From Ignavibacteria bacterium (GTDB lineage: Bacteria; Bacteroidota; Ignavibacteria; UBA10030): a stretch of 64,000 nt of DNA. The position numbers and the translations under genes were made by a program. This document shows positions 1 to 64,000 of the stretch, in pieces. Numbering within the stretch: position 1 is the stretch's first letter; every line of letters begins with the position of its first letter. Location of the stretch: assembly GCA_016873805.1 (NCBI GenBank), contig VGVZ01000005.1, positions 106,689-170,688 on the forward strand. The letters run 5' to 3'. The notes beneath the pieces are model-generated. The model had not been told where the DNA came from. It ran no database searches and worked only from the letters and a program-made list of their open reading frames with translations.

Positions 1-115
1 CATCGAGCGTCTGCGGGATGAATTGAAGTATGAACGTGTCGAAGATCTCGTGAACCAGATGCGCAAAGACCGAGAAGAAAGTCTGCGACTTCGCTCGATG
101 ATGAGCAAGTCTTAA
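1..115 (+). CDS. C-terminal end of a truncated CDS (…[18 protein letters not shown])
   Basis: Open frame from the window start to TAA at 113-115; charged helical C-terminus; family not recognisable. Confidence 0.5.
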
Positions 116-170
116 CTGGGAACGTAGGGTTGTCCACAATGTGTCATATCATTTTATCGCAGGAGCAATA

Positions 171-440
171 ATGCCAATTACGAAGGAACAGAAATCGGAA
201 TTGATCAAGAAGTACGGTAAGAAGGCGAACGACTCGGGATCCCCCGAGGTGCAAATCGCGCTCTTGACTGCGCACATCAATTCGATGACACCGCATTTTG
301 AGAGCCATAAGAAAGATCATCATGGGAGACTCGGATTGCTCAAACTCGTGGGCAAGCGTCGTCGCTTGCTCGACTATCTCATGCGCAAAGACATTGCCCG
401 GTATCGCAAGATCATCGCCGAGCTGGAAATTCGAAAGTAA
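171..440 (+). CDS. rpsO: 30S ribosomal protein S15
   Basis: [16 protein letters not shown]…[16 protein letters not shown]…[25 protein letters not shown] is the S15 signature; internal ATG at 171 preferred over 141; followed by pnp as in many bacteria. Confidence 0.97.
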
Positions 441-496
441 TAGAACCTCTACCCGGACGGCGAATGGCCGTCCCATTCAACAGATTGGAACTAGAA

Positions 497-2671
497 ATGA
501 AAGTATCAACAGAAGTCACGTTGGGCGGCAAGATGTTCACCTACGAGACGGGCCAATTCGCAAAACAGGCTGACGGCTCCGTCATGGTGCGATATGCAGA
601 TACAATGGTGCTGGCCACAGTGGTGAGTATGAGGGAACCTGACGAAGAACGGGATTTCTTCCCGTTGCAGGTGGAATTCAGAGAGAAGACTTCGGCAGCA
701 GGAAAGATCCCTGGCGGCTTCTTCAAACGAGAAGGAAGACCCACCGAAAAGGAAATCCTGTCGTCGCGGCTCATCGATCGGCCCATCCGACCGATGTTTC
801 CCGAAGGATACCGGAACGAGACACAGATTCTTGTCACCGTGTATTCATCAGATATGCAGCACGATGGAGACGTCCTCGGCGCATGCGCGGCATCAGCGGC
901 GCTGATGGTGTCCGACATTCCTTTTGACGGTCCGATTGCCGAGGTCCGCGTGGGACGCATCAACGGACAGTTTCTCATCAATCCGACCCATGAGCAGCTC
1001 AATCAGAGCGACTGCGACATCACGGTGGCAGGCACGATGGATTCGATCGTGATGGTCGAGGGCGGATCGCTGGAACTGACTGAATCAGAAGTGCTCGATG
1101 CGCTCAAATTCGCGCACGAGGAAATTCGAAATCTCTGCAAGGGACAGGTTGAGCTGGCGAAGATCGTCCGAAAGGAAAAGCGGGAGATCATGATCCCTGA
1201 GATTCCCTCAGGACTCGAAGATGAAGTGCGATCGCTGACCGGATCTCGCCTGAAAGAACTGAGCCAGACCGTATTGACGAAGGAGGAACGAAATTCCGCA
1301 ACACGGAAAGTGTACGAAGAAATCCAGACTGCTCTGGCGGAAAAGTATCCGGAGAAGCAAAAGGTTATTGAGAATGCGATCCATGAGATCGAAAAGGACG
1401 CGATGCGATCGATGATCCTTGATCAGGGAAAACGACTGGATGGTCGAAGCCTGACCGATATCCGTTCGATCTTCTGCGAGACCGGCTTGTTGCCGCGGAC
1501 CCACGGATCGTCGCTCTTCACACGCGGTGAAACCCAGAGTCTCACGACGGCAACGCTGGGGACCAAGATGGATGAACAGATTCTGGACGGGCTGATTCCT
1601 GATGCGACCAAGAGGTTTATGCTCCATTACAACTTCCCCCCCTTCAGTGTGGGAGAGGTGGGGAGAGTGGGTTCGCCGGGACGTCGAGAAATCGGTCACG
1701 GTAATCTTGCGGAGCGAGCGCTTGTGGAGATGACCCCGGCGGAAAGTGAATTTCCGTACACGATCCGCATCGTTTCCGATATCCTCGAGTCGAACGGATC
1801 GTCTTCGATGGCGACGGTGTGTGCGGGAAGCTTGGCTCTGTTCGATGCCGGAGTCCCCATGAAGAAAGCGGTGGCAGGCATCGCGATGGGCCTCGTAAAA
1901 GAGGGAGACCGGGTGGCAATCCTGAGCGACATCCTTGGCAACGAAGATCATCTCGGTGACATGGATTTCAAAGTCGCCGGCACCAGAGATGGCATTACGG
2001 CGTTCCAGATGGACATCAAGATCAAAGGGATCTCGTTCGCAGTCATGGAGCAGGCGTTGGCCCAGGCAAAGGAGGGCCGAATGAAGATCCTTGAAATCAT
2101 GGATGCAACTATCCCGGAACCGCGGCAGGTGCTTTCTCCGTATGCTCCGCGTCTGCAGACCATAAGAATTCCCGTCGACATGATCGGACTGCTGATCGGT
2201 CCTGGCGGGAAGAATATCCGGCAACTCGTGAAGGACACGGGGGCCGAGATTAATGTCGAAGATGACGGAACGGTCACCATTGCGGCGGTCGGGGACGAGT
2301 CGGCCCAGAAGGCGATCGCCGCGATCGAGCGCTTGACAGAACTTCCCGAGGTGGGGAAGACCTATCTCGCGACGGTCAAGCGGATCATGGATTTCGGGGC
2401 CTTCGTGGAAATTCTTCCGGGAAAAGAAGGTCTCGTGCACATCTCACAGCTTGACGTCAATCGTGTCGCCAAGGTGGATGACATCGTGAAGTTGGGAGAT
2501 CAAATTGAGGTGAAGCTCATGAAGATCGACGAAGAGGGAAGGTTGAACCTTAGCCGCAAGGCACTTCTGGCCGGTGGTGAGAATGCCGAGGAGGAAATGA
2601 ATCGTCCCCGTGAACGTCGTCCCCGTCGCGACGGACGCGGCGGCAGAGATTCCCGACCACGGCGACACTAG
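497..2671 (+). CDS. pnp: Polyribonucleotide nucleotidyltransferase (PNPase)
   Basis: Two RNase PH-like domains, KH (IGLLIGPGGKNIRQL) and S1 (GKTYLATVKRIMDFGAFVEILPGKEGLVHISQL) domains. ORF is open from 464; ATG 497 is a likely start. Confidence 0.97.
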   Translation: MKVSTEVTLGGKMFTYETGQFAKQADGSVMVRYADTMVLATVVSMREPDEERDFFPLQVEFREKTSAAGKIPGGFFKREGRPTEKEILSSRLIDRPIRPMFPEGYRNETQILVTVYSSDMQHDGDVLGACAASAALMVSDIPFDGPIAEVRVGRINGQFLINPTHEQLNQSDCDITVAGTMDSIVMVEGGSLELTESEVLDALKFAHEEIRNLCKGQVELAKIVRKEKREIMIPEIPSGLEDEVRSLTGSRLKELSQTVLTKEERNSATRKVYEEIQTALAEKYPEKQKVIENAIHEIEKDAMRSMILDQGKRLDGRSLTDIRSIFCETGLLPRTHGSSLFTRGETQSLTTATLGTKMDEQILDGLIPDATKRFMLHYNFPPFSVGEVGRVGSPGRREIGHGNLAERALVEMTPAESEFPYTIRIVSDILESNGSSSMATVCAGSLALFDAGVPMKKAVAGIAMGLVKEGDRVAILSDILGNEDHLGDMDFKVAGTRDGITAFQMDIKIKGISFAVMEQALAQAKEGRMKILEIMDATIPEPRQVLSPYAPRLQTIRIPVDMIGLLIGPGGKNIRQLVKDTGAEINVEDDGTVTIAAVGDESAQKAIAAIERLTELPEVGKTYLATVKRIMDFGAFVEILPGKEGLVHISQLDVNRVAKVDDIVKLGDQIEVKLMKIDEEGRLNLSRKALLAGGENAEEEMNRPRERRPRRDGRGGRDSRPRRH

Positions 2672-2763
2672 TCACGACTCGTTTACGCATGTTGCAATCC
2701 TCACACCGGGTACGACGAAGGTCCCGCTGTGGGGATTTCTTCTTCTGACAGATCGCGAATTCC

Positions 2764-4029
2764 ATGAGCACTGTTCTGACTCCCCGGATTCCCGGCGATA
2801 AATCCATTTCGCATCGTGCATTGATTGTCGGAGCGATATCCGAGGGATTGTCCACTGTTGAAGGGCTTCTTTTCGCGGAAGATCCGAAGAGTACGTTGGG
2901 ATGTCTTCGCGCAATGGGCTGTGAGGCGGAGTGGAAGGGAAGTCTCCTCCACATCCAAGGACACGGCTTGCGGGGATTCCACCAGCCAACGCAGATGCTG
3001 GATGCCGGCAATTCCGGTACCACCATTCGGTTGCTCAGCGGCGTGCTTGCCGGACAACGCTTTCCAACGGTCATATCCGGTGACGAATCTCTCCGTCAAC
3101 GGCCGATGATGCGAATCGTGCGACCGCTTGTTGAGATGGGAGCATCGATCAGTGCCAGCGATGGTCGACCGCCACTCACCATACAACCGTCGCCGGACCT
3201 GCGATCCATCACGTATGAACTTCCTATTCCGAGTGCCCAGGTGAAGTCTGCCGTGTTGTTGGCCGGACTCTACGCGGAGGGAACCACACGGATCATTGAA
3301 ATCATTCGAACGCGCGATCATACGGAGAGGATTCTCGGCCTCTCCACGAAGCTCATCGACGGTACACATGTTACCGCGATTCAGGGAGGGACGATCCGCC
3401 ATGGTCAGCGCTTTGTGATACCCGGTGACATCTCCTCGGCAGTCTTCTTCGTTGCGGCAGCTCTCCTGACTCCAGGAGCGGAAGTGATTCTTCGGAACAT
3501 CGGTATCAATCCCACACGAATGAGGGGTATCGATATCCTCAGGAGTGTCGGTGCGGCGATCGACATTCAGCCGGAAGCGGAACATGCGGGGGAGCCGATC
3601 GGGACAATTGTGGCACAATACTCATCCCTCGCTGGAGAAATCCGTCTGGGCAGGAGCGATGTGATCGGGATGATAGACGAAATTCCCATCGTGGCTGCAC
3701 TCGCTGCGGCGGTCGGTATTTCGTTCGAAGTGAGAGGAGCGGCCGAACTGCGCGTGAAAGAATCGGACAGAATCAGCGCGATGGTCGACAATCTTCGAGC
3801 TCTCGGCGTGGATGTCGAGGAGTACGACGATGGTTTTGCCTTCGGGGCAGGGAAGAGGTTGCAGGGCGGCCTCGTTCGATCGAGAGGGGATCACCGAATT
3901 GCGATGGCCTTCGGGGTGATGGATCTGACAATCAAGAGACTCGAAATTGATGATCCGAATTGCGTCGATATCTCATTTCCAGGATTCTGGAAAGAGCTTG
4001 AACAATTTTCCCGGCTGCATGATCCGTAA
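2764..4029 (+). CDS. aroA: 3-phosphoshikimate 1-carboxyvinyltransferase (EPSP synthase)
   Basis: IPGDKSISHRALIVGAISEG, LDAGNSGTTIRLLSGVL, ELRVKESDRISAM, GDHRIAMAFGV motifs. Confidence 0.96.
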   Translation: MSTVLTPRIPGDKSISHRALIVGAISEGLSTVEGLLFAEDPKSTLGCLRAMGCEAEWKGSLLHIQGHGLRGFHQPTQMLDAGNSGTTIRLLSGVLAGQRFPTVISGDESLRQRPMMRIVRPLVEMGASISASDGRPPLTIQPSPDLRSITYELPIPSAQVKSAVLLAGLYAEGTTRIIEIIRTRDHTERILGLSTKLIDGTHVTAIQGGTIRHGQRFVIPGDISSAVFFVAAALLTPGAEVILRNIGINPTRMRGIDILRSVGAAIDIQPEAEHAGEPIGTIVAQYSSLAGEIRLGRSDVIGMIDEIPIVAALAAAVGISFEVRGAAELRVKESDRISAMVDNLRALGVDVEEYDDGFAFGAGKRLQGGLVRSRGDHRIAMAFGVMDLTIKRLEIDDPNCVDISFPGFWKELEQFSRLHDP

Positions 4030-4054
4030 GAACGACGGAATTCGTGGTGCGAAG

Positions 4055-5704
4055 CTAGAGGTGCATTTTGACCACCTGATGCCGATGCTTGTCGACGATC
4101 AGTTCATCTTTGAGCCAACGCAGAAAATCGAGCCCATATTTGTTAAGGAAGTGAACGATGCTTAGCTCACGTTCCTGAAGATTGGAGAAAGGAAAGAGAT
4201 GGAGATGAGCTTTGTCAATTTGTCGTAACGTGGCCTCGCCTGCTCGTTTCTGGGCCGCGATGGCCTTGTGCTTGAGATTCTCGATCTGATAGCTGATTTT
4301 GTTTTTTGCTGTCGCGACTCCCCCCGCGAGTGTGGGGTCGATCTGCGAAAGTCCCTGTTGGAGAATCTCCAGCGATTCATTCAATCCTGCAATAGTCCCG
4401 CCAAACAACTCCTCAAGCCTTACATCGGACAATCGACCGGCGACAGTCTCGCCGAGCATTTCCCGATCGCCAAAGAAGTCCTTTACCTCCAGGGAGTATT
4501 TCTCGAGTACTCGTTGAACCCGCTCTTCGATGATCGTGACACTTGCGCGAGGGAAGAGAATGGGCATTTGAATGCCAAATTCCGCATAGACTGTCTGTAG
4601 CTGCGCGAAGTAGGAGATTTCTGCTGGTCCCGCGACGTAGCACGCGGTGGGGAGTAATGCATCCTGGCAAATAGGGCGCAACGCGACGTTTGGACTGAAG
4701 AGTTCTGGATTATTTTCAAGCATCTCCGTCAGGGCCTCCTTTGAGTGTCGCTGGCGTGTGCCCTTCAATGAGTACCCCAGGGGATGGGGTTCGATGAGAT
4801 GTCGGCCTCCCTTGTGGAAGAGGAAGAGGTTGATCGGCTTCGGCTTAATCTGAGCGAGATAGTGTTTTTCCAGTTCTACACTCGCGCCGATCATCAGCGT
4901 GCAAGTCTTTGGCGCGTGCTCGATCTCCCGTCGAAAAAGAGGTTTGAGAAGTTGCTTGATCGCGGGATCGTTCGGATCGAGGAAGATGAGACCGGAATCT
5001 TCGAGAAGATCATTCATCAGGTGGACAAATGATCGATTGAACGTCATGCCTTTCTGATAGGCCGTTCGCAGAAGGGACATAACTTGCGGCGTGAATTCCG
5101 TTTCCAGCAACGAGGCGTGGAGTTGATTGATGAGGGAGTCGATCGTCTCATCGAATTCGATTCGGCCAACGGCTCCGTAGTTCGCATCGTCCTTAGCGGT
5201 TTCCGGATTGTACGATGCCTTCAAGAGATTGTTGTCTTTGTCAATGACGTTGATGGAGCGAACCTCTTCAAAGTCATGATCCTCCCCCTCCAGCCAAAAT
5301 ACTGGAACAAAACTGTAGTCGGGGTACCGTGCAGAGAGTTGTTCCGTAAGCTTGATGGTCGTGAGGGCCTTGTATATCGTATAGAGCGGTCCGGTGAAGA
5401 TTCCAACCTGCTGGCCGGTGACAACGGCCACCGTGTTGTCGTTCAGGAGGGCATCGATGTTGGCAAGTGTCCGCACGCCGCAGTGGAATGCACGGTTCTG
5501 CAAGGAGAGGATGTTGACGAGCGTTGAACGGTCGAGTGTTCGCTGCGAGGCAGTAGTGATGCTGCGCTCCCATGCGCGGGGATCCCGAAAATCCGATTCG
5601 TAGTATTCGTGTACGCGTTCATAGTTCGTTACGTAATCCACGAAGAGTTTCGAGAATGCCGTGGAGGCTGATTGGATCTCGCGGTAATCAAGCCACTGAT
5701 TCAT
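4055..5704 (-). CDS. bshC: Bacillithiol biosynthesis cysteine-adding enzyme BshC
   Basis: NDNTVAVVTGQQVGIFTGPLYTIYKALTTIKL and FVPVFWLEGEDHDFEEV are BshC hallmarks. Confidence 0.93.
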   Translation of the reverse strand: MNQWLDYREIQSASTAFSKLFVDYVTNYERVHEYYESDFRDPRAWERSITTASQRTLDRSTLVNILSLQNRAFHCGVRTLANIDALLNDNTVAVVTGQQVGIFTGPLYTIYKALTTIKLTEQLSARYPDYSFVPVFWLEGEDHDFEEVRSINVIDKDNNLLKASYNPETAKDDANYGAVGRIEFDETIDSLINQLHASLLETEFTPQVMSLLRTAYQKGMTFNRSFVHLMNDLLEDSGLIFLDPNDPAIKQLLKPLFRREIEHAPKTCTLMIGASVELEKHYLAQIKPKPINLFLFHKGGRHLIEPHPLGYSLKGTRQRHSKEALTEMLENNPELFSPNVALRPICQDALLPTACYVAGPAEISYFAQLQTVYAEFGIQMPILFPRASVTIIEERVQRVLEKYSLEVKDFFGDREMLGETVAGRLSDVRLEELFGGTIAGLNESLEILQQGLSQIDPTLAGGVATAKNKISYQIENLKHKAIAAQKRAGEATLRQIDKAHLHLFPFSNLQERELSIVHFLNKYGLDFLRWLKDELIVDKHRHQVVKMHL

Positions 5705-5853
5705 GGGTTGGTCCAGGCGTTCGATTTGGGATAGGCCAATATACCACTTTCACGAATTGACTGCAACCAAATGGACGGAGCCGATTCCAGCTTCCGTCGG
5801 TACCGGCAGATGACGAAAAGGGAACTGAGGCGAGAAGGATGTGACACACCGCA

Positions 5854-6723
5854 CTACAGTCGAACCAGAACGTGTTTGAGCAAGATTGCAAACTGATGCT
5901 TCACGCGATTGGCAGTCTCAGTGACTTCATCGTGTGTGAGCTTGCTGGGAGAAATTCCTGATGCGAGGTTGGAGATCAGAGAAAGCCCCAGAAGGTCCAT
6001 CCCAAGTGTGGCGGCTGCCGAAATCTCCGGGACAGTAGACATTCCAACGGCATCCGCACCGATGCGATGGAGCATCTCGATTTCGGCTACAGTTTCATAC
6101 GATGGTCCCTTCAGCCAGCAATAGACCCCTTCGCGCATCGGAAGTCCAATCGCGGATGCCGCATTCCGGACCAGAGCGACGAGTCGAGGCGAGAAGACCG
6201 GAGCCACCCGTTGTCGCGAAGAGCCGCCAGGAAGCTGAGGTGCATTGGGGAGGATGGCGTCCGACGTGTGGAATTGTCGATCTCCAAGAAACGTAAGACT
6301 CAGAACATCCCGAATGAGCATGAGATCGCCCGGGGAATAGGTGCGATTGATGCCGCCTGCCGCATTGGTGACAATGAGGTCCCGTGCACCAAGGGCGTGG
6401 GCGACATGGACAGGAAGAACTGTCGGTGTCAAATCTCCGGTTTCATAGAAATGCACTCTCCCCTTGAACACGACCAGCGTCGGCGAGCTCCTGCCGCTAT
6501 GTCGTAAGCTTCCGATGACGATCTTCCCCGCGTGTCCGACGACGGTGGAGTGCGGATAGTTCGGTATCGATGACGTCGGTATCGATACTGCATTGTCAAG
6601 AAGGTCGGCGAAATCACCGAGTCCTGAGCCCAGGATGAGCGCAACGGCTGGACGTTTCTTCGTCCGTTTTTGGATATGCCGAACTGTCTCTGAGACCCGG
6701 AGTCGTAAGAAGTCGTAGCTCAT
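5854..6723 (-). CDS. Purine-nucleoside phosphorylase (trimeric PNP type)
   Basis: ALILGSGLGDFADLL, VVFKGRVHFYETGD, VTNAAGGIN, GPSYETVAEIEMLHRIGADAVGMSTVPE motifs. Confidence 0.95.
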   Translation of the reverse strand: MSYDFLRLRVSETVRHIQKRTKKRPAVALILGSGLGDFADLLDNAVSIPTSSIPNYPHSTVVGHAGKIVIGSLRHSGRSSPTLVVFKGRVHFYETGDLTPTVLPVHVAHALGARDLIVTNAAGGINRTYSPGDLMLIRDVLSLTFLGDRQFHTSDAILPNAPQLPGGSSRQRVAPVFSPRLVALVRNAASAIGLPMREGVYCWLKGPSYETVAEIEMLHRIGADAVGMSTVPEISAAATLGMDLLGLSLISNLASGISPSKLTHDEVTETANRVKHQFAILLKHVLVRL

Positions 6724-8082
6724 TTATCCACCGATGAGTATTCCCGCAATGGTGGCAGTGAGGAGAGTTGCCAACGATCCGCCAAGTACTGCACGGAGAC
6801 CCAGGGACGCGAGATCCTTGCGTCGATGGGGTGCCATCGGGCTGATGCCCCCGATCTGAATGGCAATCGATGAGAAGTTCGCGAATCCGCACAGGGCAAA
6901 CGTAGCCATCGCAATCGCCTTCTCGGAAAAGAGCTTTCCGTCGGCAACGAGCTTCGACATGTCGAGGTAACTGACGAACTCGTTGAGAACGATCTTGGTG
7001 CCAAAAAGGCTTCCGAATTGAAATGCCTCAGCGGAGGGCACGCCGATTGCCAATCCGATGAATTGAAAGATGAAGCCAAGAATCAGCTGGAGATTCAAGG
7101 GCTGGCCATAGCTCGCCTGAAGATATGAATTGATCCCTAACCAACCACCGAGCGCTGCAAGTAAGTAGTTAAACAGTGCAATTAAGGCAATAAATGCCAA
7201 CAACATAGCACCGACGTTTAGAGCCAATTGAAGGCCGTCAGAAGCTCCTGCCGCAGCCGCCTCGATAACGTTCTTAGACGTCTTTTCGACCTTCACCTTT
7301 ACAGACCCCTTCGTTTGCGGTTCACCAACTTCCGGGAAGATGATCTTTGATATGAGAAGAGCGGCGGGAGCAGCCATGATGGATGCTCCGAGGAGCTGGG
7401 CGGCAAATCTGACTTGAGCGGCCTCCACCGTCAGATTGTGAGTCTGGGCGAACGAGTAGCCGAGCATCTGGACATAGGCAGCCATTACACCGCCAGCGAT
7501 GGTCGCCATTCCACCCGTCATCACTGTCAGAAGTTCGGAGTTGGTCATCGTTCCGACAAAGGGGCGGATCATCAACGGGGCTTCGGTCTGACCTACAAAG
7601 ATGTTGGCAGTGTTGGAGAGAGACTCCGCGCCGCTGGTTCCCATCAGTCGAGCCATCACCCAGGCCATTCCCTGAACAACCTTCTGCATGACGCCGAGAT
7701 AATACAGAACGGACATGAGACAGGAAAAGAAGATGATTGTGGGGAGGACCTGGAAGGCGAAGAAGAACCCGAGTGATTCCGGCGTTCCCGGTCCGTTCGC
7801 CAGATTACCGAAGACAAACCGCGCCCCCTCCGTTGTGAACCCCAGAATCACCACAAAACCCTCAGCGATTGATTCAAAGAAGAGTTTTGGCCACCCAAGC
7901 GGGGCGAAGACCTCTCCCAGAACACGCCCCTTGATGACAAGCACACCAAAAACGATTTGAATACCGAGGCCGGTCGCGACAAGTCTCCAATTCACTCGCC
8001 GCTTGTTGTTCGAAAAGATGAAGGCGATCCCAAGCACAACAGCTATTCCAAGGAGGCCATGGAGAATGGAGGGAATGCTCAT
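6724..8082 (-). CDS. Concentrative nucleoside transporter (NupC/CNT family)
   Basis: VLPTIIFFSCLMSVLYYLGVMQ, NIFVGQTEAPLMIRPF, GLQLALNVGAMLLAFIALIALFN; ALCGFANFSSIAIQIGGI near the C-terminus. Confidence 0.95.
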   Translation of the reverse strand: MSIPSILHGLLGIAVVLGIAFIFSNNKRRVNWRLVATGLGIQIVFGVLVIKGRVLGEVFAPLGWPKLFFESIAEGFVVILGFTTEGARFVFGNLANGPGTPESLGFFFAFQVLPTIIFFSCLMSVLYYLGVMQKVVQGMAWVMARLMGTSGAESLSNTANIFVGQTEAPLMIRPFVGTMTNSELLTVMTGGMATIAGGVMAAYVQMLGYSFAQTHNLTVEAAQVRFAAQLLGASIMAAPAALLISKIIFPEVGEPQTKGSVKVKVEKTSKNVIEAAAAGASDGLQLALNVGAMLLAFIALIALFNYLLAALGGWLGINSYLQASYGQPLNLQLILGFIFQFIGLAIGVPSAEAFQFGSLFGTKIVLNEFVSYLDMSKLVADGKLFSEKAIAMATFALCGFANFSSIAIQIGGISPMAPHRRKDLASLGLRAVLGGSLATLLTATIAGILIGG

Positions 8083-8217
8083 GATTGTACTCCGGTGCTC
8101 AAAGGGTGGGAAATATGTTCACTGCCGTTGCGCGAGTAGTCTGCTTGCATGTGCTGTTGAGCTCCGTCGGGACGGTGAGTGGGATCGATTCGCCCCGACC
8201 GGCCGGTGAGACTCCCG

Positions 8218-8802
8218 CTATTCGTTAGGCGGTTCAAAGCAGTGGCGGCAACGCGCTTCGTAAATGTCTTTCGCGCCGATGACGACAAGGTCATGTTGCT
8301 GAGTCTTTCGCTGAGTTCGATCAGCCGGATTGCCACAGACCATGCAGATGGCGAGGGTCTTCGTGATATACTCAGCAACAGCCAAGAGAGAAGGTATGGG
8401 GGAAAAAGGTCTCCCGCGGTAATCCTGATCGAGTCCCGCCACGATTACCCGCTTTCCCTGGTTGGCGAGTTCTTCGCAGACGGAGACGAGGCTCTCGTCG
8501 AAGAACTGTGCCTCATCGATGCCGATGACTTGCGCGTTTTTCGTGAGAGGCGGAATTTCGGTCGCATGTTGCACGGCGTGGGATACCAGTGATTGATCGC
8601 TGTGCGAAACGATATGGTCGCTGCTGAATCTGGTATCGATTCGGGGCTTGAAGACAGCTACGTTCTGACGAGCGATCTGAGCGCGTCTCATGCGCCTGAT
8701 AAGTTCTTCAGTCTTTCCGCTGAACATGCACCCGCAGATGACTTCAATCCAGCCGGTATCGCGCGGGACGAGATGTTGCGACCATGTATCCATGAACTTC
8801 AA
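8218..8802 (-). CDS. tdk: Thymidine kinase
   Basis: GWIEVICGCMFSGKTEELIRRMRR P-loop; IGIDEAQFFDESLV; Zn-binding C-terminal cysteines. Confidence 0.96.
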   Translation of the reverse strand: MKFMDTWSQHLVPRDTGWIEVICGCMFSGKTEELIRRMRRAQIARQNVAVFKPRIDTRFSSDHIVSHSDQSLVSHAVQHATEIPPLTKNAQVIGIDEAQFFDESLVSVCEELANQGKRVIVAGLDQDYRGRPFSPIPSLLAVAEYITKTLAICMVCGNPADRTQRKTQQHDLVVIGAKDIYEARCRHCFEPPNE

Positions 8803-8805
8803 CCT

Positions 8806-9327
8806 CTATGATCGGTGTGGATTTTTCAGATTCTTTGGGGTGAAGGCAAGTGGAAGAAGCTCTTTCAGCTTCACAATTTCCATCTCACCCTTCGCATTGG
8901 CCATGATAAAATCGATGTTGCCGGCCAGGTCCATCAGAACTTGACGGCAGGCTCCGCAGGGGGGGGTGAATCCCGATTCGTCGGAAATCACAGCAATGGC
9001 TCGAAAATTCCGCTCTCCTTCGGAAATCGCCTTGAAAACGGCTGTACGCTCCGCACAGATCGTAAGACCGTAGCTGCTGTTTTCGATATTGCAGCCGGTG
9101 TAGATCCGTCCATCCGTCGCGAGTAAGGCTGCGCCGACGTGGAAATTCGAAAACGGCGCGTGTGCCAGCCGGCGCACTGATTGGGCAACCGAGACAAGTT
9201 GCTTGTACTGGGTCAGTTTGGAAGATGGTCTTCGTGGGGCCACAGGAGTGTCATTCCGCGTGCTGGTGATAGTGAATTCCAAGGCCGGAAAATATAGCCA
9301 AGATTGGATTGAGAAGCAATTTGACAT
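8806..9327 (-). CDS. cdd: Cytidine deaminase
   Basis: HAPFSNFHVGAALLATDGRIYTGCNIENSSYGLTICAERTAVFKA and PPCGACRQVL zinc-binding motifs; exact start uncertain. Confidence 0.94.
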   Translation of the reverse strand: MSNCFSIQSWLYFPALEFTITSTRNDTPVAPRRPSSKLTQYKQLVSVAQSVRRLAHAPFSNFHVGAALLATDGRIYTGCNIENSSYGLTICAERTAVFKAISEGERNFRAIAVISDESGFTPPCGACRQVLMDLAGNIDFIMANAKGEMEIVKLKELLPLAFTPKNLKNPHRS

Positions 9328-9488
9328 CTGATTTGAGGAATCAACATGTGGATCCTGAATCAGACTTCAGTTGATGGGAATGGTGAAGAAAGATAAGATC
9401 GATCTGCCGAGTTGACGGTGTTCGACGCATGAGTTCCTGACGTATTGTAAGTCAGGGCAAGAAACGCTATATTTTTCCCGTATTTGCC

Positions 9489-10256
9489 ATGACGAAGAAG
9501 AAAAGAACATTGAAGCTCAATTTGCGACGTGCCGCGATCGTGGGCGTCATTGGGATCGCCGGGTTACTCCTTCTCGACTGGGTGGTCATGCCGATCTACG
9601 TGCAGCAGGGGAAAACCACGAGGGTTCCGCATGTCGTTGGGCTAACTGAAGAAGAAGCAATGCGTCTCCTGGCTGATCACGGCCTGCAGGGACATCGTGG
9701 GGATGTACGGGTGGACAAGTACTATCCTGTCGGATCAGTCGCATTTCAGAACCCGCCTGCAGATGCAGAGGTGAAGTTCGGTCGGGGAGTCTACTTGACG
9801 ATTAGCAGTGGGGAGAATCAAGTCATCATGCCGGCGCTGAGGGGGCGATCGCTGCGCGATGCGTCGCTGGTGGTGGAGCGACTTGGGTTCCGTCTGGGTG
9901 AAGTGCGTTACGCGGTTTCCACCGAATTCCCCGAAAACACGATCATTGAGCAGTCGGTGCCGGAATCTACCCGAGTGAAGCCGGGGAGTTCGATTTCCTT
10001 CATCGTCAGCCAGGGTCCCAGCACCGACCGGATTCCTGTGCCGTTTGTGGTCAAGCGACCATTGGCAGAGGCACAACGAATGATCTTGAACGCCGGGCTC
10101 AATGTCGGCCAGATCACGTATCAAGCGAGCCTGGAGCTTCTTCCCAACACGGTCATCGACCAATATCCGCGGTTCGGCAGCTTTGTGGCTTCAGGCGACT
10201 CCATTGCTCTCTTCGTTGCGCAAAAAACAGACACTTCGGCGGTCCGTGAGTACTAA
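9489..10256 (+). CDS. PASTA-domain membrane-anchored protein
   Basis: N-terminal TM segment then three PASTA-like repeats (VPHVVGLTEEEAMRLLADHG…; MPALRGRSLRDASLVVERLG…; VPFVVKRPLAEAQRMILNAG…). Confidence 0.85.
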   Translation: MTKKKRTLKLNLRRAAIVGVIGIAGLLLLDWVVMPIYVQQGKTTRVPHVVGLTEEEAMRLLADHGLQGHRGDVRVDKYYPVGSVAFQNPPADAEVKFGRGVYLTISSGENQVIMPALRGRSLRDASLVVERLGFRLGEVRYAVSTEFPENTIIEQSVPESTRVKPGSSISFIVSQGPSTDRIPVPFVVKRPLAEAQRMILNAGLNVGQITYQASLELLPNTVIDQYPRFGSFVASGDSIALFVAQKTDTSAVREY

Positions 10257-10920
10257 TCCACTCCCAATCATCGTTGCGCCTTCCGTGCTTGCTTCGGATT
10301 TCGCGAATCTTCGTGAAAACCTCACCAGGATCGAGGCGGGGGGAGCGGAATGGGTCCATCTTGACGTCATGGATGGGCATTTTGTCCCGAATATCACGTT
10401 CGGCCCGCCTGTCATTCGATCGATTCGGAAGCATTCAACGCTTGTGTTTGATACACACCTGATGATTGAGGAACCGGATCGGTATCTTGGTGCTTTTCGT
10501 GCGGCTGGGGCTGACATTATCACGGTGCATCAGGAAGTTTGTCCGAACCTGGAGCGCACGATCGCGAAAATCAAGGGACTGGGAGCGAAGACTGGCGTGG
10601 CAATTAATCCTGCCACATCGGTGGACGTTCTCGAGGAGTTTCTCCACGACCTCGATCTTGTTCTTGTCATGTCCGTACATCCGGGCTTTGGCGGTCAGGA
10701 ATTCATGAAGGAATCGATTGACAAGATCTCGCGGTTGCGCCGGCTGATTGATCATGCGCATCTTTCGGTCCATCTTGAAGTAGATGGCGGGATTGATGCG
10801 CGGACAGCAGGCCAGGTGGTGGCCGCGGGGGCGAACGTGCTTGTTGCGGGGACGGCCATCTTTGGCCACCCCTCGCCGGAGAGAGCCGTTCGGGAATTGA
10901 GGGAAGCGGCAATGAGCTAG
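10246..10920 (+). CDS. rpe: Ribulose-phosphate 3-epimerase
   Basis: IIVAPSVLASDFANL, GAEWVHLDVMDGHFVPNITFGPPV, MSVHPGFGGQEF. GTG start at 10246 overlaps the PASTA gene end; the ORF track start at 10102 is too far upstream. Confidence 0.95.
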   Translation: MSTNPLPIIVAPSVLASDFANLRENLTRIEAGGAEWVHLDVMDGHFVPNITFGPPVIRSIRKHSTLVFDTHLMIEEPDRYLGAFRAAGADIITVHQEVCPNLERTIAKIKGLGAKTGVAINPATSVDVLEEFLHDLDLVLVMSVHPGFGGQEFMKESIDKISRLRRLIDHAHLSVHLEVDGGIDARTAGQVVAAGANVLVAGTAIFGHPSPERAVRELREAAMS

Positions 10921-10961
10921 CGTGATAGGGTGCAGCAAGGAATTGTGGAAGGATGTTCTCG

Positions 10962-10995
10962 ATGCCCGTGGGTGCCACACCCGCGGGCATTTTTT
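10962..10995 (+). terminator. Rho-independent terminator after rpe
   Basis: ATGCCCGTGGGTG…CACCCGCGGGCAT stem followed by TTTTTT. Confidence 0.85.
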
Positions 10996-11010
10996 GTTGA
11001 AAAATACCTC

Positions 11011-11041
11011 TTGACAAAGTCGCATGATGAGCTTATATTTG
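11011..11041 (+). promoter_or_regulatory. Promoter upstream of the Lrp/AsnC regulator
   Basis: TTGACA (11011-11016), 17-nt spacer, TATATT(TG) (11034-), 60 nt upstream of the ATG. Fits sigma70 consensus and the Bacteroidota TAnnTTTG -10. Confidence 0.7.
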
Positions 11042-11100
11042 TAGCCACGGAGCTGTTTCAACCTTAATTAGTAAGGTCAGTATACAAGAAGACCGACATT

Positions 11101-11571
11101 ATGAAACCACACGCGCTTGATGAGATTGACGTGAAATTGTTGGAGGTTCTGCAGGAGGATGGAAGAACGAAACGGAACGAATTGGCCGAAATCGTCGGGC
11201 TCTCCCTTCCGGCGGTGAGCGAGCGCCTGCGAAAACTCGAAGAGTCGGGATACATCCTCGGATACGCCGCCAGGTTAGATCACAAAATGCTGAGCCGGGA
11301 TGTGACGGCGTTCATCCTTGTGACCGTAGATTCATCGAAGCATTTCTCGTCGTTTGTCGAGAACGTCCATCATCACGATGAAATCCTCGAATGCCACGCA
11401 ATCACCGGCGATGGAACGCATCTGCTGAAAGTGCGTACCTACAATACGGCCTCACTCGAAAAAATGCTTGCAAGGATACAGTCGTGGAACGGTGTCGCAA
11501 AAACAACCACGAGCGTGGTGCTCTCGAGCACCAAAGAGACATTGCGATTGAAACTCAATAAACCGAAATAA
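11101..11571 (+). CDS. Lrp/AsnC family transcriptional regulator
   Basis: [50 protein letters not shown] plus RAM domain. Confidence 0.92.
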
Positions 11572-11597
11572 TCACTCAAAGAGAGGGAGAGACGTTC

Positions 11598-13034
11598 ATG
11601 TCTACCGAAACAAAATCGCTGCCAGGTGTTGCGGAGGTTTTGGACATCATCAAATCGAATGATGTCAAAGTGATTGATCTGAAGTTCTGCGATCTGCTGG
11701 GACAATGGCAGCATTTTTCGCTCACCGCCAAGGAGTTCACCGGCGAGATCTTCGAAGAAGGGATGGGCTTTGACGGATCAAGTATCAGGGGTTTCCAGAA
11801 GATCCACGAGAGCGACATGATTCTCTTCCCCGATCCGAGTTCTGCGTTCCTTGACCCGTTTACCCAGGTTCCGACACTCAGTCTGACATGCGACATCGCA
11901 GATCCAATCACCAGAGAGAGCTATGCACGAGATCCACGGAACGTAGCCAAACGTGCCGAGAATTATTTGAAGTCTTCCGGGATCGCAGATACCGCATTCT
12001 TCGGACCAGAACCGGAGTTCTTCATCCTCGATCATATTCGGTACGACCAATCGCACCATTTCGGATACTACTACATCGATTCCGAGGAAGGATTCTGGAA
12101 CAGCGGCAGCAACGGCACGCAGAACCTCGGTCACAAACCGCGCTACAAGGAAGGGTACTTCCCGACATCACCAATCGACACGCTCCAGGATCTCCGAACA
12201 GATATGGTTCTGACGCTCGAAGCCGTGGGGATCAATGTCGAGGTACACCATCATGAAGTGGCCACCGCGGGGCAGACCGAAATCGATATGCGCCGGGACA
12301 CGCTCACCAAAATGGCGGACAACTTCCTGGTGTACAAGTACGTGACGAAGAATGTCGCGAAGAAACATGGCAAAACGGTTACCTTCATGGCCAAGCCGAT
12401 TTACGGCGACAACGGATCGGGCATGCACGTTCACCAGAGTCTCTGGAAAGGAGGAAAGCCCCTTTTCTCCGGCAACGGCTATGCCGGACTGAGCGAGATG
12501 GCACTCTACTACATTGGGGGGATTCTGAAGCACGCTCCCGCCCTCTGTGCGATTTCCAACCCGACAACGAATTCCTACAAACGGCTTGTCCCCGGGTATG
12601 AAGCGCCTGTCAATTTGGCTTATTCTCAGCGGAATCGGTCCGCCGCCGTCCGGATCCCAATGTACTCGTCAAATCCGAAGGCAAAGCGGATCGAGTTTCG
12701 ATGTCCCGACCCAATGTGCAATCCGTATCTCGCGTTCGCGGCCATGATGATGGCGGGGATCGATGGAATCATCAACAAGATTCATCCGGGCAATCCTCTC
12801 GACAAAGACATTTACGATATGCCTCCCGAGGAACTCCGGGACGTGCCGTCGACTCCCGGTTCGCTCGAAGAGGCTCTCAACGCCCTTGCCGATGATCATG
12901 AGTTCATGCTGCGCGGCGATGTGTTCAGCGAAGACTTGATCAAGACATGGATCGAATACAAGATGGCGAAAGAGGTGAAACCGATGCAGCTCCGACCACA
13001 CCCGTACGAGTTCGTTCTCTACTATGATGTGTGA
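11598..13034 (+). CDS. glnA: Glutamine synthetase, type I
   Basis: [69 protein letters not shown] motifs. Confidence 0.97.
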
Positions 13035-13065
13035 TACGGTATCGGGGTGATGAGGCAAACGAGAT

Positions 13066-13095
13066 CCCGTCCCGATTGTTCTCGGGGCGGGTTTC
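13066..13095 (+). terminator. Rho-independent terminator after glnA
   Basis: CCCGTCCCGA-TTGTTC-TCGGGGCGGGTTT hairpin. Confidence 0.6.
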
Positions 13096-13163
13096 TTGTT
13101 TTCAGGCGATTTCTTGCATTTCACCGCGCTTCTGGCTATTTTCTTTCCGCAGTTCCTTCCCTT

Positions 13164-13946
13164 ATGGACTATACGCGCATCAAATACGAGGTTGATCAAC
13201 GCGTCTGCACGATCTCGCTGAGCCGCCCCGAGAAGCGAAACGCTTTCGACGACAAGATGGTGGCCGAGCTCACCACAGCCTTTTACCAGGCCCAGAAGGA
13301 TTCGAAATCAAAGGTTATACTTCTCAAGGGGGAAGGCGATGCCTTTTGCGCGGGGGCCGATCTGGCGTACCTGCAACGCATTTCGAAGTTCGACTTCAAT
13401 CAGAACCAGGAAGACTCATCGAGCTTGATGAAGCTCTTGCTGCAGATCTACTCAAACCGGAAGCCGGTCATTGCCGTCGTTCGTGGGCCTGCGATCGCCG
13501 GCGGGTGTGGTCTGGCGACCGTGTGCGATATCATCGTGGCCTCGAAGGAGACCGCGATGTTCGGTTACACGGAAGTACGGATTGGCTTCATCCCTGCCTT
13601 GGTGATGGTGTTTCTCGTTCGAAGAATTGGGGAGGGACGTGCGCGTGAGTTGGCGTTGCGCGGGAATCTCCTCACGGCCGATGAAGCATACACCATCGGC
13701 CTGGTCAATCATGTTGTACCCGAAACAGAACTCGACAAGCGCGCACAGGAACTCGCCCAGGAGCTGATCAAGAAATCGAGTGCCTCATCGATGGGCTTGA
13801 TCAAGGAACTCATCGCGAGAATCCATGGAATGTCGACAAGCGACGCGCTTGACTATGCGGCGAATCTGAACGCTCTGACGCGCATGACCGACGACTGCAA
13901 AAAGGGGATCGAGGCCTTCCTGAAGAAGGAGTCCATCAAATGGTAA
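13164..13946 (+). CDS. Enoyl-CoA hydratase/isomerase family protein
   Basis: ISLSRPEKRNAFDDKMVAEL, GEGDAFCAGADLAYL, IAGGCGLATVCDIIVAS; internal ATG at 13164 preferred. Confidence 0.92.
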   Translation: MDYTRIKYEVDQRVCTISLSRPEKRNAFDDKMVAELTTAFYQAQKDSKSKVILLKGEGDAFCAGADLAYLQRISKFDFNQNQEDSSSLMKLLLQIYSNRKPVIAVVRGPAIAGGCGLATVCDIIVASKETAMFGYTEVRIGFIPALVMVFLVRRIGEGRARELALRGNLLTADEAYTIGLVNHVVPETELDKRAQELAQELIKKSSASSMGLIKELIARIHGMSTSDALDYAANLNALTRMTDDCKKGIEAFLKKESIKW

Positions 13947-14485
13947 ACGAGCACAGCGGCATTCATCCTCTTGCCGCAAGCATCCGGAACATACCGGACT
14001 TTCCGAAGCCGGGAATTGTGTTCCGGGACATTACCACGCTTTGGAAAGATCCTTCTGCGTTCCGGGAGGTCGTCGAGATATTCGTTCGAAGATATCGTGG
14101 GGCGGGAATCGAGAAGATCGTCTGCGTGGAATCACGCGGATTCGTGTTTGGCGGGGCCCTCGCACAGGAACTCGGTGTCGGTCTGGTGCCCGTACGCAAG
14201 AAAGGAAAGCTTCCGTCGAAGACGATTCGAGCCCAATACGATCTGGAGTACGGAACGGACACGATCGAGATCCATGCGGATGCGATCACCCGGGGAGAGA
14301 AGATTCTGATCCATGATGATCTCCTGGCAACAGGGGGGACGATTCAGGCAACGTGTGAACTTGTCGAGCAGTTGGGAGGAACGATCGTCGAAATTGCTTT
14401 CCTCATGGAATTGAGTTTCCTCAAGGGACGGGATCGACTCAAGGGGAAAGAGATCTTTTCGATCATTCGCTATGATCACGAATAG
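13940..14485 (+). CDS. apt: Adenine phosphoribosyltransferase
   Basis: IRNIPDFPKPGIVFRDITTLWKDP, ESRGFVFGGALAQEL, ILIHDDLLATGGTIQA. Confidence 0.96.
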   Translation: MVNEHSGIHPLAASIRNIPDFPKPGIVFRDITTLWKDPSAFREVVEIFVRRYRGAGIEKIVCVESRGFVFGGALAQELGVGLVPVRKKGKLPSKTIRAQYDLEYGTDTIEIHADAITRGEKILIHDDLLATGGTIQATCELVEQLGGTIVEIAFLMELSFLKGRDRLKGKEIFSIIRYDHE

Positions 14486-14614
14486 TCTCGTCGCCGATAC
14501 CGAATCCAATTATCTTGATCAGCCCCAGCGGTGGGGCTGTTCGGTTTTCAGCGCAGGCGCAGAGGTCTTGCTCCACAAGACACAAGGCGATCCCGCCTCT
14601 TTATCGGAGAGAGC

Positions 14615-15994
14615 ATGAAATTCAAGACAATCATTGAGCCGTTCAAAATAAAATCGATCGAACCGATACGGTCTACCACGCCGGAGGAGCGCGCACAATA
14701 CCTGCGCGAGAGTCATTACAACGTCTTCTTGTTGAGAGCGGAAGACGTCTTGATCGATCTCCTCACCGACAGCGGAACGTCCGCCATGAGTTCTCACCAG
14801 TGGGCCGGAATCATGGATGGCGACGAAGCGTATGCGGGCTCGAAAAGCTTCTTTCGTTTTCAGCGGGTTGTCCAGGAATTGACAGGGATGAAGCATGTCA
14901 TCCCGACTCATCAGGGCCGGGCGGCGGAAAAAATTCTCTTCACGATCACCGGCGGGAGCGGCAAGTTGGTTCCCAACAACACACACTTTGACACGACACG
15001 AGCGAACGTGGAGTACAGCGGTGCTCAGGCCATCGACTTCCCGACGGCCGAAGGGCGTCAACCCGATGTGATCGCCGACTTCAAAGGAAACATCGACCTT
15101 GCGCAATTGGAACGATTTATCGAGGAACGGGGAAAAGAAAACATCCCCCTCTGCATGATTACGGTTACAAACAATTCAGGGGGCGGCCAGCCTGTCTCCA
15201 TGAGAAACATTCGTTCGGCAAAGGAGCTCTTATCAAAGTACGGCATTCCTCTCTTCCTTGATGCGTGCCGGTTTGCGGAAAATGCATTCTTCATCAAGAA
15301 GCGTGAACAGGGATACCACGACAAGACGGTACGAGAGATCGCCCGGGAAATGTTCTCGTATGCGGATGGATGCACGATGAGCGCGAAGAAGGATGGGCTT
15401 GTGAATATGGGAGGATTTCTCGCGTTGAACGACGATCACCTCGCATCCCAGGCACGGAACATCCTCATTGTGACGGAAGGCTTTCCCACATACGGAGGTT
15501 TGTCGGGACGTGACCTCGAAGCGATCGCCCAAGGACTGGAGGAGGTGCTCGACGAAAATTACTTGACCTATCGCATCCGATCGGTCGAGTACTTGGGGGA
15601 GAAACTTGTCGCAGCCGGCGTTCCGATTGTGCGCCCTCCCGGCGGGCATGCGGTCTATCTCGATGCCCGGGCGTTTGCGCCTCACATACCGCCTCACGAG
15701 TATCCGGGTCAGACGATTGTGTGTGAACTTTATCGACAGGGAGGAATCCGCGCCGTTGAGATTGGGAGTGTCATGTTTGGGAAGTACGATTCAACCGGAA
15801 ACCTCGTTTCTCCGGCGATGGAACTGGTACGGCTGGCGATTCCGCGTCGCGTCTATACCCAAAGTCATATCGATTATGTTTCTGAAGTCGTTCAAGCGGT
15901 CTTTGAGGGACGGAAGCGCCTTAAGGGCTACAAGATTATTGAGGAAGCGCCGATCCTTCGTCATTTCACTGCGAAGTTTGAGCCGATCATATAG
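14615..15994 (+). CDS. tnaA: Tryptophanase / beta-eliminating lyase (PLP-dependent)
   Basis: LLTDSGTSAMSSHQWAGIMDGDEAYAGS, PTHQGRAAEKILF, TNNSGGGQPVSM, DACRFAENAFFIKKREQGY, YADGCTMSAKKDGLVNMGG. HQGRAAEK and FAENA favour tryptophanase over tyrosine phenol-lyase. Confidence 0.85.
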   Translation: MKFKTIIEPFKIKSIEPIRSTTPEERAQYLRESHYNVFLLRAEDVLIDLLTDSGTSAMSSHQWAGIMDGDEAYAGSKSFFRFQRVVQELTGMKHVIPTHQGRAAEKILFTITGGSGKLVPNNTHFDTTRANVEYSGAQAIDFPTAEGRQPDVIADFKGNIDLAQLERFIEERGKENIPLCMITVTNNSGGGQPVSMRNIRSAKELLSKYGIPLFLDACRFAENAFFIKKREQGYHDKTVREIAREMFSYADGCTMSAKKDGLVNMGGFLALNDDHLASQARNILIVTEGFPTYGGLSGRDLEAIAQGLEEVLDENYLTYRIRSVEYLGEKLVAAGVPIVRPPGGHAVYLDARAFAPHIPPHEYPGQTIVCELYRQGGIRAVEIGSVMFGKYDSTGNLVSPAMELVRLAIPRRVYTQSHIDYVSEVVQAVFEGRKRLKGYKIIEEAPILRHFTAKFEPII

Positions 15995-16080
15995 TACCGC
16001 AATTCTCGAAGTGGCCGAATTCCTTTGCTTCGCGAGTACCTTCTTCATACATTGCGTCGGATTTTTGGAGCCCTGTTCGG

Positions 16081-16800
16081 ATGATCGTATGCCCGAGTTG
16101 CTCGACGGAGAACGAAGACCTTGCCGTCGTTTGTCGATCATGCAAGGGATACCTGCAGAACCGTGTCGTGAATCTGGATCTCTTCACGACAGTCTGGGGC
16201 ATCCTCGAATCTCCGCGATCTACATTTCGTCTTGTGGCGCTCTCGGAGCATAAGAACTATGCCCTCACCCTGCACGCCCTCTTCGGTATCGCCGTCATGT
16301 TCACGATCTTCTGGTATCTGCGGCTGGGTGAAGTCTTCGGAGGACTCCTGGAGACGTTGATTTGGGGATCGCTTGCCGGGATCGCAATGGGGCTGCTGGG
16401 CGCTCCGCTCCTCGCGCTCGGGTACGTTCTGATTGCGCGGTTGCTTGGAGGGACAGCGAGCTTTCGAAATTCCCTCGCTCTGGTTGCCTATGCATCAGTT
16501 CCCATTTGCCTGTCGCTGTTCACGGTTTTTCCTGTGGAACTGGTGACGTTCGGCATGTTTCTGTTCACGTCGAATCCGAGTCCTGCGGTCCTCAGTCCGG
16601 TTTCGTTCTATGTATTGGCCGGGCTGGATGCGATGTTGATGCTTTGGTCAATCATTCTGCTCGCCACGGCCACACGCACCGTTTCGAAATTGTCTTTTCC
16701 GAAATCTCTGGCGCATGTGATCGTACTTGGCGGGCTCTATGTGGGCGGTCTCATCCTCCTTGCGCCGCTCTTCGTACAGTTTTTCGTTCTCATCGCATAG
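16081..16800 (+). CDS. Yip1-like multispanning membrane protein with N-terminal zinc ribbon
   Basis: CPSCSTENEDLAVVCRSCKGYLQNRVVNLDLFTTVWGILESPRSTFR followed by about five TM helices. Confidence 0.75.
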   Translation: MIVCPSCSTENEDLAVVCRSCKGYLQNRVVNLDLFTTVWGILESPRSTFRLVALSEHKNYALTLHALFGIAVMFTIFWYLRLGEVFGGLLETLIWGSLAGIAMGLLGAPLLALGYVLIARLLGGTASFRNSLALVAYASVPICLSLFTVFPVELVTFGMFLFTSNPSPAVLSPVSFYVLAGLDAMLMLWSIILLATATRTVSKLSFPKSLAHVIVLGGLYVGGLILLAPLFVQFFVLIA

Positions 16801-16810
16801 GGTGACGGAA

Positions 16811-17206
16811 ATGGGAAGAGGTTTTCAGCTCTCGCGGGAAGAATTCGAAGAGATTGCGCAGCGCGCGTTCGACAGTCTGCCCGAAAGCATCACACACGAG
16901 ATTGATAATGTGCACATCGTAGTGGAGGATTATCCCCCGGAACATGCGACGCGAGGGAGAGATCAGGACAAGCGATCGCTTCTCGGACTGTATGAAGGAG
17001 TCCCGCTGACGCATCGGGGCACATGGTACGGCGCAAGCCCAACGCCGCCCGACAAGATTTCCTTGTACAAGCGGAACATTGAGTCTGTGTGCCGATCGCG
17101 AGCGGAAATCGAGAGGAGAATTACGGAAGTGTTGTTTCACGAAATCGGTCATCACTTCGGCATGAGCGAGGACGAGGTGCGCGCGGCATTGAAGGACTAT
17201 CTCTAG
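16811..17206 (+). CDS. Metallopeptidase family protein (small zincin-like, PF06262-type)
   Basis: FDSLPESITHEIDNVHIVVEDYPP… and VLFHEIGHHFGMSEDEV (HExxH…). Confidence 0.87.
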   Translation: MGRGFQLSREEFEEIAQRAFDSLPESITHEIDNVHIVVEDYPPEHATRGRDQDKRSLLGLYEGVPLTHRGTWYGASPTPPDKISLYKRNIESVCRSRAEIERRITEVLFHEIGHHFGMSEDEVRAALKDYL

Positions 17207-17240
17207 GCCGATACTCAACCATTCATTCGGAAGGAAGCCG

Positions 17241-17541
17241 TATGCCCGGTGTCATTTTGCAGATCTCGTACGAAATCGATGAACAGAGACGGGAAGACTA
17301 TTTGCGGCTGGTCAAGGAAATGAAAGAGCATTTTACAGCTGTGCGTGGGAAACAATATTCGGTTTACGAACTTCGAGGAAAGCCGAATTCCTTCGTCGAG
17401 CAGTTTGTCTGTGGCTCTGTAGAAGAATATGAGGCGCTTGATGACAATCTCGACGAAAAGAGTGAAGAGCTGGTCAATAGGTTGGAAACACTGTTGAAGA
17501 ACGGCAAGGCCAGGTATCAGACACTGGTAGAACCCGGATAG
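17241..17541 (+). CDS. Small protein with ABM-like (antibiotic biosynthesis monooxygenase-like) fold, unknown function
   Basis: MPGVILQISYEIDEQRREDYLRLVKEMKEHFTAVRGKQYSVYEL…; ATG 17241, the upstream extension in the ORF track is unlikely. Confidence 0.55.
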
Positions 17542-17616
17542 GTTCTGGGCGCGGACTCTGCCCGACCAGCCGGGCCTTGCGCTTTGAATAAGGCGAGCGC
17601 GCCTTGGAAGTAAGCC

Positions 17617-18135
17617 ATGCGGTATTGGTGCTCAGCAATATTTCTGATTGTTCTCCTCTCCTGCTGCATTCCCTCTTGCGCAGATTTAGTCAATTCTGAA
17701 CCGGCGATTCATGAAGCCGCATTGAGGCATATTCCCATTTTTTATGCACGCGTGGAGGGAGAGCAGTGGGTTGCGGGGGGTGTGACTGAGGAACCGGCGG
17801 CAACAGCGAGGTACGGCGGGTTGAATCTGCAGATCATCGGAAAGAGGCGGAAAGCGGAAGCGAACTCGCTCGAACAAATCCTTCTGGAGATGGTGAACAT
17901 CTCGAAACCTGGAACCTACCGTCTTGGAATCCTGCCCCGAGCTGATGGTGTTGGATTTTTTCTCAGGAATGATACGGCAATTTTTAGAACCCAGGAGACA
18001 ACGGTGGGAACAGTCACTATCGATCTCTTCGATCACACGAACAGAAGAGTGGCGGGGACATTTGAGTTTGACGCAGAAGGCCAACGGAGTGCGAGCATTG
18101 CCATTCGTGAAGGAAGATATGATGTGAGGTGGTAG
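17617..18135 (+). CDS. Exported/lipoprotein-like hypothetical protein
   Basis: Signal peptide-like N-terminus MRYWCSAIFLIVLLSCCIPSC; beta-rich remainder. Confidence 0.55.
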   Translation: MRYWCSAIFLIVLLSCCIPSCADLVNSEPAIHEAALRHIPIFYARVEGEQWVAGGVTEEPAATARYGGLNLQIIGKRRKAEANSLEQILLEMVNISKPGTYRLGILPRADGVGFFLRNDTAIFRTQETTVGTVTIDLFDHTNRRVAGTFEFDAEGQRSASIAIREGRYDVRW

Positions 18136-18173
18136 GCGAGCGTTGACAACGTATGGCAGGGCAGTAAAGGAAA

Positions 18174-18198
18174 TCCCGACGCGAAGTCGGGACTTTTC
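18174..18198 (+). terminator. Terminator-like hairpin
   Basis: TCCCGAC-GCGAA-GTCGGGA followed by CTTTTCTTT. Confidence 0.6.
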
Positions 18199-18252
18199 TT
18201 TGCGATGCTGGCAGCGGCGAATGAACGTCGCGCAACCGGCTCATGTCTCAAC

Positions 18253-18289
18253 AAAAAAGGCCGCCTCTCCGTTTGGAAAGGCGGCCTTC
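18253..18289 (-). terminator. Rho-independent terminator of the TonB-dependent receptor gene
   Basis: On the minus strand AAGGCCGCCTTTCC…GGAGAGGCGGCCTTTTTT. Confidence 0.8.
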
Positions 18290-18302
18290 GTACAACGGGA
18301 TA

Positions 18303-21300
18303 CTAGTTTTTCGTATAGCGAATGCTGAGCATGATCTGGTAGACATCGAATACCGAGGCCGTAGGCTCGAATGTCTTTGACATCAACTCGCCTCCGATTT
18401 CCCGCAGTCGATAGAGGGCACGGCCCTGGGCATCGACGCTGCGGAAAATCAATGGCTGATTGTGCACGAGACGCTGTCCGGCACCCCACTTCTTGTTGAT
18501 CAGGTTGCCGACGTTGAGAACGTCTGCCCTGACCTGGATGGCGTTTCGGTGTCCAAAGATTTCCGCGAAGATCTCTTGAGCAACGCTCAGATCCATTCTG
18601 TACACCATCGGCAGGAAGACGGCATTGCGTTCGACGTACTTGCCCCTGTTGGCGTTCAAGTACTTATCCTGCTGGATGTACTTCTCCCACGCCTCAGCCT
18701 GTTGCGCAGCGGTAAAGGTTTTTGCCGAGGGGGTCGTGATGCTGTACGTCTCGAAGTTCATCTCGGACGTGTTGCGCGGGATATAGATCAGGTCGTTGCT
18801 GGTGCCACCATCTCCATTGAGGTCACCGGAGAACGTATAGCTCGTATTGCCGATGGTGCGGGCCTCATAGATGAGGGAGAGCGTGGTGGCTCCGAAATTG
18901 AAGTATTCCTGGCGATAGCTCAGAGCGCCGATAAATCTGTGTCCTGGTGAATTGATCGAGAACCCAACGCCGGGCTTGTTCGGATTTCCAGGATGCTGAT
19001 TGTTGTTCCAGGAGCCGAATGCGATGGAACCGGGATCAACTGTGTTCCTCGCCTCGCCGTAATTATAGGCGATCTTTCCGAAGAATCCCGCACTGAATGG
19101 TTTTTCCAGGGCGAACGACGCGTTCCAATAGTAGCCCACATTCTGATTCTTGAGCACGATGGCATTATCGATCTTTGCGTTGATGCGATTCGAGGTTGTC
19201 CAACGTCCCCGATTATCGGCACCGCTGAAGCTCGTATTGGCGGGCGCCAGGTTCGCGTTGATGTAGTAAATGCCGTTCACATCGCGGTCGTAGAGGAATT
19301 CAGCGGTCGCAACCAGACCAAACGGGAGTTGCTGATCGACGGCGAAATTGTTTCTCCAGATCTGCGGAAATCTGAAGTTAGGATCTGTGAAAGCGAGCTC
19401 GTAGCTTGCAGCCGGAGCGCCGGTGACCGTGGCTGGTTTGTACTTGTTGATGTTCGGATTGAAGGGTCTGGCTCTTGTGTTGTCAAGACGCTCGAATCCG
19501 GTCAGTACACCGTTATTGCCAACCTGATTGGAGATCCAAACGTACGCAGGGCGAGCCGTGAAGATGCCCGAGCCGCCGCGCACTTGCGTGCTTCGGTTTC
19601 CAAACACGTCCCAGTTAAATCCGAAACGGGGTGACCAGAGAATGTTCGGATCTGGCATCTTACTGGTGGAGTATTTCACCGTGTTGCCATCCTCGTCGCG
19701 GAATGACATCCCATCGACTTCGGCATTCTTGAAACCAGTGTCGCCAAAGAACGGAACATCAAGTCGCAATCCAAACGTGAGCCGCAGATCCTTTGTGACC
19801 TGCCACTCGTCCTGGGCATAGGCGCCGAGATAGGTGACTTCGAGGGGCTGGATCGGCTTTTCCTGACCGGGGATGTTGGACCAGCGAACCTGGAATCGAC
19901 GCAGCGTGATTGGTGATGTGGTCAAGTTGGGATTGGCAAGATAGGCGTTCGCATCGGTATAGAAGTCAGTCAGAGAGCTGTAGACGTAGACACTCTGGGA
20001 ACCCGGGAAGAAGACGTTCTCGGATTCGTACATCTCTGCGCTCACGCCAAGTGTGATGTAGTGATTGGCTCTGTAGATCGTCAGGTTGTTCTGAAGCTGA
20101 TAGCTCCCGTACCGGAGCTCGTTGTTCGGCGTAAACGGCTCGAAACCGAAGGAGGTATACACCGAACCTGCCGAGAGGACATCCACGAACGGGAACATGG
20201 CTCCTTTGTACGACCGGCTCTCATCACTGTAGTTGTAGCCGATGACCAGGTTGTTTGCCATCCCGTCGCCGATGATGGAGTTCCACTCACCAACGATTGA
20301 GCGAATATTCTCCATGATCCCGTAGTTCGAGTTTCGGAAGTTCAGTCCGGTCGTGACCCCCCGGCGTGTTCCAAATCCGAGCGACGAGGAGTTCGACACG
20401 AGCACATCTGTATCGGAATCGAGGTGGATGTATCGCACGCTGACCTTGTTCCGGTCATCCAGGTTGTAGTCGAGACGAACGAGGAACTTGAGAGCGGGCG
20501 TCTCGAAATCGTACCCCTGATACGGCCCCGTTTCATAGTTGAAGTTCGTCTTCAGATAACTGCTGAGCTGGTTCAGATCGGATGCCAGAACGCGGGTGAT
20601 ATTGCCGCTGACAGTCTGACCACCGGTGTTCGCGAGGAAGGTTGTGCCGGGAAAGGTCGTTGATTCATCCTCATAGCTCACGAAGAAGAACAATTTGTTC
20701 TTGATGATCGGACCGCCAAGGCGGAGACCGAGCTGGTTGAACTTAAACGTGCCCGGACTGTAGGTGAGATCGCCGGCTTTCGTTCCGACGAGACCCTGGT
20801 GACGACGTTGATAGTATGCGGAACCGGCGAACTCGTTTGTTCCACTCCTCGTGACAGTGTTGACACCGGCGCCGACGAAGTTGCCTTGGCGGACGTCAAA
20901 CGGTGCGATGTTCACCTGGACCTGTTCGATCGCATCCAAAGAAATCGGGGAAACGTTTGTGCGTCCACCCGGCTCTCCGGCAAGTCCAAATGAATTGTTG
21001 AAGTACGAACCGTCAACAGTCGTGTTGTTCAGGCGGTTGTCCTGACCCGCGAACGAAGAACCGCTTGCTTGCGGAGTCAACCGCGTGAAATCAGAAATCC
21101 TGCGGGAGATCGTCGGCATCGATTCGATGACCTGTTTGCCAACCGAGGTTCCTGCGCCGGTGCGCGCCGCACTCATCAGTGCACTGCGCTCAGCCGTCAC
21201 GACGACTTCTCCGGCGAGAATCGCCTGCTCCGCCAGCTGAAAATCCTGCCTCAGGTTCTGCGAGAGTTGAAGATAGATGTCTCCAACTTCCTGTTTCGCA

Positions 21301-21575
21301 TAGCCGACGAAGGATACTGCGATGGCGTATGGTCCACCGACGCGAAGGCCGGGCAGGTTGTAGTTTCCATTGTCGCGGCTCGTGGTGCCGTATACAGTTC
21401 CGGAGGGAACGTGAGTCGCGATGATATTGGCGCCGGGAAGGGCCTTGCCCGCATTATCTACTACGTTTCCGTAGATTGCAGACGTCGTGACACCTTGCGC
21501 CATCATGGAAGTGGTAGCAAGTATCAACATCAAGAGGAGCAACCAAACATAACCAAATGTTCTGGTATGCATCAT
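18303..21575 (-). CDS. TonB-dependent receptor with N-terminal carboxypeptidase regulatory-like domain (Oar/SusC-like)
   Basis: TTSAIYGNVVDNAGKALPGANIIATHVPSGTVYGTTSRDNGNYNLPGLRVGGPYAIAVSFVGY; plug and long barrel; AAGGAGG RBS upstream of the start. Confidence 0.92.
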   Translation of the reverse strand: MMHTRTFGYVWLLLLMLILATTSMMAQGVTTSAIYGNVVDNAGKALPGANIIATHVPSGTVYGTTSRDNGNYNLPGLRVGGPYAIAVSFVGYAKQEVGDIYLQLSQNLRQDFQLAEQAILAGEVVVTAERSALMSAARTGAGTSVGKQVIESMPTISRRISDFTRLTPQASGSSFAGQDNRLNNTTVDGSYFNNSFGLAGEPGGRTNVSPISLDAIEQVQVNIAPFDVRQGNFVGAGVNTVTRSGTNEFAGSAYYQRRHQGLVGTKAGDLTYSPGTFKFNQLGLRLGGPIIKNKLFFFVSYEDESTTFPGTTFLANTGGQTVSGNITRVLASDLNQLSSYLKTNFNYETGPYQGYDFETPALKFLVRLDYNLDDRNKVSVRYIHLDSDTDVLVSNSSSLGFGTRRGVTTGLNFRNSNYGIMENIRSIVGEWNSIIGDGMANNLVIGYNYSDESRSYKGAMFPFVDVLSAGSVYTSFGFEPFTPNNELRYGSYQLQNNLTIYRANHYITLGVSAEMYESENVFFPGSQSVYVYSSLTDFYTDANAYLANPNLTTSPITLRRFQVRWSNIPGQEKPIQPLEVTYLGAYAQDEWQVTKDLRLTFGLRLDVPFFGDTGFKNAEVDGMSFRDEDGNTVKYSTSKMPDPNILWSPRFGFNWDVFGNRSTQVRGGSGIFTARPAYVWISNQVGNNGVLTGFERLDNTRARPFNPNINKYKPATVTGAPAASYELAFTDPNFRFPQIWRNNFAVDQQLPFGLVATAEFLYDRDVNGIYYINANLAPANTSFSGADNRGRWTTSNRINAKIDNAIVLKNQNVGYYWNASFALEKPFSAGFFGKIAYNYGEARNTVDPGSIAFGSWNNNQHPGNPNKPGVGFSINSPGHRFIGALSYRQEYFNFGATTLSLIYEARTIGNTSYTFSGDLNGDGGTSNDLIYIPRNTSEMNFETYSITTPSAKTFTAAQQAEAWEKYIQQDKYLNANRGKYVERNAVFLPMVYRMDLSVAQEIFAEIFGHRNAIQVRADVLNVGNLINKKWGAGQRLVHNQPLIFRSVDAQGRALYRLREIGGELMSKTFEPTASVFDVYQIMLSIRYTKN

Positions 21576-22378
21576 ATTTCCTCCTTGGGGTTTAAGAGAT
21601 TGAGTTGACTAAAGTGGGTTATGGAATTTCTACGTTGAGGAGGGTCGTTGCTACAAAAAGTCTGGACCGGGTTTGGCTCGAATATGGTCTTCAACAATGT
21701 GTGCCTCGACGAGTTTAGAAGCCGCGTCGACGAAAGCGGGAAACCTGTCCACGCGACTGATTCAGGACGGACAAACGTACTGAGGAGAAATCTCAGATGC
21801 AAGCAAAAGATGCCCTTTCGAGTCGATTGAATGTGGAAAAAAGCGACTGCAAAGGAGGAGAAGGAAATGCATGCCGGGTCGCAAACATGACTCGTCGCCG
21901 ATTCTCACGCTTCACGACGGGAGAAAAATCAATCGATGAACACAAGTGTCAGAACCTGGAATTCGTTTTGCTCGTCGCTCTCGAACGCGCACACTGAAAC
22001 CAGCGTCAACGTTTCGACCGGAGTCGTCTGATCCAATCGCAAGTTGTTGCCAGTCAATGCGTGAGATTCGGTTGAAGCCCTCCAAGACATTTCTCACGTG
22101 AAGATTCTCATGCGTTCACTCAGGGACACTCAGCAGTTGGATGTAAAGATGCTCACTGCAGTGGTCTGAGAGTCGACCCTCCGGAAGATGGATCCTCCGA
22201 CGGTCACAGAATCAAGAACGAATCTTCAGAATTTCTATGAAGTGTGGTATCACGGAGTGAAAAACACAAAATCCGGCTAAGTCTATGCAAATCAAACTGT
22301 TGTGACTCCATCCACTGATCATAGACCTGCCGGAGGAGCCAAAGTGCCCGTAATCATTGGCGATTTTGAATTTTCCTA

Positions 22379-22408
22379 TTGACATTACACCGAAAAAGTC
22401 TATATTTG
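22379..22408 (+). promoter_or_regulatory. Promoter upstream of the HU gene
   Basis: TTGACA, 16-nt spacer, TATATTTG. Confidence 0.6.
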
Positions 22409-22513
22409 CTAAGGAATTTTGAGATTGCTTGAGATTTAATCGCGTAAGTAATTCAGCTTCAAGTTTGCTTTAACTAATCATCTTATCTCCCAACATTTTA
22501 GAGGGCCCTCATA

Positions 22514-22810
22514 ATGGGGAAGTCAATGACAAAGAGTCAAGTTGCCGCCCATCTGGCCAGCAAGTTCGACCTGAAGAAGAAGGTCGCTACAGGCATTCTG
22601 GAAGAAATGGCCGAGCTGTCGTATCGAGAAGCCAAAAACTCGTTCACACTACCGGGGATTGGCAAACTTGTTCTCGTGGAGCGAAAGGCCAGAATGGGCC
22701 GCAATCCGGCGACGGGAGAGCAAATTCATATTCCCGCGAAGACAGTCGTGAAATTCAGGGTCGCAAAAGCAGCAAAAGAGGCGATCCTCGCTCCGCCGAA
22801 GCCGTTCTAA
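22514..22810 (+). CDS. HU/IHF family DNA-binding protein
   Basis: MTKSQVAAHLASKFDLKKKVATGILEEMAELSYREAKNSFTLPGIGKLVLVERKARMGRNPATGEQIHIPAKTVVKFRVAKAAKEAI. Confidence 0.92.
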   Translation: MGKSMTKSQVAAHLASKFDLKKKVATGILEEMAELSYREAKNSFTLPGIGKLVLVERKARMGRNPATGEQIHIPAKTVVKFRVAKAAKEAILAPPKPF

Positions 22811-22836
22811 TGGGGCTTTTCTATCACGCTCGAGCG

Positions 22837-22868
22837 AACGCCAATGCGCACAGGCATTGGCGTTTTGC
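22837..22868 (+). terminator. Rho-independent terminator after the HU gene
   Basis: AACGCCAATGC-…-GCATTGGCGTTTTG perfect 11-bp stem. Confidence 0.85.
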
Positions 22869-23080
22869 TTTCTTGGGGATATATCCCCGCATTTGCAGTG
22901 CGATGTGTCTGCGAGCCCGCGGCACGGCTTGATCGGGGATCGATCGACTTGCGTGCGCAAAAACGCCGCCGGGAAAGCGCCCCTCCCTCCCGAACGAGAG
23001 ATCGCACCACCTTCTCGGGATTCTGATTCATTTTCACTATCTTTGGGCGTTCACTTCAAGCCCGCGGATCTTTGGAATCA

Positions 23081-25267
23081 ATGCTCTACCTGAACATCAT
23101 TTGGCATCATCACCAACCGCTCTACCTCGATCCAACCGCTGACCGGCTCATCGCACCGTGGGTCCGCACGCATGCCACCAAGGATTACTACGACATGGTG
23201 GCCATGCTCGAAGAATATCCAGACGTTCATCTGACAGTCAATCTTACCTCCTCGCTCCTGGCTCAGTTGCAGGAGTACTATGTTGGGCGATTGGGATCTG
23301 TGATTGATCGAGCACGCGGGAGTATCGATGTTGACAGGTTTCTTGCCAATGGAAAGGGTCGAATTGATCCGTGGATCGATCTGGCGCTGACTCCCACTCG
23401 GGATTTCACCGAGCAAGACCTCACTGCATTAGCGGGCAATACGTGGAATGCCTTTGGAACGACTGCCGTCATGATGAATAGGTTCCCTCAATACCTTGCG
23501 CTGCACAGGAAGTTCTCGCAGGGAGGGGTGAACGCTCTCTCTGAACAGGAGATGCGGGAGATCAAGTTTTGGTTCTTTCTTGCCCATTTCGATCCGGATT
23601 TCCTGACGGGGCGCCAAAAACTCATCACAGGCTACACCGTCGGCGTGAGTGACTATCTTCAGCGGAGAAGTGACGGTACGTTCTGGCTGACGAAAGAGAT
23701 CGAAGAAGCCGACTGCGTCAGAATAGTCTGTGAGGCCTTTAAAGTCATCGAGGCGGTTGTCCCGATGCATCGACACCTGATGTACGATCCAGCGGAGCGA
23801 TCCGGGCAAATTGAGCTCATCACGACGCCATATTATCATCCGATCCTTCCACTTATCTGCAATACGGACGTCGCGAAACAATCTCAGCCGAACGATCTCC
23901 TGCCTGAACGATTCTCGTATCCCGAGGATGCCGCAGCGCACGTCCGGAAGTCGGTGCACCTCTTTGAGGATCTATTTGGCCGAACGCCGGCCGGTATGTG
24001 GCCGGCAGAAGGGGCAGTCTCAAAGGACGCCATCGATCATTTCGCTACCGCCGGGATCCGATGGATAGCCACGGACGAACGAATTCTCCACAGATCGCGG
24101 GCTCAAGCCACCGACAAACTTCTTCCGTACCGCGTGTCGGGGAGAGGGGGGGAACTCGCCATCTTTTTCCGCGACACCGTTCTTTCCGACAAGATCGGCT
24201 TCGTGTACCAGCACTGGGACGGAAAAGACGCAGGAAAGGATTTCGTGGAGCTGGTGCTCCGGCAACGTCCAACATCCAATGATATGGATCGCGTGCTGAC
24301 GGTTATTCTCGACGGTGAAAACGCGTGGGAGTGGTTTCGCTACGACCAGGATGGAAAATCGTTTTTGCACGAATTGTACGCACGACTCACCGAGGCCCAG
24401 AAACGCGGGGAGGTGCAGACAGTCACTCCGTCGGAATACATTGCGGGCAATCCAGATCGCGGCATCAAATCTCATCCGATTGAATCGATGGTTGAGATCA
24501 CATCTCTTTGGCCGGGATCATGGATCAATGAAAACTTCGATACGTGGATCGGACATCCTGAGAAGAACCGTGCGTGGGAGTACTTGCGAACGGCTCGCGA
24601 CGATTTAGCGGCTTCGACGCTCGTGCCCCCGAGCCTGAATGAGAAATCGCCGCGGAAACATTCGAGACGCTGGTACGCGCATCGGGCGTGGGAGGCGTTG
24701 CTAGCCGCGGAAGGATCCGATTGGTTCTGGTGGTACGGCACCGACCATTTCAATGATATGGATGCTCATCCATTCGAAACAGCATTTCTCGCCTACCTCA
24801 AGAGCATCTACACGCTCGCAGAGAAAGCGGGTGCATCACTTCCTGATCGAGTTTTTCCGCCGATCACGAAGAAGCATCAAACTCAAACGACACGAAAACA
24901 GGGAGGCACCATGGCACAGAGCGAAAAAGATCAGGTGAGGGTTCTGTTCCAGTGCGACGCGAGAGGATTCTCAGTACCGACGACAATCTACATTGCCGGC
25001 AATCATTCATCGTTGGGAGACTGGGTTCCAAACAACGTCCCGATGTACGATGATGGGACGCACGGTGATCAAGTGGCAGGGGATGGAATTTGGTCCCTCG
25101 AGGGGATGTTTCCGGTAGGCACGGTTCTGGAGTACAAGTTCACCAACAGCGGACAGCAGGGGGAGTGGGATCCGGGAGAAGAATTTCCGTATCTCACCCG
25201 GGGGATTGTCGTCGAGCGAATGCCCGATCCGGGAATTATGTTGCTGGACCGTTTTGGAGCGCTGTAG
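23081..25267 (+). CDS. Glycoside hydrolase family 57 protein with C-terminal starch-binding (CBM20-like) domain
   Basis: MLYLNIIWHHHQPLYLDP…, GMWPAEGAVSKDAIDHFATAGIRWIATDE, TVILDGENAWEWF; C-terminal VRVLFQCDARGFSVPTTIYIAGNHSSLGDW. Confidence 0.9.
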   Translation: MLYLNIIWHHHQPLYLDPTADRLIAPWVRTHATKDYYDMVAMLEEYPDVHLTVNLTSSLLAQLQEYYVGRLGSVIDRARGSIDVDRFLANGKGRIDPWIDLALTPTRDFTEQDLTALAGNTWNAFGTTAVMMNRFPQYLALHRKFSQGGVNALSEQEMREIKFWFFLAHFDPDFLTGRQKLITGYTVGVSDYLQRRSDGTFWLTKEIEEADCVRIVCEAFKVIEAVVPMHRHLMYDPAERSGQIELITTPYYHPILPLICNTDVAKQSQPNDLLPERFSYPEDAAAHVRKSVHLFEDLFGRTPAGMWPAEGAVSKDAIDHFATAGIRWIATDERILHRSRAQATDKLLPYRVSGRGGELAIFFRDTVLSDKIGFVYQHWDGKDAGKDFVELVLRQRPTSNDMDRVLTVILDGENAWEWFRYDQDGKSFLHELYARLTEAQKRGEVQTVTPSEYIAGNPDRGIKSHPIESMVEITSLWPGSWINENFDTWIGHPEKNRAWEYLRTARDDLAASTLVPPSLNEKSPRKHSRRWYAHRAWEALLAAEGSDWFWWYGTDHFNDMDAHPFETAFLAYLKSIYTLAEKAGASLPDRVFPPITKKHQTQTTRKQGGTMAQSEKDQVRVLFQCDARGFSVPTTIYIAGNHSSLGDWVPNNVPMYDDGTHGDQVAGDGIWSLEGMFPVGTVLEYKFTNSGQQGEWDPGEEFPYLTRGIVVERMPDPGIMLLDRFGAL

Positions 25268-25364
25268 TCCGTTGCATTCATCCTCGGACAGAGGTCATCG
25301 CGTGCATCGACCATGCGCGGATGTTGAGCTGTGCCGTGATCATTGAGAAGGGAGTTCATGACCG

Positions 25365-25778
25365 ATGAAAAGTCATACGGAATATCTCTGGTTCAATACG
25401 AAGAACGCGCGTGAATACATCAACATCTCAGGCGAGGTGGAAGAGATTGTTCGGAAGAGCGGGGTGAAAGAAGGGATGGTGCTGGTTTCCGCCATGCACA
25501 TCACCGCTGCCGTGTACGTGAATGACGCAGAAGATGGACTGATCCAGGATATCGACGAATGGCTTGAGAAACTCGCCCCGTTCAACCTGAAATACAGGCA
25601 TCACCGGACGGGAGAAACGAACGGCGATGCCCATCTCAAGAGCCTGCTCATGCACCATGAGGTCATTGTTCCAATCACCGATGGCAAGCTCGATTTCGGT
25701 CCGTGGCAGCAGATTTACTACGCCGAGTTCGACGGCCAGCGAAAGAAACGTGTCATTGTCAAAGTCATGGGGGAATAG
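25365..25778 (+). CDS. YjbQ/UPF0047 family protein (secondary thiamine-phosphate synthase enzyme)
   Basis: [86 protein letters not shown]. Confidence 0.92.
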
Positions 25779-25779
25779 C

Positions 25780-26700
25780 GTGCGCTGGTTCGCTCATCGT
25801 ATCGAGTATCTCCTTTTTCTCCTCTTCTCCGGCTTCTTGCTTCTTCTTCCTCTCACCTGGGTCCAGCGGCTCGCCCGTGCCGTCGGGCGATTCACCTTTC
25901 GCGTGCTCGGTTATCGGCGGGGAGTCACAATTGATAACCTGAGCAAAGCCTTTCCCGAACACTCCCGGGAGCGTATTTTCAACCTTGCTCTCCGTGCCTA
26001 TGAGAACATCGGCGTCAGCTTCTTTGAACTCATCTGGGTACTTCGAATGGATCGGGACTCGATCAAGCGGCTCGTCCGCTTTGAGAATGCGGAAGAAGTG
26101 CGGGCGGTCCTCGAGCGCGGAAAGGGCTTGATCTTGGCAACAGCACACTTCGGGAACTGGGAAATGTGCGCGCAGTCCTTTGTCTCCGAGCTGGGGGAGC
26201 CGTTGCACGTTGTCGTGAAACCGCAATCCAACGCCTACGTCGATAAAGAAGTCAATCGGAGGAGGGAAAAGCTTGGCAATATGGCCATCCCGATGTCTCA
26301 GGCTGTGCGCGAGATTTCAAAAGCCCTTCGAGAAGGTCGGGCTGTGGGAATTGTCGGAGACCAGAGCGCAGCGAAGGAGAGTCTATGGACCGAGTTCTTC
26401 GGACGCAAAGTCCCGACCCATCCCGGCACGGCCGTTTTCGCGCTCAAGAATCGATCACCATTGATGCTCGGCTTCGCGATCCGTCAGCCGGATGGTACAT
26501 ATGCGCTGAGGTTTGACGAAATCCCGATGGACGACTTGCCCGAATACACGCCGTCCAGCGTCGAAGAGCTAACCCGCAGGCATGTCGAACTGACCGAAGC
26601 GATGATCCGGCGATATCCGGATCAGTACATGTGGATGCATCGCCGCTGGAAACACCTCCCTGTTGACGAGACGATCGCACAGTCGAAAGGGGCTCAATGA
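25780..26700 (+). CDS. Lysophospholipid/lipid A acyltransferase (LpxL/HtrB family)
   Basis: ILATAHFGNWEMCAQSF, GIVGDQSAAKESLWTEFFGRKVPTHPGTAVFAL, YPDQYMWMHRRWK; GTG start at 25780. Confidence 0.9.
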   Translation: MRWFAHRIEYLLFLLFSGFLLLLPLTWVQRLARAVGRFTFRVLGYRRGVTIDNLSKAFPEHSRERIFNLALRAYENIGVSFFELIWVLRMDRDSIKRLVRFENAEEVRAVLERGKGLILATAHFGNWEMCAQSFVSELGEPLHVVVKPQSNAYVDKEVNRRREKLGNMAIPMSQAVREISKALREGRAVGIVGDQSAAKESLWTEFFGRKVPTHPGTAVFALKNRSPLMLGFAIRQPDGTYALRFDEIPMDDLPEYTPSSVEELTRRHVELTEAMIRRYPDQYMWMHRRWKHLPVDETIAQSKGAQ

Positions 26701-27758
26701 GATCGGTGCGGCGTATTCTCGTGTTTCAGACCGCCTTCCTTGGTGATGTCGTTCTCACGCTCCCCCTTGTGCAGGCGATTGCCGATTTTTTTGCACAAGC
26801 GGCAATCGATATTGTCGTCGTTCCGCGTTCTGCCGAGGTTTGCCGCAACCATCCGAACATCGGCACGATCATCGAATATGACAAGCGGGGGCGTGACAAA
26901 GGTCTGGCCGGTTATCGTCGTTTGCTGGAACGATTACGTGAGCGGAGGTACGATCTTGCATTTGTGCCGCATCGTTCGATCAGAAGCGCGTCCCTGGCAT
27001 TCCTGGCGGGGATACCTCTGCGCGTCGGGTTCACGCGTAGTGCGGGGAGGTTTCTCTTTAACAAGCAGGTCCACTATGACCGGCACCAACATGAGATCGA
27101 GCGGAACATTTCGCTCCTCGGGGGCCTTGGGATTCACACACTCCCATTCCTCCTCCCGACCGTCCACCCTTCGAACGATGATCGAAGAACGGTCGAAAGA
27201 CTTCTGGCGGAATTGCGCGGGGGAAAGAGCGGCCGAACATTGATCGCGTTCGCTCCGGGAACGATCTGGAACACGAAGCGATGGTTGAAGGAACGATTCG
27301 CGCAACTTGCCGACATGCTTGGCCGTGAGGGGTATCGTGTGGTTCTGATTGGTGGAAGCGAGGATGTTGCGTTGTGCGAGGAGATCGAACGGGCCGCCTC
27401 CGATTCTCACGCGCGCAATCTGGCAGGGAAGCTCACAGTGCTTCAGTCGGCAGAAGTGATTCGGCGCTGCGCGGTTCTGGTGACAAACGACAGCGCGCCG
27501 ATGCATCTCGGTGTCGCGGTGGGCACCCCGGTCGTTGCGATATTCGGTGCGACCGTTCCGGCGTTTGGATTTGCCCCGAGGGGACCGGGTGACGTCGTCG
27601 TCGAAACGCGCGGGCTCCGCTGCCGGCCGTGCTCAATTCACGGAGGGGCGCGGTGTCCGATCAAAACATTCGATTGCATGGAACGGATTTCCGCGGAGCG
27701 TGTATTTCTCCGCGTGATGGATCGGTTGGGGAAAGATTTCCGAGGATCGGAGCGTTAG
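26697..27758 (+). CDS. ADP-heptose:LPS heptosyltransferase (GT9; WaaF-like)
   Basis: RRILVFQTAFLGDVVLTLPLVQAI, IAFAPGTIWNTKRWLKERFAQLADML, VTNDSAPMHLGVAVGTPVVAIFGATVP; 4-nt overlap with the preceding CDS. Confidence 0.93.
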   Translation: MRSVRRILVFQTAFLGDVVLTLPLVQAIADFFAQAAIDIVVVPRSAEVCRNHPNIGTIIEYDKRGRDKGLAGYRRLLERLRERRYDLAFVPHRSIRSASLAFLAGIPLRVGFTRSAGRFLFNKQVHYDRHQHEIERNISLLGGLGIHTLPFLLPTVHPSNDDRRTVERLLAELRGGKSGRTLIAFAPGTIWNTKRWLKERFAQLADMLGREGYRVVLIGGSEDVALCEEIERAASDSHARNLAGKLTVLQSAEVIRRCAVLVTNDSAPMHLGVAVGTPVVAIFGATVPAFGFAPRGPGDVVVETRGLRCRPCSIHGGARCPIKTFDCMERISAERVFLRVMDRLGKDFRGSER

Positions 27759-27836
27759 CGTAGGTCGCACACGACGCAATGGATTGAATCTCACGAAAAA
27801 GTTGGCTATGTTTCTCCCCGTCGCGTTCGTAGTCCC

Positions 27837-27984
27837 GATTCACCCCATGATGCCGATTGAATCGGCAGAGTGGCGGGTGAATCCAGGATCCCGCAATGCG
27901 GGACTCAGTCGCAAAATGACTGATGTTGGCGAGCGCAGTGATTTCGAGTTCACTGTTATGTTGAGCATCCCCGCCAAAGGCGGG
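27837..27984. repeat. Cluster of perfect short hairpins upstream of tRNA-Arg
   Basis: GATTCACCC/GGGTGAATC (27837-45/27875-83), GCCGATTGAATCGGC (27852-66), TCCCGCAATGCGGGA (27889-903), CAGTC/GACTG (27906-10/27918-22), CCCGCCAAAGGCGGG (27970-84). Confidence 0.75.
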
Positions 27985-28001
27985 ACTGGCAAATGTAACC
28001 T

Positions 28002-28075
28002 GCGCCCGTAGCTCAGCTGGATAGAGCGACAGCCTCCGGAGCTGTAGGCCGGGCGTTCGAATCGCCCCGGGCGCA
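28002..28075 (+). tRNA. tRNA-Arg (anticodon CCG)
   Basis: GCGCCCGTAGCTCAGCTGGATAGAGCGACAGCCTCCGGAGCTGTAGGCCGGGCGTTCGAATCGCCCCGGGCGCA; 7-bp acceptor, loop CTCCGGA, T-arm GTTCGAATC. Confidence 0.96.
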
Positions 28076-28114
28076 CTATTGAATCCACTTTCTCACGTCC
28101 ACCATTGAGGATCT

Positions 28115-28804
28115 ATGCTCAAAGCGAAGAAGAGGGTCTCCAAACGAGAAATCAAGCAAGATAGACTCGTTTCCACGTATTTCGAAGCGCGATCGGTGAT
28201 TGACCAGAACAAGCGGCTGATCAGTACCGTCGCGACCCTTCTCGTGATCACTGCAATCGGGATATGGTTCTACTTGAATAACCGAGCAGCGGAAAATGAG
28301 AGCGCACTCGCCGATCTGGGAAAGATCATGCGCTATTACGATGAAGGAAAGTACGATCAAGCCATCAACGGAATTCCGGAAGAGAACGTTCGCGGGCTAC
28401 AGTCCATCATCGATACGTATGCGAGCACGGAAGGGGTTGAGCTTTCCAAACTCTATCTGGCGAATTCGTATTTCGCGCTGAAGCAGTACGACAAGGCCTT
28501 GCAGTACTACGAAGATGCGGATATCGCAAACCGTGGATTGCATGCCTCCGCGATTGCCGGCGCTGGTGCCTGCCTGGAGGCGCTCGACCGACCGGTCGAA
28601 GCTGCCCGACGGTATGAAGCGGCGGCTGCGCTCGAATTGCAAGGAGTTCTCGCCCCGGAATACTACCTCCAATCGGCACGCAATTACATCGCGGCAGACA
28701 AACGGGAGAAAGCGATCGAGATCCTGTCGAAGATCAAGAAAGAGTATCCAACCTCGCTCCCGGCGCGTGAGGTTGATCGCTTGATTGCTTTCGCGAATGC
28801 CTGA
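28115..28804 (+). CDS. Tetratricopeptide repeat protein with N-terminal TM helix (YfgM-like)
   Basis: TM segment RLISTVATLLVITAIGIWFYL; repeated TPR motifs (ALQYYEDADIANRGLHASAIAGAGACLEALDRPVEAARRYEAAA). Confidence 0.8.
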   Translation: MLKAKKRVSKREIKQDRLVSTYFEARSVIDQNKRLISTVATLLVITAIGIWFYLNNRAAENESALADLGKIMRYYDEGKYDQAINGIPEENVRGLQSIIDTYASTEGVELSKLYLANSYFALKQYDKALQYYEDADIANRGLHASAIAGAGACLEALDRPVEAARRYEAAAALELQGVLAPEYYLQSARNYIAADKREKAIEILSKIKKEYPTSLPAREVDRLIAFANA

Positions 28805-28942
28805 TCTGCTTTGGTTGAAGATCCTTCACAGACATCAAATGGGCGCTCCGAGCAAACCGGCAGTGCCCATTTTCCGTATTGCTCAGGAACGAATCGCTGT
28901 GTCCCACTGATGATCTCCGAAACGATGCACTGAGACTCGAGC

Positions 28943-30292
28943 ATGTTCTCTTTTCCGAGCAAAGCATATTCCCATCGCATCATGCGCGTGGCAACTCCTG
29001 CGATCGCGGGGATGTCGACGCAGATGATCGTGTCGATCATCGAAACGGCGTTGGTCGGGAGACTCGGTTCCTCAGAGATCGCTCTGGCGGCGATGGGACT
29101 GGGAGTTCTGGCAACGTGGACCTTTACGAGCTTCTTTTCGAGTCTGGCCACCGGCACCCATATTCTCGTCGCGCGGAGGTACGGAGAGGGGAAGTATACC
29201 GACGCCGGTTTCATTTTGAACAATTCCTTGATCATCAGTCTCGCGATCGGCATTCTCTTCGGCGTGCTGGGGTACGTGTTCGCGCTGGAATTCATCAATC
29301 TGTTTGCTGCCGACTCCGAGGTCGCATTCGCTGCCGCAGAGTATATTCGGTACCGGTCGCTCGGCCTCCCGTTCTTTCTGTTGACGGTTTCGTATCGGGG
29401 CTTCTTCTACGGAATCGGCCACACCAAGATGTTTCTCTTTTCTGCGCTGATCGCGTATTTCGTCAACCTTGTGCTCGACTACATTCTGATCTACGGCAAG
29501 ATGGGCTTTCCGATGATGGGTGTGGGGGGAGCAGGGCTGGCGGCTTCTATCGGCATGCTTGTCAGTCTGGCATTCTTCGTGGTTGTAACTTTTCTCTCGC
29601 ATTATCGAAAGAAGTATAGGTATTATCAGTTCTTTCGAGTCAGCTGGCATTATATGGCGAGAATCGTACGGATATCGCTCCCTGTCTCGTTTCAGAATAT
29701 TCTCATCCTTTTCGGATTTCTGATGTTTGTCGCGATCACGGGTCTCATCGGTCGAGTCGAACAGGCCGCAACGCAGGTCGTGATCACCGCCCTCTTCTTG
29801 TCCTTCATGCCCTGTTTTGGATTTGGGATCGCGGCGCAAACGCTTGTCGGAAATTCACTGGGCAACAATCAGCGGACGGTGGCACAGCATTACGGAACGG
29901 AGACGGCAAAGCTCGCAACGCTGTTTACGATCGTGGTCGGGCTTCTCTTCTTGCTTCTTCCGGAAGCGGTGCTGCGCGTGATCACCAACAACGAGACGGT
30001 GATTGAGACTGCCAGACCCGTTCTCCAATTGGCCGGCGTGGCGCAAATCGCCTACGGCTCGGGAATCGTGATCGCACACGCCCTGCAGGCGGCAGGTGCG
30101 ACGCTGTATGTGATGTATGTCGAGATTCTGACACACTGGATTGTATTCCTCCCATTTTCGTATGTTGTGGGAGTGACGTTTGGCTATGGAATATTCGGAG
30201 CATGGATGGCTCTGCCGGTTTACGTCGTTTCGTACAGCTTCTTGACGTGGTCCAAATTCCTTTCTGGATCGTGGAAAACGATAAAGATCTGA
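28943..30292 (+). CDS. MATE family efflux transporter
   Basis: Twelve TM pattern; RIMRVATPAIAGMSTQMIVSIIETALVGRLGSSEIALAAMGLG; FGFGIAAQTLVGNSLG. Confidence 0.93.
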   Translation: MFSFPSKAYSHRIMRVATPAIAGMSTQMIVSIIETALVGRLGSSEIALAAMGLGVLATWTFTSFFSSLATGTHILVARRYGEGKYTDAGFILNNSLIISLAIGILFGVLGYVFALEFINLFAADSEVAFAAAEYIRYRSLGLPFFLLTVSYRGFFYGIGHTKMFLFSALIAYFVNLVLDYILIYGKMGFPMMGVGGAGLAASIGMLVSLAFFVVVTFLSHYRKKYRYYQFFRVSWHYMARIVRISLPVSFQNILILFGFLMFVAITGLIGRVEQAATQVVITALFLSFMPCFGFGIAAQTLVGNSLGNNQRTVAQHYGTETAKLATLFTIVVGLLFLLLPEAVLRVITNNETVIETARPVLQLAGVAQIAYGSGIVIAHALQAAGATLYVMYVEILTHWIVFLPFSYVVGVTFGYGIFGAWMALPVYVVSYSFLTWSKFLSGSWKTIKI

Positions 30293-30293
30293 C

Positions 30294-32444
30294 ATGTCCG
30301 GACTGCGAAAACTAGCATTTGTCCTTTTCCCCACCTTCTTCTTCATTGTGGTGTTCTTCCTCGATGTCGTACGAGGAGCCGTGACCGTTCTTGATGACGG
30401 GATGGACTACGTTCGCGGATCATTCATCCTCCTGGCCTTCGTCATGCTCTTTTTCTATTTCCGATCAAGTAGACGAGGCAGGACGGAAAATGTCGTTCGC
30501 GAAATCGGGAAACTCCTCGTTGCGACGCTGTTCGTCCTTTTCGTCGTGCTTCTCGGGACGATGGCCCCTTCGGTGACCTTCGTGGAGCGCGACTTCGCGC
30601 TGGTGCCGGCCAATCCCCTTACAATTCTGATGGCAAATGTCGCCAGCATCGCGATGGGCATCCTTGCCATCCTCCTTCTCCTGACGATTCGCGGCCTCAT
30701 TCTGCACAAGCGCAAGAAGGGAATCAGACGCAATTTCCTCATCTATCTGGTGCTCATGCTGGCTAGTGCCGCGGTCGCGCTGCCGGTCTTGATCGTTGAG
30801 GTCGGATTCATCGGTTCTATCTTGTTCGGCCTCGCGATCCTCATGACCATCGTAAATTCGTTCAAGCAGAATTGGATCGTGTATCTCTCGCGGCGAGAAA
30901 AGATCTACGGGATCATCTACTCGTTAGCGCTTGCCCTGCTTTTGATTGTCCTCCTGGCCGTCGTCACCAACAGGGGATTTCCCGGAAAAGCCATTTCCTA
31001 TTTCAGCGATCCGTTGGAACGATTCGTCGTTCTCAACATGATTTTCGGAGCGGTCTACTTCGGGATGGCCTTCCTCAGCACCTTGTTCCACCTTCCTACG
31101 GCGGATGTGTTTGAGCGGAAGCAGTCCGAACTAAGCTCGCTTCACAGTCTCAGCCGGCTGGTCACGCAGGTCTTGGACTTCTCCGATCTCGTGCGGACGG
31201 TGACACAGATGACCCGCGAGGTTTGCGGGGCACGGAGCTCCTGGCTGGAACTTGTCAAGAAACCAAGCAAAGAGCAGGCGATTGAATTCGACGTTGTCGC
31301 GACCAACAACATTACGACACAGGACATCGACACCATCTTGTCGGTACCCGAAAGCCAGATCCGATCGTTGATCCTCGAATCGCGCAAAGTGCTTCTCATC
31401 GATTCGGTCTCGGAGGATCGGAGGACCAAGCACTTCAAAGGGAGAAAGCTCGAGATCGGTTCCTTGTTGAGCATCCCCCTTATGTCTCAGCAGACATTGA
31501 TCGGCATTCTTCACGCCACGAGCGAGGAGGCGTACGGATTTGACCGGGATGACATCGATGTGATGACCACCTTCGCCGATCAGGTGAGGATCGCAATCGA
31601 GAACGCGAAGCTCATTGCACAGTCCTTGGAACGTGAGCGCTACCACCAGGAAATCCTGCTTGCGCAACAGATGCAAAAAAAACTCCTGCCGCAGAAACTG
31701 CCGACTCACCCCGCGTTTGAAGTCTCGGCCATCTCGGAACCATCCCACGAAGTGGGTGGGGACCCCTACGATTTTGTCGAGCTGGGCGATGAACGGATCG
31801 GCGTGGTCATCGGCGATGTCTCCGGCAAAGGGATTTCCGCTGCATTCTACATGGCAGAGATGAAGGGGATATTCCAGGCGCTCAGCAAATCGGCGGTGAC
31901 ACCGAGGGATTTCGTGCTCCAGGCGAACGAGGCGCTCACAGACAGCCTCGATCGGAAGACCTTTGTGAGTCTCCTGTACGCCGTCTTTGATTTGAAGAAT
32001 TCAACTGCTACAATAGCACGGGCGGGACACTGTCCGGTGATCCACGTGAGGGGAGCGGGGCATACCTTCATCCGGCCGGGGGGACTGGGATTGGGATTGA
32101 CCAAAGACGACCTCTTTAATCGTTCGACGGAAGAGCTTTCGATTTCGCTTTTACCCGGAGACGCGTGTATTTTCTACACCGATGGGGTAACCGAGGTGCG
32201 GAGTCCGTCCGGTGAGGAATTCGGGGTTGAACGGCTCGTCAAGAGCATCATGGATCGGAAGGGTGCGGGCGCGGAAACGATTCGCGAGCGCGTGTGGGAT
32301 AATATTCGACGATTTGCCGGAGACGAGAATTTTGAGGACGACCTTACGCTTGTTGTGGTGAAATGGCATGGAGAGGCGGAAATGAGCGACATTTCGAGAA
32401 GTGCACGAGCTTTGAGCGGAGATATAAGGAGAGAGATAGAATGA
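30294..32444 (+). CDS. Membrane GAF + PP2C (SpoIIE/RsbU-type) serine phosphatase
   Basis: N-terminal TM array; GAF; QQMQKKLLPQKLPTHPAFEVSAISEPSHEVGGDPYDFVEL…IGDVSGKGISAAFYMAEMKG…. Confidence 0.92.
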   Translation: MSGLRKLAFVLFPTFFFIVVFFLDVVRGAVTVLDDGMDYVRGSFILLAFVMLFFYFRSSRRGRTENVVREIGKLLVATLFVLFVVLLGTMAPSVTFVERDFALVPANPLTILMANVASIAMGILAILLLLTIRGLILHKRKKGIRRNFLIYLVLMLASAAVALPVLIVEVGFIGSILFGLAILMTIVNSFKQNWIVYLSRREKIYGIIYSLALALLLIVLLAVVTNRGFPGKAISYFSDPLERFVVLNMIFGAVYFGMAFLSTLFHLPTADVFERKQSELSSLHSLSRLVTQVLDFSDLVRTVTQMTREVCGARSSWLELVKKPSKEQAIEFDVVATNNITTQDIDTILSVPESQIRSLILESRKVLLIDSVSEDRRTKHFKGRKLEIGSLLSIPLMSQQTLIGILHATSEEAYGFDRDDIDVMTTFADQVRIAIENAKLIAQSLERERYHQEILLAQQMQKKLLPQKLPTHPAFEVSAISEPSHEVGGDPYDFVELGDERIGVVIGDVSGKGISAAFYMAEMKGIFQALSKSAVTPRDFVLQANEALTDSLDRKTFVSLLYAVFDLKNSTATIARAGHCPVIHVRGAGHTFIRPGGLGLGLTKDDLFNRSTEELSISLLPGDACIFYTDGVTEVRSPSGEEFGVERLVKSIMDRKGAGAETIRERVWDNIRRFAGDENFEDDLTLVVVKWHGEAEMSDISRSARALSGDIRREIE

Positions 32445-32800
32445 CGGACTTCAAGATCAACCATCGGGAGGGCGACGGCGTCAGCGTCATAGAGCTCAAG
32501 GGGTATCTTGACGCTCACACGGCGCCGCAGCTTGAGAACGCTTTTCAGACCCTGCTCAACAGCGAGAAGTACAATATTCTTGTCAACTGCAGGGATCTTT
32601 CCTACATCAGCAGCGCAGGACTCGGTGTCTTTATGGCGTACATCGAGGATGTACGGAAGAACCACGGCGACATCAAGCTGACGAATTTGTCTGCGCGCGT
32701 GTACAACGTCTTCGACTTGCTCGGATTTCCACTTCTCTATGAGATCTTCAAGGAGGAGAGGGAAGCGATTGGCAGGTTCAAGGTGCGGCCCAGGTCGTAA
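32441..32800 (+). CDS. STAS-domain anti-sigma factor antagonist (RsbV/SpoIIAA-like)
   Basis: VIELKGYLDAHTAPQLENAFQTLL…RDLSYISSAGLGVFMAYIEDV. Confidence 0.93.
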   Translation: MTDFKINHREGDGVSVIELKGYLDAHTAPQLENAFQTLLNSEKYNILVNCRDLSYISSAGLGVFMAYIEDVRKNHGDIKLTNLSARVYNVFDLLGFPLLYEIFKEEREAIGRFKVRPRS

Positions 32801-32820
32801 GGAATCCAGCGATCATCACC

Positions 32821-33243
32821 ATGAAACTAGCATTCTCAAAAACGATTGAGAGCAGAACGGAGAATCTGCGCGCCGTGCGGGAACTCATCGGCGGAGCGGC
32901 AAAAGACTTCGGTTTTTCTGAGGAAGATTCCTCGAAAATTGCCCTCGCCGTCGATGAGGCATGCACGAATATCATCCGTCATGCGTACCATAACCGGTCC
33001 GACAAGAATATCGAAATCACCGTCTACGCGGAGAAGGAGACGTTTGAAGTCCGTATCATCGACTCGGGCGATAGCTTCGATCCGGAAGCGCTGAAACCGG
33101 TGAACCTGAAGGAACATCTCACGGCATTCCGACGGGGCGGTCTCGGCGTTCATCTGATGAAAACGCTTATGGATGACGTCAAGTACCGTTCTGTCTCGGG
33201 ACGCAAGAACGAAGTTCGCCTCACAAAACATCTCCCTCAGTAG
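32821..33243 (+). CDS. RsbW/SpoIIAB-like ATP-binding anti-sigma serine kinase
   Basis: IALAVDEACTNIIRHAYHNRSDKNIEI (N-box) and IIDSGDSFDPEAL…RRGGLGVHLMKTLMD. Confidence 0.92.
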   Translation: MKLAFSKTIESRTENLRAVRELIGGAAKDFGFSEEDSSKIALAVDEACTNIIRHAYHNRSDKNIEITVYAEKETFEVRIIDSGDSFDPEALKPVNLKEHLTAFRRGGLGVHLMKTLMDDVKYRSVSGRKNEVRLTKHLPQ

Positions 33244-33264
33244 CGATCTTAACTCGAACCATCT

Positions 33265-35028
33265 GTGTCCATCAAGAAACGCCAACAACGTCGCGACACA
33301 CACAAACCCGTACGCCCTACCACGGTCTCCTCAGCCGAGATTCTTCCGCTGTTCGAATTCAGCCAAATCGTCAATTCGTCTCTTGATCTCCCGTTCATCC
33401 TCAATACGCTCTTGCTCACCACTATGGGGAAGCTCATGGTGTCCCGCGGTCTGGTGATGCTCCGACGGGACGGAGATATCTTCGAGGTTGTTTCCGCCAA
33501 AGGGGTTTCTTCGTCCGTCGCAGGTACGCGGCTGACGATCGCCGAACCACCGCGAGGCAACATTCTCCTCCATCGAATGACAACGAAGGGTTCAGATTGG
33601 ATTTCGTTCCTGAAGGAACTCCAGCAGGCCGTTCTCCATCCCATGATTTCCCAGCAACGGATCGTCGGATTCATTTCGCTCGGACAGAAGATTTCCGGCT
33701 CGGGATTTGAAAAGAAGGATCTCGAGTTGCTTGAATCGCTGAGCAACATTTCGGCGGCGTCGATCGAAAAGGCAAACATCGTCGAAGAGCTGAAGGCGGC
33801 AAATCGCGAAGTCGATCGGAAATTGCAGCAGCTGAATACCCTCTTTGATCTCGGAAAGGAGTTCAATCTGGGATTGGACGACGAGCGCGTCGTTCGTCTC
33901 CTGACATTCTCCCTGCTGGGTCAGATTGGAGTCATGCGCTATGTGGTCTACCTTCGACAGAACGACGAACTGCGGCCCGTTGCCGTTCGCTTGGACGATC
34001 GACCGCCGCTGTCCGAGGCTCTGACATCTCTGGACTCTCTCCGCCGGCCGGCCCTCGTCTCCGACCTTCACGGCGATGACCAATTCAAGTTTGGGGCAGC
34101 CTCGCTGCATGCAATCGGCATCGAGGCGGCCGTTCCTATGATGATCCAGAATGAACTCCGCGGTCTCATCCTGCTCGGAAAAAAATTGACGGAGCAACCC
34201 TACAGTCAGGCGGATCTGGAATTCATCTATTCGCTGGGCAATCTCGCGATCATCTCGATCGAAAACGTTCGCCTGTTTCGAGAAGCTCTGGAGAAACAAC
34301 GGCTTGACGATGAGCTCAAGATTGCGCGTGAGATTCAGCAGGGGCTTCTGCCGCAGACAATGCCCGTCATCGCGGGCTTTGAAGTCGCCGGCATCAATGT
34401 GCCTTCGAGTCAGGTTGGCGGCGACTACTTCGACGTGGTGAAGAAATCTGATCAGGAGTACATCATTGCAATCGGCGATGTGAGCGGGAAGGGGATGGGG
34501 GCAGCGCTCCTCATGTCGAATCTCCAGGCCAGTCTTCGCGCACTGGCGCCGTTTGAATCCCAATTGCCCGCCGCAACGAGCCGCATGAATGATTTGACAT
34601 GCGCGAATACGGGTCTCGACAAGTTCATCACCTTTTTCTGGGGGATCCTCAACGTCGAGACTTCAACGTTTCGATATGTCAACGCGGGGCACAATCTTCC
34701 ATTCCTCCTTCGATCAGACGGAAGCGTCGAGAGACTCGATCGCGGCGGGCTCATCCTTGGCGTGATGAAAACGCTTACGCCATATGAGGAGGGTGAAGTC
34801 AGTCTGAATGTCGGAGACACCATCTTTCTCTTCACCGACGGGGTGAGTGAAGCGATGGATGAAAACGGAAATGACTTCACCGAAGAACGGCTCGAACGCC
34901 TGCTCTTAGAGATTCGAAACGCTTCAGCACAAGAACTGCTGACCAAAGTGAAATGTGACATCGAAGCACATGCCCGCGGCGTTCTCCAGTCTGACGACCT
35001 CACGATGCTTGTGGTCCGCCGAACATAG
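33265..35028 (+). CDS. GAF + PP2C (SpoIIE/RsbU-type) serine phosphatase
   Basis: AREIQQGLLPQTMPVIAGFEVAGINVPSSQVGGDYFDVVKKSDQEYIIAIGDVSGKGMGAALLMSNLQASLRAL…. Confidence 0.92.
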   Translation: MSIKKRQQRRDTHKPVRPTTVSSAEILPLFEFSQIVNSSLDLPFILNTLLLTTMGKLMVSRGLVMLRRDGDIFEVVSAKGVSSSVAGTRLTIAEPPRGNILLHRMTTKGSDWISFLKELQQAVLHPMISQQRIVGFISLGQKISGSGFEKKDLELLESLSNISAASIEKANIVEELKAANREVDRKLQQLNTLFDLGKEFNLGLDDERVVRLLTFSLLGQIGVMRYVVYLRQNDELRPVAVRLDDRPPLSEALTSLDSLRRPALVSDLHGDDQFKFGAASLHAIGIEAAVPMMIQNELRGLILLGKKLTEQPYSQADLEFIYSLGNLAIISIENVRLFREALEKQRLDDELKIAREIQQGLLPQTMPVIAGFEVAGINVPSSQVGGDYFDVVKKSDQEYIIAIGDVSGKGMGAALLMSNLQASLRALAPFESQLPAATSRMNDLTCANTGLDKFITFFWGILNVETSTFRYVNAGHNLPFLLRSDGSVERLDRGGLILGVMKTLTPYEEGEVSLNVGDTIFLFTDGVSEAMDENGNDFTEERLERLLLEIRNASAQELLTKVKCDIEAHARGVLQSDDLTMLVVRRT

Positions 35029-35174
35029 CCATCCCTCATACCGCGTTTTGCTACTTCACGACCGTTTGAATTTCGAGCATGAAATCGCTACCTTTCCTGT
35101 TAATGACGCGCCAATCGAACGGAAGGGACCATCGTGTCCCTAATCTTTTATCAGCAAGGGATGTGCACCGGTAG

Positions 35175-37757
35175 ATGAAATACGAATTTCTGAAAATCGA
35201 AAAGAAGTGGCAGGAGTACTGGGACCGTAACAGGACTTTCAAGATCGGCGAAGATCCCACCAAGAAGAAACTCTATATCCTCGATATGTTTCCCTATCCG
35301 TCGGGATCGGGTCTTCACGTGGGACATCCGGAGGGTTATACGGCAACCGACATCGTGACGCGCTACAAGAGGATGTCGGGATTCAACGTTCTGCATCCGA
35401 TCGGTTGGGATGCGTTCGGATTGCCCGCCGAGCGGTATGCGATGCAAACCAATATTCATCCTCGAACGACAACCGCCGAAAACATCGCGACGTTCCGCCG
35501 CCAGATCAAAATGCTGGGGTTGAGCTATGACTGGGATCGCGAGGTCGATACCACCGATCCTCAATATTATCGGTGGACTCAATGGATCTTCCTCCAGCTC
35601 TACAACTCGTGGTTTGATCCCCGTTCGAAGAAGGCCCGTCCGATTGAGACGCTGCGCGAGGAGTTCCGAGCGAGGGGGACAAGCGCATTGGAAGTTGAAC
35701 ATTCCTTCACCGCATCCGAATGGATCGGCAAAACGCCGCTCCAGCAACAGGCGGCTCTTGCGGAATATCGCCTTGCATACATTGCCGAAATTCCGGTGAA
35801 CTGGTGCGAACAACTCGGGACTGTCCTCGCCAACGAGGAAGTGGACGAATGGACAGAAAAGGGCTACAGCGTCGTTCGGCGTCCCATGAAGCAATGGATG
35901 ATGCGGATTACCGCCTACGCGGAGCGGCTCCTTGAAGATGCAGACGAATTGGATTGGCCGATCTCCACGCTCGAGCAGCAGAGGAACTGGATCGGACGAT
36001 CTGAAGGAGCGCACATTGATTTTCCGATTCGTGATTCGCACCAGCACATCCGGGTCTTCACGACGAGACCCGATACGCTCTTCGGAGCAACGTACATGGT
36101 TCTCGCACCCGAGCATCCCTTGGTGGATGTTCTGACGAGCGTTACCGAGCGATCGCATGTCGAGAGATACCGGAAGGAGGCTGCGCGGAAATCGGATGTC
36201 GAGCGCGGGGCCGAGCAGGAGAAAACAGGAATATTCACCGGGAGCTATGCGATCAATCCGGCGACGCGCGAACAGATTCCGATCTGGATCGCAGACTACG
36301 TTCTCATGGGTTACGGAACTGGCGCGATCATGGCTGTCCCCGGGCACGATCAACGCGATTTTGAGTTCGCCAAGAAATTCAATCTTCCAATCCGCAGAGT
36401 CGTCGAGGCCGGTCAGGATGATGACGCGGCATACGAGGGAGAGGGGTTGGGTGTCAACTCATCCGGCGAAGAAGTCTCGCTGGACGCTCTCTCCACTCCC
36501 GATGCGAAGAAGACGATTATCGCCTGGCTGGAAAAGAAATCGCTGGGGCGCGCACGCGTTCAATTCAAGCTGCACGACTGGCTCTTTTCGCGACAGCGCT
36601 ATTGGGGGGAGCCAATCCCGATCATCCATATGGAGGACGGAACGCTTCGTCAGGTCCCTGAAAGCGAACTGCCGTTGCTTCTCCCCGAGCTGGCAAAATT
36701 TCAACCCAGCGGGACGACGGAATCCCCTCTGGCGCTGGCAACAAACTGGGTCAACTATGTGGACCCGGCCGACGGAAAGAAGGGGAGACGCGAAACGAAT
36801 ACGATGCCCCAGTGGGCAGGATCGTGTTGGTACTACCTTCGATATATCGATCCATCGAACGAGCGGCAGTTCTGCGATCCGGCGAAGGAAAAGTACTGGA
36901 TGCCCGTCGATCTCTATATCGGTGGTGCCGAACATGCGGTGCTGCACCTCATGTATGCGCGCTTCTGGCACAAAGTGCTTTTTGATCTCGGCCATGTGAG
37001 CACAAAAGAACCCTTCATGAAGCTGCGCCACCAGGGTCTCATCCTCGGTGAGGATTCCCGGAAGATGTCGAAATCAAGAGGGAACGTGATAAACCCGGAT
37101 ACGGTGGTCGGTGAATACGGCGCGGATTCCATGCGGCTGTTTGAGATGTTTATGGGACCGCTCGAAGAAATGAAGCCCTGGAGCACGCGGAGCGTTGAGG
37201 GGGTCTTCCGTTTCCTGAATCGGGTATGGCGCCTTTTTGTCACCGAAGAGGAGACAATCGATGCTTCGATCCAGGACATTCCCCCGACGGAGGAATTCGA
37301 AAAACTCTACCACCAAACCGTCAAGAAAGTCTCGCTCGATATCGAAGCCCTTCGATTCAACACGGCGATCTCTCAGCTGATGATCTTCACGAACGAGGCA
37401 ATGAAGCTCGAGGTGAAACCAAGGGCTTTGCTCCGGAACTTTGTCCTCGTCCTTTCCCCGTTTGCCCCGCACATCGCCGAAGAATTGTGGGAACGGCTCG
37501 GCAACAAAGAATCACTTGCCTTTGAATCGTGGCCGTCCTACGACCCAGGAAAAGTGATTGAGAAAACGATTGAGGTCGTGTTTCAGGTCAACGGGAAAGT
37601 CCGGTCCAGGGTGGAAGTGCCTCTCGACACGCCGGAAGAAGAGCTGGAACGCCTGGCCCTTGACGATGTGGGTGTGAAGCGCCATATTGACGGCAAACCG
37701 ATCAAGCGTAAGATTGTGGTGAAGAACAAGCTTGTGAATTTCGTGGTTGGCTCGTAG
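35175..37757 (+). CDS. leuS: Leucyl-tRNA synthetase
   Basis: [24 protein letters not shown] (HIGH motif), [18 protein letters not shown] (KMSKS), editing domain [22 protein letters not shown]. Confidence 0.98.
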
Positions 37758-37768
37758 AAGGAACCGAT

Positions 37769-38542
37769 GTGACAACCCTCTCGGTTATCTGCATCACCAA
37801 GAACGAAGAACGGAACATCACGGATTGTCTTCGTTCCGTCCAGTGGGCTCACGAGATTGTCGTCGTGGACTCGGGCAGCACCGATGCCACGGTCTCGCTG
37901 GCGCGATCGTTTACCGATAAGATCTTCGATCGACCCTGGGACGGATATGGGGAGGCAAAGAACTTTGCGCTCTCGCAATGCACAGGTGAATGGATCCTCT
38001 GGATCGACGCTGATGAGCGTCTCTCCCCTGAGCTCGAAGACGAAATCCGCTCGGTCCTTGCACGCACTGTTGACGGTGTTGCGGGATACTCGGTGCCCCG
38101 CAAAGCATTTTTTCTTGGGAAATGGATCAAGCATTGCGGGTGGTATCCGGGACGGGTGACGCGTGTATTCCGCAGAAGCGACGGCCGATTTACGATCGAT
38201 CGCGTTCATGAGGAGCTCGTCCTTGCGGGGTCTGTGACGGAGTTGAAGGGAGACCTTCTCCACTACACAGATCCTGACCTTTTTCACTACTTCCGGAAGT
38301 TGAACAAATACACGACGCTTGCGGCGCAGGATCTCGCGGCCGAGGGGAGGCAATTCTCGCTCGCTCAGCTGATCGGTAAACCGTTCTGGACGTTTGTGAG
38401 GATGTTCATCGTGAAGCGGGGATTCCTCGACGGGATCCACGGCTTCGTCCTCTGCATTCTCTCGTCGGCATATGTCTTTGCAAAGTACGCGAAGCTGTGG
38501 GAAAAGAATCGTCTCGGCATCGAAGAAAGGATGGTCGAATGA
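37769..38542 (+). CDS. Glycosyltransferase family 2 (WaaE/KdtX-like)
   Basis: LSVICITKNEERNITDCLRSVQWAHEIVVVDSGSTDATVSLARSFTDKIFDRPWDGYGEAKNFAL; GTG start. Confidence 0.9.
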   Translation: MTTLSVICITKNEERNITDCLRSVQWAHEIVVVDSGSTDATVSLARSFTDKIFDRPWDGYGEAKNFALSQCTGEWILWIDADERLSPELEDEIRSVLARTVDGVAGYSVPRKAFFLGKWIKHCGWYPGRVTRVFRRSDGRFTIDRVHEELVLAGSVTELKGDLLHYTDPDLFHYFRKLNKYTTLAAQDLAAEGRQFSLAQLIGKPFWTFVRMFIVKRGFLDGIHGFVLCILSSAYVFAKYAKLWEKNRLGIEERMVE

Positions 38543-38841
38543 ACGTCGCTGAAAAAGATACGGCCCTTTTCGCAAGTCTGGTCATGATGTTTCACTCTGC
38601 CACCATGCAGCACCTGGGAAAGGTGAAGAATCCGCTAAGCGACAAGATCGAGCGAGATCTTGACCAGGCGCAGATGACCATTGACATGCTGGAAATGCTT
38701 GATCGAAAGACGAAGGGAAATCTCAATGAGGACGAGGCTCACTATCTCGGTAATGTGCTCCGCGAGCTCCGACTCAACTATGTGGATGAGCGATCAAAGA
38801 AATCCGAGGAACAACCACCGAAGGACGAGGAACAATCGTGA
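38539..38841 (+). CDS. DUF1844 domain-containing protein
   Basis: FASLVMMFHSATMQHLGKVKNPLSDKIERDLDQAQMTIDMLEMLDRKTKGNLNEDEAHYLGNVLRELRLNYV. Confidence 0.85.
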   Translation: MNVAEKDTALFASLVMMFHSATMQHLGKVKNPLSDKIERDLDQAQMTIDMLEMLDRKTKGNLNEDEAHYLGNVLRELRLNYVDERSKKSEEQPPKDEEQS

Positions 38842-39734
38842 AATTCGGAATTACGGGTAATCTTGACAAGAGTGAGATTCCCGCACTGGTCCTGGCTCTC
38901 ATCGGGGTCATGCAAAGCCACCGCGTCGATTTTGTTCTCGATGACAAGTTGACGCGACTTCTCCGCAAGCACCTTGAGCGGCAAGATCAACGAAAGAGCA
39001 TCTCGGTGCCTGAGAACCGTCTCCCCGACGAGTGCGATATTCTTGTTTCACTTGGAGGTGACGGAACGATCCTGAGAGCGGCACGACTGGTGGGGAAGCA
39101 CGAGACCCCCATCCTCGCGGTCAACGTCGGGAAACTTGGATTTCTCGCCGAGGTCTCTCAAGACGAGGCTGCCGCCTGTTTGGAGGAGATTCTGGCTGGA
39201 AAGTACAAGATTGAAGATCGGATGATGCTCGTGGGATCGGCCGATGGATTCAAATCCACCTATTCTGCGCTGAATGATATCGTGATCGAGAAATACGGTT
39301 CGTCGCGCATGTTAACGATCGAGACGTACGTGAACGAGGAATACCTCGCCACCTACACCGCCGACGGAATCATCATCGCGACACCGACCGGCTCAACCGC
39401 ATACTCCCTCGCGAACAGCGGACCGATCGTCATCCCGAGCAGCGCAGCCATCACCATCAATCCGATTTGTCCCCACACGCTCACAGCACGACCGGTAATC
39501 GTTCCGAGCAATTCGGTGCTCGTCATAAAATTGCCGGTCGCCGGTCAGAAGCTCAATCTTACGGCCGATGGCCAACAGGCAAGACTCCTCACGTCACCCG
39601 CCTCAATCCGGGTGAAGCAAGCGCCTTATGTTGCACGTCTCGTGAAACGGTTGAACAGCAACTATTATGACGTGCTGAGGAAGAAGCTTCATTGGGGAAG
39701 CGACGTGCGGATTCGCGGGAAGGGAAAGCATTAG
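38838..39734 (+). CDS. nadK: NAD kinase
   Basis: LVSLGGDGTILRAARLVG, ILAVNVGKLGFLAEV, DGIIIATPTGSTAYSLANSGPIV. Confidence 0.96.
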   Translation: MKFGITGNLDKSEIPALVLALIGVMQSHRVDFVLDDKLTRLLRKHLERQDQRKSISVPENRLPDECDILVSLGGDGTILRAARLVGKHETPILAVNVGKLGFLAEVSQDEAAACLEEILAGKYKIEDRMMLVGSADGFKSTYSALNDIVIEKYGSSRMLTIETYVNEEYLATYTADGIIIATPTGSTAYSLANSGPIVIPSSAAITINPICPHTLTARPVIVPSNSVLVIKLPVAGQKLNLTADGQQARLLTSPASIRVKQAPYVARLVKRLNSNYYDVLRKKLHWGSDVRIRGKGKH

Positions 39735-39917
39735 CAGGTTGTTGAAAAAGTATTTTTCTGTCATTCTGAAGGAGCCCTGCCTGCCGGTTCACCCGCCGAA
39801 GGTGGGCAGGCAGGGAAGCGACTGAAGAATCTCGCTTTATGAGTCAGATTCTTCATCCCGCTAATAAACAGCGGGATTCAGAATGACATTGGACCGCGTT
39901 TTTCAACACCCTGTTAG
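39732..39917. repeat. Dispersed multi-hairpin element, copy 1 (contains a 39-bp insertion)
   Basis: TAGCAGGTTGTTGAAAAA…TTTTTCAACACCCTGTTAG with nested inverted repeats; near-identical to 62167-62313 apart from a 39-bp insertion. Confidence 0.9.
39776..39814. repeat. 39-bp palindromic insertion inside the dispersed element
   Basis: CCTGCCTGCC-GGTTCACCCGCCGAAGGTG-GGCAGGCAGG; absent from the copy at 62167. Confidence 0.85.
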
Positions 39918-39979
39918 TGGAAAAAGACCACCGCCTCACAAACGGACGACATCGTTCGGTCAAGTAAGGACAGAAATCC

Positions 39980-40429
39980 TCAGTTGTTCAACGCCCCTTC
40001 GTTGATCCATTTCTTCAAACCTTCAATCTGATTCGCGTTCAACGGTTCGCGACTCAGCGGCATGCGCGGTGGAAAACGACCGTCGACCTTCTTGATGAGA
40101 TAGCTCTCGGTTGCATCACCCGGGAAAACAAGGAGAGGCTGGTAGTTTCGCAGGCGGTTGTAGGATGGGGGAGAGAGATCGAGTCCACGCGCTGCGTTCA
40201 CGCCAAAATGGCATCCCGCAAAAGCACATTTCCGTTGAAACAGGGGTTCGACATGCCTGTTGTAGCTGACGTTGGAGGTCGGGAAGACGATCTCCGGGAG
40301 GTTCGGATCCACGGATTCATCGCCGCATCCAATCAGGCACATCAGGAGGAGAAGGGGAAGGATTGCCGCTCGCGCCGCATGTGTTCGCGCACTCTTCGCC
40401 CTTGATCCTGCGTCATTCACTTGCCACAT
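39980..40429 (-). CDS. Lipoprotein with cytochrome c-like (planctomycete-type) motif
   Basis: LLLLMCLIGCGDES lipobox; SYNRHVEPLFQRKCAFAGCHFGVNAARGLDLS…PRMPLSREPLNANQIEGLKKWINEGA. Confidence 0.72.
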   Translation of the reverse strand: MWQVNDAGSRAKSARTHAARAAILPLLLLMCLIGCGDESVDPNLPEIVFPTSNVSYNRHVEPLFQRKCAFAGCHFGVNAARGLDLSPPSYNRLRNYQPLLVFPGDATESYLIKKVDGRFPPRMPLSREPLNANQIEGLKKWINEGALNN

Positions 40430-41933
40430 CTTTCATTCTCCCATCGAGCGCGGACGAGATCTTCCCCCCCTTGCGAATCTGTTCAATGAAGACATCCCGA
40501 TCGAGATCAGGGAGGCGCTCGAACGTCAGCCCCTCTCCCGTGATACCGAAATGGGTTCGGAGATTGCTCACCACGTAGTTGTTGGTCGCAAATCTGTACA
40601 TGCGCTTGTCGTCGAGCGGCTTGTTCCCGATTGTGACTTCGACGAGTTTGCTTCCCGTCGGTTTGCGGGAATCGAACACCATCCTCATTCCCCCGAAATG
40701 CCCTCTCTCATCCAGCCGGCTGGCGAGATGATGTTCGAGCATTTCACGAAGCTTGGCCCCGGAGACGGCAAAGCGAACAAACGTGTTGCCGAACGGGGAT
40801 ATGCGCCAAATGTCCCCCACGGTGATCGGCCCTGCTCTGAGATTATCCCGTATTCCCCCGGAGTTCTGAAAGCTTACGTCTGATTCGGTAAAAGCCCGAA
40901 TGACGTCGGCCTGCCAGTTCCCAATGTTCGATTCTGCACGCCTCCCGTATCCAACCGTCGTCCACGGCGTCAATAGTTCTCCGATCACTTCTTTCATTGC
41001 ATCGCCGACGAGATCTTCGAACTCTTCCACTTTCTTTGCCGCCACCGGATCAGGGAGCACCTCGCTTACCCTTGTTTCGATCAAACTGCCTCGATAACTG
41101 AAGACCGAATCGCCTCGCGTGTCGACGATCAAATCCACTTTCCCGAGATATCGTCCGTACGAACCTGCCTGGACAATCAATGTTCGACCGACACGGATCG
41201 GATTCCGAATTGGTCGGTGATCGTGACCTCCGACGATGAGATCGATCTGCGGAAAGAGAAGTGCGAGCTTTTCGTCATTGGAGGAGCCCATATGGCTGAG
41301 AACCACAATGAGGTCGACGCCATCGCGTCGAAATTCTCTCACGTGGACGGCGACAACGCTGTCGACGGGAAGAAGCCGGATGTCTCTGATGCTGTCGCGA
41401 ACGACGAGCGCATCCAGATCGGGCGGGGAGAGTCCAAGAATCCCGATCGTCATTCCGGAAAAGCGTTTGATGTTCGCCGCGGAGACGAATTCACGATTGC
41501 GCGCGGAATCCCAGAGATTGGCGGCGAGTACCGAAAACGATACTTCCTTGAGATGTTCGAGGAGCGACCGACTGCCATAGTCGAATTCGTGATTCCCAAG
41601 CACCATCGCATCGGGCTGGATGATGTTCATCAAGTCGATCTGCGAGCGACCCTTCGTGATCGTCGAAATCGGGGTTCCCTGAAAATCATCTCCACCATTG
41701 AGAACAAGCACGGGGCCGGACTGTGACCGGAACTTGTTAATGTAGGCAAGAAGGGTTGCACTTCCACCGATGAGGTACGTCGTATCACGCTGGCGAAGAG
41801 TATCCCGGATCGTGACAGTGTACGGAACATTCCGCGCGTGGAAATCATTCCAGTGCAGGACCGTCAACGGGACGAGATGTTCCTGTGCCTGTACACTGAT
41901 AACAATGAAGAGCCCGATGAGAAGTCTACGCAT
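40413..41933 (-). CDS. Bifunctional metallophosphatase/5'-nucleotidase
   Basis: LTVLHWNDFHARNVP, VLNGGDDFQGTPIS, MVLGNHEFDYG, VVLSHMGSSNDEKLALLFPQIDLIVGGHDH; ATG 41933 preferred because a signal peptide follows it. Confidence 0.92.
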   Translation of the reverse strand: MRRLLIGLFIVISVQAQEHLVPLTVLHWNDFHARNVPYTVTIRDTLRQRDTTYLIGGSATLLAYINKFRSQSGPVLVLNGGDDFQGTPISTITKGRSQIDLMNIIQPDAMVLGNHEFDYGSRSLLEHLKEVSFSVLAANLWDSARNREFVSAANIKRFSGMTIGILGLSPPDLDALVVRDSIRDIRLLPVDSVVAVHVREFRRDGVDLIVVLSHMGSSNDEKLALLFPQIDLIVGGHDHRPIRNPIRVGRTLIVQAGSYGRYLGKVDLIVDTRGDSVFSYRGSLIETRVSEVLPDPVAAKKVEEFEDLVGDAMKEVIGELLTPWTTVGYGRRAESNIGNWQADVIRAFTESDVSFQNSGGIRDNLRAGPITVGDIWRISPFGNTFVRFAVSGAKLREMLEHHLASRLDERGHFGGMRMVFDSRKPTGSKLVEVTIGNKPLDDKRMYRFATNNYVVSNLRTHFGITGEGLTFERLPDLDRDVFIEQIRKGGKISSALDGRMKDVASE

Positions 41934-42058
41934 TGTGGAGTGGCCGGAAAATTGTTGGATGTATTTCTGTTGCACATGGTACTCAAATGTGTTCCAGACC
42001 GCAAGAAGTTTGTGTTTGACTTTCCTTACGGTTATGGGTATATTGACTGCGGTTTTTT

Positions 42059-42135
42059 GGGCCGTTAGCTCAGTTTGGGAGAGCGCCACAATGGCATTGT
42101 GGAGGTCACCGGTTCGACCCCGGTACGGTCCACCA
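42059..42135 (+). tRNA. tRNA-Ala (anticodon GGC), CCA encoded
   Basis: GGGCCGTTAGCTCAGTTTGGGAGAGCGCCACAATGGCATTGTGGAGGTCACCGGTTCGACCCCGGTACGGTCCACCA; acceptor GGGCCGT/ACGGTCC, anticodon stem CCACA/TGTGG, loop ATGGCAT. Confidence 0.95.
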
Positions 42136-42398
42136 GTTCTCTGTCGAACACATTGGGGAAGAGTTTGGGAGAGCGTCCCGTCCCGGCATACGTCGTGACG
42201 GGAAGGTCACCGGTTGAGCGTTGTTTGCGAAATGCCTTTGGCATTCGACCCCGGTACGGTCCACCAGTTCTCTGTCGAACACATTGGGGAAGAGTTTGGG
42301 AGAGCGTTCCGTCCCGGCATACGTCGTGACGGGAAGGTCACCGGTTGAGCGTTGTTTGCGAAATGCCTTTGGCATTCGACCCCGGTACGGTCCACCAG
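42136..42398 (+). repeat. Two 131-bp tandem units derived from the 3' part of tRNA-Ala, carrying hairpin insertions
   Basis: CCACCAG occurs at 42130, 42261 and 42392 (131-bp period). The units differ at one position seen by eye and contain GTTTGGGAGAGCG, AGGTCACCGGTT and TCGACCCCGGTACGGTCCACCA from the tRNA. Confidence 0.92.
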
Positions 42399-42403
42399 GC
42401 AGG

Positions 42404-42435
42404 AAAAGGACAATCATGAACGATTGTCCTTTTTG
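42404..42435 (+). terminator. Rho-independent terminator ending the tRNA-Ala array
   Basis: AAAAGGACAATC-ATGAAC-GATTGTCCTTTTTG perfect 12-bp stem. Confidence 0.88.
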
Positions 42436-42457
42436 TTTTGTGAACGGAGAAGAGAAG

Positions 42458-42772
42458 ATGATTCCACGGAAGGTCCATCTCAGTCCACATGGCCAGCTCC
42501 TGATCGAATGGAGTGATGGTCACGAGAGTTCGATATCCCTGAGAACATTGAGAGAAATGTGTCCGTGTGCCTCATGTCAGGGAGAAACGGTGCTCCTTCA
42601 TCACTTCCCCCCAACTCCTCAACCCGATCTTCCAGGCAAGTACTCCTTGAGAGGAGCCGAGCAAGTCGGATCATATGCACTACAACTCACGTGGGGCGAC
42701 GGGCATTCCACGGGCCTGTACTCGTGGGAATATCTGAAATCGCTCTGCGAATGCGATCAATGTCGCACATAA
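42458..42772 (+). CDS. DUF971 (GBBH-like) domain-containing protein
   Basis: MIPRKVHLSPHGQLLIEWSDGHESSISLRTLREMCPCASCQGE…GSYALQLTWGDGHSTGLYSWEYLKSLCECDQC. Confidence 0.88.
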   Translation: MIPRKVHLSPHGQLLIEWSDGHESSISLRTLREMCPCASCQGETVLLHHFPPTPQPDLPGKYSLRGAEQVGSYALQLTWGDGHSTGLYSWEYLKSLCECDQCRT

Positions 42773-42884
42773 GAGCACTCCGCTGACGGCATCAACTTTT
42801 CTGCAACTGATCCCGAACACCCGCACAGCAACGTATTCTGCTTCGTTGAATTTGCCCGAAAAATAGGGTACGTTTGCCCCTGTC

Positions 42885-44726
42885 ATGACGACGTTTCTGC
42901 GACTCTCCAAGTACTTCCTCGCCTACCGCTGGCGCATCTTTGCCGGACTCTTCTCAGTTGCAGTCATGAGCACGGCAGATACGATTTCGGCCTTCCTCGT
43001 TGCTCAGTTGTTTGCCGTTCTCAAAGAGATCGAGGGATTTGTCCGGCGTGGATCCGAGATCGCCATTTCCGTTCCGGTTGAGATCTACGGCTACCGGCTC
43101 CGAGAGCTCACGATCACGGGCTATTCGGAAAGCTTTGACATTATCGTCCTGTTTGCCGCTGCGATTACTGTCATCATTCTCGTAAAGGTCTGTTTTGTGT
43201 ACGTGCGGGAATACATGATGAGCTCGGTGCAGCAGAAGATTCTGATGAAGTTTCGAGTCGAGTTGTTCGATACGGTTGTGATGCTGCCGGCGAAGTACTT
43301 CGATAAGCAGAAGACGGGCCGGATCATGTCCCGTATCACGAACGACGTCAATGCCGTTGAGCAATCGCTCTTCCAGATTATCGAGATGGCACAGAATTCG
43401 ATTTATGCGATCATATTTGCCACAGCACTTTTCTACACCAACTGGCAGCTGACCATCTTCACCATTGTCGTCTTCAGTATTTCAGGCATTATTTCTCGCA
43501 AGTTCGGTGATCGCATCCGGTCCATCAGCCGTGAGATCATGAACACGCTGGCAGAGATCACTGCGTTTCTTCAGGAGAAGATTGCATCAATCCGTATCGT
43601 GAAGTTTTTCACGCGTGAAGAATTCGAAAAAGAGAACTTCCGCGCCAAGGTCGGCGAGAACTATCGGCATTCGATGAAAGTCGTCAAGACGGTTGCCCTG
43701 CTCAGCCCGATCAACGAGTTCTTCAATACGCTGGTCATTGCCCTGGTCGTCATCTTCACTGCCTATCTCTTCATCGAGGGGTCGATGACGATTCAGATGA
43801 TGATTCAGTTTCTTATTCTGATGACGTTCCTTGCAAAGCCGGTCAAGGCCATTGGAGAGAACGCGGCACGCCTCCAGAAAAGCCTTGTCTCGGCAGGCTT
43901 CATCTTTGAGATGATCGATCTTGAGAAAGAGGATCTCTCGAAACCCGCAAGCGTGTCTCCTTTTGAAACCGGCAACGTCAGCTTCAGAAATGTCAGTTTT
44001 TCGTACGACGGCGAGATACCGGCACTCCGCAACATTACGTTCGACGTCAGAAAGGGAGAGCGTATCGCCCTCGTCGGCCCGAGCGGCAGCGGGAAAACGA
44101 CCTTGATCAATCTTATCCCGCGGTTCTATGAATCGACCGAAGGCACGATCACGATTGATGGATCGGCGACCAGTCTGATGCGACTCTCCGATCTCCGGTC
44201 ACAAATCGCCGTGGTTCCTCAGGAAGTCATGCTCTTTGCCGGCACGATCCACGACAACATCCGATATGGACGGCTCGAGGCCACGCGGGATGAGGTTGTA
44301 GCCGCGGCACAAGCGGCCAACGCACACGAGTTCATCGAACGACTGGAGCGGAAGTACGAGACCGAGGTGGGAGAACGAGGGCTCCAGCTCTCAGGGGGAC
44401 AACGGCAGCGAATCGCCATCGCCCGCGCCGTCTTGCGAAATCCGAAAATCCTCCTGCTGGATGAAGCGACATCTGCGCTCGATACCGAGTCGGAGCTCGC
44501 CGTCCAGGAGGCGCTCGACCGCCTCATGGAGGGGAGGACCTCTTTCATCATTGCGCATCGCCTCTCTACGGTGTATCGCTGTGACCGCATCTTTGTCCTT
44601 GAGGAGGGACGAATCGTCGAGCAGGGAACGCACGATGAACTTCTTCAGAAAGACAGCGGTCTCTACAAGCGATTGTATTCGCTTCAGTTCGCCGAAAACG
44701 GAGATCTCAGGGGAGAGGAGACCTGA
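42885..44726 (+). CDS. ABC transporter permease/ATP-binding protein (MsbA-like lipid A exporter family)
   Basis: Six TM N-terminus; Walker A GPSGSGKTTLI, LSGGQRQRIAIARAVLRNPKILLLDEATSALD. Confidence 0.92.
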   Translation: MTTFLRLSKYFLAYRWRIFAGLFSVAVMSTADTISAFLVAQLFAVLKEIEGFVRRGSEIAISVPVEIYGYRLRELTITGYSESFDIIVLFAAAITVIILVKVCFVYVREYMMSSVQQKILMKFRVELFDTVVMLPAKYFDKQKTGRIMSRITNDVNAVEQSLFQIIEMAQNSIYAIIFATALFYTNWQLTIFTIVVFSISGIISRKFGDRIRSISREIMNTLAEITAFLQEKIASIRIVKFFTREEFEKENFRAKVGENYRHSMKVVKTVALLSPINEFFNTLVIALVVIFTAYLFIEGSMTIQMMIQFLILMTFLAKPVKAIGENAARLQKSLVSAGFIFEMIDLEKEDLSKPASVSPFETGNVSFRNVSFSYDGEIPALRNITFDVRKGERIALVGPSGSGKTTLINLIPRFYESTEGTITIDGSATSLMRLSDLRSQIAVVPQEVMLFAGTIHDNIRYGRLEATRDEVVAAAQAANAHEFIERLERKYETEVGERGLQLSGGQRQRIAIARAVLRNPKILLLDEATSALDTESELAVQEALDRLMEGRTSFIIAHRLSTVYRCDRIFVLEEGRIVEQGTHDELLQKDSGLYKRLYSLQFAENGDLRGEET

Positions 44727-45827
44727 TTGAATCTGCTCAAGGCCCTGGAAGTTTCTTTCCGGAGAATGTTGATTCGCTTGCTCCGCGGATTCTCCAGGCG
44801 TTCCCGACCGCTTCCCACTGACTGGGATTTCGACTCCAGCAAGTTCCTCTTCGTCCGTCAAGACAGAATCGGTGATGTGCTCGTCTCAACCCCGCTGTTT
44901 CATGCCATCAAGAAGCGATATCCCAAGGCGGTGCTGGACGTTGTTCTGAGTCCGAACAATGTCATGGCAATCGGAAACGAGCAACTCGTTCGCACCCGAT
45001 GGGTCTATCGAAAAAATCCCATCGCTGCAATCGCGCTCATCCGCCGTCTCCGCCGGCAGAAGTATGACTTCGTGATTGACCTGATGGACAATCCCTCGGC
45101 CACATCCACGTTGCTGGTACTGACATCCGGCGGTTCCTGGACAATCGGACTTGAAAAATCGAATGCGTACGCGTATGATATCGTAGTCCCCCTCCTTTCC
45201 CGCACGGATGTTCACATCGTGGAACGCATTGCCGCGATCCTGACGGTTTTCGGGATAGAACCCATCCACGAGAGACTGCAGATTCGATACGAAACCACAA
45301 AGGAATCGGATCGTCGCGCTGAAGATCTTCTCCGCGAGTCTCGTGCATCAACACGCCAGGTTGTCGCCATAAATATTTCGGCAGGGAGTGAAACAAGATT
45401 CTGGGGGATTGAAAACTACAAGTCACTCCTCAAGAAGTTGAGGGAACGAATTCCCACCTGTTCCTTCCTCCTCCTTCACAAAGCAACCGATGGCACAAGG
45501 GCCAGAGAAATCGCGTCGGCCGTACCCAATGTTCTTGTTCCTCCGAAAACATCGTTCGATGAATTCGCGGCGCTGATCAAGCACAGCGACATCCTCATCA
45601 CTCCCGATACGGCGGCAGTTCATCTCGCCGCGGCATTTGATATTCCCTCAATCGTCCTTTATGTCCAATCCGATCCAACTCTCAGAATCTGGGAACCATA
45701 CGGGAGTCTCGCCGAGTGTCTCGTGACGCCGGTGGATGATCTCACAACCATATCGGTTGGGCAAGTCGTCGAGGCGTTTGAAAGACTACAACGGCGGATG
45801 GAATCACAGGACGCATCGCATGAGTAA
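44727..45827 (+). CDS. Glycosyltransferase family 9 (heptosyltransferase-like)
   Basis: FLFVRQDRIGDVLVSTPLFHAIKKRYP…ILITPDTAAVHLAAAFDIPSIVLYV. Confidence 0.88.
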   Translation: MNLLKALEVSFRRMLIRLLRGFSRRSRPLPTDWDFDSSKFLFVRQDRIGDVLVSTPLFHAIKKRYPKAVLDVVLSPNNVMAIGNEQLVRTRWVYRKNPIAAIALIRRLRRQKYDFVIDLMDNPSATSTLLVLTSGGSWTIGLEKSNAYAYDIVVPLLSRTDVHIVERIAAILTVFGIEPIHERLQIRYETTKESDRRAEDLLRESRASTRQVVAINISAGSETRFWGIENYKSLLKKLRERIPTCSFLLLHKATDGTRAREIASAVPNVLVPPKTSFDEFAALIKHSDILITPDTAAVHLAAAFDIPSIVLYVQSDPTLRIWEPYGSLAECLVTPVDDLTTISVGQVVEAFERLQRRMESQDASHE

Positions 45828-46977
45828 GATCCTACGACGGTTGGAGCTGTTGTTCCGGCATGCAGTTGTGTATCCCGTGTTCCGTTTGCTCTTCCGAAAC
45901 GCCCAATCGGATCAGAGGATCGACATTCGTTCAATTCGCCGGTTGCTTATCTTGAGGTACGATAGAATCGGTGACATCATCGTCACGACTCCGATCTTTC
46001 GGAAGCTCAAAGCGGTGAACCCATCGTTGAATATCGGTGTTGTTGCCAGCCCGGCGAATGCATCGATTATCTCCCACGATCCGCACGTGGATGATGTCTT
46101 CATCCTCGATAAGAATTGGCTTCGTATGATTGGGGATCTCGGAAAGGCGAGAGGAGTGGGATATGAGGTAGTGTTGAACTTCATCTTCAACCGCACCACC
46201 TCGGGTGGCATCATCGCGAATTTCGTTGCCCCTGACGGTTTCAAGGTAGGGCAGGGGGCCGAGAAGTATCGGTTCTATTTCAACAGACTTCTGCAGCTCT
46301 CTCGCGGCTCCAAGCACATGGTGGAGGTGCTCGCGGACTACGTGGAACAGGTCTTCGGCCTTCCATTCACCGAGGATGAGCTTGCATTCCGAATCGAGGT
46401 TGATGACGCATCACAACGGCAGGTTGATACGTTCCTTTATCGGCACGGCCTCTCGCGACGTGGAGATACTGGAAAAAGGGGGGATGGATTTGTCGTGTTC
46501 AATCTTTCCGCAACCGATGAGGTGCGGCGTTTGTCGCACGAGCAGGTGACCGCAATTACATCACACCTGTCAATCACGCACGGTGTTCCCACTGTCTTGA
46601 TCTCAGCGCCGGCAGATAGTGACCTGCTGAGTGATGTCAAGAGCACGATGAATACCCTCCGGTGTCAGCGCTACCCCGAAGCGGGATCAGCGACGCTCCT
46701 GGAGATCGCGAGTCTTATTGGGGGAGCATTATGTGTCATCACCCCCGACACGTCGATCATTCACTTCGCGTCGGCAATGAAGACTCCGGTGATGGGTCTT
46801 TTCACGCCTCTGCAGGTCACGAATGAATGGCTGCCGTACAAGGTCGAATCCCGGATCGTCCTTGCAGACGAAGGAAATCCGGTTTCGAAGATCCCCGAGG
46901 AACGCATCCTTTCAGCGATCGACTCGTTTGTTGCCGTTTACTTTCCCATCACCTCCAAGCGATCTTCATCGGCATGA
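45820..46977 (+). CDS. Glycosyltransferase family 9 (heptosyltransferase-like)
   Basis: RLLILRYDRIGDIIVTTPIFRKLKAVNP…CVITPDTSIIHFASAMKTPVMGLF; 8-nt overlap with the upstream CDS. Confidence 0.87.
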   Translation: MSKILRRLELLFRHAVVYPVFRLLFRNAQSDQRIDIRSIRRLLILRYDRIGDIIVTTPIFRKLKAVNPSLNIGVVASPANASIISHDPHVDDVFILDKNWLRMIGDLGKARGVGYEVVLNFIFNRTTSGGIIANFVAPDGFKVGQGAEKYRFYFNRLLQLSRGSKHMVEVLADYVEQVFGLPFTEDELAFRIEVDDASQRQVDTFLYRHGLSRRGDTGKRGDGFVVFNLSATDEVRRLSHEQVTAITSHLSITHGVPTVLISAPADSDLLSDVKSTMNTLRCQRYPEAGSATLLEIASLIGGALCVITPDTSIIHFASAMKTPVMGLFTPLQVTNEWLPYKVESRIVLADEGNPVSKIPEERILSAIDSFVAVYFPITSKRSSSA

Positions 46978-48170
46978 GCAATCATTTTACAACGCTTTCT
47001 CGATTCGGTATCTATCTCTTTGCCCTCGGTCTTCCGATCTCGCACGTCCCCGCGCAGTTTGGAATCGCTCTTGCCGTGATTGGATGGATGGGGAGGGGCA
47101 TGGCGAAAAGAGAGTGGCAATTCGAAGGAGATGCGATTCTGGCGCTTCTGGTATTCTACATGTTCTGGAACATGGTCTCGTCAGTGACATCACCTCGTCC
47201 GTTGCATAGTCTTTTCGCGCTGGCAGACAACGAATGGCCATTGCTCATCATGGTCATGATGTTCTGGACAATCCGGGACGTGAACGAGCTCAAGAGAATC
47301 GTACATCTCTTTTTGGCATCGTCGTCGGTGGCCGCGCTCTATGGTATCGTCCAAATGTTCCACGGATATGAATTCTGGCGCGGCGTTGAATTGACTCCGA
47401 TGCGAGAGTACTTTCGTTCGGTCGGTTTTCACGGTTTCTATCTGACGTTTGCGGGATTCATGATGTCGGTAGTGTTTCTCGCGGGGAGTCTGTGGTTCGA
47501 GAAGATGGAGCGGATTCGCTGGGGATACTTCGCCGTCGCACTCGTGGGTCTATTTGCGATCGTCGGCACATTTGCTCGGAGCATCTGGTTGTCATTCGGA
47601 GCGGTCATGCCGATTCTTGGTTTCGCCAAAGGGAAGAAAATCGGTTTGATGGTCGTCGGCGCTCTTGCGGCAATTCTCATTGTCGCATTTCTCGCGTTTC
47701 CTACTGCCTGGGAACGCGCCGGCTCGATCTTTGATCCTTCCCAAAATCAAGTTCGCCTCAATCTCTGGAAAACAGCTCTCAACATGTCGGGCGACCATTT
47801 GATAATTGGAATCGGGGAGGATAATTGGGATTACTATTTCGACAAGTACAAGGTTGAGGGATTCTACGACACGACGGTTCATCCACACAGCGACTATCTT
47901 ACAGTTTTGGTCAATGCGGGAATTCCCGGATTGACTGCGTTCGTGGGAATGTGGATTCTGGCGCTGATCGTCGGGGTCACGACATATCGGAAAACGGATG
48001 ATCCTTTTCTCCGCGCCATCTCCCTTGGGAGCACCATGACGATCTTTGGTTTTCTAATCGCCGGCATCTTTCAGAACTACTACGGAACGTTCATCAACTG
48101 CCTGGTCTGGTGGTTTGTAGTGGGACTCCTGTTGACGGCGCATCGGCTGGTGAAGGAGAAGCGACTGTAG
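46974..48170 (+). CDS. O-antigen ligase/polymerase family protein
   Basis: Multispanning; FARSIWLSFGAVMPIL… and GIGEDNWDYYFDKYKVEGFYDTTVHPHSDYLTVLVNAGIPG (ligase H-x-D/H-S-type loop); ATGA overlap. Confidence 0.87.
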   Translation: MSNHFTTLSRFGIYLFALGLPISHVPAQFGIALAVIGWMGRGMAKREWQFEGDAILALLVFYMFWNMVSSVTSPRPLHSLFALADNEWPLLIMVMMFWTIRDVNELKRIVHLFLASSSVAALYGIVQMFHGYEFWRGVELTPMREYFRSVGFHGFYLTFAGFMMSVVFLAGSLWFEKMERIRWGYFAVALVGLFAIVGTFARSIWLSFGAVMPILGFAKGKKIGLMVVGALAAILIVAFLAFPTAWERAGSIFDPSQNQVRLNLWKTALNMSGDHLIIGIGEDNWDYYFDKYKVEGFYDTTVHPHSDYLTVLVNAGIPGLTAFVGMWILALIVGVTTYRKTDDPFLRAISLGSTMTIFGFLIAGIFQNYYGTFINCLVWWFVVGLLLTAHRLVKEKRL

Positions 48171-48180
48171 GGCGATCAGA

Positions 48181-48242
48181 GGGTCAGACAAGTCCCAAAG
48201 GGATGACTTCGTCAAATGTCTGACCCGCCATGAATTTTGGTT
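48181..48242. repeat. GGGTCAGACA…TGTCTGACCC element, copy A
   Basis: GGGTCAGACAAGTCCCAAAGGGATGACTTCGTCAAATGTCTGACCCGCCATGAATTTTGGTT. Confidence 0.88.
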
Positions 48243-48253
48243 CGTAGAAGCGG

Positions 48254-48350
48254 GAGCAGTGCTCCGTCCCCGCTATCTCGTTCCGACGGTCTCCGTCGGA
48301 TCGCCCCTGGGCCTAGCAGGCCCGTCAAAGTCGTTTCCGCGGCGGGGATA
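48254..48350. repeat. Palindrome cluster between the two repeat copies
   Basis: TCCGACGGTCTCCGTCGGA perfect hairpin, GGGCCTAGCAGGCCC, CCCCGCTATC…GGCGGGGATAG. Confidence 0.65.
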
Positions 48351-48377
48351 GGCATTCTTGCCGTTCCACACAAAAAA

Positions 48378-48440
48378 GGGTCAGACAAAGTCCGAAAGGG
48401 ATGATTTCGTCAAATGTCTGACCCGCCATGAATTTTGGTT
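48378..48440. repeat. GGGTCAGACA…TGTCTGACCC element, copy B (direct repeat of A)
   Basis: GGGTCAGACAAAGTCCGAAAGGGATGATTTCGTCAAATGTCTGACCCGCCATGAATTTTGGTT. Confidence 0.88.
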
Positions 48441-48449
48441 TTCAACAAT

Positions 48450-49604
48450 CTACTTGGATCTCCTGAGCGGGCAGAGGATTTCTTCCAGTCTCGTCATCTG
48501 CGAGCGAAAATCAAAGTGTTTAGTAGCCCGCCTCCGCGCTTCGAACGCGATCCGAGAATAGAGGTCCGGATTGCGGAGTAGATCTACAATGTGACCAGCC
48601 ATTGCCTGAGCATCCCGGGGAGCACACAACAAACCGCTCTTTCCATGCTCAATAATCTCCGGCACCCCGCCTGCATTTGTTGCCACAACCGGCTTACCCA
48701 TCGCCATCGCCTCCACGAGGATATATCCGAACGTCTCAGAATGACTCGGCAGAACGAGGAGATCAATTGCGCTCAGCATTCGCGGGACTTCGTCTGTGTA
48801 CGGAAGGAATCGGACTTTCTTCTCGAGCTGAAGTTCCTCAACGAGCTTCTGCAGATGGGCGGTGAAGCCCTTCTCACTTTTCGTCTCTTCACCGACAATA
48901 ACAAAGTGCGCATTCGGTACTTGTTGAATCACCTCAGATGCTGCGCGAACGAAATCGTCCTGCCCCTTCTGCGGATCGAGTCGACCGATAACAGCCGCGA
49001 TCGGTACATCGTGAGGCAGGTTCATCCGCTCGCGCTCCCGTTTGGCATCGTATTGATCTGGATCGAAGCGCGTAAGATCCGATCCAATCGGAAAGGTCTG
49101 GACCCGTTCAGGATCCACGGTCGTATTTCGGATCACCGAGTCACGCATCCGGTCCGTCAGCGTCAGCCAGAGATCGATTCCGCCGTACGCCCAACGATGA
49201 AACGGATCTTTCTTCCCGACGTCAAACTGCATCTGCTGGAGAAAGAGGAGGGAAGGGGAAGAACGGAAGAGTGTCGCAAGTCGTACGGTACTCACATCTC
49301 GCGACTGCCCGATAAGCACCATCTGTGTGCGATCCCGATGGAATACGCCGCGCAATCTGTCCGCCGCGGCTACATCCAGATACTTGAGCCACGGCGAGAC
49401 TGCCAGCACAGGAAGGGATAACTCTGTGGCTCGCAACAGAAGGGGACAAGCGGCAGGGGCGATCAGACGGACAAAATGTCCGCGCCTCGTCAGCTCACGG
49501 GCAATCTCGACGAGCTTCATCTCGAGTCCGCCCCATGAACGAGAGAAGCAAACGACGGCAAGTCGCACCTGTGGAGTGATCGGATTGGCGCTAGATGAGT
49601 TCAT
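48450..49604 (-). CDS. Glycosyltransferase family 4
   Basis: AVIGRLDPQKGQDDFVRAA…LVLPSHSETFGYILVEAMAMGKPVVATNAGGVPEII; ATG 49604 likely start. Confidence 0.92.
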   Translation of the reverse strand: MNSSSANPITPQVRLAVVCFSRSWGGLEMKLVEIARELTRRGHFVRLIAPAACPLLLRATELSLPVLAVSPWLKYLDVAAADRLRGVFHRDRTQMVLIGQSRDVSTVRLATLFRSSPSLLFLQQMQFDVGKKDPFHRWAYGGIDLWLTLTDRMRDSVIRNTTVDPERVQTFPIGSDLTRFDPDQYDAKRERERMNLPHDVPIAAVIGRLDPQKGQDDFVRAASEVIQQVPNAHFVIVGEETKSEKGFTAHLQKLVEELQLEKKVRFLPYTDEVPRMLSAIDLLVLPSHSETFGYILVEAMAMGKPVVATNAGGVPEIIEHGKSGLLCAPRDAQAMAGHIVDLLRNPDLYSRIAFEARRRATKHFDFRSQMTRLEEILCPLRRSK

Positions 49605-50454
49605 AATTCCTATACTCACCGATTCTCCAGTCGGTGATCTCCTCAATCCAATCGAGTATCCGATCCTTCACTCTGCCTTGTGCCTTTCGTTCGTCATATT
49701 CAAAGGACCAGTCCTGGGAAGCGACACGGTCGTGCATCAGGGCGGGATGCGTCCCCTCGAATTGCCTCAATCGCCCGCCTCGCGAATAGTCGTACGCCGG
49801 GGCGGCTCCAACGTTTTTTCGCACCCACTCGTCATCGTGCCACAAGCGGTTGAATGAAAGCTGCTTCAGTTGTTGCACGGCCGGCGGCTTCACCCAGCCG
49901 TAATGATAAATCGTTGCATCGATGGCCTTCACCTTCAGTTTCCGTCCGTGTCGCCGGAATCCCTGCGCATCTCCCCACGATTCGATACCGATACGGTTTC
50001 GAACAATCCTCACTTCGCGACGATACCATTGTCGTGAATGCCCCACGTACCGGTAGCTGCCGTAGAAATGCAGATACCGAAAAAGCAATCCCTCGACACG
50101 CGGATTATCTTGGTACTCTTCCATCGCCTTCGCAATCGTTGGGAGGTCATCTTCGTGGATAATCTCATCGCCCTGCAAATAGAATCCCCAATCACCCTTG
50201 ATATGTTGAAGCGCGACATTAGTCTGGTGTGCCAGAACTCTTCCTCCCTCACGCAAGCGTTCGTCCCAGGTCGTATCAATGATTCGGATCGTTGGAGAAT
50301 GAATCTCCTCGATTCTCGCGCGCGTGTCATCGGTGGAATCTCCAACGGCGATCACACATTCATCACAAAGGGGGAGAATGGAGGAGATCGATTCCACGAA
50401 AGGATAGTCGTACATCACTCCGTTCCGAACAAAGGAGAATCCGCTCACCATCAT
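49591..50454 (-). CDS. Glycosyltransferase family 2
   Basis: MVSGFSFVRNGVMYDYPFVESISSILPLCDECVIAVGDSTDDTRARIEEI…GDWGFYLQGDEIIHEDDL. Confidence 0.88.
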   Translation of the reverse strand: MMVSGFSFVRNGVMYDYPFVESISSILPLCDECVIAVGDSTDDTRARIEEIHSPTIRIIDTTWDERLREGGRVLAHQTNVALQHIKGDWGFYLQGDEIIHEDDLPTIAKAMEEYQDNPRVEGLLFRYLHFYGSYRYVGHSRQWYRREVRIVRNRIGIESWGDAQGFRRHGRKLKVKAIDATIYHYGWVKPPAVQQLKQLSFNRLWHDDEWVRKNVGAAPAYDYSRGGRLRQFEGTHPALMHDRVASQDWSFEYDERKAQGRVKDRILDWIEEITDWRIGEYRNYELI

Positions 50455-50577
50455 CCATTGCCTTCATTGATCAGTGGAGACGTTCACCGTTGACAAAGAT
50501 AGAAATAACGAAAACCAGTCACAATGCAAGGGATGGAAGAACCGAAGTTCAATACGGCGATGCAATGCGGGCAACAT

Positions 50578-51810
50578 TTAGTTGAGTTCCTCGACAACCA
50601 CAAGAAGGCAATTGGCGATCGGTCGTTCGCCGGTGGGATCCGATGGGGAATTCATGATGATCCCATCGACGATCATCGTGGTCGATCCGCCGCCATCGAG
50701 GTTGAGGCCATTCCAAACGCCGACGGAGAGCATGGCATCTGCGAACTCCGAGAGTGTCATCCCGACGCTCGTCGACTGTCTGCCGTCCACAGTGATCATG
50801 TAGACCTTCGTACTATCTCTAGAGAACCCGACTCCGGTGCGTGGATGCCGTTGTGTCGAGAACCGGGCCGCGGCTCCCTCGAGCGTATCGCTCTGGGCGG
50901 CAAGATTCGTTCCATTGAGAACGATTCTGGGCCAGCCACCGACAAGAGTCCGGAGTGGTCCGACGTAGGGGTCTGTCCCGAGCCAGGCCCGAAGAGTATC
51001 CCCGGAATGAATCCCGGCTGCAAACGTATTGTGTCCGGAGATCTGCAACAACCAGTCTGTCGAGGTTGGCGTCGAAGATCTATCAGGAGGCCACGCATTC
51101 GTGACCACAAAGAAGAGAGTATCGAACGACTTGCGCACCGGCCGCATAAGAACTTGCAGACGCAATCCAAGCCCCGACTCAGGCAGAACTGTCTCGCTGA
51201 CATAGGCATTGCGCAACACGAGCGAACTTTCACGCGGCGAGATGTTGACGCCCGTGAGCGGAAACTCGGATCCATCATTGCGAAACATCTTTCCCGAAAA
51301 GTCGAATTGCTCAATCAACGGCCGCCGACTCGATGAGAAAGCAAACTGAGAGCGACCATTGCGAAACGAAGCATCAGAGAAACGGGAGCCCGTTACGCCC
51401 TTGACGTACGTCTCAGCGATGATCTGATTATTCAAGTTCTCTCCCGTCCTCAGGTCGAAAAAGTCGGCGTTGATGGCTGCCACGACCCGCCGTCGGGGCG
51501 CTTGGAGACGACGGACCATCGAGGAAAGTTGTTCCCGACTATGCAGTTGATCTTTGGCTCTGGCACTTTCGATTGAAACATCGGGATGGCGGAGATCGAC
51601 CTCAACAACGTTCAGTTTCCACGGACCGCGAGGATCATCGATCGTCCAGTGGCGTATGCCGGGATGGAGTGTTTGGAGGGATTGGCGGTCCTGGCTTGCA
51701 AGTTCACCAATCTGAAGATCGTTCCAGGGGGCTGCGACGGTGAAATTGAGAAGGAGGAGGATGCAGAAGCTGACGATCGTGAGCACGAAGGACTTTTTCG
51801 TAACATTCAT
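50578..51810 (-). CDS. Phosphodiester glycosidase (NAGPA/DUF2233) family exported protein
   Basis: RRRVVAAINADFFDLRTGENLNNQIIAETYVKG…RTGVGFSRDSTKVYMITVDGRQSTSVGMTLSEFADAMLSVGVWNGLNLDGGGSTTMIVDG. Confidence 0.87.
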   Translation of the reverse strand: MNVTKKSFVLTIVSFCILLLLNFTVAAPWNDLQIGELASQDRQSLQTLHPGIRHWTIDDPRGPWKLNVVEVDLRHPDVSIESARAKDQLHSREQLSSMVRRLQAPRRRVVAAINADFFDLRTGENLNNQIIAETYVKGVTGSRFSDASFRNGRSQFAFSSSRRPLIEQFDFSGKMFRNDGSEFPLTGVNISPRESSLVLRNAYVSETVLPESGLGLRLQVLMRPVRKSFDTLFFVVTNAWPPDRSSTPTSTDWLLQISGHNTFAAGIHSGDTLRAWLGTDPYVGPLRTLVGGWPRIVLNGTNLAAQSDTLEGAAARFSTQRHPRTGVGFSRDSTKVYMITVDGRQSTSVGMTLSEFADAMLSVGVWNGLNLDGGGSTTMIVDGIIMNSPSDPTGERPIANCLLVVVEELN

Positions 51811-51863
51811 TCAGAATTCGGGAGACTGCGATCAGCAGCGAATTGATCCGGCAATCGGCGCCG

Positions 51864-52391
51864 CTACTTCGTCTTTTGACGTTCCGCGCGGAATGCATCG
51901 TACGATTTCGACTGATAGTGTCCTTCTCCGATGAAGGCAAGAACCGTCGAAAAATCGCCGGCCGGGATGAAGCCGGGAACGACCGTGATCGGCTTGCCGC
52001 CGCTCTCGAAGAACACCGTCGTTGGATATCCGCTTACACCCATGGCTCTGGCAAACTGCGCTTCGCTGAGTGTTCGTCCATCATACGTCACAAGAGAACT
52101 CGATTCGGCATTGAGCTTGACCGGAATGAAATGAGATTGAATGGCCTTGGCAACTGCCGGATCGGTGTACACTTCCTTTTCCATCTTCTTACACCACGTG
52201 CACCAGTCTGTGTAGACATCGACAAGGATGCGCTTACCCTGGCTCCGTGCGAGTTGAACGGCCGTATCAAAGGGTTTCCAGTCCACACTACTTGCCGATG
52301 CCGTGGAATCGCCGGCGCCCAACTGAATGAACACAAGAGCTGCCACCGCAATCACGAAGGCAATTGTCACCATGATACGTGTTGATCTCAT
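51864..52391 (-). CDS. Thioredoxin-fold exported protein
   Basis: KRILVDVYTDWCTWCKKMEKEVYTDPAVAKAI…VSGYPTTVFFESGGKPITVVPGF; WCTWC motif. Confidence 0.88.
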   Translation of the reverse strand: MRSTRIMVTIAFVIAVAALVFIQLGAGDSTASASSVDWKPFDTAVQLARSQGKRILVDVYTDWCTWCKKMEKEVYTDPAVAKAIQSHFIPVKLNAESSSLVTYDGRTLSEAQFARAMGVSGYPTTVFFESGGKPITVVPGFIPAGDFSTVLAFIGEGHYQSKSYDAFRAERQKTK

Positions 52392-52433
52392 CTCGGCTCC
52401 ACTCCTCGTATTATCGACTCGTCACAATGATGA

Positions 52434-54260
52434 TCAAAGATGTAGTTTCTCGATTGGCCTCGTGTCACGGAGGGCCGCCCCCGTTCCCTTGCGATTTGCG
52501 ATGAGATTCACGAACGGCACAAAGACGAAGACGGCATATCGTCTGCTCTCAAACGCAAGTGCATAGTTCTCGGGCGCAATCCGCATAGGATCAATTACAG
52601 TATATCGAATGAATTTGTCCTTTTCAATGATGAGGACTGCATCACGCGATTCGTTCTGCATCTCCTGGGTCAGCCAGATCCGGAACTGCAGAGAATCCTC
52701 CGGCGGAACAATCCGTCGGATAGTCCACTCGCTGTCCCATCCGATATCCGCACCGTTGAAGTAGTACGTCAGCTGGGGATTCCTCTCATATCCCGCCACA
52801 ATGAGATTCGCCGCCCTGATTTCGCTCAAGTAGGAGACCAGTGCATGGGCACCGTCGACATGTCGAAACCGATCAATCCACACGATGTGCAAAACCATAA
52901 CAAGGAAGGCCGGTGCGAGGAGTACCGGAACAAGGTACCGGCAAATTCGCTGGACCTCAATCCGTCGAATCCACACAACGAAAAGCAATCCCCCGATGAG
53001 AATTGCCAGAAGAAATGTCACAAGCGGGGGTGTGATGTGATGAAGTCCGATGTCGAATGAAACCAGACTTGCAAGGGCTTCTCGGACTGCATCCCGCCAC
53101 TCTTGCCTGAGAGCCCAGAAGACACACAGAAGAGTGATCCCAATCGCTGTGATCAAAACCTCTCGACGATTTCCGGGCTCCGTGAGACGAACCAGCTCGC
53201 GGCCGGCAAGGAGGCTGAAGGGAACCAGAGTCGGCAAAAGATAGACTGCCAGCTTCGAACGCACGGCGGAAAAGACAACGAAGAAGACGAGAAACAAGAT
53301 CGAGATGAAGGTCCAGCTCGAGTTCCGCTCCCGTATGGCCCGAAACAGCCCCAGCGCTCCCCATGCAACTGCGAGGGGCAGAACGAGGATTAATTGATTC
53401 ACGTAATAGAGCGGACCCAGTGCCTTCACGTTTCCCTCAAAACCGACAGCAATGCGTGTCCAGAGATCCGATCCGGCCACAAAAAAGAGGGGATCACCGC
53501 CACCGTGCTTGATTGTCATGTACACATACCAGGGGGCGGCAAGAAGAAGTCCGAGCAGCGTGATCTTTGCGAGGGCGGCGTAGTACTTGCGTCTGTCAGT
53601 GACTCCTCCGAAGACAATCCAAATAAGAAACGCCAACCCAACGCCGAACCCGACAAAGGAACGGGAAAGAAGTGCCAGACCGAGCGCGAGTCCGGCAGAA
53701 ATCCATTGCACACCGGCTTTGTGGAGTGCTAATTCCTTGGCGATAAGGAGCATCGTGAGGGCAACAAAGAATGTCATGGTGACATCAAGCTGACCCTGCC
53801 GCGAGTAGAAAGTGACGAGAGGAGAGAGTCCGAAAAGCATCGCACCGATGAAACCCGTTTTTGGTTTGTCCAATGCTCTCCCCGTTTCATAGAGAACGAA
53901 GAGGGTGGCGGTGCCGGCTGCGGCCGAAAAGAATCTCCCGGCGAATTCATTGAACCCAAAGAGAGCTTGTGCGATTCCTGTGAGCCAAATATAAAGAGGC
54001 GGATGAAAAGAAGAATAGAGACCATCAATCGAAACGGAGGTTTGGTCGATCCATTCGCCAAATCTGAGCATTCCCATGGAGCGGACCGCATAGACCGCCT
54101 CATCCCACGCCTGCATATCGTCGAAGCCGAGGTTGACGAACCGCAATGCCCCGACCATTCCGAGGATGATGAGATACCAATACTGCGTGGGAATGGAAGT
54201 ATAGAGGTCAGACAGCCGCGAGAGTAATGATCTCATAGAGCCAGACGGAAATACATCCAC
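52434..54260 (-). CDS. ArnT/PMT-like glycosyltransferase family 39
   Basis: LRFVNLGFDDMQAWDEAVYAVRSMGML…SFHPPLYIWLTGIAQALFGFNEFAGRFFSAAAG; many TM helices. Confidence 0.88.
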   Translation of the reverse strand: MDVFPSGSMRSLLSRLSDLYTSIPTQYWYLIILGMVGALRFVNLGFDDMQAWDEAVYAVRSMGMLRFGEWIDQTSVSIDGLYSSFHPPLYIWLTGIAQALFGFNEFAGRFFSAAAGTATLFVLYETGRALDKPKTGFIGAMLFGLSPLVTFYSRQGQLDVTMTFFVALTMLLIAKELALHKAGVQWISAGLALGLALLSRSFVGFGVGLAFLIWIVFGGVTDRRKYYAALAKITLLGLLLAAPWYVYMTIKHGGGDPLFFVAGSDLWTRIAVGFEGNVKALGPLYYVNQLILVLPLAVAWGALGLFRAIRERNSSWTFISILFLVFFVVFSAVRSKLAVYLLPTLVPFSLLAGRELVRLTEPGNRREVLITAIGITLLCVFWALRQEWRDAVREALASLVSFDIGLHHITPPLVTFLLAILIGGLLFVVWIRRIEVQRICRYLVPVLLAPAFLVMVLHIVWIDRFRHVDGAHALVSYLSEIRAANLIVAGYERNPQLTYYFNGADIGWDSEWTIRRIVPPEDSLQFRIWLTQEMQNESRDAVLIIEKDKFIRYTVIDPMRIAPENYALAFESRRYAVFVFVPFVNLIANRKGTGAALRDTRPIEKLHL

Positions 54261-55560
54261 TGAGAAGGGAGATCAGCACAATCCACTGCACCGTTGTGAG
54301 CGATCGCAAGGCTTCGCGTGAGTTGCTCACGAAGACACAAGCAAAGATAGTCAGGAAGGGCATCAATGGGAAATGAAATCTGCTGCCGCCAAAAAAAACG
54401 ATACTCGTCGCCACAATGACCAGTGCCATGCCGACAACGAAGAACCAAAGGTGATCCCGCGGCAAGCTAACGATTCCAGCCAACCCGAGAAACAAAATCA
54501 CCATAGAGGGGAGGTTTGTCACGGCGATGAGCGAGAGAGGGAGTGCGGCGTAGCGTTCCGCATAGCGCAACGGGGGGAGAGGTCCATCGTTCGAAAACGT
54601 GAAAACGAGAAGTTCCCCTTCACTTGAAAACAGGTGTCCGATTTTCTTGAATGCATTGATGACGGTCGTTCCGGGATGGTCAATGAGGTAACCAAGCGCC
54701 ATCGCGCGTGCAGTGCTGTCAAGAGCAACTTCGTCATGAATGAGAGCTGTCAATTCATGCGGAAATATTCCTTTGTATCCCCCCGTCGTGTGCGGATTGT
54801 GACCGATGTACAGATTCATTCCGCCATTGAGGGAGAGAGCGGGAGTACCAAAAGTGACAGCATTTCGGATCACCCAGGGAGCGAGAAGCATGAGGAACAA
54901 TGTGGATGAAAGAAGAACATCCCGCGTCCGATCTCCCCGCCAAAGCGAATAGCCGATCCAGAATGCGGCAAACAGAATCATCCACGGCTTCACAAGCGTC
55001 AGAAGTCCGAGCAGGAGACCTGTCAGAAACGAGCGGGCGAGCCCGTGAGGAACGCTTCTCGTGACGACAAACGCGAGCAGTACGAGAAGAAACGCGAACA
55101 ATGTCTCGGAAAAGAGGAGGTTCGCATAGAAAAGTGCAGGAACGAAGAACATCCACACGATCGCAGCTGCAAATCCACTCCTCGCCGATCGTCCCGCAGT
55201 CAGAAAGAACAACAGCAGTCCGGTGAATACATCGAGAATCGCCTGGAGAAGTTTGACGGTGATGGGGGAGGAGCCGCAGAGGGCGTAGAGGGAAGCAACG
55301 AAGAATGGATACCCCGGCGGACGGTATGCGGTCGGCTTCCCGTCGATCGCGTAGGTTCCATTCTCCGCGAGAGACGAGGCAAGGGAATGGTATTCGATTT
55401 CATCAGACGCGATCGTGTGGTCGCTCAGTCCAATGAAGAGCACTCTTGCGGCGAGTCCAACGCCGAGAAGAAGCGCCAGCCAGACCGCGTCTCGCCTTGT
55501 CAGATCAGCAAATATGGTGTTCCCGATAGAGTTCTGTGAGTCTCCGGTGGACTGATTCAT
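54208..55560 (-). CDS. Glycosyltransferase family 39 (dolichyl-phosphate-mannose-protein mannosyltransferase-like)
   Basis: SDHTIASDEIEYHSLASSLAENGTYAIDGKPTAYRPPGYPFFVASLYALCG; multispanning; ATG at 55560. Confidence 0.87.
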   Translation of the reverse strand: MNQSTGDSQNSIGNTIFADLTRRDAVWLALLLGVGLAARVLFIGLSDHTIASDEIEYHSLASSLAENGTYAIDGKPTAYRPPGYPFFVASLYALCGSSPITVKLLQAILDVFTGLLLFFLTAGRSARSGFAAAIVWMFFVPALFYANLLFSETLFAFLLVLLAFVVTRSVPHGLARSFLTGLLLGLLTLVKPWMILFAAFWIGYSLWRGDRTRDVLLSSTLFLMLLAPWVIRNAVTFGTPALSLNGGMNLYIGHNPHTTGGYKGIFPHELTALIHDEVALDSTARAMALGYLIDHPGTTVINAFKKIGHLFSSEGELLVFTFSNDGPLPPLRYAERYAALPLSLIAVTNLPSMVILFLGLAGIVSLPRDHLWFFVVGMALVIVATSIVFFGGSRFHFPLMPFLTIFACVFVSNSREALRSLTTVQWIVLISLLSGCISVWLYEIITLAAV

Positions 55561-56590
55561 ACGAATGGTACTGTTCGACCCATCGCCGCCCCGCCATTCC
55601 TTTCTCTCTTCGCAAGGATGGATTGTCGATGAGTTCGAGAAGACGGTCGTAGAGGGTGTCGGCATCTGCCAGCACGAACGGATTTTCCGGGAGCCACGCG
55701 ACATAGTCGGGAGTCATTTCCGTAATCGTCGGAATTCCCATCGCGAGGAATTCGAGCGAGTTCCGCCCATATCCGGTGCCGCCGAAGTTGCCGACTTGTT
55801 CGATCGCGATGTCGCATCGCTTCTTGGCTTCGATCACGCGTGCATGCGGCGTCCCTTCGAGCAGAACGAAGTCGATTTTCCTCTCCTTCTTCAACTTCTC
55901 GATGACAGGCAGAATCAGTCTTGTCCCCTTCATCGCTCGATTGCTGGGGGAGTGGATGATCCGCAGGAGGTCGTTTTCGTTGGTCCGCACGGCGTACGGC
56001 GAAACGTCGAAGGGAATAAAGAGATAGTGAATATTGGGATGAAGAAGCAGGTGATCACTCTCGTTTGTCAGATTCAGATCGCTCAACTTCTCCATCGTAG
56101 GATCCACGCCTCGCACCCGGAGATCGCTTCCCATGTAATGGCAGATGATCTTCTTTCCCTCCGTCTTCCAGCGTCGGGCGACCCGGGAATCCCGAAAGAA
56201 GTCCAGCCCTCCGTCGTAATGAATCACGTCATATTGATCGAACTGGTGTTTGCTAAACGCGCGCTGGATGCGGCCGCGTCTGCGGACGTCATCATACCGA
56301 AAATAGACATATTCAAAAATGTTGGATGCTCTGTGAATCCGGGGAGAAGGATGATTCGCGGCACGCTCGGGCGTGAATTCCTGTTCGCGGTCGATTCGCT
56401 TGCGGGTACGCCACCATCGGGCAACGGGATTGCGCGGGAGCGGAAGATCAAGACAGATATCCTCGGGAAAGGAAAGGGTGTTCCTGTGCAAGGTGACGAG
56501 TGCAGCCTCATGGCCATGCCGTCGCTGCATCTCCATCATGTTGTAAGGAACGCCGGCAACGTTGATCGGTGCAACGTGGAGAATCTTCAT
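55505..56590 (-). CDS. Glycosyltransferase (GT1/GT4-like)
   Basis: MKILHVAPINVAGVPYNMMEMQRRHGHEAALVTL…AIEQVGNFGGTGYGRNSLEFLAMGIPTITEM. Confidence 0.8.
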   Translation of the reverse strand: MKILHVAPINVAGVPYNMMEMQRRHGHEAALVTLHRNTLSFPEDICLDLPLPRNPVARWWRTRKRIDREQEFTPERAANHPSPRIHRASNIFEYVYFRYDDVRRRGRIQRAFSKHQFDQYDVIHYDGGLDFFRDSRVARRWKTEGKKIICHYMGSDLRVRGVDPTMEKLSDLNLTNESDHLLLHPNIHYLFIPFDVSPYAVRTNENDLLRIIHSPSNRAMKGTRLILPVIEKLKKERKIDFVLLEGTPHARVIEAKKRCDIAIEQVGNFGGTGYGRNSLEFLAMGIPTITEMTPDYVAWLPENPFVLADADTLYDRLLELIDNPSLRREKGMAGRRWVEQYHSYESVHRRLTELYREHHIC

Positions 56591-56593
56591 GGA

Positions 56594-57559
56594 TCAGATG
56601 AAGCGCTTGTAGTAAGTGCTCCGGAGTATTCCGCGCGAGTCAAACTTTTCTTTGAATGTAATCAAACTCATGGCGGGCGTCATCTGGTTTTCCGCATGCG
56701 TGTCCTGCGAAACGCCGATATCGACCCAGCGCAGGCCCTGTTCAAACGACCATTTGACCACTTCATACATCAGCGCATAGATGGGGTTGTATTCCTCGTA
56801 CTCGTACAGCAGCATGTTGTAGAAACAGAGGGCGACCTGTTCGTTGCATCGCAAGACCAGAGAACCGGCAACCGGCTGCCCATCGTGCTTGGCCAGGAAG
56901 AGCACCAGATTATCGGGAAGCAACGTCCGCAGTCTCTTGAGTTCCTCAAGAGTGTGGGTCGGTTTCACACGATGGCGGTTTTTGTTCTCGACGAGAATCG
57001 GATAGAATGCATCGTAGTCATCACTGAGATCAATGACGAGTTCATTCTCGCGCCGGTACTTGTGGATATAGCGACGGGCGGTGCTCTGAAAACGCGAGAG
57101 GAACTCCCCATCCGTAAGGGCGATTGCATGAGAGATATAGTGCTTGTCGGTTGTGAAGCCGCGGTAGGAGAGGGCGTAATCGATGTTTTGAGAATACGAT
57201 CGGTGATAAATGAACGGCGGCCCAGTAAGAAGCACCCGCTCGACGCCATTTGAGCGGCAATAGTCCCCGAAGAGATCCACTACATCCAGCGCTTTGGCGA
57301 ACGGAATATCGCCGGTCACGAACGACCCGTACGATGCCCCGATCGGCGACTCGAACACCGTCCCGTGAAGCGCCCCCGGCAAAACCGACACGATTTCGTC
57401 GTTCTCAAGAACGATCAGATGATGCCACGCGAAGCGACCCTCGGGATGATAATCAAGGAATTGCTGAAGATGAAACATCGTACCGTTGTTCGATCTTCGC
57501 ACAAATTCGTCCCATTTGGTGCGCCAACTGCTGTCGTACGGAATAATCGTGAGTGACAT
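56594..57559 (-). CDS. FemAB/GNAT-type peptidoglycan bridge or acyltransferase-like protein
   Basis: WDEFVRRSNNGTMFHLQQFLDYH…LFLAKHDGQPVAGSLVLRCNEQVALCFYNMLLYEYEEYNPIYALMYEVVKWSFEQGLRWVDIG. Confidence 0.8.
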   Translation of the reverse strand: MSLTIIPYDSSWRTKWDEFVRRSNNGTMFHLQQFLDYHPEGRFAWHHLIVLENDEIVSVLPGALHGTVFESPIGASYGSFVTGDIPFAKALDVVDLFGDYCRSNGVERVLLTGPPFIYHRSYSQNIDYALSYRGFTTDKHYISHAIALTDGEFLSRFQSTARRYIHKYRRENELVIDLSDDYDAFYPILVENKNRHRVKPTHTLEELKRLRTLLPDNLVLFLAKHDGQPVAGSLVLRCNEQVALCFYNMLLYEYEEYNPIYALMYEVVKWSFEQGLRWVDIGVSQDTHAENQMTPAMSLITFKEKFDSRGILRSTYYKRFI

Positions 57560-57567
57560 GCCGTCCT

Positions 57568-58464
57568 TCAGAGTGAAATGCTCAGCGTGGCGAGATGAGC
57601 GTCGCCCAATCCGAACTTGAACGGAACGTAGCCATAGTCAAGGGCGATTGTTCTATAGACGACGCCTAATCCGGTTGACAATCCTCTCGCCTCGGAACCG
57701 CCATGATAGCCAAACCTTAAGGAGAGATACTTCTGGTAGGTCGCTTCAAGGCCGACGCTCATGTAGCTTGTGATGTCGGCCAGATTACTGACATATGCGG
57801 GGTAGAAGGCCAGATCAAAATCGTCGATCGACCGTGAATATTGTGCACCCAAATGGAGGCGGGAAGGGAGATCTCCCGGCATATTCCGAAAGGCGGAGAC
57901 AGAACCGACGTTTGTGAGGGAAGCGGCTACAACGACACCAGGAATCTTCGTCAGATAAGTCATTCCAAGGTCGACCGCGTAACCTGTCGTTTCGTCAATA
58001 TAGATTTTTTCGTACAGGTATTTTCCGCTCACTCCCGCGACGACGTCAGGTCCAACCGATGTCGCGAGCGAAACACCCATGCTGGCAAACTGAGCCGCAA
58101 ACGATCCAAGCGATTCGCCTGGTTGCGTGCGGATTTCGATGCCCGTCACCCGAGACGAGGAGACGGAGAGACCCACGGTGGTGCCAAAAAGAGGGAATCG
58201 GACTCCGACGAGTTCGGTGCTCACGTCTTGAATCCACGCGCTGTGCCCAAGGAGAATATCGGTTTGGGATTCAGCATTGAGCGACGCCGGGTTCACGAGG
58301 AACGAGGAAAAATGGCCGCGATCGGCAACGACCGACTCACCGAGCGCCGCGGCCCGAGCGCTAACCGGGAATTTGAGGTACACCGATCCTACGGCCGTCC
58401 CCTGCGCGAGCGCTGATGCAACGATCGATCCTGCAAGAAGCAACGTAACTGCGGATTTCTTCAT
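57568..58464 (-). CDS. PorV/PorQ-family outer-membrane protein
   Basis: GSVYLKFPVSARAAALGESVVADRGHFSSFLVNPASLNAESQTDILLGHSAWIQD; beta-barrel pattern. Confidence 0.78.
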   Translation of the reverse strand: MKKSAVTLLLAGSIVASALAQGTAVGSVYLKFPVSARAAALGESVVADRGHFSSFLVNPASLNAESQTDILLGHSAWIQDVSTELVGVRFPLFGTTVGLSVSSSRVTGIEIRTQPGESLGSFAAQFASMGVSLATSVGPDVVAGVSGKYLYEKIYIDETTGYAVDLGMTYLTKIPGVVVAASLTNVGSVSAFRNMPGDLPSRLHLGAQYSRSIDDFDLAFYPAYVSNLADITSYMSVGLEATYQKYLSLRFGYHGGSEARGLSTGLGVVYRTIALDYGYVPFKFGLGDAHLATLSISL

Positions 58465-58571
58465 GGCAAAGTCGGTTTCAAATCAAGATCGGGACATCTT
58501 CTGCTGGCACGACGGCGAGCATTGTGCACAAGATAGAAAAAGAAGTTCGAAGACGAAAGCCACGGGATGGG

Positions 58572-59558
58572 CTATTCGAATCGTACGGAGAGAGACACAA
58601 AGTGCATCCCTCCGGAACCATAGGGATCGTGAACAAAGGCATAGGAAATCCCGGGTCGCCAGGTTTCGTACGATGACTCAAATGAAAAACCGAGCGAAAT
58701 CCGGGGGAGGAGATTCTCCTTCCATGTCAATTGATCGATGCCTGCGCGGATTTGAAACTGCTCCGCAAGCGTCATGTTGGCGCCTAATCGGACGATGGGA
58801 AGCGAGCCGATGTATTCAAACTCAGCACCTGCCATGAGGCCGATCTGAGCATGCTCGTAGCCCAGCGACAGCTTACGTCTCAAAGGAAAACGATCGGTCA
58901 TCGAGTTGCCGCTGTTTCCGTAGAGGGGTGAAGTATCCCACCTGTACTTCGAGCTGATATCATGTATCACCGCGCCGACGCTCCACTGAGGATGCAGTCT
59001 CATCATGACGCCAACGTCGAAACCAACGGTCGTGGAGGAGACATCTTCGTAAAGCGAATAGTAGAAGATCTTGGGAGACAGGCCTATCGCCATCCATTCA
59101 TTCGGCTTGAGACCAAACGAAAAGACAAATGCGTTTTCAGATGTGGAATAGATTTCCGTGGGACGCCCATCCCGATCGCGCCCCTGGATATCCCCCACGC
59201 CCGCGTTAATAACCCCGAATGAAATTCCCGCCTTCGGAGGGAGTCGTCGCGCGTAACCAACGAAATTGAGATTCCGATCCAGCGTGAGAAGCCCCAGTGT
59301 GGCGCTCGCGTACGGATGGTCCAGGAAAGCGGTGAGTGCGGGATTGTAGTACCCTGCGCTTGCCGATGACGGAAGTGCAGAAACGGCATTGCCCATCCCA
59401 GGACCAATTGCCCCAAAGCCGAACCGAAACGCGGGAGCCGGTTGTCCCCCTAAGGAAGACCTGGGTTGAGCCAGGAGGACGCGCTGCGGGTCCAGACTGC
59501 AGGCTCCAACGATGAGGAACAAGGCGCATGCAAGAGTCTTGCCACTATTGTACGACAT
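58572..59558 (-). CDS. PorV-like outer-membrane beta-barrel protein
   Basis: GFGAIGPGMGNAVSALPSSASAGYYNPALTAFLDHPYASATLGLLTLDRNLNFVGYARRLPPKAGISFGVIN; start at ATG 59558. Confidence 0.75.
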   Translation of the reverse strand: MSYNSGKTLACALFLIVGACSLDPQRVLLAQPRSSLGGQPAPAFRFGFGAIGPGMGNAVSALPSSASAGYYNPALTAFLDHPYASATLGLLTLDRNLNFVGYARRLPPKAGISFGVINAGVGDIQGRDRDGRPTEIYSTSENAFVFSFGLKPNEWMAIGLSPKIFYYSLYEDVSSTTVGFDVGVMMRLHPQWSVGAVIHDISSKYRWDTSPLYGNSGNSMTDRFPLRRKLSLGYEHAQIGLMAGAEFEYIGSLPIVRLGANMTLAEQFQIRAGIDQLTWKENLLPRISLGFSFESSYETWRPGISYAFVHDPYGSGGMHFVSLSVRFE

Positions 59559-61089
59559 GGATCTTCCCCCAAATGGAATCCTTGTTTTCAATGTCGACAC
59601 GATAGAAATAGACGCCGTTGGCGACGCGGCGATTGAAATCATCCTTTCCATTCCACAACTCATCGTGCTCGAGATCTCCCGAACGGACTGCGTTCTCGAT
59701 TATCGTCCTCACAGGGATCATAGCAAAATCAAACACCCGGATGGTCACGGGCGCAGTCTTCCCGGAGGTGGAATAGTGAATCCGTACCACTTCGTCATCC
59801 GGCGAAAACGGTGTCGGGTATGCATATGTCCGTCCGCTCGATCCGACGGGTTCGTACGTTCGAAAGATCTTCCACAGAGATCCAAACGGTGTGGACGGAT
59901 GATCCACCGTATAAGCGATTCCTTCGGTGCCCGACATCCAGAGGGTGTCACCCTTCGTCGCTACTGCATATGTTGTCCGATATGCGAACCGCTGTCTGGT
60001 GTTCAGGTCAACAATCGATCCGCTCCTGATCCAGGTCTTTCCGATATCCGCCGATCGAAAGAGTCCGTTGTTGGTCGCGACATACACGATCGAATCCCTG
60101 AAGGCGATGTTGTGCGCGCGCTCCCCCAGGAGAGTGGTGCTCCACGTTTCACCCCCGTCGCTGGTGAAGCTGACACCCTGACGTTCGTTCGCATCTCGAG
60201 TATTGACCGTGGCTGCCCAGAGGATGCGCTTGCCCGACAACACCTGCTCGTTGATCGCCACAACCCAATTTCCGGAGATCGGCTTCAGCTGGTTTTGAGC
60301 GGTGAATTTTCTCCAGCTGATACCTCCATCTGTGGATTTGTTGATTCCGCCGGACGTTCCTACCCATATCGTGGAATCGCTCGACGCATACACCGAGAAT
60401 GCGATGTGATTCAGATTCTCCTGTAATCCCAGTCTGCCGCTTGACGGCGAGAGATCGAAATTCAGGGTATCCGTCGGCGCGATTCGATCAATTGGCCCAT
60501 CAGGAGGAAGAATCACTCTATGCCATGTCCTCCCGTGATCCGTGGATTTGCGAAACATCCCTCCAAACGAAGTGATCCAAACCGTATTGCGCGTGAGGGC
60601 GATGTCGAACGTAATATTCTGCTCCGGGACCGTGACTGCCAGGGCCCGAATCTTGTTGATTCCGTACGTCAGCGTATCGACCGTTCCGCTATCCATGGGC
60701 TGCTTCACATAGCTCCACGCATTTCCACGGTCCGTCGAGACGTGAAGACCTCCGCCGATCTGGATTGTCGATCCATCGCGCCGTTCGGAGTATCCTATCG
60801 CGACCCAAACGGTATCCCCGCGCGTCGCGATTGCGGAAATGCCCTTGTAGTCAAACGGTGGCACCGCCGCAAAGTGTGTCCAGGTCTGGCCGCTGTTCGT
60901 GGTTCGGGACAATCCTCTGGCAGTGCCAAACCAGAGCATCCCGCGATCATGCACCGCTACACTCGCGGAATTGCTGAGCGGGAGTCCGGCATCACTTGCC
61001 GGGGATCCAAGCTCAAATGTATTGATGATCTGTCCGTTCAGGGTGAAGGAGATCACATGGACGAGGATCAAGATCGATACTTGTTTCAC
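59545..61089 (-). CDS. Exported BNR/sialidase-like beta-propeller protein with C-terminal FlgD-Ig-like domain
   Basis: Repeated SxDxGxTW motifs (TTNSGQTWTHF, STDHGRTWHRV, STDGGISWRKF, TSDGGETWSTT, SADIGKTWIRS); C-terminal RNDFNRRVANGVYFYRVDI-type module. Confidence 0.82.
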   Translation of the reverse strand: MKQVSILILVHVISFTLNGQIINTFELGSPASDAGLPLSNSASVAVHDRGMLWFGTARGLSRTTNSGQTWTHFAAVPPFDYKGISAIATRGDTVWVAIGYSERRDGSTIQIGGGLHVSTDRGNAWSYVKQPMDSGTVDTLTYGINKIRALAVTVPEQNITFDIALTRNTVWITSFGGMFRKSTDHGRTWHRVILPPDGPIDRIAPTDTLNFDLSPSSGRLGLQENLNHIAFSVYASSDSTIWVGTSGGINKSTDGGISWRKFTAQNQLKPISGNWVVAINEQVLSGKRILWAATVNTRDANERQGVSFTSDGGETWSTTLLGERAHNIAFRDSIVYVATNNGLFRSADIGKTWIRSGSIVDLNTRQRFAYRTTYAVATKGDTLWMSGTEGIAYTVDHPSTPFGSLWKIFRTYEPVGSSGRTYAYPTPFSPDDEVVRIHYSTSGKTAPVTIRVFDFAMIPVRTIIENAVRSGDLEHDELWNGKDDFNRRVANGVYFYRVDIENKDSIWGKIHVVQ

Positions 61090-61958
61090 GGGCGCACGGA
61101 AATGTGATGGGTGATTGTGTTGCTTGCCGCATCAGACCGATCGATCGCCTGAAACACGAATCGGTATAGACCAGCGGTTGTTGTCGGCGGGAGAACAACC
61201 GTGAGACTGTAGATGCCGTCCCCCTTTGTCTTGTCGCCGCTTCGGATGTCGGGCTGCGAAATGATCGCTTCGCTTCCGTCATCGTACATGGCAAACGGAT
61301 TACCGCTCGAGGTGGACCCGTCGGGTCTGAATGAGTTGAATGATACTCTCTTGATATCTGCCAATCCATCCGGATCGGTGGCCCGTACCTGGAGCAGCAG
61401 AAACTGATTCTGGGTCCCCAACCGGAGCGTGTCGGGAGCGATCAGGTCGGAAAGTTGTGGAGGTTGATTGAGGCGGACGAGAGAGAGTGGGATGCGGTGA
61501 GCTGGGCTGGTCAGACCGTATTGGGAAGTCGCCCATACGTCGGCCTGAAATGTTCCCACCACAGATCGTACGATTTGGAATTCGATCCGTCCTGCAAAGA
61601 CGGCGTCCCCCTTCACGTGGTCGGGGGAGACCCCGTCGTCCCGCAATTTCCCGGCACTATGCAGACTTGTCCGATCCTGGTTCCAGAGCTCATACTCCAC
61701 GCTCTGCTCCGCAGATCCTATGTCTGATCTCCGGAGTGCGGCGCGGGCTGTCACCGTAAGCTTCAGTGTGTCGGTTCCCTTTCTCTCCGATCCGACCATC
61801 ACGGTGTCCGTGTTGATGATTCCCGGCTGCAGGATTGCGTATTCGAGGCGTCCGACGCTGAGGCTAGAATCCAGAATCGACTCCGACTTCTTCTCGCACG
61901 ACGCAAGAACCAGCAGAAGAAGGGGGATCAAGTGACGAGCGTATGCCTGGAATCGCAA
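61086..61958 (-). CDS. Lipoprotein with Ig-like/choice-of-anchor-type domains, unknown function
   Basis: LLLLVLASCEKK lipobox; DDGVSPDHVKGDAVFAGRIEF and YDDGSEAIISQPDIRSGDKTKGDGIYSLTVVLP repeats; 4-nt overlap with the downstream gene. Confidence 0.65.
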   Translation of the reverse strand: MRFQAYARHLIPLLLLVLASCEKKSESILDSSLSVGRLEYAILQPGIINTDTVMVGSERKGTDTLKLTVTARAALRRSDIGSAEQSVEYELWNQDRTSLHSAGKLRDDGVSPDHVKGDAVFAGRIEFQIVRSVVGTFQADVWATSQYGLTSPAHRIPLSLVRLNQPPQLSDLIAPDTLRLGTQNQFLLLQVRATDPDGLADIKRVSFNSFRPDGSTSSGNPFAMYDDGSEAIISQPDIRSGDKTKGDGIYSLTVVLPPTTTAGLYRFVFQAIDRSDAASNTITHHISVRP

Positions 61959-62166
61959 GACATTCTCCCATGATGGATGAAAAAGGACAGTTATGAATGT
62001 ACTGAGCTACGACGAGGAAGATTCAGGATGGTAACAAGTGGGGTCGGAGGGGAAACCTCTCTGTGAAGTCAGATCGCCATGTTCACTTACTGCGACTGAT
62101 GCAATAGTAGGGAAAAATTGACTTCCTGTCAAGTCTCAAACGATGCGGAGTAGCATCCGAGACTTT

Positions 62167-62313
62167 TAGCAGGTTGTTGAAAAAGTGTTTTTCTGTCATT
62201 CTGAAGGAGCGAAGCGACTGAAGAATCTCGCTTTATGAGTCAGATTCTTCATCCCGCTAATAAACAGCGGGATTCAGAATGACATTGGACCTCGTTTTTC
62301 AACAGCCTGTTAG
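62167..62313. repeat. Dispersed multi-hairpin element, copy 2 (147 bp)
   Basis: TAGCAGGTTGTTGAAAAAG…TGTCATTCTGAA…TGAAGAATCT…AGATTCTTCA…CCCGCT…AGCGGG…TTCAGAATGACA…TTTTTCAACAGCCTGTTAG. Confidence 0.92.
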
Positions 62314-63338
62314 TAGAAGACGGTGAATGGAACAAAGGAGAAACAGATGACAAACAGAAAGAGACACCCCCATCCAATCCACATGCGTCGTTCATCGAGG
62401 GGAGTCTCGTCCGGCACAGGTGGATGATACAGCTTAACCAAAAAGTACGATATCAGCGCCCAGAGAAACCAGCCGCTCCAGCTGTATTCAACAAACGGGA
62501 GAATATGACCCGGAACATCCCCGGAGACAAATCCTACGGCCAGCTGGAGCAGGATATCGGCTACCGAGGGGAGACCAAGGAAGAGGAGGAGAATGAATGC
62601 GGCGCGTGCGATCTTTCTGTGCTGATCACCAAACATTGTGTAGACGAGATGGCCTCCGTCGAATTGGCCGATCGGGAAGAGGTTCATCGCGGTCACAAAG
62701 AGTCCAAACCAGCCCACGCACAGGGCAGGATAGTGATAGATCTCAGACATCGGTGGGACGAACTGAGTCGATGGATCGGTGAAGAGATACACGAGGAATT
62801 TGAATGCGAGAGTCTGACCGAATTCAAGTCCGAGACCCTGGCTTCCGGGGATTGCGTTCAATTGGAAATCGTAATCCGGATGCATTTGGAGAATGAACTC
62901 CGGCCCCGGGAGCGTCAGAAGCCCGTAGACCAGAACAATGACGGTCGCCACAAAACCGGCGATCGGACCACCGACACCGATGTCGAACATCGCTTTCCTG
63001 CTCGGGACGACCGAACGGGTGCGGATGACGGCTCCCAACGTACCGAAGTTGAGAAAACCGGGAACGGGTGGGAATGGGATGAAGAAGGGGAGTGTTGCTT
63101 TGACACGATGATAGCGCGCGGCAAAGTAGTGGCCGAACTCGTGTGCACCAAGGACAAAAAGAATCGCAATCGAATACTCGAGCCCGTGGTGGAAGTACCT
63201 CAGTTCGAACGCGTCGAGATTCTTCCATTGAACACCTGCGACGGTTGCGGTGAAGAACGTGAGGAGGAAAAGGCCGAGATTGATCAGGAGACGGGGATCA
63301 AACGATGCAGAGGGGGAGGCAGATGATTCCTGGTCCAT
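62310..63338 (-). CDS. Site-2 protease family (M50) membrane metalloprotease
   Basis: VLGAHEFGHYFAARYHRVKATLPFFIPFPP (HExGH), NLFPIGQFDGGHLVYTMFG. Confidence 0.92.
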   Translation of the reverse strand: MDQESSASPSASFDPRLLINLGLFLLTFFTATVAGVQWKNLDAFELRYFHHGLEYSIAILFVLGAHEFGHYFAARYHRVKATLPFFIPFPPVPGFLNFGTLGAVIRTRSVVPSRKAMFDIGVGGPIAGFVATVIVLVYGLLTLPGPEFILQMHPDYDFQLNAIPGSQGLGLEFGQTLAFKFLVYLFTDPSTQFVPPMSEIYHYPALCVGWFGLFVTAMNLFPIGQFDGGHLVYTMFGDQHRKIARAAFILLLFLGLPSVADILLQLAVGFVSGDVPGHILPFVEYSWSGWFLWALISYFLVKLYHPPVPDETPLDERRMWIGWGCLFLFVICFSFVPFTVFY

Positions 63339-63412
63339 TCCGATTGTCCGTGTGAGCCGATATGCTTACGTGAAGATACGGAAGATTGCCTTCCGATACA
63401 TAGAAAAATGCG

Positions 63413-63441
63413 GCAGCAGGGAAGCTCGAACCTGCTGCCGC
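63413..63441 (-). terminator. Hairpin between the repeat-protein gene and the M50 protease gene
   Basis: GGCAGCAGG-GAAGCTCGAA-CCTGCTGCC 9-bp stem; weak T-tract, so tentative. Confidence 0.4.
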
Positions 63442-63479
63442 CAATATGAACTTGCGAATATTTCGATCTCGCGATGCCG

Positions 63480-63998
63480 CTAGATCGCAGTCGGCCGGGG
63501 AATATCGCTCGGAGCAAGTGGCCCACTGCTGCGCGCGGAAAGAACCTGAGCACGGGTCGGACGTGGGATGTCCGACGGTGCGAGCGGACCGCTGCTGCGA
63601 GTGCTAAGTTCTTGCCCGCGTGTTGGCCGAGGAATATCGGAAGGAGCAATGGGTCCACTGCTGCGTGCCGTGAGGTTTTGGACGCGCGTTGGACGAGGAA
63701 TATCTGAAGGGGCGAGCGGACCACTGCTACGAGAATCGACCAGCGTCGGTCGTGGGATGTCCGACGGTGCGAGCGGACCGCTGCTGCGAGTGCTAAGCTC
63801 TTGCCCGCGTGTTGGCCGAGGAATATCGGAAGGGGCGAGCGGACCACTGCTACGAGAATCGACCAGCCACGGTCGTGGGATGTCCGACGGAGCAATCGGT
63901 CCTCCGCTCCGCGGAGTGCTGAGAATGATGCGAGTATCCAAAGACGCATCCGTCGCCTGAGCATCCTGGACCGAAACAGAGATTCCCCAATTGGTCAC
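63480..63998 (-). CDS. Tandem-repeat protein (C-terminal array of seven RSSGP[LI]APSDIPRPT modules), probably truncated by the window edge
   Basis: In-frame 19/22-aa repeats; the frame is open to the window boundary, so the GTG at 63998 need not be the true start. Confidence 0.7.
   Translation of the reverse strand: MTNWGISVSVQDAQATDASLDTRIILSTPRSGGPIAPSDIPRPWLVDSRSSGPLAPSDIPRPTRGQELSTRSSGPLAPSDIPRPTLVDSRSSGPLAPSDIPRPTRVQNLTARSSGPIAPSDIPRPTRGQELSTRSSGPLAPSDIPRPTRAQVLSARSSGPLAPSDIPRPTAI
63486..63912. repeat. In-frame DNA tandem repeat encoding RSSGPLAPSDIPRPT modules
   Basis: Seven copies; near-identical blocks recur at 189-bp (63562 and 63751) and 123-bp (63706 and 63829) offsets. Confidence 0.9.
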
Positions 63999-64000
63999 CC

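Follow-up and report, generated by a model that had tools for sequence, protein, structure and literature searches.

Tandem partial copies of tRNA-Ala(GGC) in an Ignavibacteria genome and their probable origin from a tRNA-linked GIY-YIG element

The array behind tRNA-Ala(GGC)

An intact tRNA-Ala(GGC) gene with an encoded CCA lies on the plus strand at 42059..42135 of the window (the whole 64,000-nucleotide stretch analysed, from contig VGVZ01000005.1 of an Ignavibacteria bacterium). It is recognised by ARAGORN and by the Rfam tRNA model (58.6 bits, the RF00005 match spanning 42059-42132). In the reading proposed below it would be the parasitised gene. Two 131-bp units follow directly on the same strand, unit 1 at 42136..42266 and unit 2 at 42267..42397, as had been described in the original prediction. 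Each copies part of tRNA-Ala, has no ORF and shows rebuilt arms. The units are 99% identical, the sole difference being TCCCG in unit 1 against TTCCG in unit 2, within a hairpin. A simple assembly duplication is disfavoured, because the units differ by one base and lie inside a 170-kb contig.

Exact tRNA-Ala blocks in each unit are AGTTTGGGAGAGCG, AGGTCACCGGTT and TTCGACCCCGGTACGGTCCACCAG, in tRNA order. A 26-nt non-tRNA segment opens the unit (42136..42161; 42267-42292 in unit 2) and stands in place of the 5' strands of acceptor stem and D-arm alike; only the acceptor part had been predicted, and the replacement is wider. It occupies the site where relatives hold a GIY-YIG ORF. A first-arm hairpin between this segment and the kept D-arm block is possible by pairing, but 10% of shuffles do equally well and it is not established. 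The kept D-loop/D-stem 3' block follows (42162..42175; 42293-42306). Instead of the anticodon arm there is a hairpin, TCCCGTC-CCGGCATACGTCGT-GACGGGA (42176..42203; 42307-42334), which folds better than 99.4% of shuffles. The variable-loop/T-stem 5' block AGGTCACCGGTT is kept (42204..42215; 42335-42346). It is followed by a 30-nt T-loop insert (42216..42245; 42347-42376) ending in the hairpin AATGCC-TTT-GGCATT; inserts of 30 nt in the T-loop occur also in other GIY-YIG/tRNA elements. The unit closes with the kept T-stem 3' and acceptor 3' strands and CCA (42246..42266; 42377-42397). All these features are on the plus strand, and both the rebuilt anticodon arm and the T-loop hairpin agree with what had been noticed before.

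A sigma-70-like promoter, TTGACT-17-TATATT (plus strand, 42016..42044, by sequence match), precedes the tRNA and likely transcribes it together with the units; a similar TTGAC...TATATT stands upstream of tRNA-Ala(GGC) in many relatives. The predicted terminator is present as an intrinsic terminator on the plus strand at 42403..42434. It is conserved behind tRNA-Ala in relatives and marks the empty site. A single transcript for the tRNA and both units, bracketed by these two signals, is plausible. Two mechanical ORFs over the array, 42106-42417 (minus strand, ending VPGSNR) and 42221-42772 (plus strand, starting MFAKCLWHST), are translated tRNA sequence. The true gene downstream appears to begin near 42460.

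Neither unit matches tRNA or another Rfam family at E up to 1, so that the covariance check bears out the view that they are not standard tRNAs. No second copy of the 131-bp unit is found in the organism's own 3.2-Mb genome. An 83% match on contig C14 lies in a coding-like stretch and is put down to chance. The search of the same genome gives no GIY-YIG match at the array; the units encode no nuclease and would be at most a derivative of a GIY-YIG element.

The locus in relatives and the tRNA-linked GIY-YIG genes

In relatives the neighbourhood is conserved: tRNA-Ala(GGC) is followed by a terminator of the GGACAATC..GATTGTCC type and, in the usual case, by the same downstream gene. The space between tRNA and terminator is empty in most relatives and occupied in several, which is presence/absence at orthologous sites. 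Where a nuclease gene is present at this locus in Ignavibacteria-related genomes, it encodes a GIY-YIG protein of ~85-90 aa. In an Ignavibacteria MAG (G010, VGWB01) the space is filled by tandem 323-bp units, each with a 91-codon GIY-YIG ORF and then GGGAGAGCG-TCCCGTCACGATGAAGTCGTGACGGGA-AGGTCACCGGTTCGACC...CCAC. An ORF with a remnant is also found at the tRNA-Ala locus of G020 and, behind its own tRNA-Ala, in the more distant G028, of another family. The remnant stands alone, without an ORF, in G017 and G002; in the latter the tRNA copy is nearly complete, and its D-loop, anticodon arm and T-loop all carry inserts. In the aligned remnants TCCCG/CGGGA ends are found at the anticodon arm in all, with TTCCG in one window unit. 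The right part of the window hairpin, TCGTGACGGGA, is identical in the ORF-bearing G010 and G020. The key fact thus lies outside the window: in relatives the same remnant and anticodon-arm hairpin are joined to a GIY-YIG gene. Since the hairpin ends and TCGTGACGGGA are common to the window and these relatives, the window array is best read, from sequence, as an ORF-less member of the tRNA-Ala remnant group.

With the G010 protein as query, matches are obtained in 56 of the 61 genomes searched, often several per genome. The window's own genome has about ten, among them tRNA-linked ones beside genes for Asp, Pro, Ser and Arg tRNAs. Scanning named genomes yields 80 loci in Bacteroidota, Ignavibacteria, delta-proteobacterial groups, Nitrospirota, Armatimonadota, Patescibacteria and others; it used a closer alignment set, so that the 80 loci sample the clade closest to P0001 and not the whole range of small GIY-YIG genes. 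Most of the genomes are MAGs, and many loci stop at contig edges, as expected for repeats. At these loci 65 of 95 GIY-YIG copies lie no more than 300 bp from a tRNA gene, a rate that describes this clade because the set was found with tRNA-linked queries; by chance such proximity would be below 1%, given about 45 tRNA genes (an assumed number) in 3.2 Mb. All 65 are on the strand of the tRNA. The copies beyond 300 bp are mostly later tandem copies or lie close to contig ends. Linkage is a property of a clade and not of all GIY-YIG genes, since three in the window's own genome (L095, L098, L099) have no tRNA nearby. L095 and L098, at least, sit amid GTCCTGAGCGAAGTCGAAGGAC-type palindromic repeats, which points to another type of repeat associated with GIY-YIG genes.

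In 109 of 141 tRNA-nuclease pairs there is a partial tRNA copy whose score exceeds those of all shuffled controls. Two layouts occur. Type D consists of intact tRNA, nuclease and a tRNA 3' part, whose start often falls within the D-loop (at positions 13-21 in roughly one third of 70 cases). Type U consists of a tRNA 5' part, nuclease and intact tRNA, and its ORF often extends into the first bases of the intact tRNA. One locus of the window's own genome (L072:1200-2016) has tRNA-Pro(GGG) and two tandem GIY-YIG units, the first with an altered motif glycine (YVD for YVG). Near these elements automatic annotation may overcount tRNAs, because stretches beyond the intact tRNA (L160:2384-2457, L154:1-59) pass the Rfam tRNA threshold.

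The protein P0001 has a GIY-YIG domain (PF01541, E 2e-19) and is scarcely more than a catalytic domain. Y5, Y16, G18, R26, H30 and E62 are invariant in 23 GIY-YIG sequences. The nearest solved structures are UPF0213 proteins (1zg2, 1ywl) and SLX1. Tandem ORF copies give dN/dS of no more than 0.5 wherever it is estimable, a few pairs of very recent or very old origin giving no value, and this indicates purifying selection. When tRNA isotype is mapped on the nuclease tree it shows 34 changes, against at least 56 in 500 label shuffles. As some named loci come from genomes already included under G handles, the test was thinned by identity; after proteins more than 60% identical were dropped, 29 changes stand against at least 40. 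Host phylum is barely clustered (18 changes against at least 19 in shuffles, mean 21.7, on the tree unthinned for near-identical proteins). The nuclease thus follows its tRNA target more than its host. Such a phylogeny is at most consistent with site-specific cutting and copying into an empty allele. A phage or plasmid origin was considered and rejected, as it brought remote GIY-YIG matches only; close relatives of the nuclease are nearly absent from viral contigs (2 weak matches).

Hairpins in the tRNA remnants

Insert positions were counted between exact tRNA blocks, which gave 89 distinct inserts. They fold better than all 30 shuffles in 69% of cases. They are centred on loops in 58 of the 89 against 41 expected, a concentration that is only moderate. 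Recurring forms are the 18-nt hairpin TCCCG-n8-CGGGA, a 30-nt form made of two 15-nt hairpins with 3-nt loops, and a 22-nt form made of two 11-nt hairpins. Hairpins of the TCCCG..CGGGA type occur at 1.33/kb around the nuclease and 0.063/kb farther off in the same loci (odds ratio 21, p about 1e-51), are present in 51 of 80 loci, and are absent from 24 control tRNA loci without a nuclease. TCCCG ranks first among all 1024 possible 5-mer ends (111 near, 17 far). The inner stems are variable and yet complementary, even in adjacent units of one array (TCCCGTCTCTTTTCATTGAAAAGAGACGGGA vs TCCCGTCTCGTTCGGTAGAACGAGACGGGA in L050). The recurrence of hairpins with constant ends in tRNA arms and loops reveals a conserved architecture in relatives, not the random decay that the original prediction had set against it.

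Other palindromes are present in the window. A genome-wide palindrome family was considered and set aside, perfect hairpins in the window numbering 23 against 11-22 in shuffles, which is no clear enrichment. A palindromic, MITE-like repeat of ~150 bp (AGCAGGTTGTTGAAAAAG...TTTTTCAACA), which itself contains inner palindromes, is present twice, at 39740-39910 and 62165-62315. The first copy holds an extra hairpin (CCTGCCTGCC...GGCAGGCAGG) within a hairpin loop and the second is devoid of it, a case of one hairpin inserted in the loop of another. Several hairpins (TCCCGATTCACCCC..., GGATCCCGCAATGCGGGACT, CCCCGCCAAAGGCGGGA) at 27830-27990, just upstream of tRNA-Arg(CCG), are possibly the remains of another tRNA-linked element.

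Proposed origin and known systems

The two window units are quite probably a tandemly duplicated, ORF-less relic of a small GIY-YIG element that parasitises tRNA genes. The intact element would consist of a free-standing GIY-YIG nuclease gene of ~80-100 aa and a partial copy of the host tRNA, beside a complete copy on the same strand. The ORF is probably driven by the tRNA promoter, which would give a simple reason for the same-strand rule. An isotype-specific nuclease would cut its cognate tRNA gene; break repair would then insert or tandemly duplicate the element, one whole tRNA always remaining. Hairpins with constant ends (TCCCG...CGGGA), substituted for the anticodon arm and placed inside the D- or T-loop, would disarm the spare tRNA piece. 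They may remove cutting sites, keep a defective tRNA from being made or the precursor from mispairing, or shorten direct repeats that would otherwise delete the element. In the window lineage the nuclease ORF would have been lost and the leftover 131-bp unit duplicated. Because the units hold neither a nuclease ORF nor a recognisable relic of one, their presumed descent from an element with an ORF is based on the remnant architecture that they share with relatives and on the 11-nt hairpin arm. Three further points tell against the element. A homing enzyme would be expected not to cut its own allele, yet the adjoining intact tRNA persists. The nuclease has little beyond its catalytic domain. 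The inserts are no more than moderately concentrated in loops.

An independent palindromic mobile repeat entering hairpin loops, for which the tRNA remnants beside nuclease genes were merely a tolerated landing site, is a possible but rather unlikely source of the hairpins; it can be compatible with the parasite reading. Double hairpins of 30 nt and 22 nt, whose loops measure 3 nt, do recur in D-, anticodon and T-loops, and the palindromic repeat at 39740-39910, compared with its copy at 62165-62315, displays just such an extra hairpin in a hairpin loop. However, perfect hairpins are hardly enriched across the window, and the TCCCG type is concentrated around the nuclease.

It is improbable that plain decay produced the array, with the tRNA 3' part duplicated by unequal recombination, the hairpins supplied by fold-back repair and no nuclease element involved. 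Tandem repeats of a tRNA 3' end are found at E. coli tyrT, although the corresponding RtT family gives no match here. Fold-back repair, which in yeast yields short inverted duplications at breaks (PMC11724301), could furnish hairpins; constant TCCCG/CGGGA ends across phyla, concentrated beside GIY-YIG genes, are not expected from it.

Functional regulatory or decoy RNAs, that is, tRNA mimics with a CCA end kept for the host, are very improbable. Co-transcription with the tRNA is plausible, the CCA end and T-arm blocks are preserved exactly, and the variable inner stems remain complementary across elements. Against this, most relatives have no units at the same locus, no unit matches tRNA or another Rfam RNA, the hairpin motif is missing at the 24 nuclease-free tRNA loci, and the broad pattern follows the nuclease gene, not a host function. 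Of the origins first suggested, debris from hairpin insertion and duplication comes closest, and no support was found for a decoy or regulatory RNA. It is scarcely credible that the units are a small integrative element, or a satellite, for which the tRNA 3' end serves as attachment site of a tyrosine integrase: a 24-bp tRNA 3' end does recur, att-like, at every unit boundary, but the repeated parts reach the D-loop and are interrupted, repeated blocks are also internal, the 131- and 323-bp units have no integrase, and the gene found in relatives is a GIY-YIG nuclease.

The element reading may be extended beyond this locus. There is about an even chance that pan-bacterial, chromosomal selfish elements exist that combine an isotype-specific GIY-YIG nuclease with a hairpin-armoured partial tRNA and spread by cutting and rebuilding tRNA genes, that TCCCG...CGGGA is functional (an immunity or protein-recognition site), and that the window array is a nuclease-free derivative. 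As tRNA genes are essential and conserved, a parasite able to cut and rebuild them could cross phyla. Many 'hypothetical GIY-YIG' genes of environmental genomes would then be tRNA-gene parasites, odd tRNA pseudogenes would be their footprints, and the short hairpins in remnants would be a testable self-protection or recognition device. The family of chromosomal tRNA-linked GIY-YIG genes is apparently widespread and undescribed. No description is present in the open-access full text searched, and the passages of the 2006 GIY-YIG survey that answer to the search terms describe no chromosomal tRNA-linked family (PMC1564403).

Among known systems, the small UPF0213 / YhbQ-YazA GIY-YIG proteins are alike in that the nearest solved structures (1zg2, 1ywl) belong to them; their structure titles and domain are silent on tRNA linkage or mobility. 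Fungal and algal mitochondria contain double-hairpin elements and GC palindromes that are short and probably mobile. The present double hairpins are alike in this, but are located next to a bacterial GIY-YIG gene, within partial copies of a tRNA, and their TCCCG/CGGGA ends are constant. In Allomyces mitochondria an endonuclease insert carries its own piece of atp6 and leaves a remnant. There too an endonuclease gene enters a gene, supplies the displaced part and leaves a remnant, whereas here the target would be tRNA genes, the host is bacterial and the remnant is rebuilt with hairpins. At E. coli tyrT the 178-bp repeats (RtT RNA) are tandem units behind a tRNA gene, each with a tRNA 3' end. 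The window likewise has tandem units behind a tRNA gene that hold a tRNA 3' end; they differ in keeping D-loop-to-CCA blocks with hairpins, in belonging, as proposed, to a nuclease element, and in the lack of an Rfam RtT match up to E 1.

The closest precedent, by analogy, is SegB, which phages T4/T6 encode in their tRNA region as a free-standing GIY-YIG homing endonuclease. Its gene is found together with tRNA genes, and SegB brings about the tandem amplification of a tRNA-segB segment (PMC13096335). In both cases a GIY-YIG nuclease adjoins tRNA genes of many isotypes, and the amplification of the tRNA-nuclease segment after a DNA break and recombination (PMC13096335) resembles the tandem arrays of the present family. 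Under the term 'hairpin', the SegB paper yields neither hairpin-disarmed partial tRNA copies nor TCCCG hairpins (PMC13096335). SegB is a phage gene, whereas the present family is chromosomal, with close relatives nearly absent from viral contigs. If the element reading holds, this family would be the chromosomal counterpart to SegB and might account for tandem repeats that follow tRNA genes.

Follow-up and report, generated by a model that had tools for sequence, protein, structure and literature searches.

At the end of the 64,000-nucleotide stretch of Ignavibacteria bacterium DNA analysed here (the window; G000:C5:106689-170688), a minus-strand open reading frame repeats one proline-rich peptide over and over, which raises the question of what kind of product such an array makes. 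A sequence-only reading of the window had counted seven modules spaced by 19 or 22 amino acids, and it offered three possible roles: a multivalent binding tail, a surface stalk, or a precursor releasing repeated peptides. We confirmed the seven modules and both spacings (Table 1), as well as the two codon spellings, GATATT and GACATC, which mostly alternate and follow the order C, T, C, T, T, C, T from module 1 to module 7. The core that it had called almost invariant stands in part: R[SG]SGP[LI]APSDIPRP[TW] is present in the modules, but module 1 is RSGGPIAPSDIPRPW and not the common core. Also present are the 123-bp offsets (modules 1-3 and 2-4) and 189-bp offsets (modules 2-5 and 3-6) that had been ascribed to higher-order duplication, and both follow from module spacings of 19 or 22 amino acids.

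Table 1. Positions of the precursor array, its neighbours and related features; unprefixed positions refer to the window.
Feature	Position	Strand	Remark
3' part of tandem-peptide precursor gene	63480..63998	-	172 codons to contig end
Signal peptide end VTNWGISVSVQDAQA	63954..63998	-	predicted from sequence; includes N invariant in 36 aligned relatives
Module 1 RSGGPIAPSDIPRPW	63867..63911	-	
Module 2 RSSGPLAPSDIPRPT	63810..63854	-	
Module 3 RSSGPLAPSDIPRPT	63744..63788	-	
Module 4 RSSGPLAPSDIPRPT	63687..63731	-	
Module 5 RSSGPIAPSDIPRPT	63621..63665	-	
Module 6 RSSGPLAPSDIPRPT	63555..63599	-	
Module 7 RSSGPLAPSDIPRPT	63489..63533	-	then AI and stop
Probable intrinsic terminator	63410..63441	-	11-bp G+C-rich hairpin and UUUUU, just 3' of precursor gene
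M50 (site-2-protease family) membrane metalloprotease	62310..63338	-	downstream syntenic neighbour
REP- or MITE-like element	62167-62312		intergenic; 18-nt inverted ends TAGCAGGTTGTTGAAAAA / TTTTTCAACAGCCTGTTA
Envelope-protein-like ORFs	57568-61958	-	downstream synteny conserved in order
Complete precursor gene, second allele	L010:354-1019	-	contig C14
CRP/FNR-like palindrome region	L010:1020-1200		and same intergenic region in relatives
up406, polytopic membrane protein	L010:1197-2414	+	divergent to precursor
NtrC-like AAA+/Fis regulator	L010:2482-3465	+	adjoins up406
39-aa secreted protein MKRLLVLLAIVFAVNFLIDCALASGVMNIPDPPRPGAVK	L153 (G041:C35) 4399-4518	-	phage-like contig
Secreted ORF beside up406 paralogue	L113 3468-4188	+	
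Secreted ORF beside up406 paralogue	L114 about 5152-5571	-	
Secreted ORF beside up406 paralogue	L116 7396-7656	+	

The window frame has no real start and its N-terminus is cut, because contig C5 terminates exactly at the window edge; the missing part comprises the start codon and most of the signal peptide. The possibility that the frame is a spurious extension was settled by a second matching place in the same genome (C14:1-953), where the full frame was found as a second allele. The complete gene on C14 encodes 221 aa, comprising the signal peptide MSRSSVSMRRVRALALTVVAIFVTNWGISVSVQDAQA, a short linker, nine identical RSGGPIAPSDIPRPT modules as against seven in the window allele, AI and a stop codon. 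The first 127 bp of C14 are identical to window positions 63129-63255, and afterwards the two contigs diverge by single-base and repeat-number differences, which is the pattern that an assembly graph bubble between two strain alleles gives. Since the C14 copy is itself followed by the M50 start and has an exact 127-bp end in common with C5, a tandem duplication is unlikely. A promoter scan assigned a sigma-70-like TTGACA-17-AATATT promoter to the C14 precursor. The hairpin just 3' of the window gene has a predicted energy of -23.5 kcal/mol (z -4.8); the list from the promoter and terminator scan of the C14 copy, whose rule takes loops of up to 8 nt, does not contain it.

Comparison between modules revealed that synonymous sites are saturated while the peptide is nearly invariant (pN/pS 0.02-0.10). 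In the window allele pS was 0.69 and pN 0.07, a ratio of 0.10, and in the C14 allele pS was 0.74 and pN 0.02. These values lie far from a ratio of 1, which had been named as the outcome that would speak against constraint on the peptide, and the proposal that selection acts on the peptide, not on the DNA, is borne out by them and by the pooled values of the family (pS 0.50, pN 0.025), for which the cores were outlined by eye, a definition that favours similar copies. The last four modules of both alleles can be paired by their codons and spacers; AGC-GAT-ATT-CCC, for example, is a module-specific spelling confined to the last module in both. The C14 modules carry SGGPI and the C5 modules SSGPL or SSGPI, and the matched pairs differ in G/S in four of four cases (codons GGT/AGT and GGC/AGC) and in I/L in three of four (ATC/CTC, ATT/CTC and ATC/CTT). 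To produce these changes, gene conversion tracts would have to span about a dozen bases; parallel change, driven by a need for uniformity among the copies, seems simpler as an explanation.

When 61 genomes were searched with the whole protein, the matches were weak, but on inspection they showed the same architecture, with a similar signal peptide and a different repeated peptide. A profile HMM built from six members (A1) found the family across the order, and one built from 36 members (A5, threshold E <= 0.003) detected the precursor architecture in 41 of the 98 genomes examined from the order. This architecture is a conserved signal peptide followed by one to nine copies of a species-specific proline-rich 11-14-mer, the copies being mostly K- or R-delimited and ending in P[RK]P, and each of about 40 related species has a version of the peptide of its own. 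Examples are KSGVMNIPDPPRP in four copies, KAGIPILPDSPRP in four copies in each of two adjacent genes, KSTVPLLPDSPRP in four, RSGPTAPEPPRP in three, SGVPVIPDSPRP in four and LASGTTSNPLPPPPT in seven; single-copy relatives occur in G016 and G145. The signal peptides follow the pattern KR.R......TN.AIS.A, in which one Asn is invariant in 36 sequences, which is unusual for a signal peptide. The precursor had no Pfam or NCBIfam match above cut-off, and a close match to a characterised repeat family, which had been named as a result that would speak against the earlier reading, was found in none of Pfam, NCBIfam and PDB. Tandem duplicate precursor genes were seen at L139 (G061:C702), with the same peptide in both, and at L138 (G009:C2), where two of the three copies in the second gene differ (SGPTAPPPPIP).

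Several features of the precursors outline the repeated unit. In most of them K or R stands directly before a copy, and its absence from that position in six (G004, G040, G080, G085, G086 and G087) suggests that the protease may differ between lineages. Inside the cores, P comes next after K or R in 131 of 143 cases, versus 1 of 124 in the delimiters, and trypsin-like enzymes do not cut before P. This rule counts as one feature seen many times, because it comes mostly from the inherited P[RK]P ending; outside that ending about half of the internal K/R residues are followed by P. Moreover, the first copy comes directly after an A-x-A signal-peptidase site in G036, G060, G066, G073, G077, G033 and G058, and the last copy runs up to the stop codon in many precursors. 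Together, the K/R delimiters, the A-x-A starts and the stop-codon ends mark a 12-13-mer as the unit.

The precursor gene is almost always divergent to up406, and at 21 loci up406, which encodes about 380-400 aa, is followed by the gene of an NtrC-like regulator. Hydropathy and charge predict about eight transmembrane helices in up406, with both termini inside and an outer loop of about 90 residues. Its best-conserved parts, FGYQYKKDPPQGAYIEK and the C-terminal tail, are predicted to be cytoplasmic, which would suit a receptor. Among 21 homologues of up406 no Pfam or NCBIfam family was common to more than three or scored better than E 0.0028, neither database revealed a histidine kinase or other described receptor domain, and PDB gave no match at E <= 1. 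The regulator has a sigma-54 activator AAA+ domain (PF00158, E 7e-34) and a Fis-type HTH (PF02954, E 3e-14), and no receiver or ligand domain. The GAFTGA sigma-54 contact motif is absent from 15 of 15 regulator homologues, which read GVEGLPY, GVPGMPP or similar in that region, and we therefore judge ordinary sigma-54 activation unlikely; rpoN, being present in 90 of the 98 genomes, does not discriminate. TyrR, DhaR and similar homologues that lack GAFTGA depend on sigma-70, and the combination of a sigma-54-activator AAA+ domain with a Fis-type HTH is shared with these TyrR/DhaR/HupR-like activators (PMC3162934); unlike them, the regulator here has neither a receiver nor a ligand domain, and its gene adjoins that of a polytopic membrane protein.

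The conserved neighbours of the precursor are up406, the regulator, M50, envelope proteins and glycosyltransferases. We rejected M50 as a dedicated part because it is present in 77 of 98 genomes regardless of the cassette (in 40 of 41 with the precursor and 37 of 57 without it), and it is probably just a neighbour. Further downstream, the synteny conserved in the order comprises a lipoprotein-like ORF, two outer-membrane-protein-like ORFs and a beta-propeller protein with a weak CHU_C/T9SS-like end, and the inner sequence of the intergenic REP- or MITE-like element is single-copy in the window. T9SS-type neighbours point to a Bacteroidota-like lineage. Between precursor and up406, CRP/FNR-like TGTGA-N6-TCACA palindromes, a motif chosen post hoc, occur in 26 of 43 cases versus 5.7 expected. 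Small secreted proline-rich ORFs also lie beside three of nine up406 paralogues (L113, L114 and L116) and not beside the other six; these paralogues belong to one family, and the small secreted proteins have proline-rich C-termini lacking tandem repeats, possibly a second peptide type.

Over the 98 genomes, co-occurrence counts, given as both/first only/second only/neither and evaluated by Fisher's test uncorrected for relatedness, were 40/1/5/52 for precursor with up406 (p = 9e-21), 43/2/3/50 for up406 with regulator (p = 1e-21) and 39/2/7/50 for precursor with regulator; precursor and M50 were weakly linked (40/1/37/20). Most exceptions sit at contig ends: the locus is cut by a contig end in G011, which has the precursor without up406, in G067, which has the precursor with only a distant up406 paralogue and no regulator, and in four of the five genomes with up406 only. 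G064, which is 61% complete, shows a paralogue only. Each of the families f1, f5 and f6 includes both genomes that carry the cassette and genomes that lack it, and at empty sites in G005, G007, G012, G026 and G053 a 541-aa gene, which in the genome of the window lies 3' of the regulator, is immediately adjacent to M50. These empty sites indicate that precursor, up406 and regulator come and go as a block; adjacency alone would be weak evidence, since gene order around the cassette is conserved generally. Given regulator divergence, the divergence of the peptide was weakly linked to that of up406, the candidate receptor (partial Mantel r 0.19, p 0.03), and not through the outer loop of up406 specifically (r 0.08, p 0.18). 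Outside the order up406 was found in one genus of the class only, in which the up406 of G145 has a one-copy precursor and M50 as neighbours; a 396-genome sample across the phylum yielded no up406 beyond the members of the order.

One further copy of a host peptide was encountered on C35, a 6579-bp contig with an M15 endolysin-like gene, an XhlA-like gene and weak virion-protein matches. Here the gene of the 39-aa protein sits between two C35 genes and overlaps the next start codon, and its product contains, directly after an A-L-A site, the 12-mer SGVMNIPDPPRP, an exact match to the peptide of the four-copy precursor of G041 encoded with different codons. Because C35 is short and was assigned to G041 by binning, the host link is likely, not proven. 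In the viral contigs searched, neither the precursor nor up406 nor the phage-like neighbour gene had a relative. As in phage signalling by VP882 VqmA (PMC10426928) and arbitrium (reviewed in PMC13389391), a phage-like contig carries a component of a likely host signal; unlike in those systems, it carries the signal peptide itself, in one copy with its own secretion signal, and it was seen once, on a contig only binned with the host.

The explanation that fits these results best, and that we consider probable, is that the gene encodes the pre-pro-peptide of a secreted signal, with up406 as its sensor and the NtrC-like protein as its regulator. What the sequences show directly is the architecture, peptide-level selection, linkage and joint inheritance; cleavage, sensing by up406, the regulatory output and a signalling role are deduced from them. 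We infer that the precursor would be exported by Sec and that a protease in the envelope or outside would release many identical proline-rich peptides from it, about SSGPLAPSDIPRP in the window allele and SGGPIAPSDIPRP in the other. The released peptide would act as an extracellular signal, and up406 may sense it and pass its state to the regulator. Lacking the sigma-54 contact motif, the regulator would probably work via sigma-70, as TyrR does. Of the three roles proposed at the outset, a precursor releasing repeated peptides is the best supported, because of the signal peptide, the basic delimiters and the position of copies right next to the signal-peptidase site or stop codon, and because of the single-copy relatives and the phage-like gene with one host 12-mer; a multivalent tail or a stalk explains the same facts less well.

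An array that stays uncleaved, serving on the surface or in the periplasm as a repetitive binding tail, stalk or matrix polymer, seems unlikely to us. Peptide-constrained tandem repeats are common in binding proteins, and the six precursors without a basic residue directly before their copies would suit such a role, but copy number varies from 1 to 9 with single-copy relatives, copies begin at the signal-peptidase site in several precursors, the phage-like contig has a single host 12-mer, and the array is strictly co-lost with the membrane protein and the regulator. We also find it improbable that the products are antimicrobial peptides, proline-rich or bacteriocin, with up406 conferring self-immunity and the regulator controlling expression. 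The peptides are proline-rich with PRP motifs and species-specific, tandem precursors of proline-rich antimicrobial peptides are known from insects and provide a precedent, and the linked membrane protein could be an immunity protein. However, the mature peptides are not strongly cationic as proline-rich antimicrobial peptides are, their predicted net charge being 0 in 25 of 43, +1 in 13 (thus 0 or +1 in 38 of 43) and negative in 5; the conservation of up406, highest in predicted cytoplasmic segments, suits signalling better than immunity; and PADLOC gave no match for up406 or the precursor.

A modified-peptide (RiPP) cassette with its maturation enzymes elsewhere is very unlikely, even though multi-core precursors such as those of graspetides are known and likewise hold several short core copies each (PMC8939145). 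Unlike graspetides, the precursors here begin with a signal peptide of the classical type and lack a nearby modification enzyme; the conserved partners are the membrane protein and the regulator only, no modifying enzyme being conserved in the cassette neighbourhood, and the cores contain no Cys and no conserved modifiable residues. A secretion or translation monitor, in which the cell would sense the signal peptide and the proline-rich stretches while the protein is being made or exported and no peptide is released, draws on the unusually conserved signal peptide with its invariant Asn and on the ability of proline-rich stretches to slow ribosomes, but it would not require identical copies of a peptide that differs between species, or a single copy in a phage-like operon, and is highly improbable.

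Among described systems, the Gram-positive pheromones (cAD1-type lipoprotein-derived, Agr and SHP) resemble the proposed secreted-signal cassette in that a small exported precursor adjoins a putative sensor and a regulator, and an M50 protease neighbours the precursor here. M50 proteases mature some Gram-positive peptide pheromones; unlike in those cases, M50 is found here in 77 of 98 genomes with or without the cassette. Also unlike the Gram-positive systems, the peptide is present in tandem copies behind a Sec signal peptide, and there is no histidine kinase or RRNPP regulator. In form the family also resembles fungal alpha-factor-type precursors and KEX2-processed repeat proteins (KEPs; PMC7329392, PMC9769878), with which it shares a secretory signal followed by near-identical short tandem peptides separated by basic residues, the peptide being constant within a precursor and different between species. 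Unlike the fungal proteins, the precursors here are bacterial and not homologous, Pfam and NCBIfam giving no homology to a described alpha-factor or KEP family; their delimiters are single K/R residues with no shown Kex2 site, their processing is predicted, and the linked membrane protein matches no described family. The best reading of the resemblance to yeast alpha-factor is convergence.

Taken as a whole, the proposition that this T9SS-bearing order has an undescribed class of cell-cell signalling, with alpha-factor-like precursors, a new receptor family, a sigma-54-independent AAA+/Fis regulator, a three-gene cassette gained and lost, strain peptide types (SSGPL versus SGGPI) and phages encoding the host peptide, stands in our judgement evenly balanced between right and wrong. 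The open-access literature searched contained no description of such a peptide system, and signalling by tandem protease-released peptides is described there for fungi and not for comparable bacteria; the genomes of the present lineage are drafts. If true, the proposal would supply roughly 40 predicted species-specific peptide-receptor pairs open to simultaneous testing with inexpensive synthetic 12-mers, and the undescribed up406 membrane-protein family would gain a function to search for. The peptide types of the two strains and the phage-like copy would, moreover, allow direct tests of how signal specificity and phage interference evolve.
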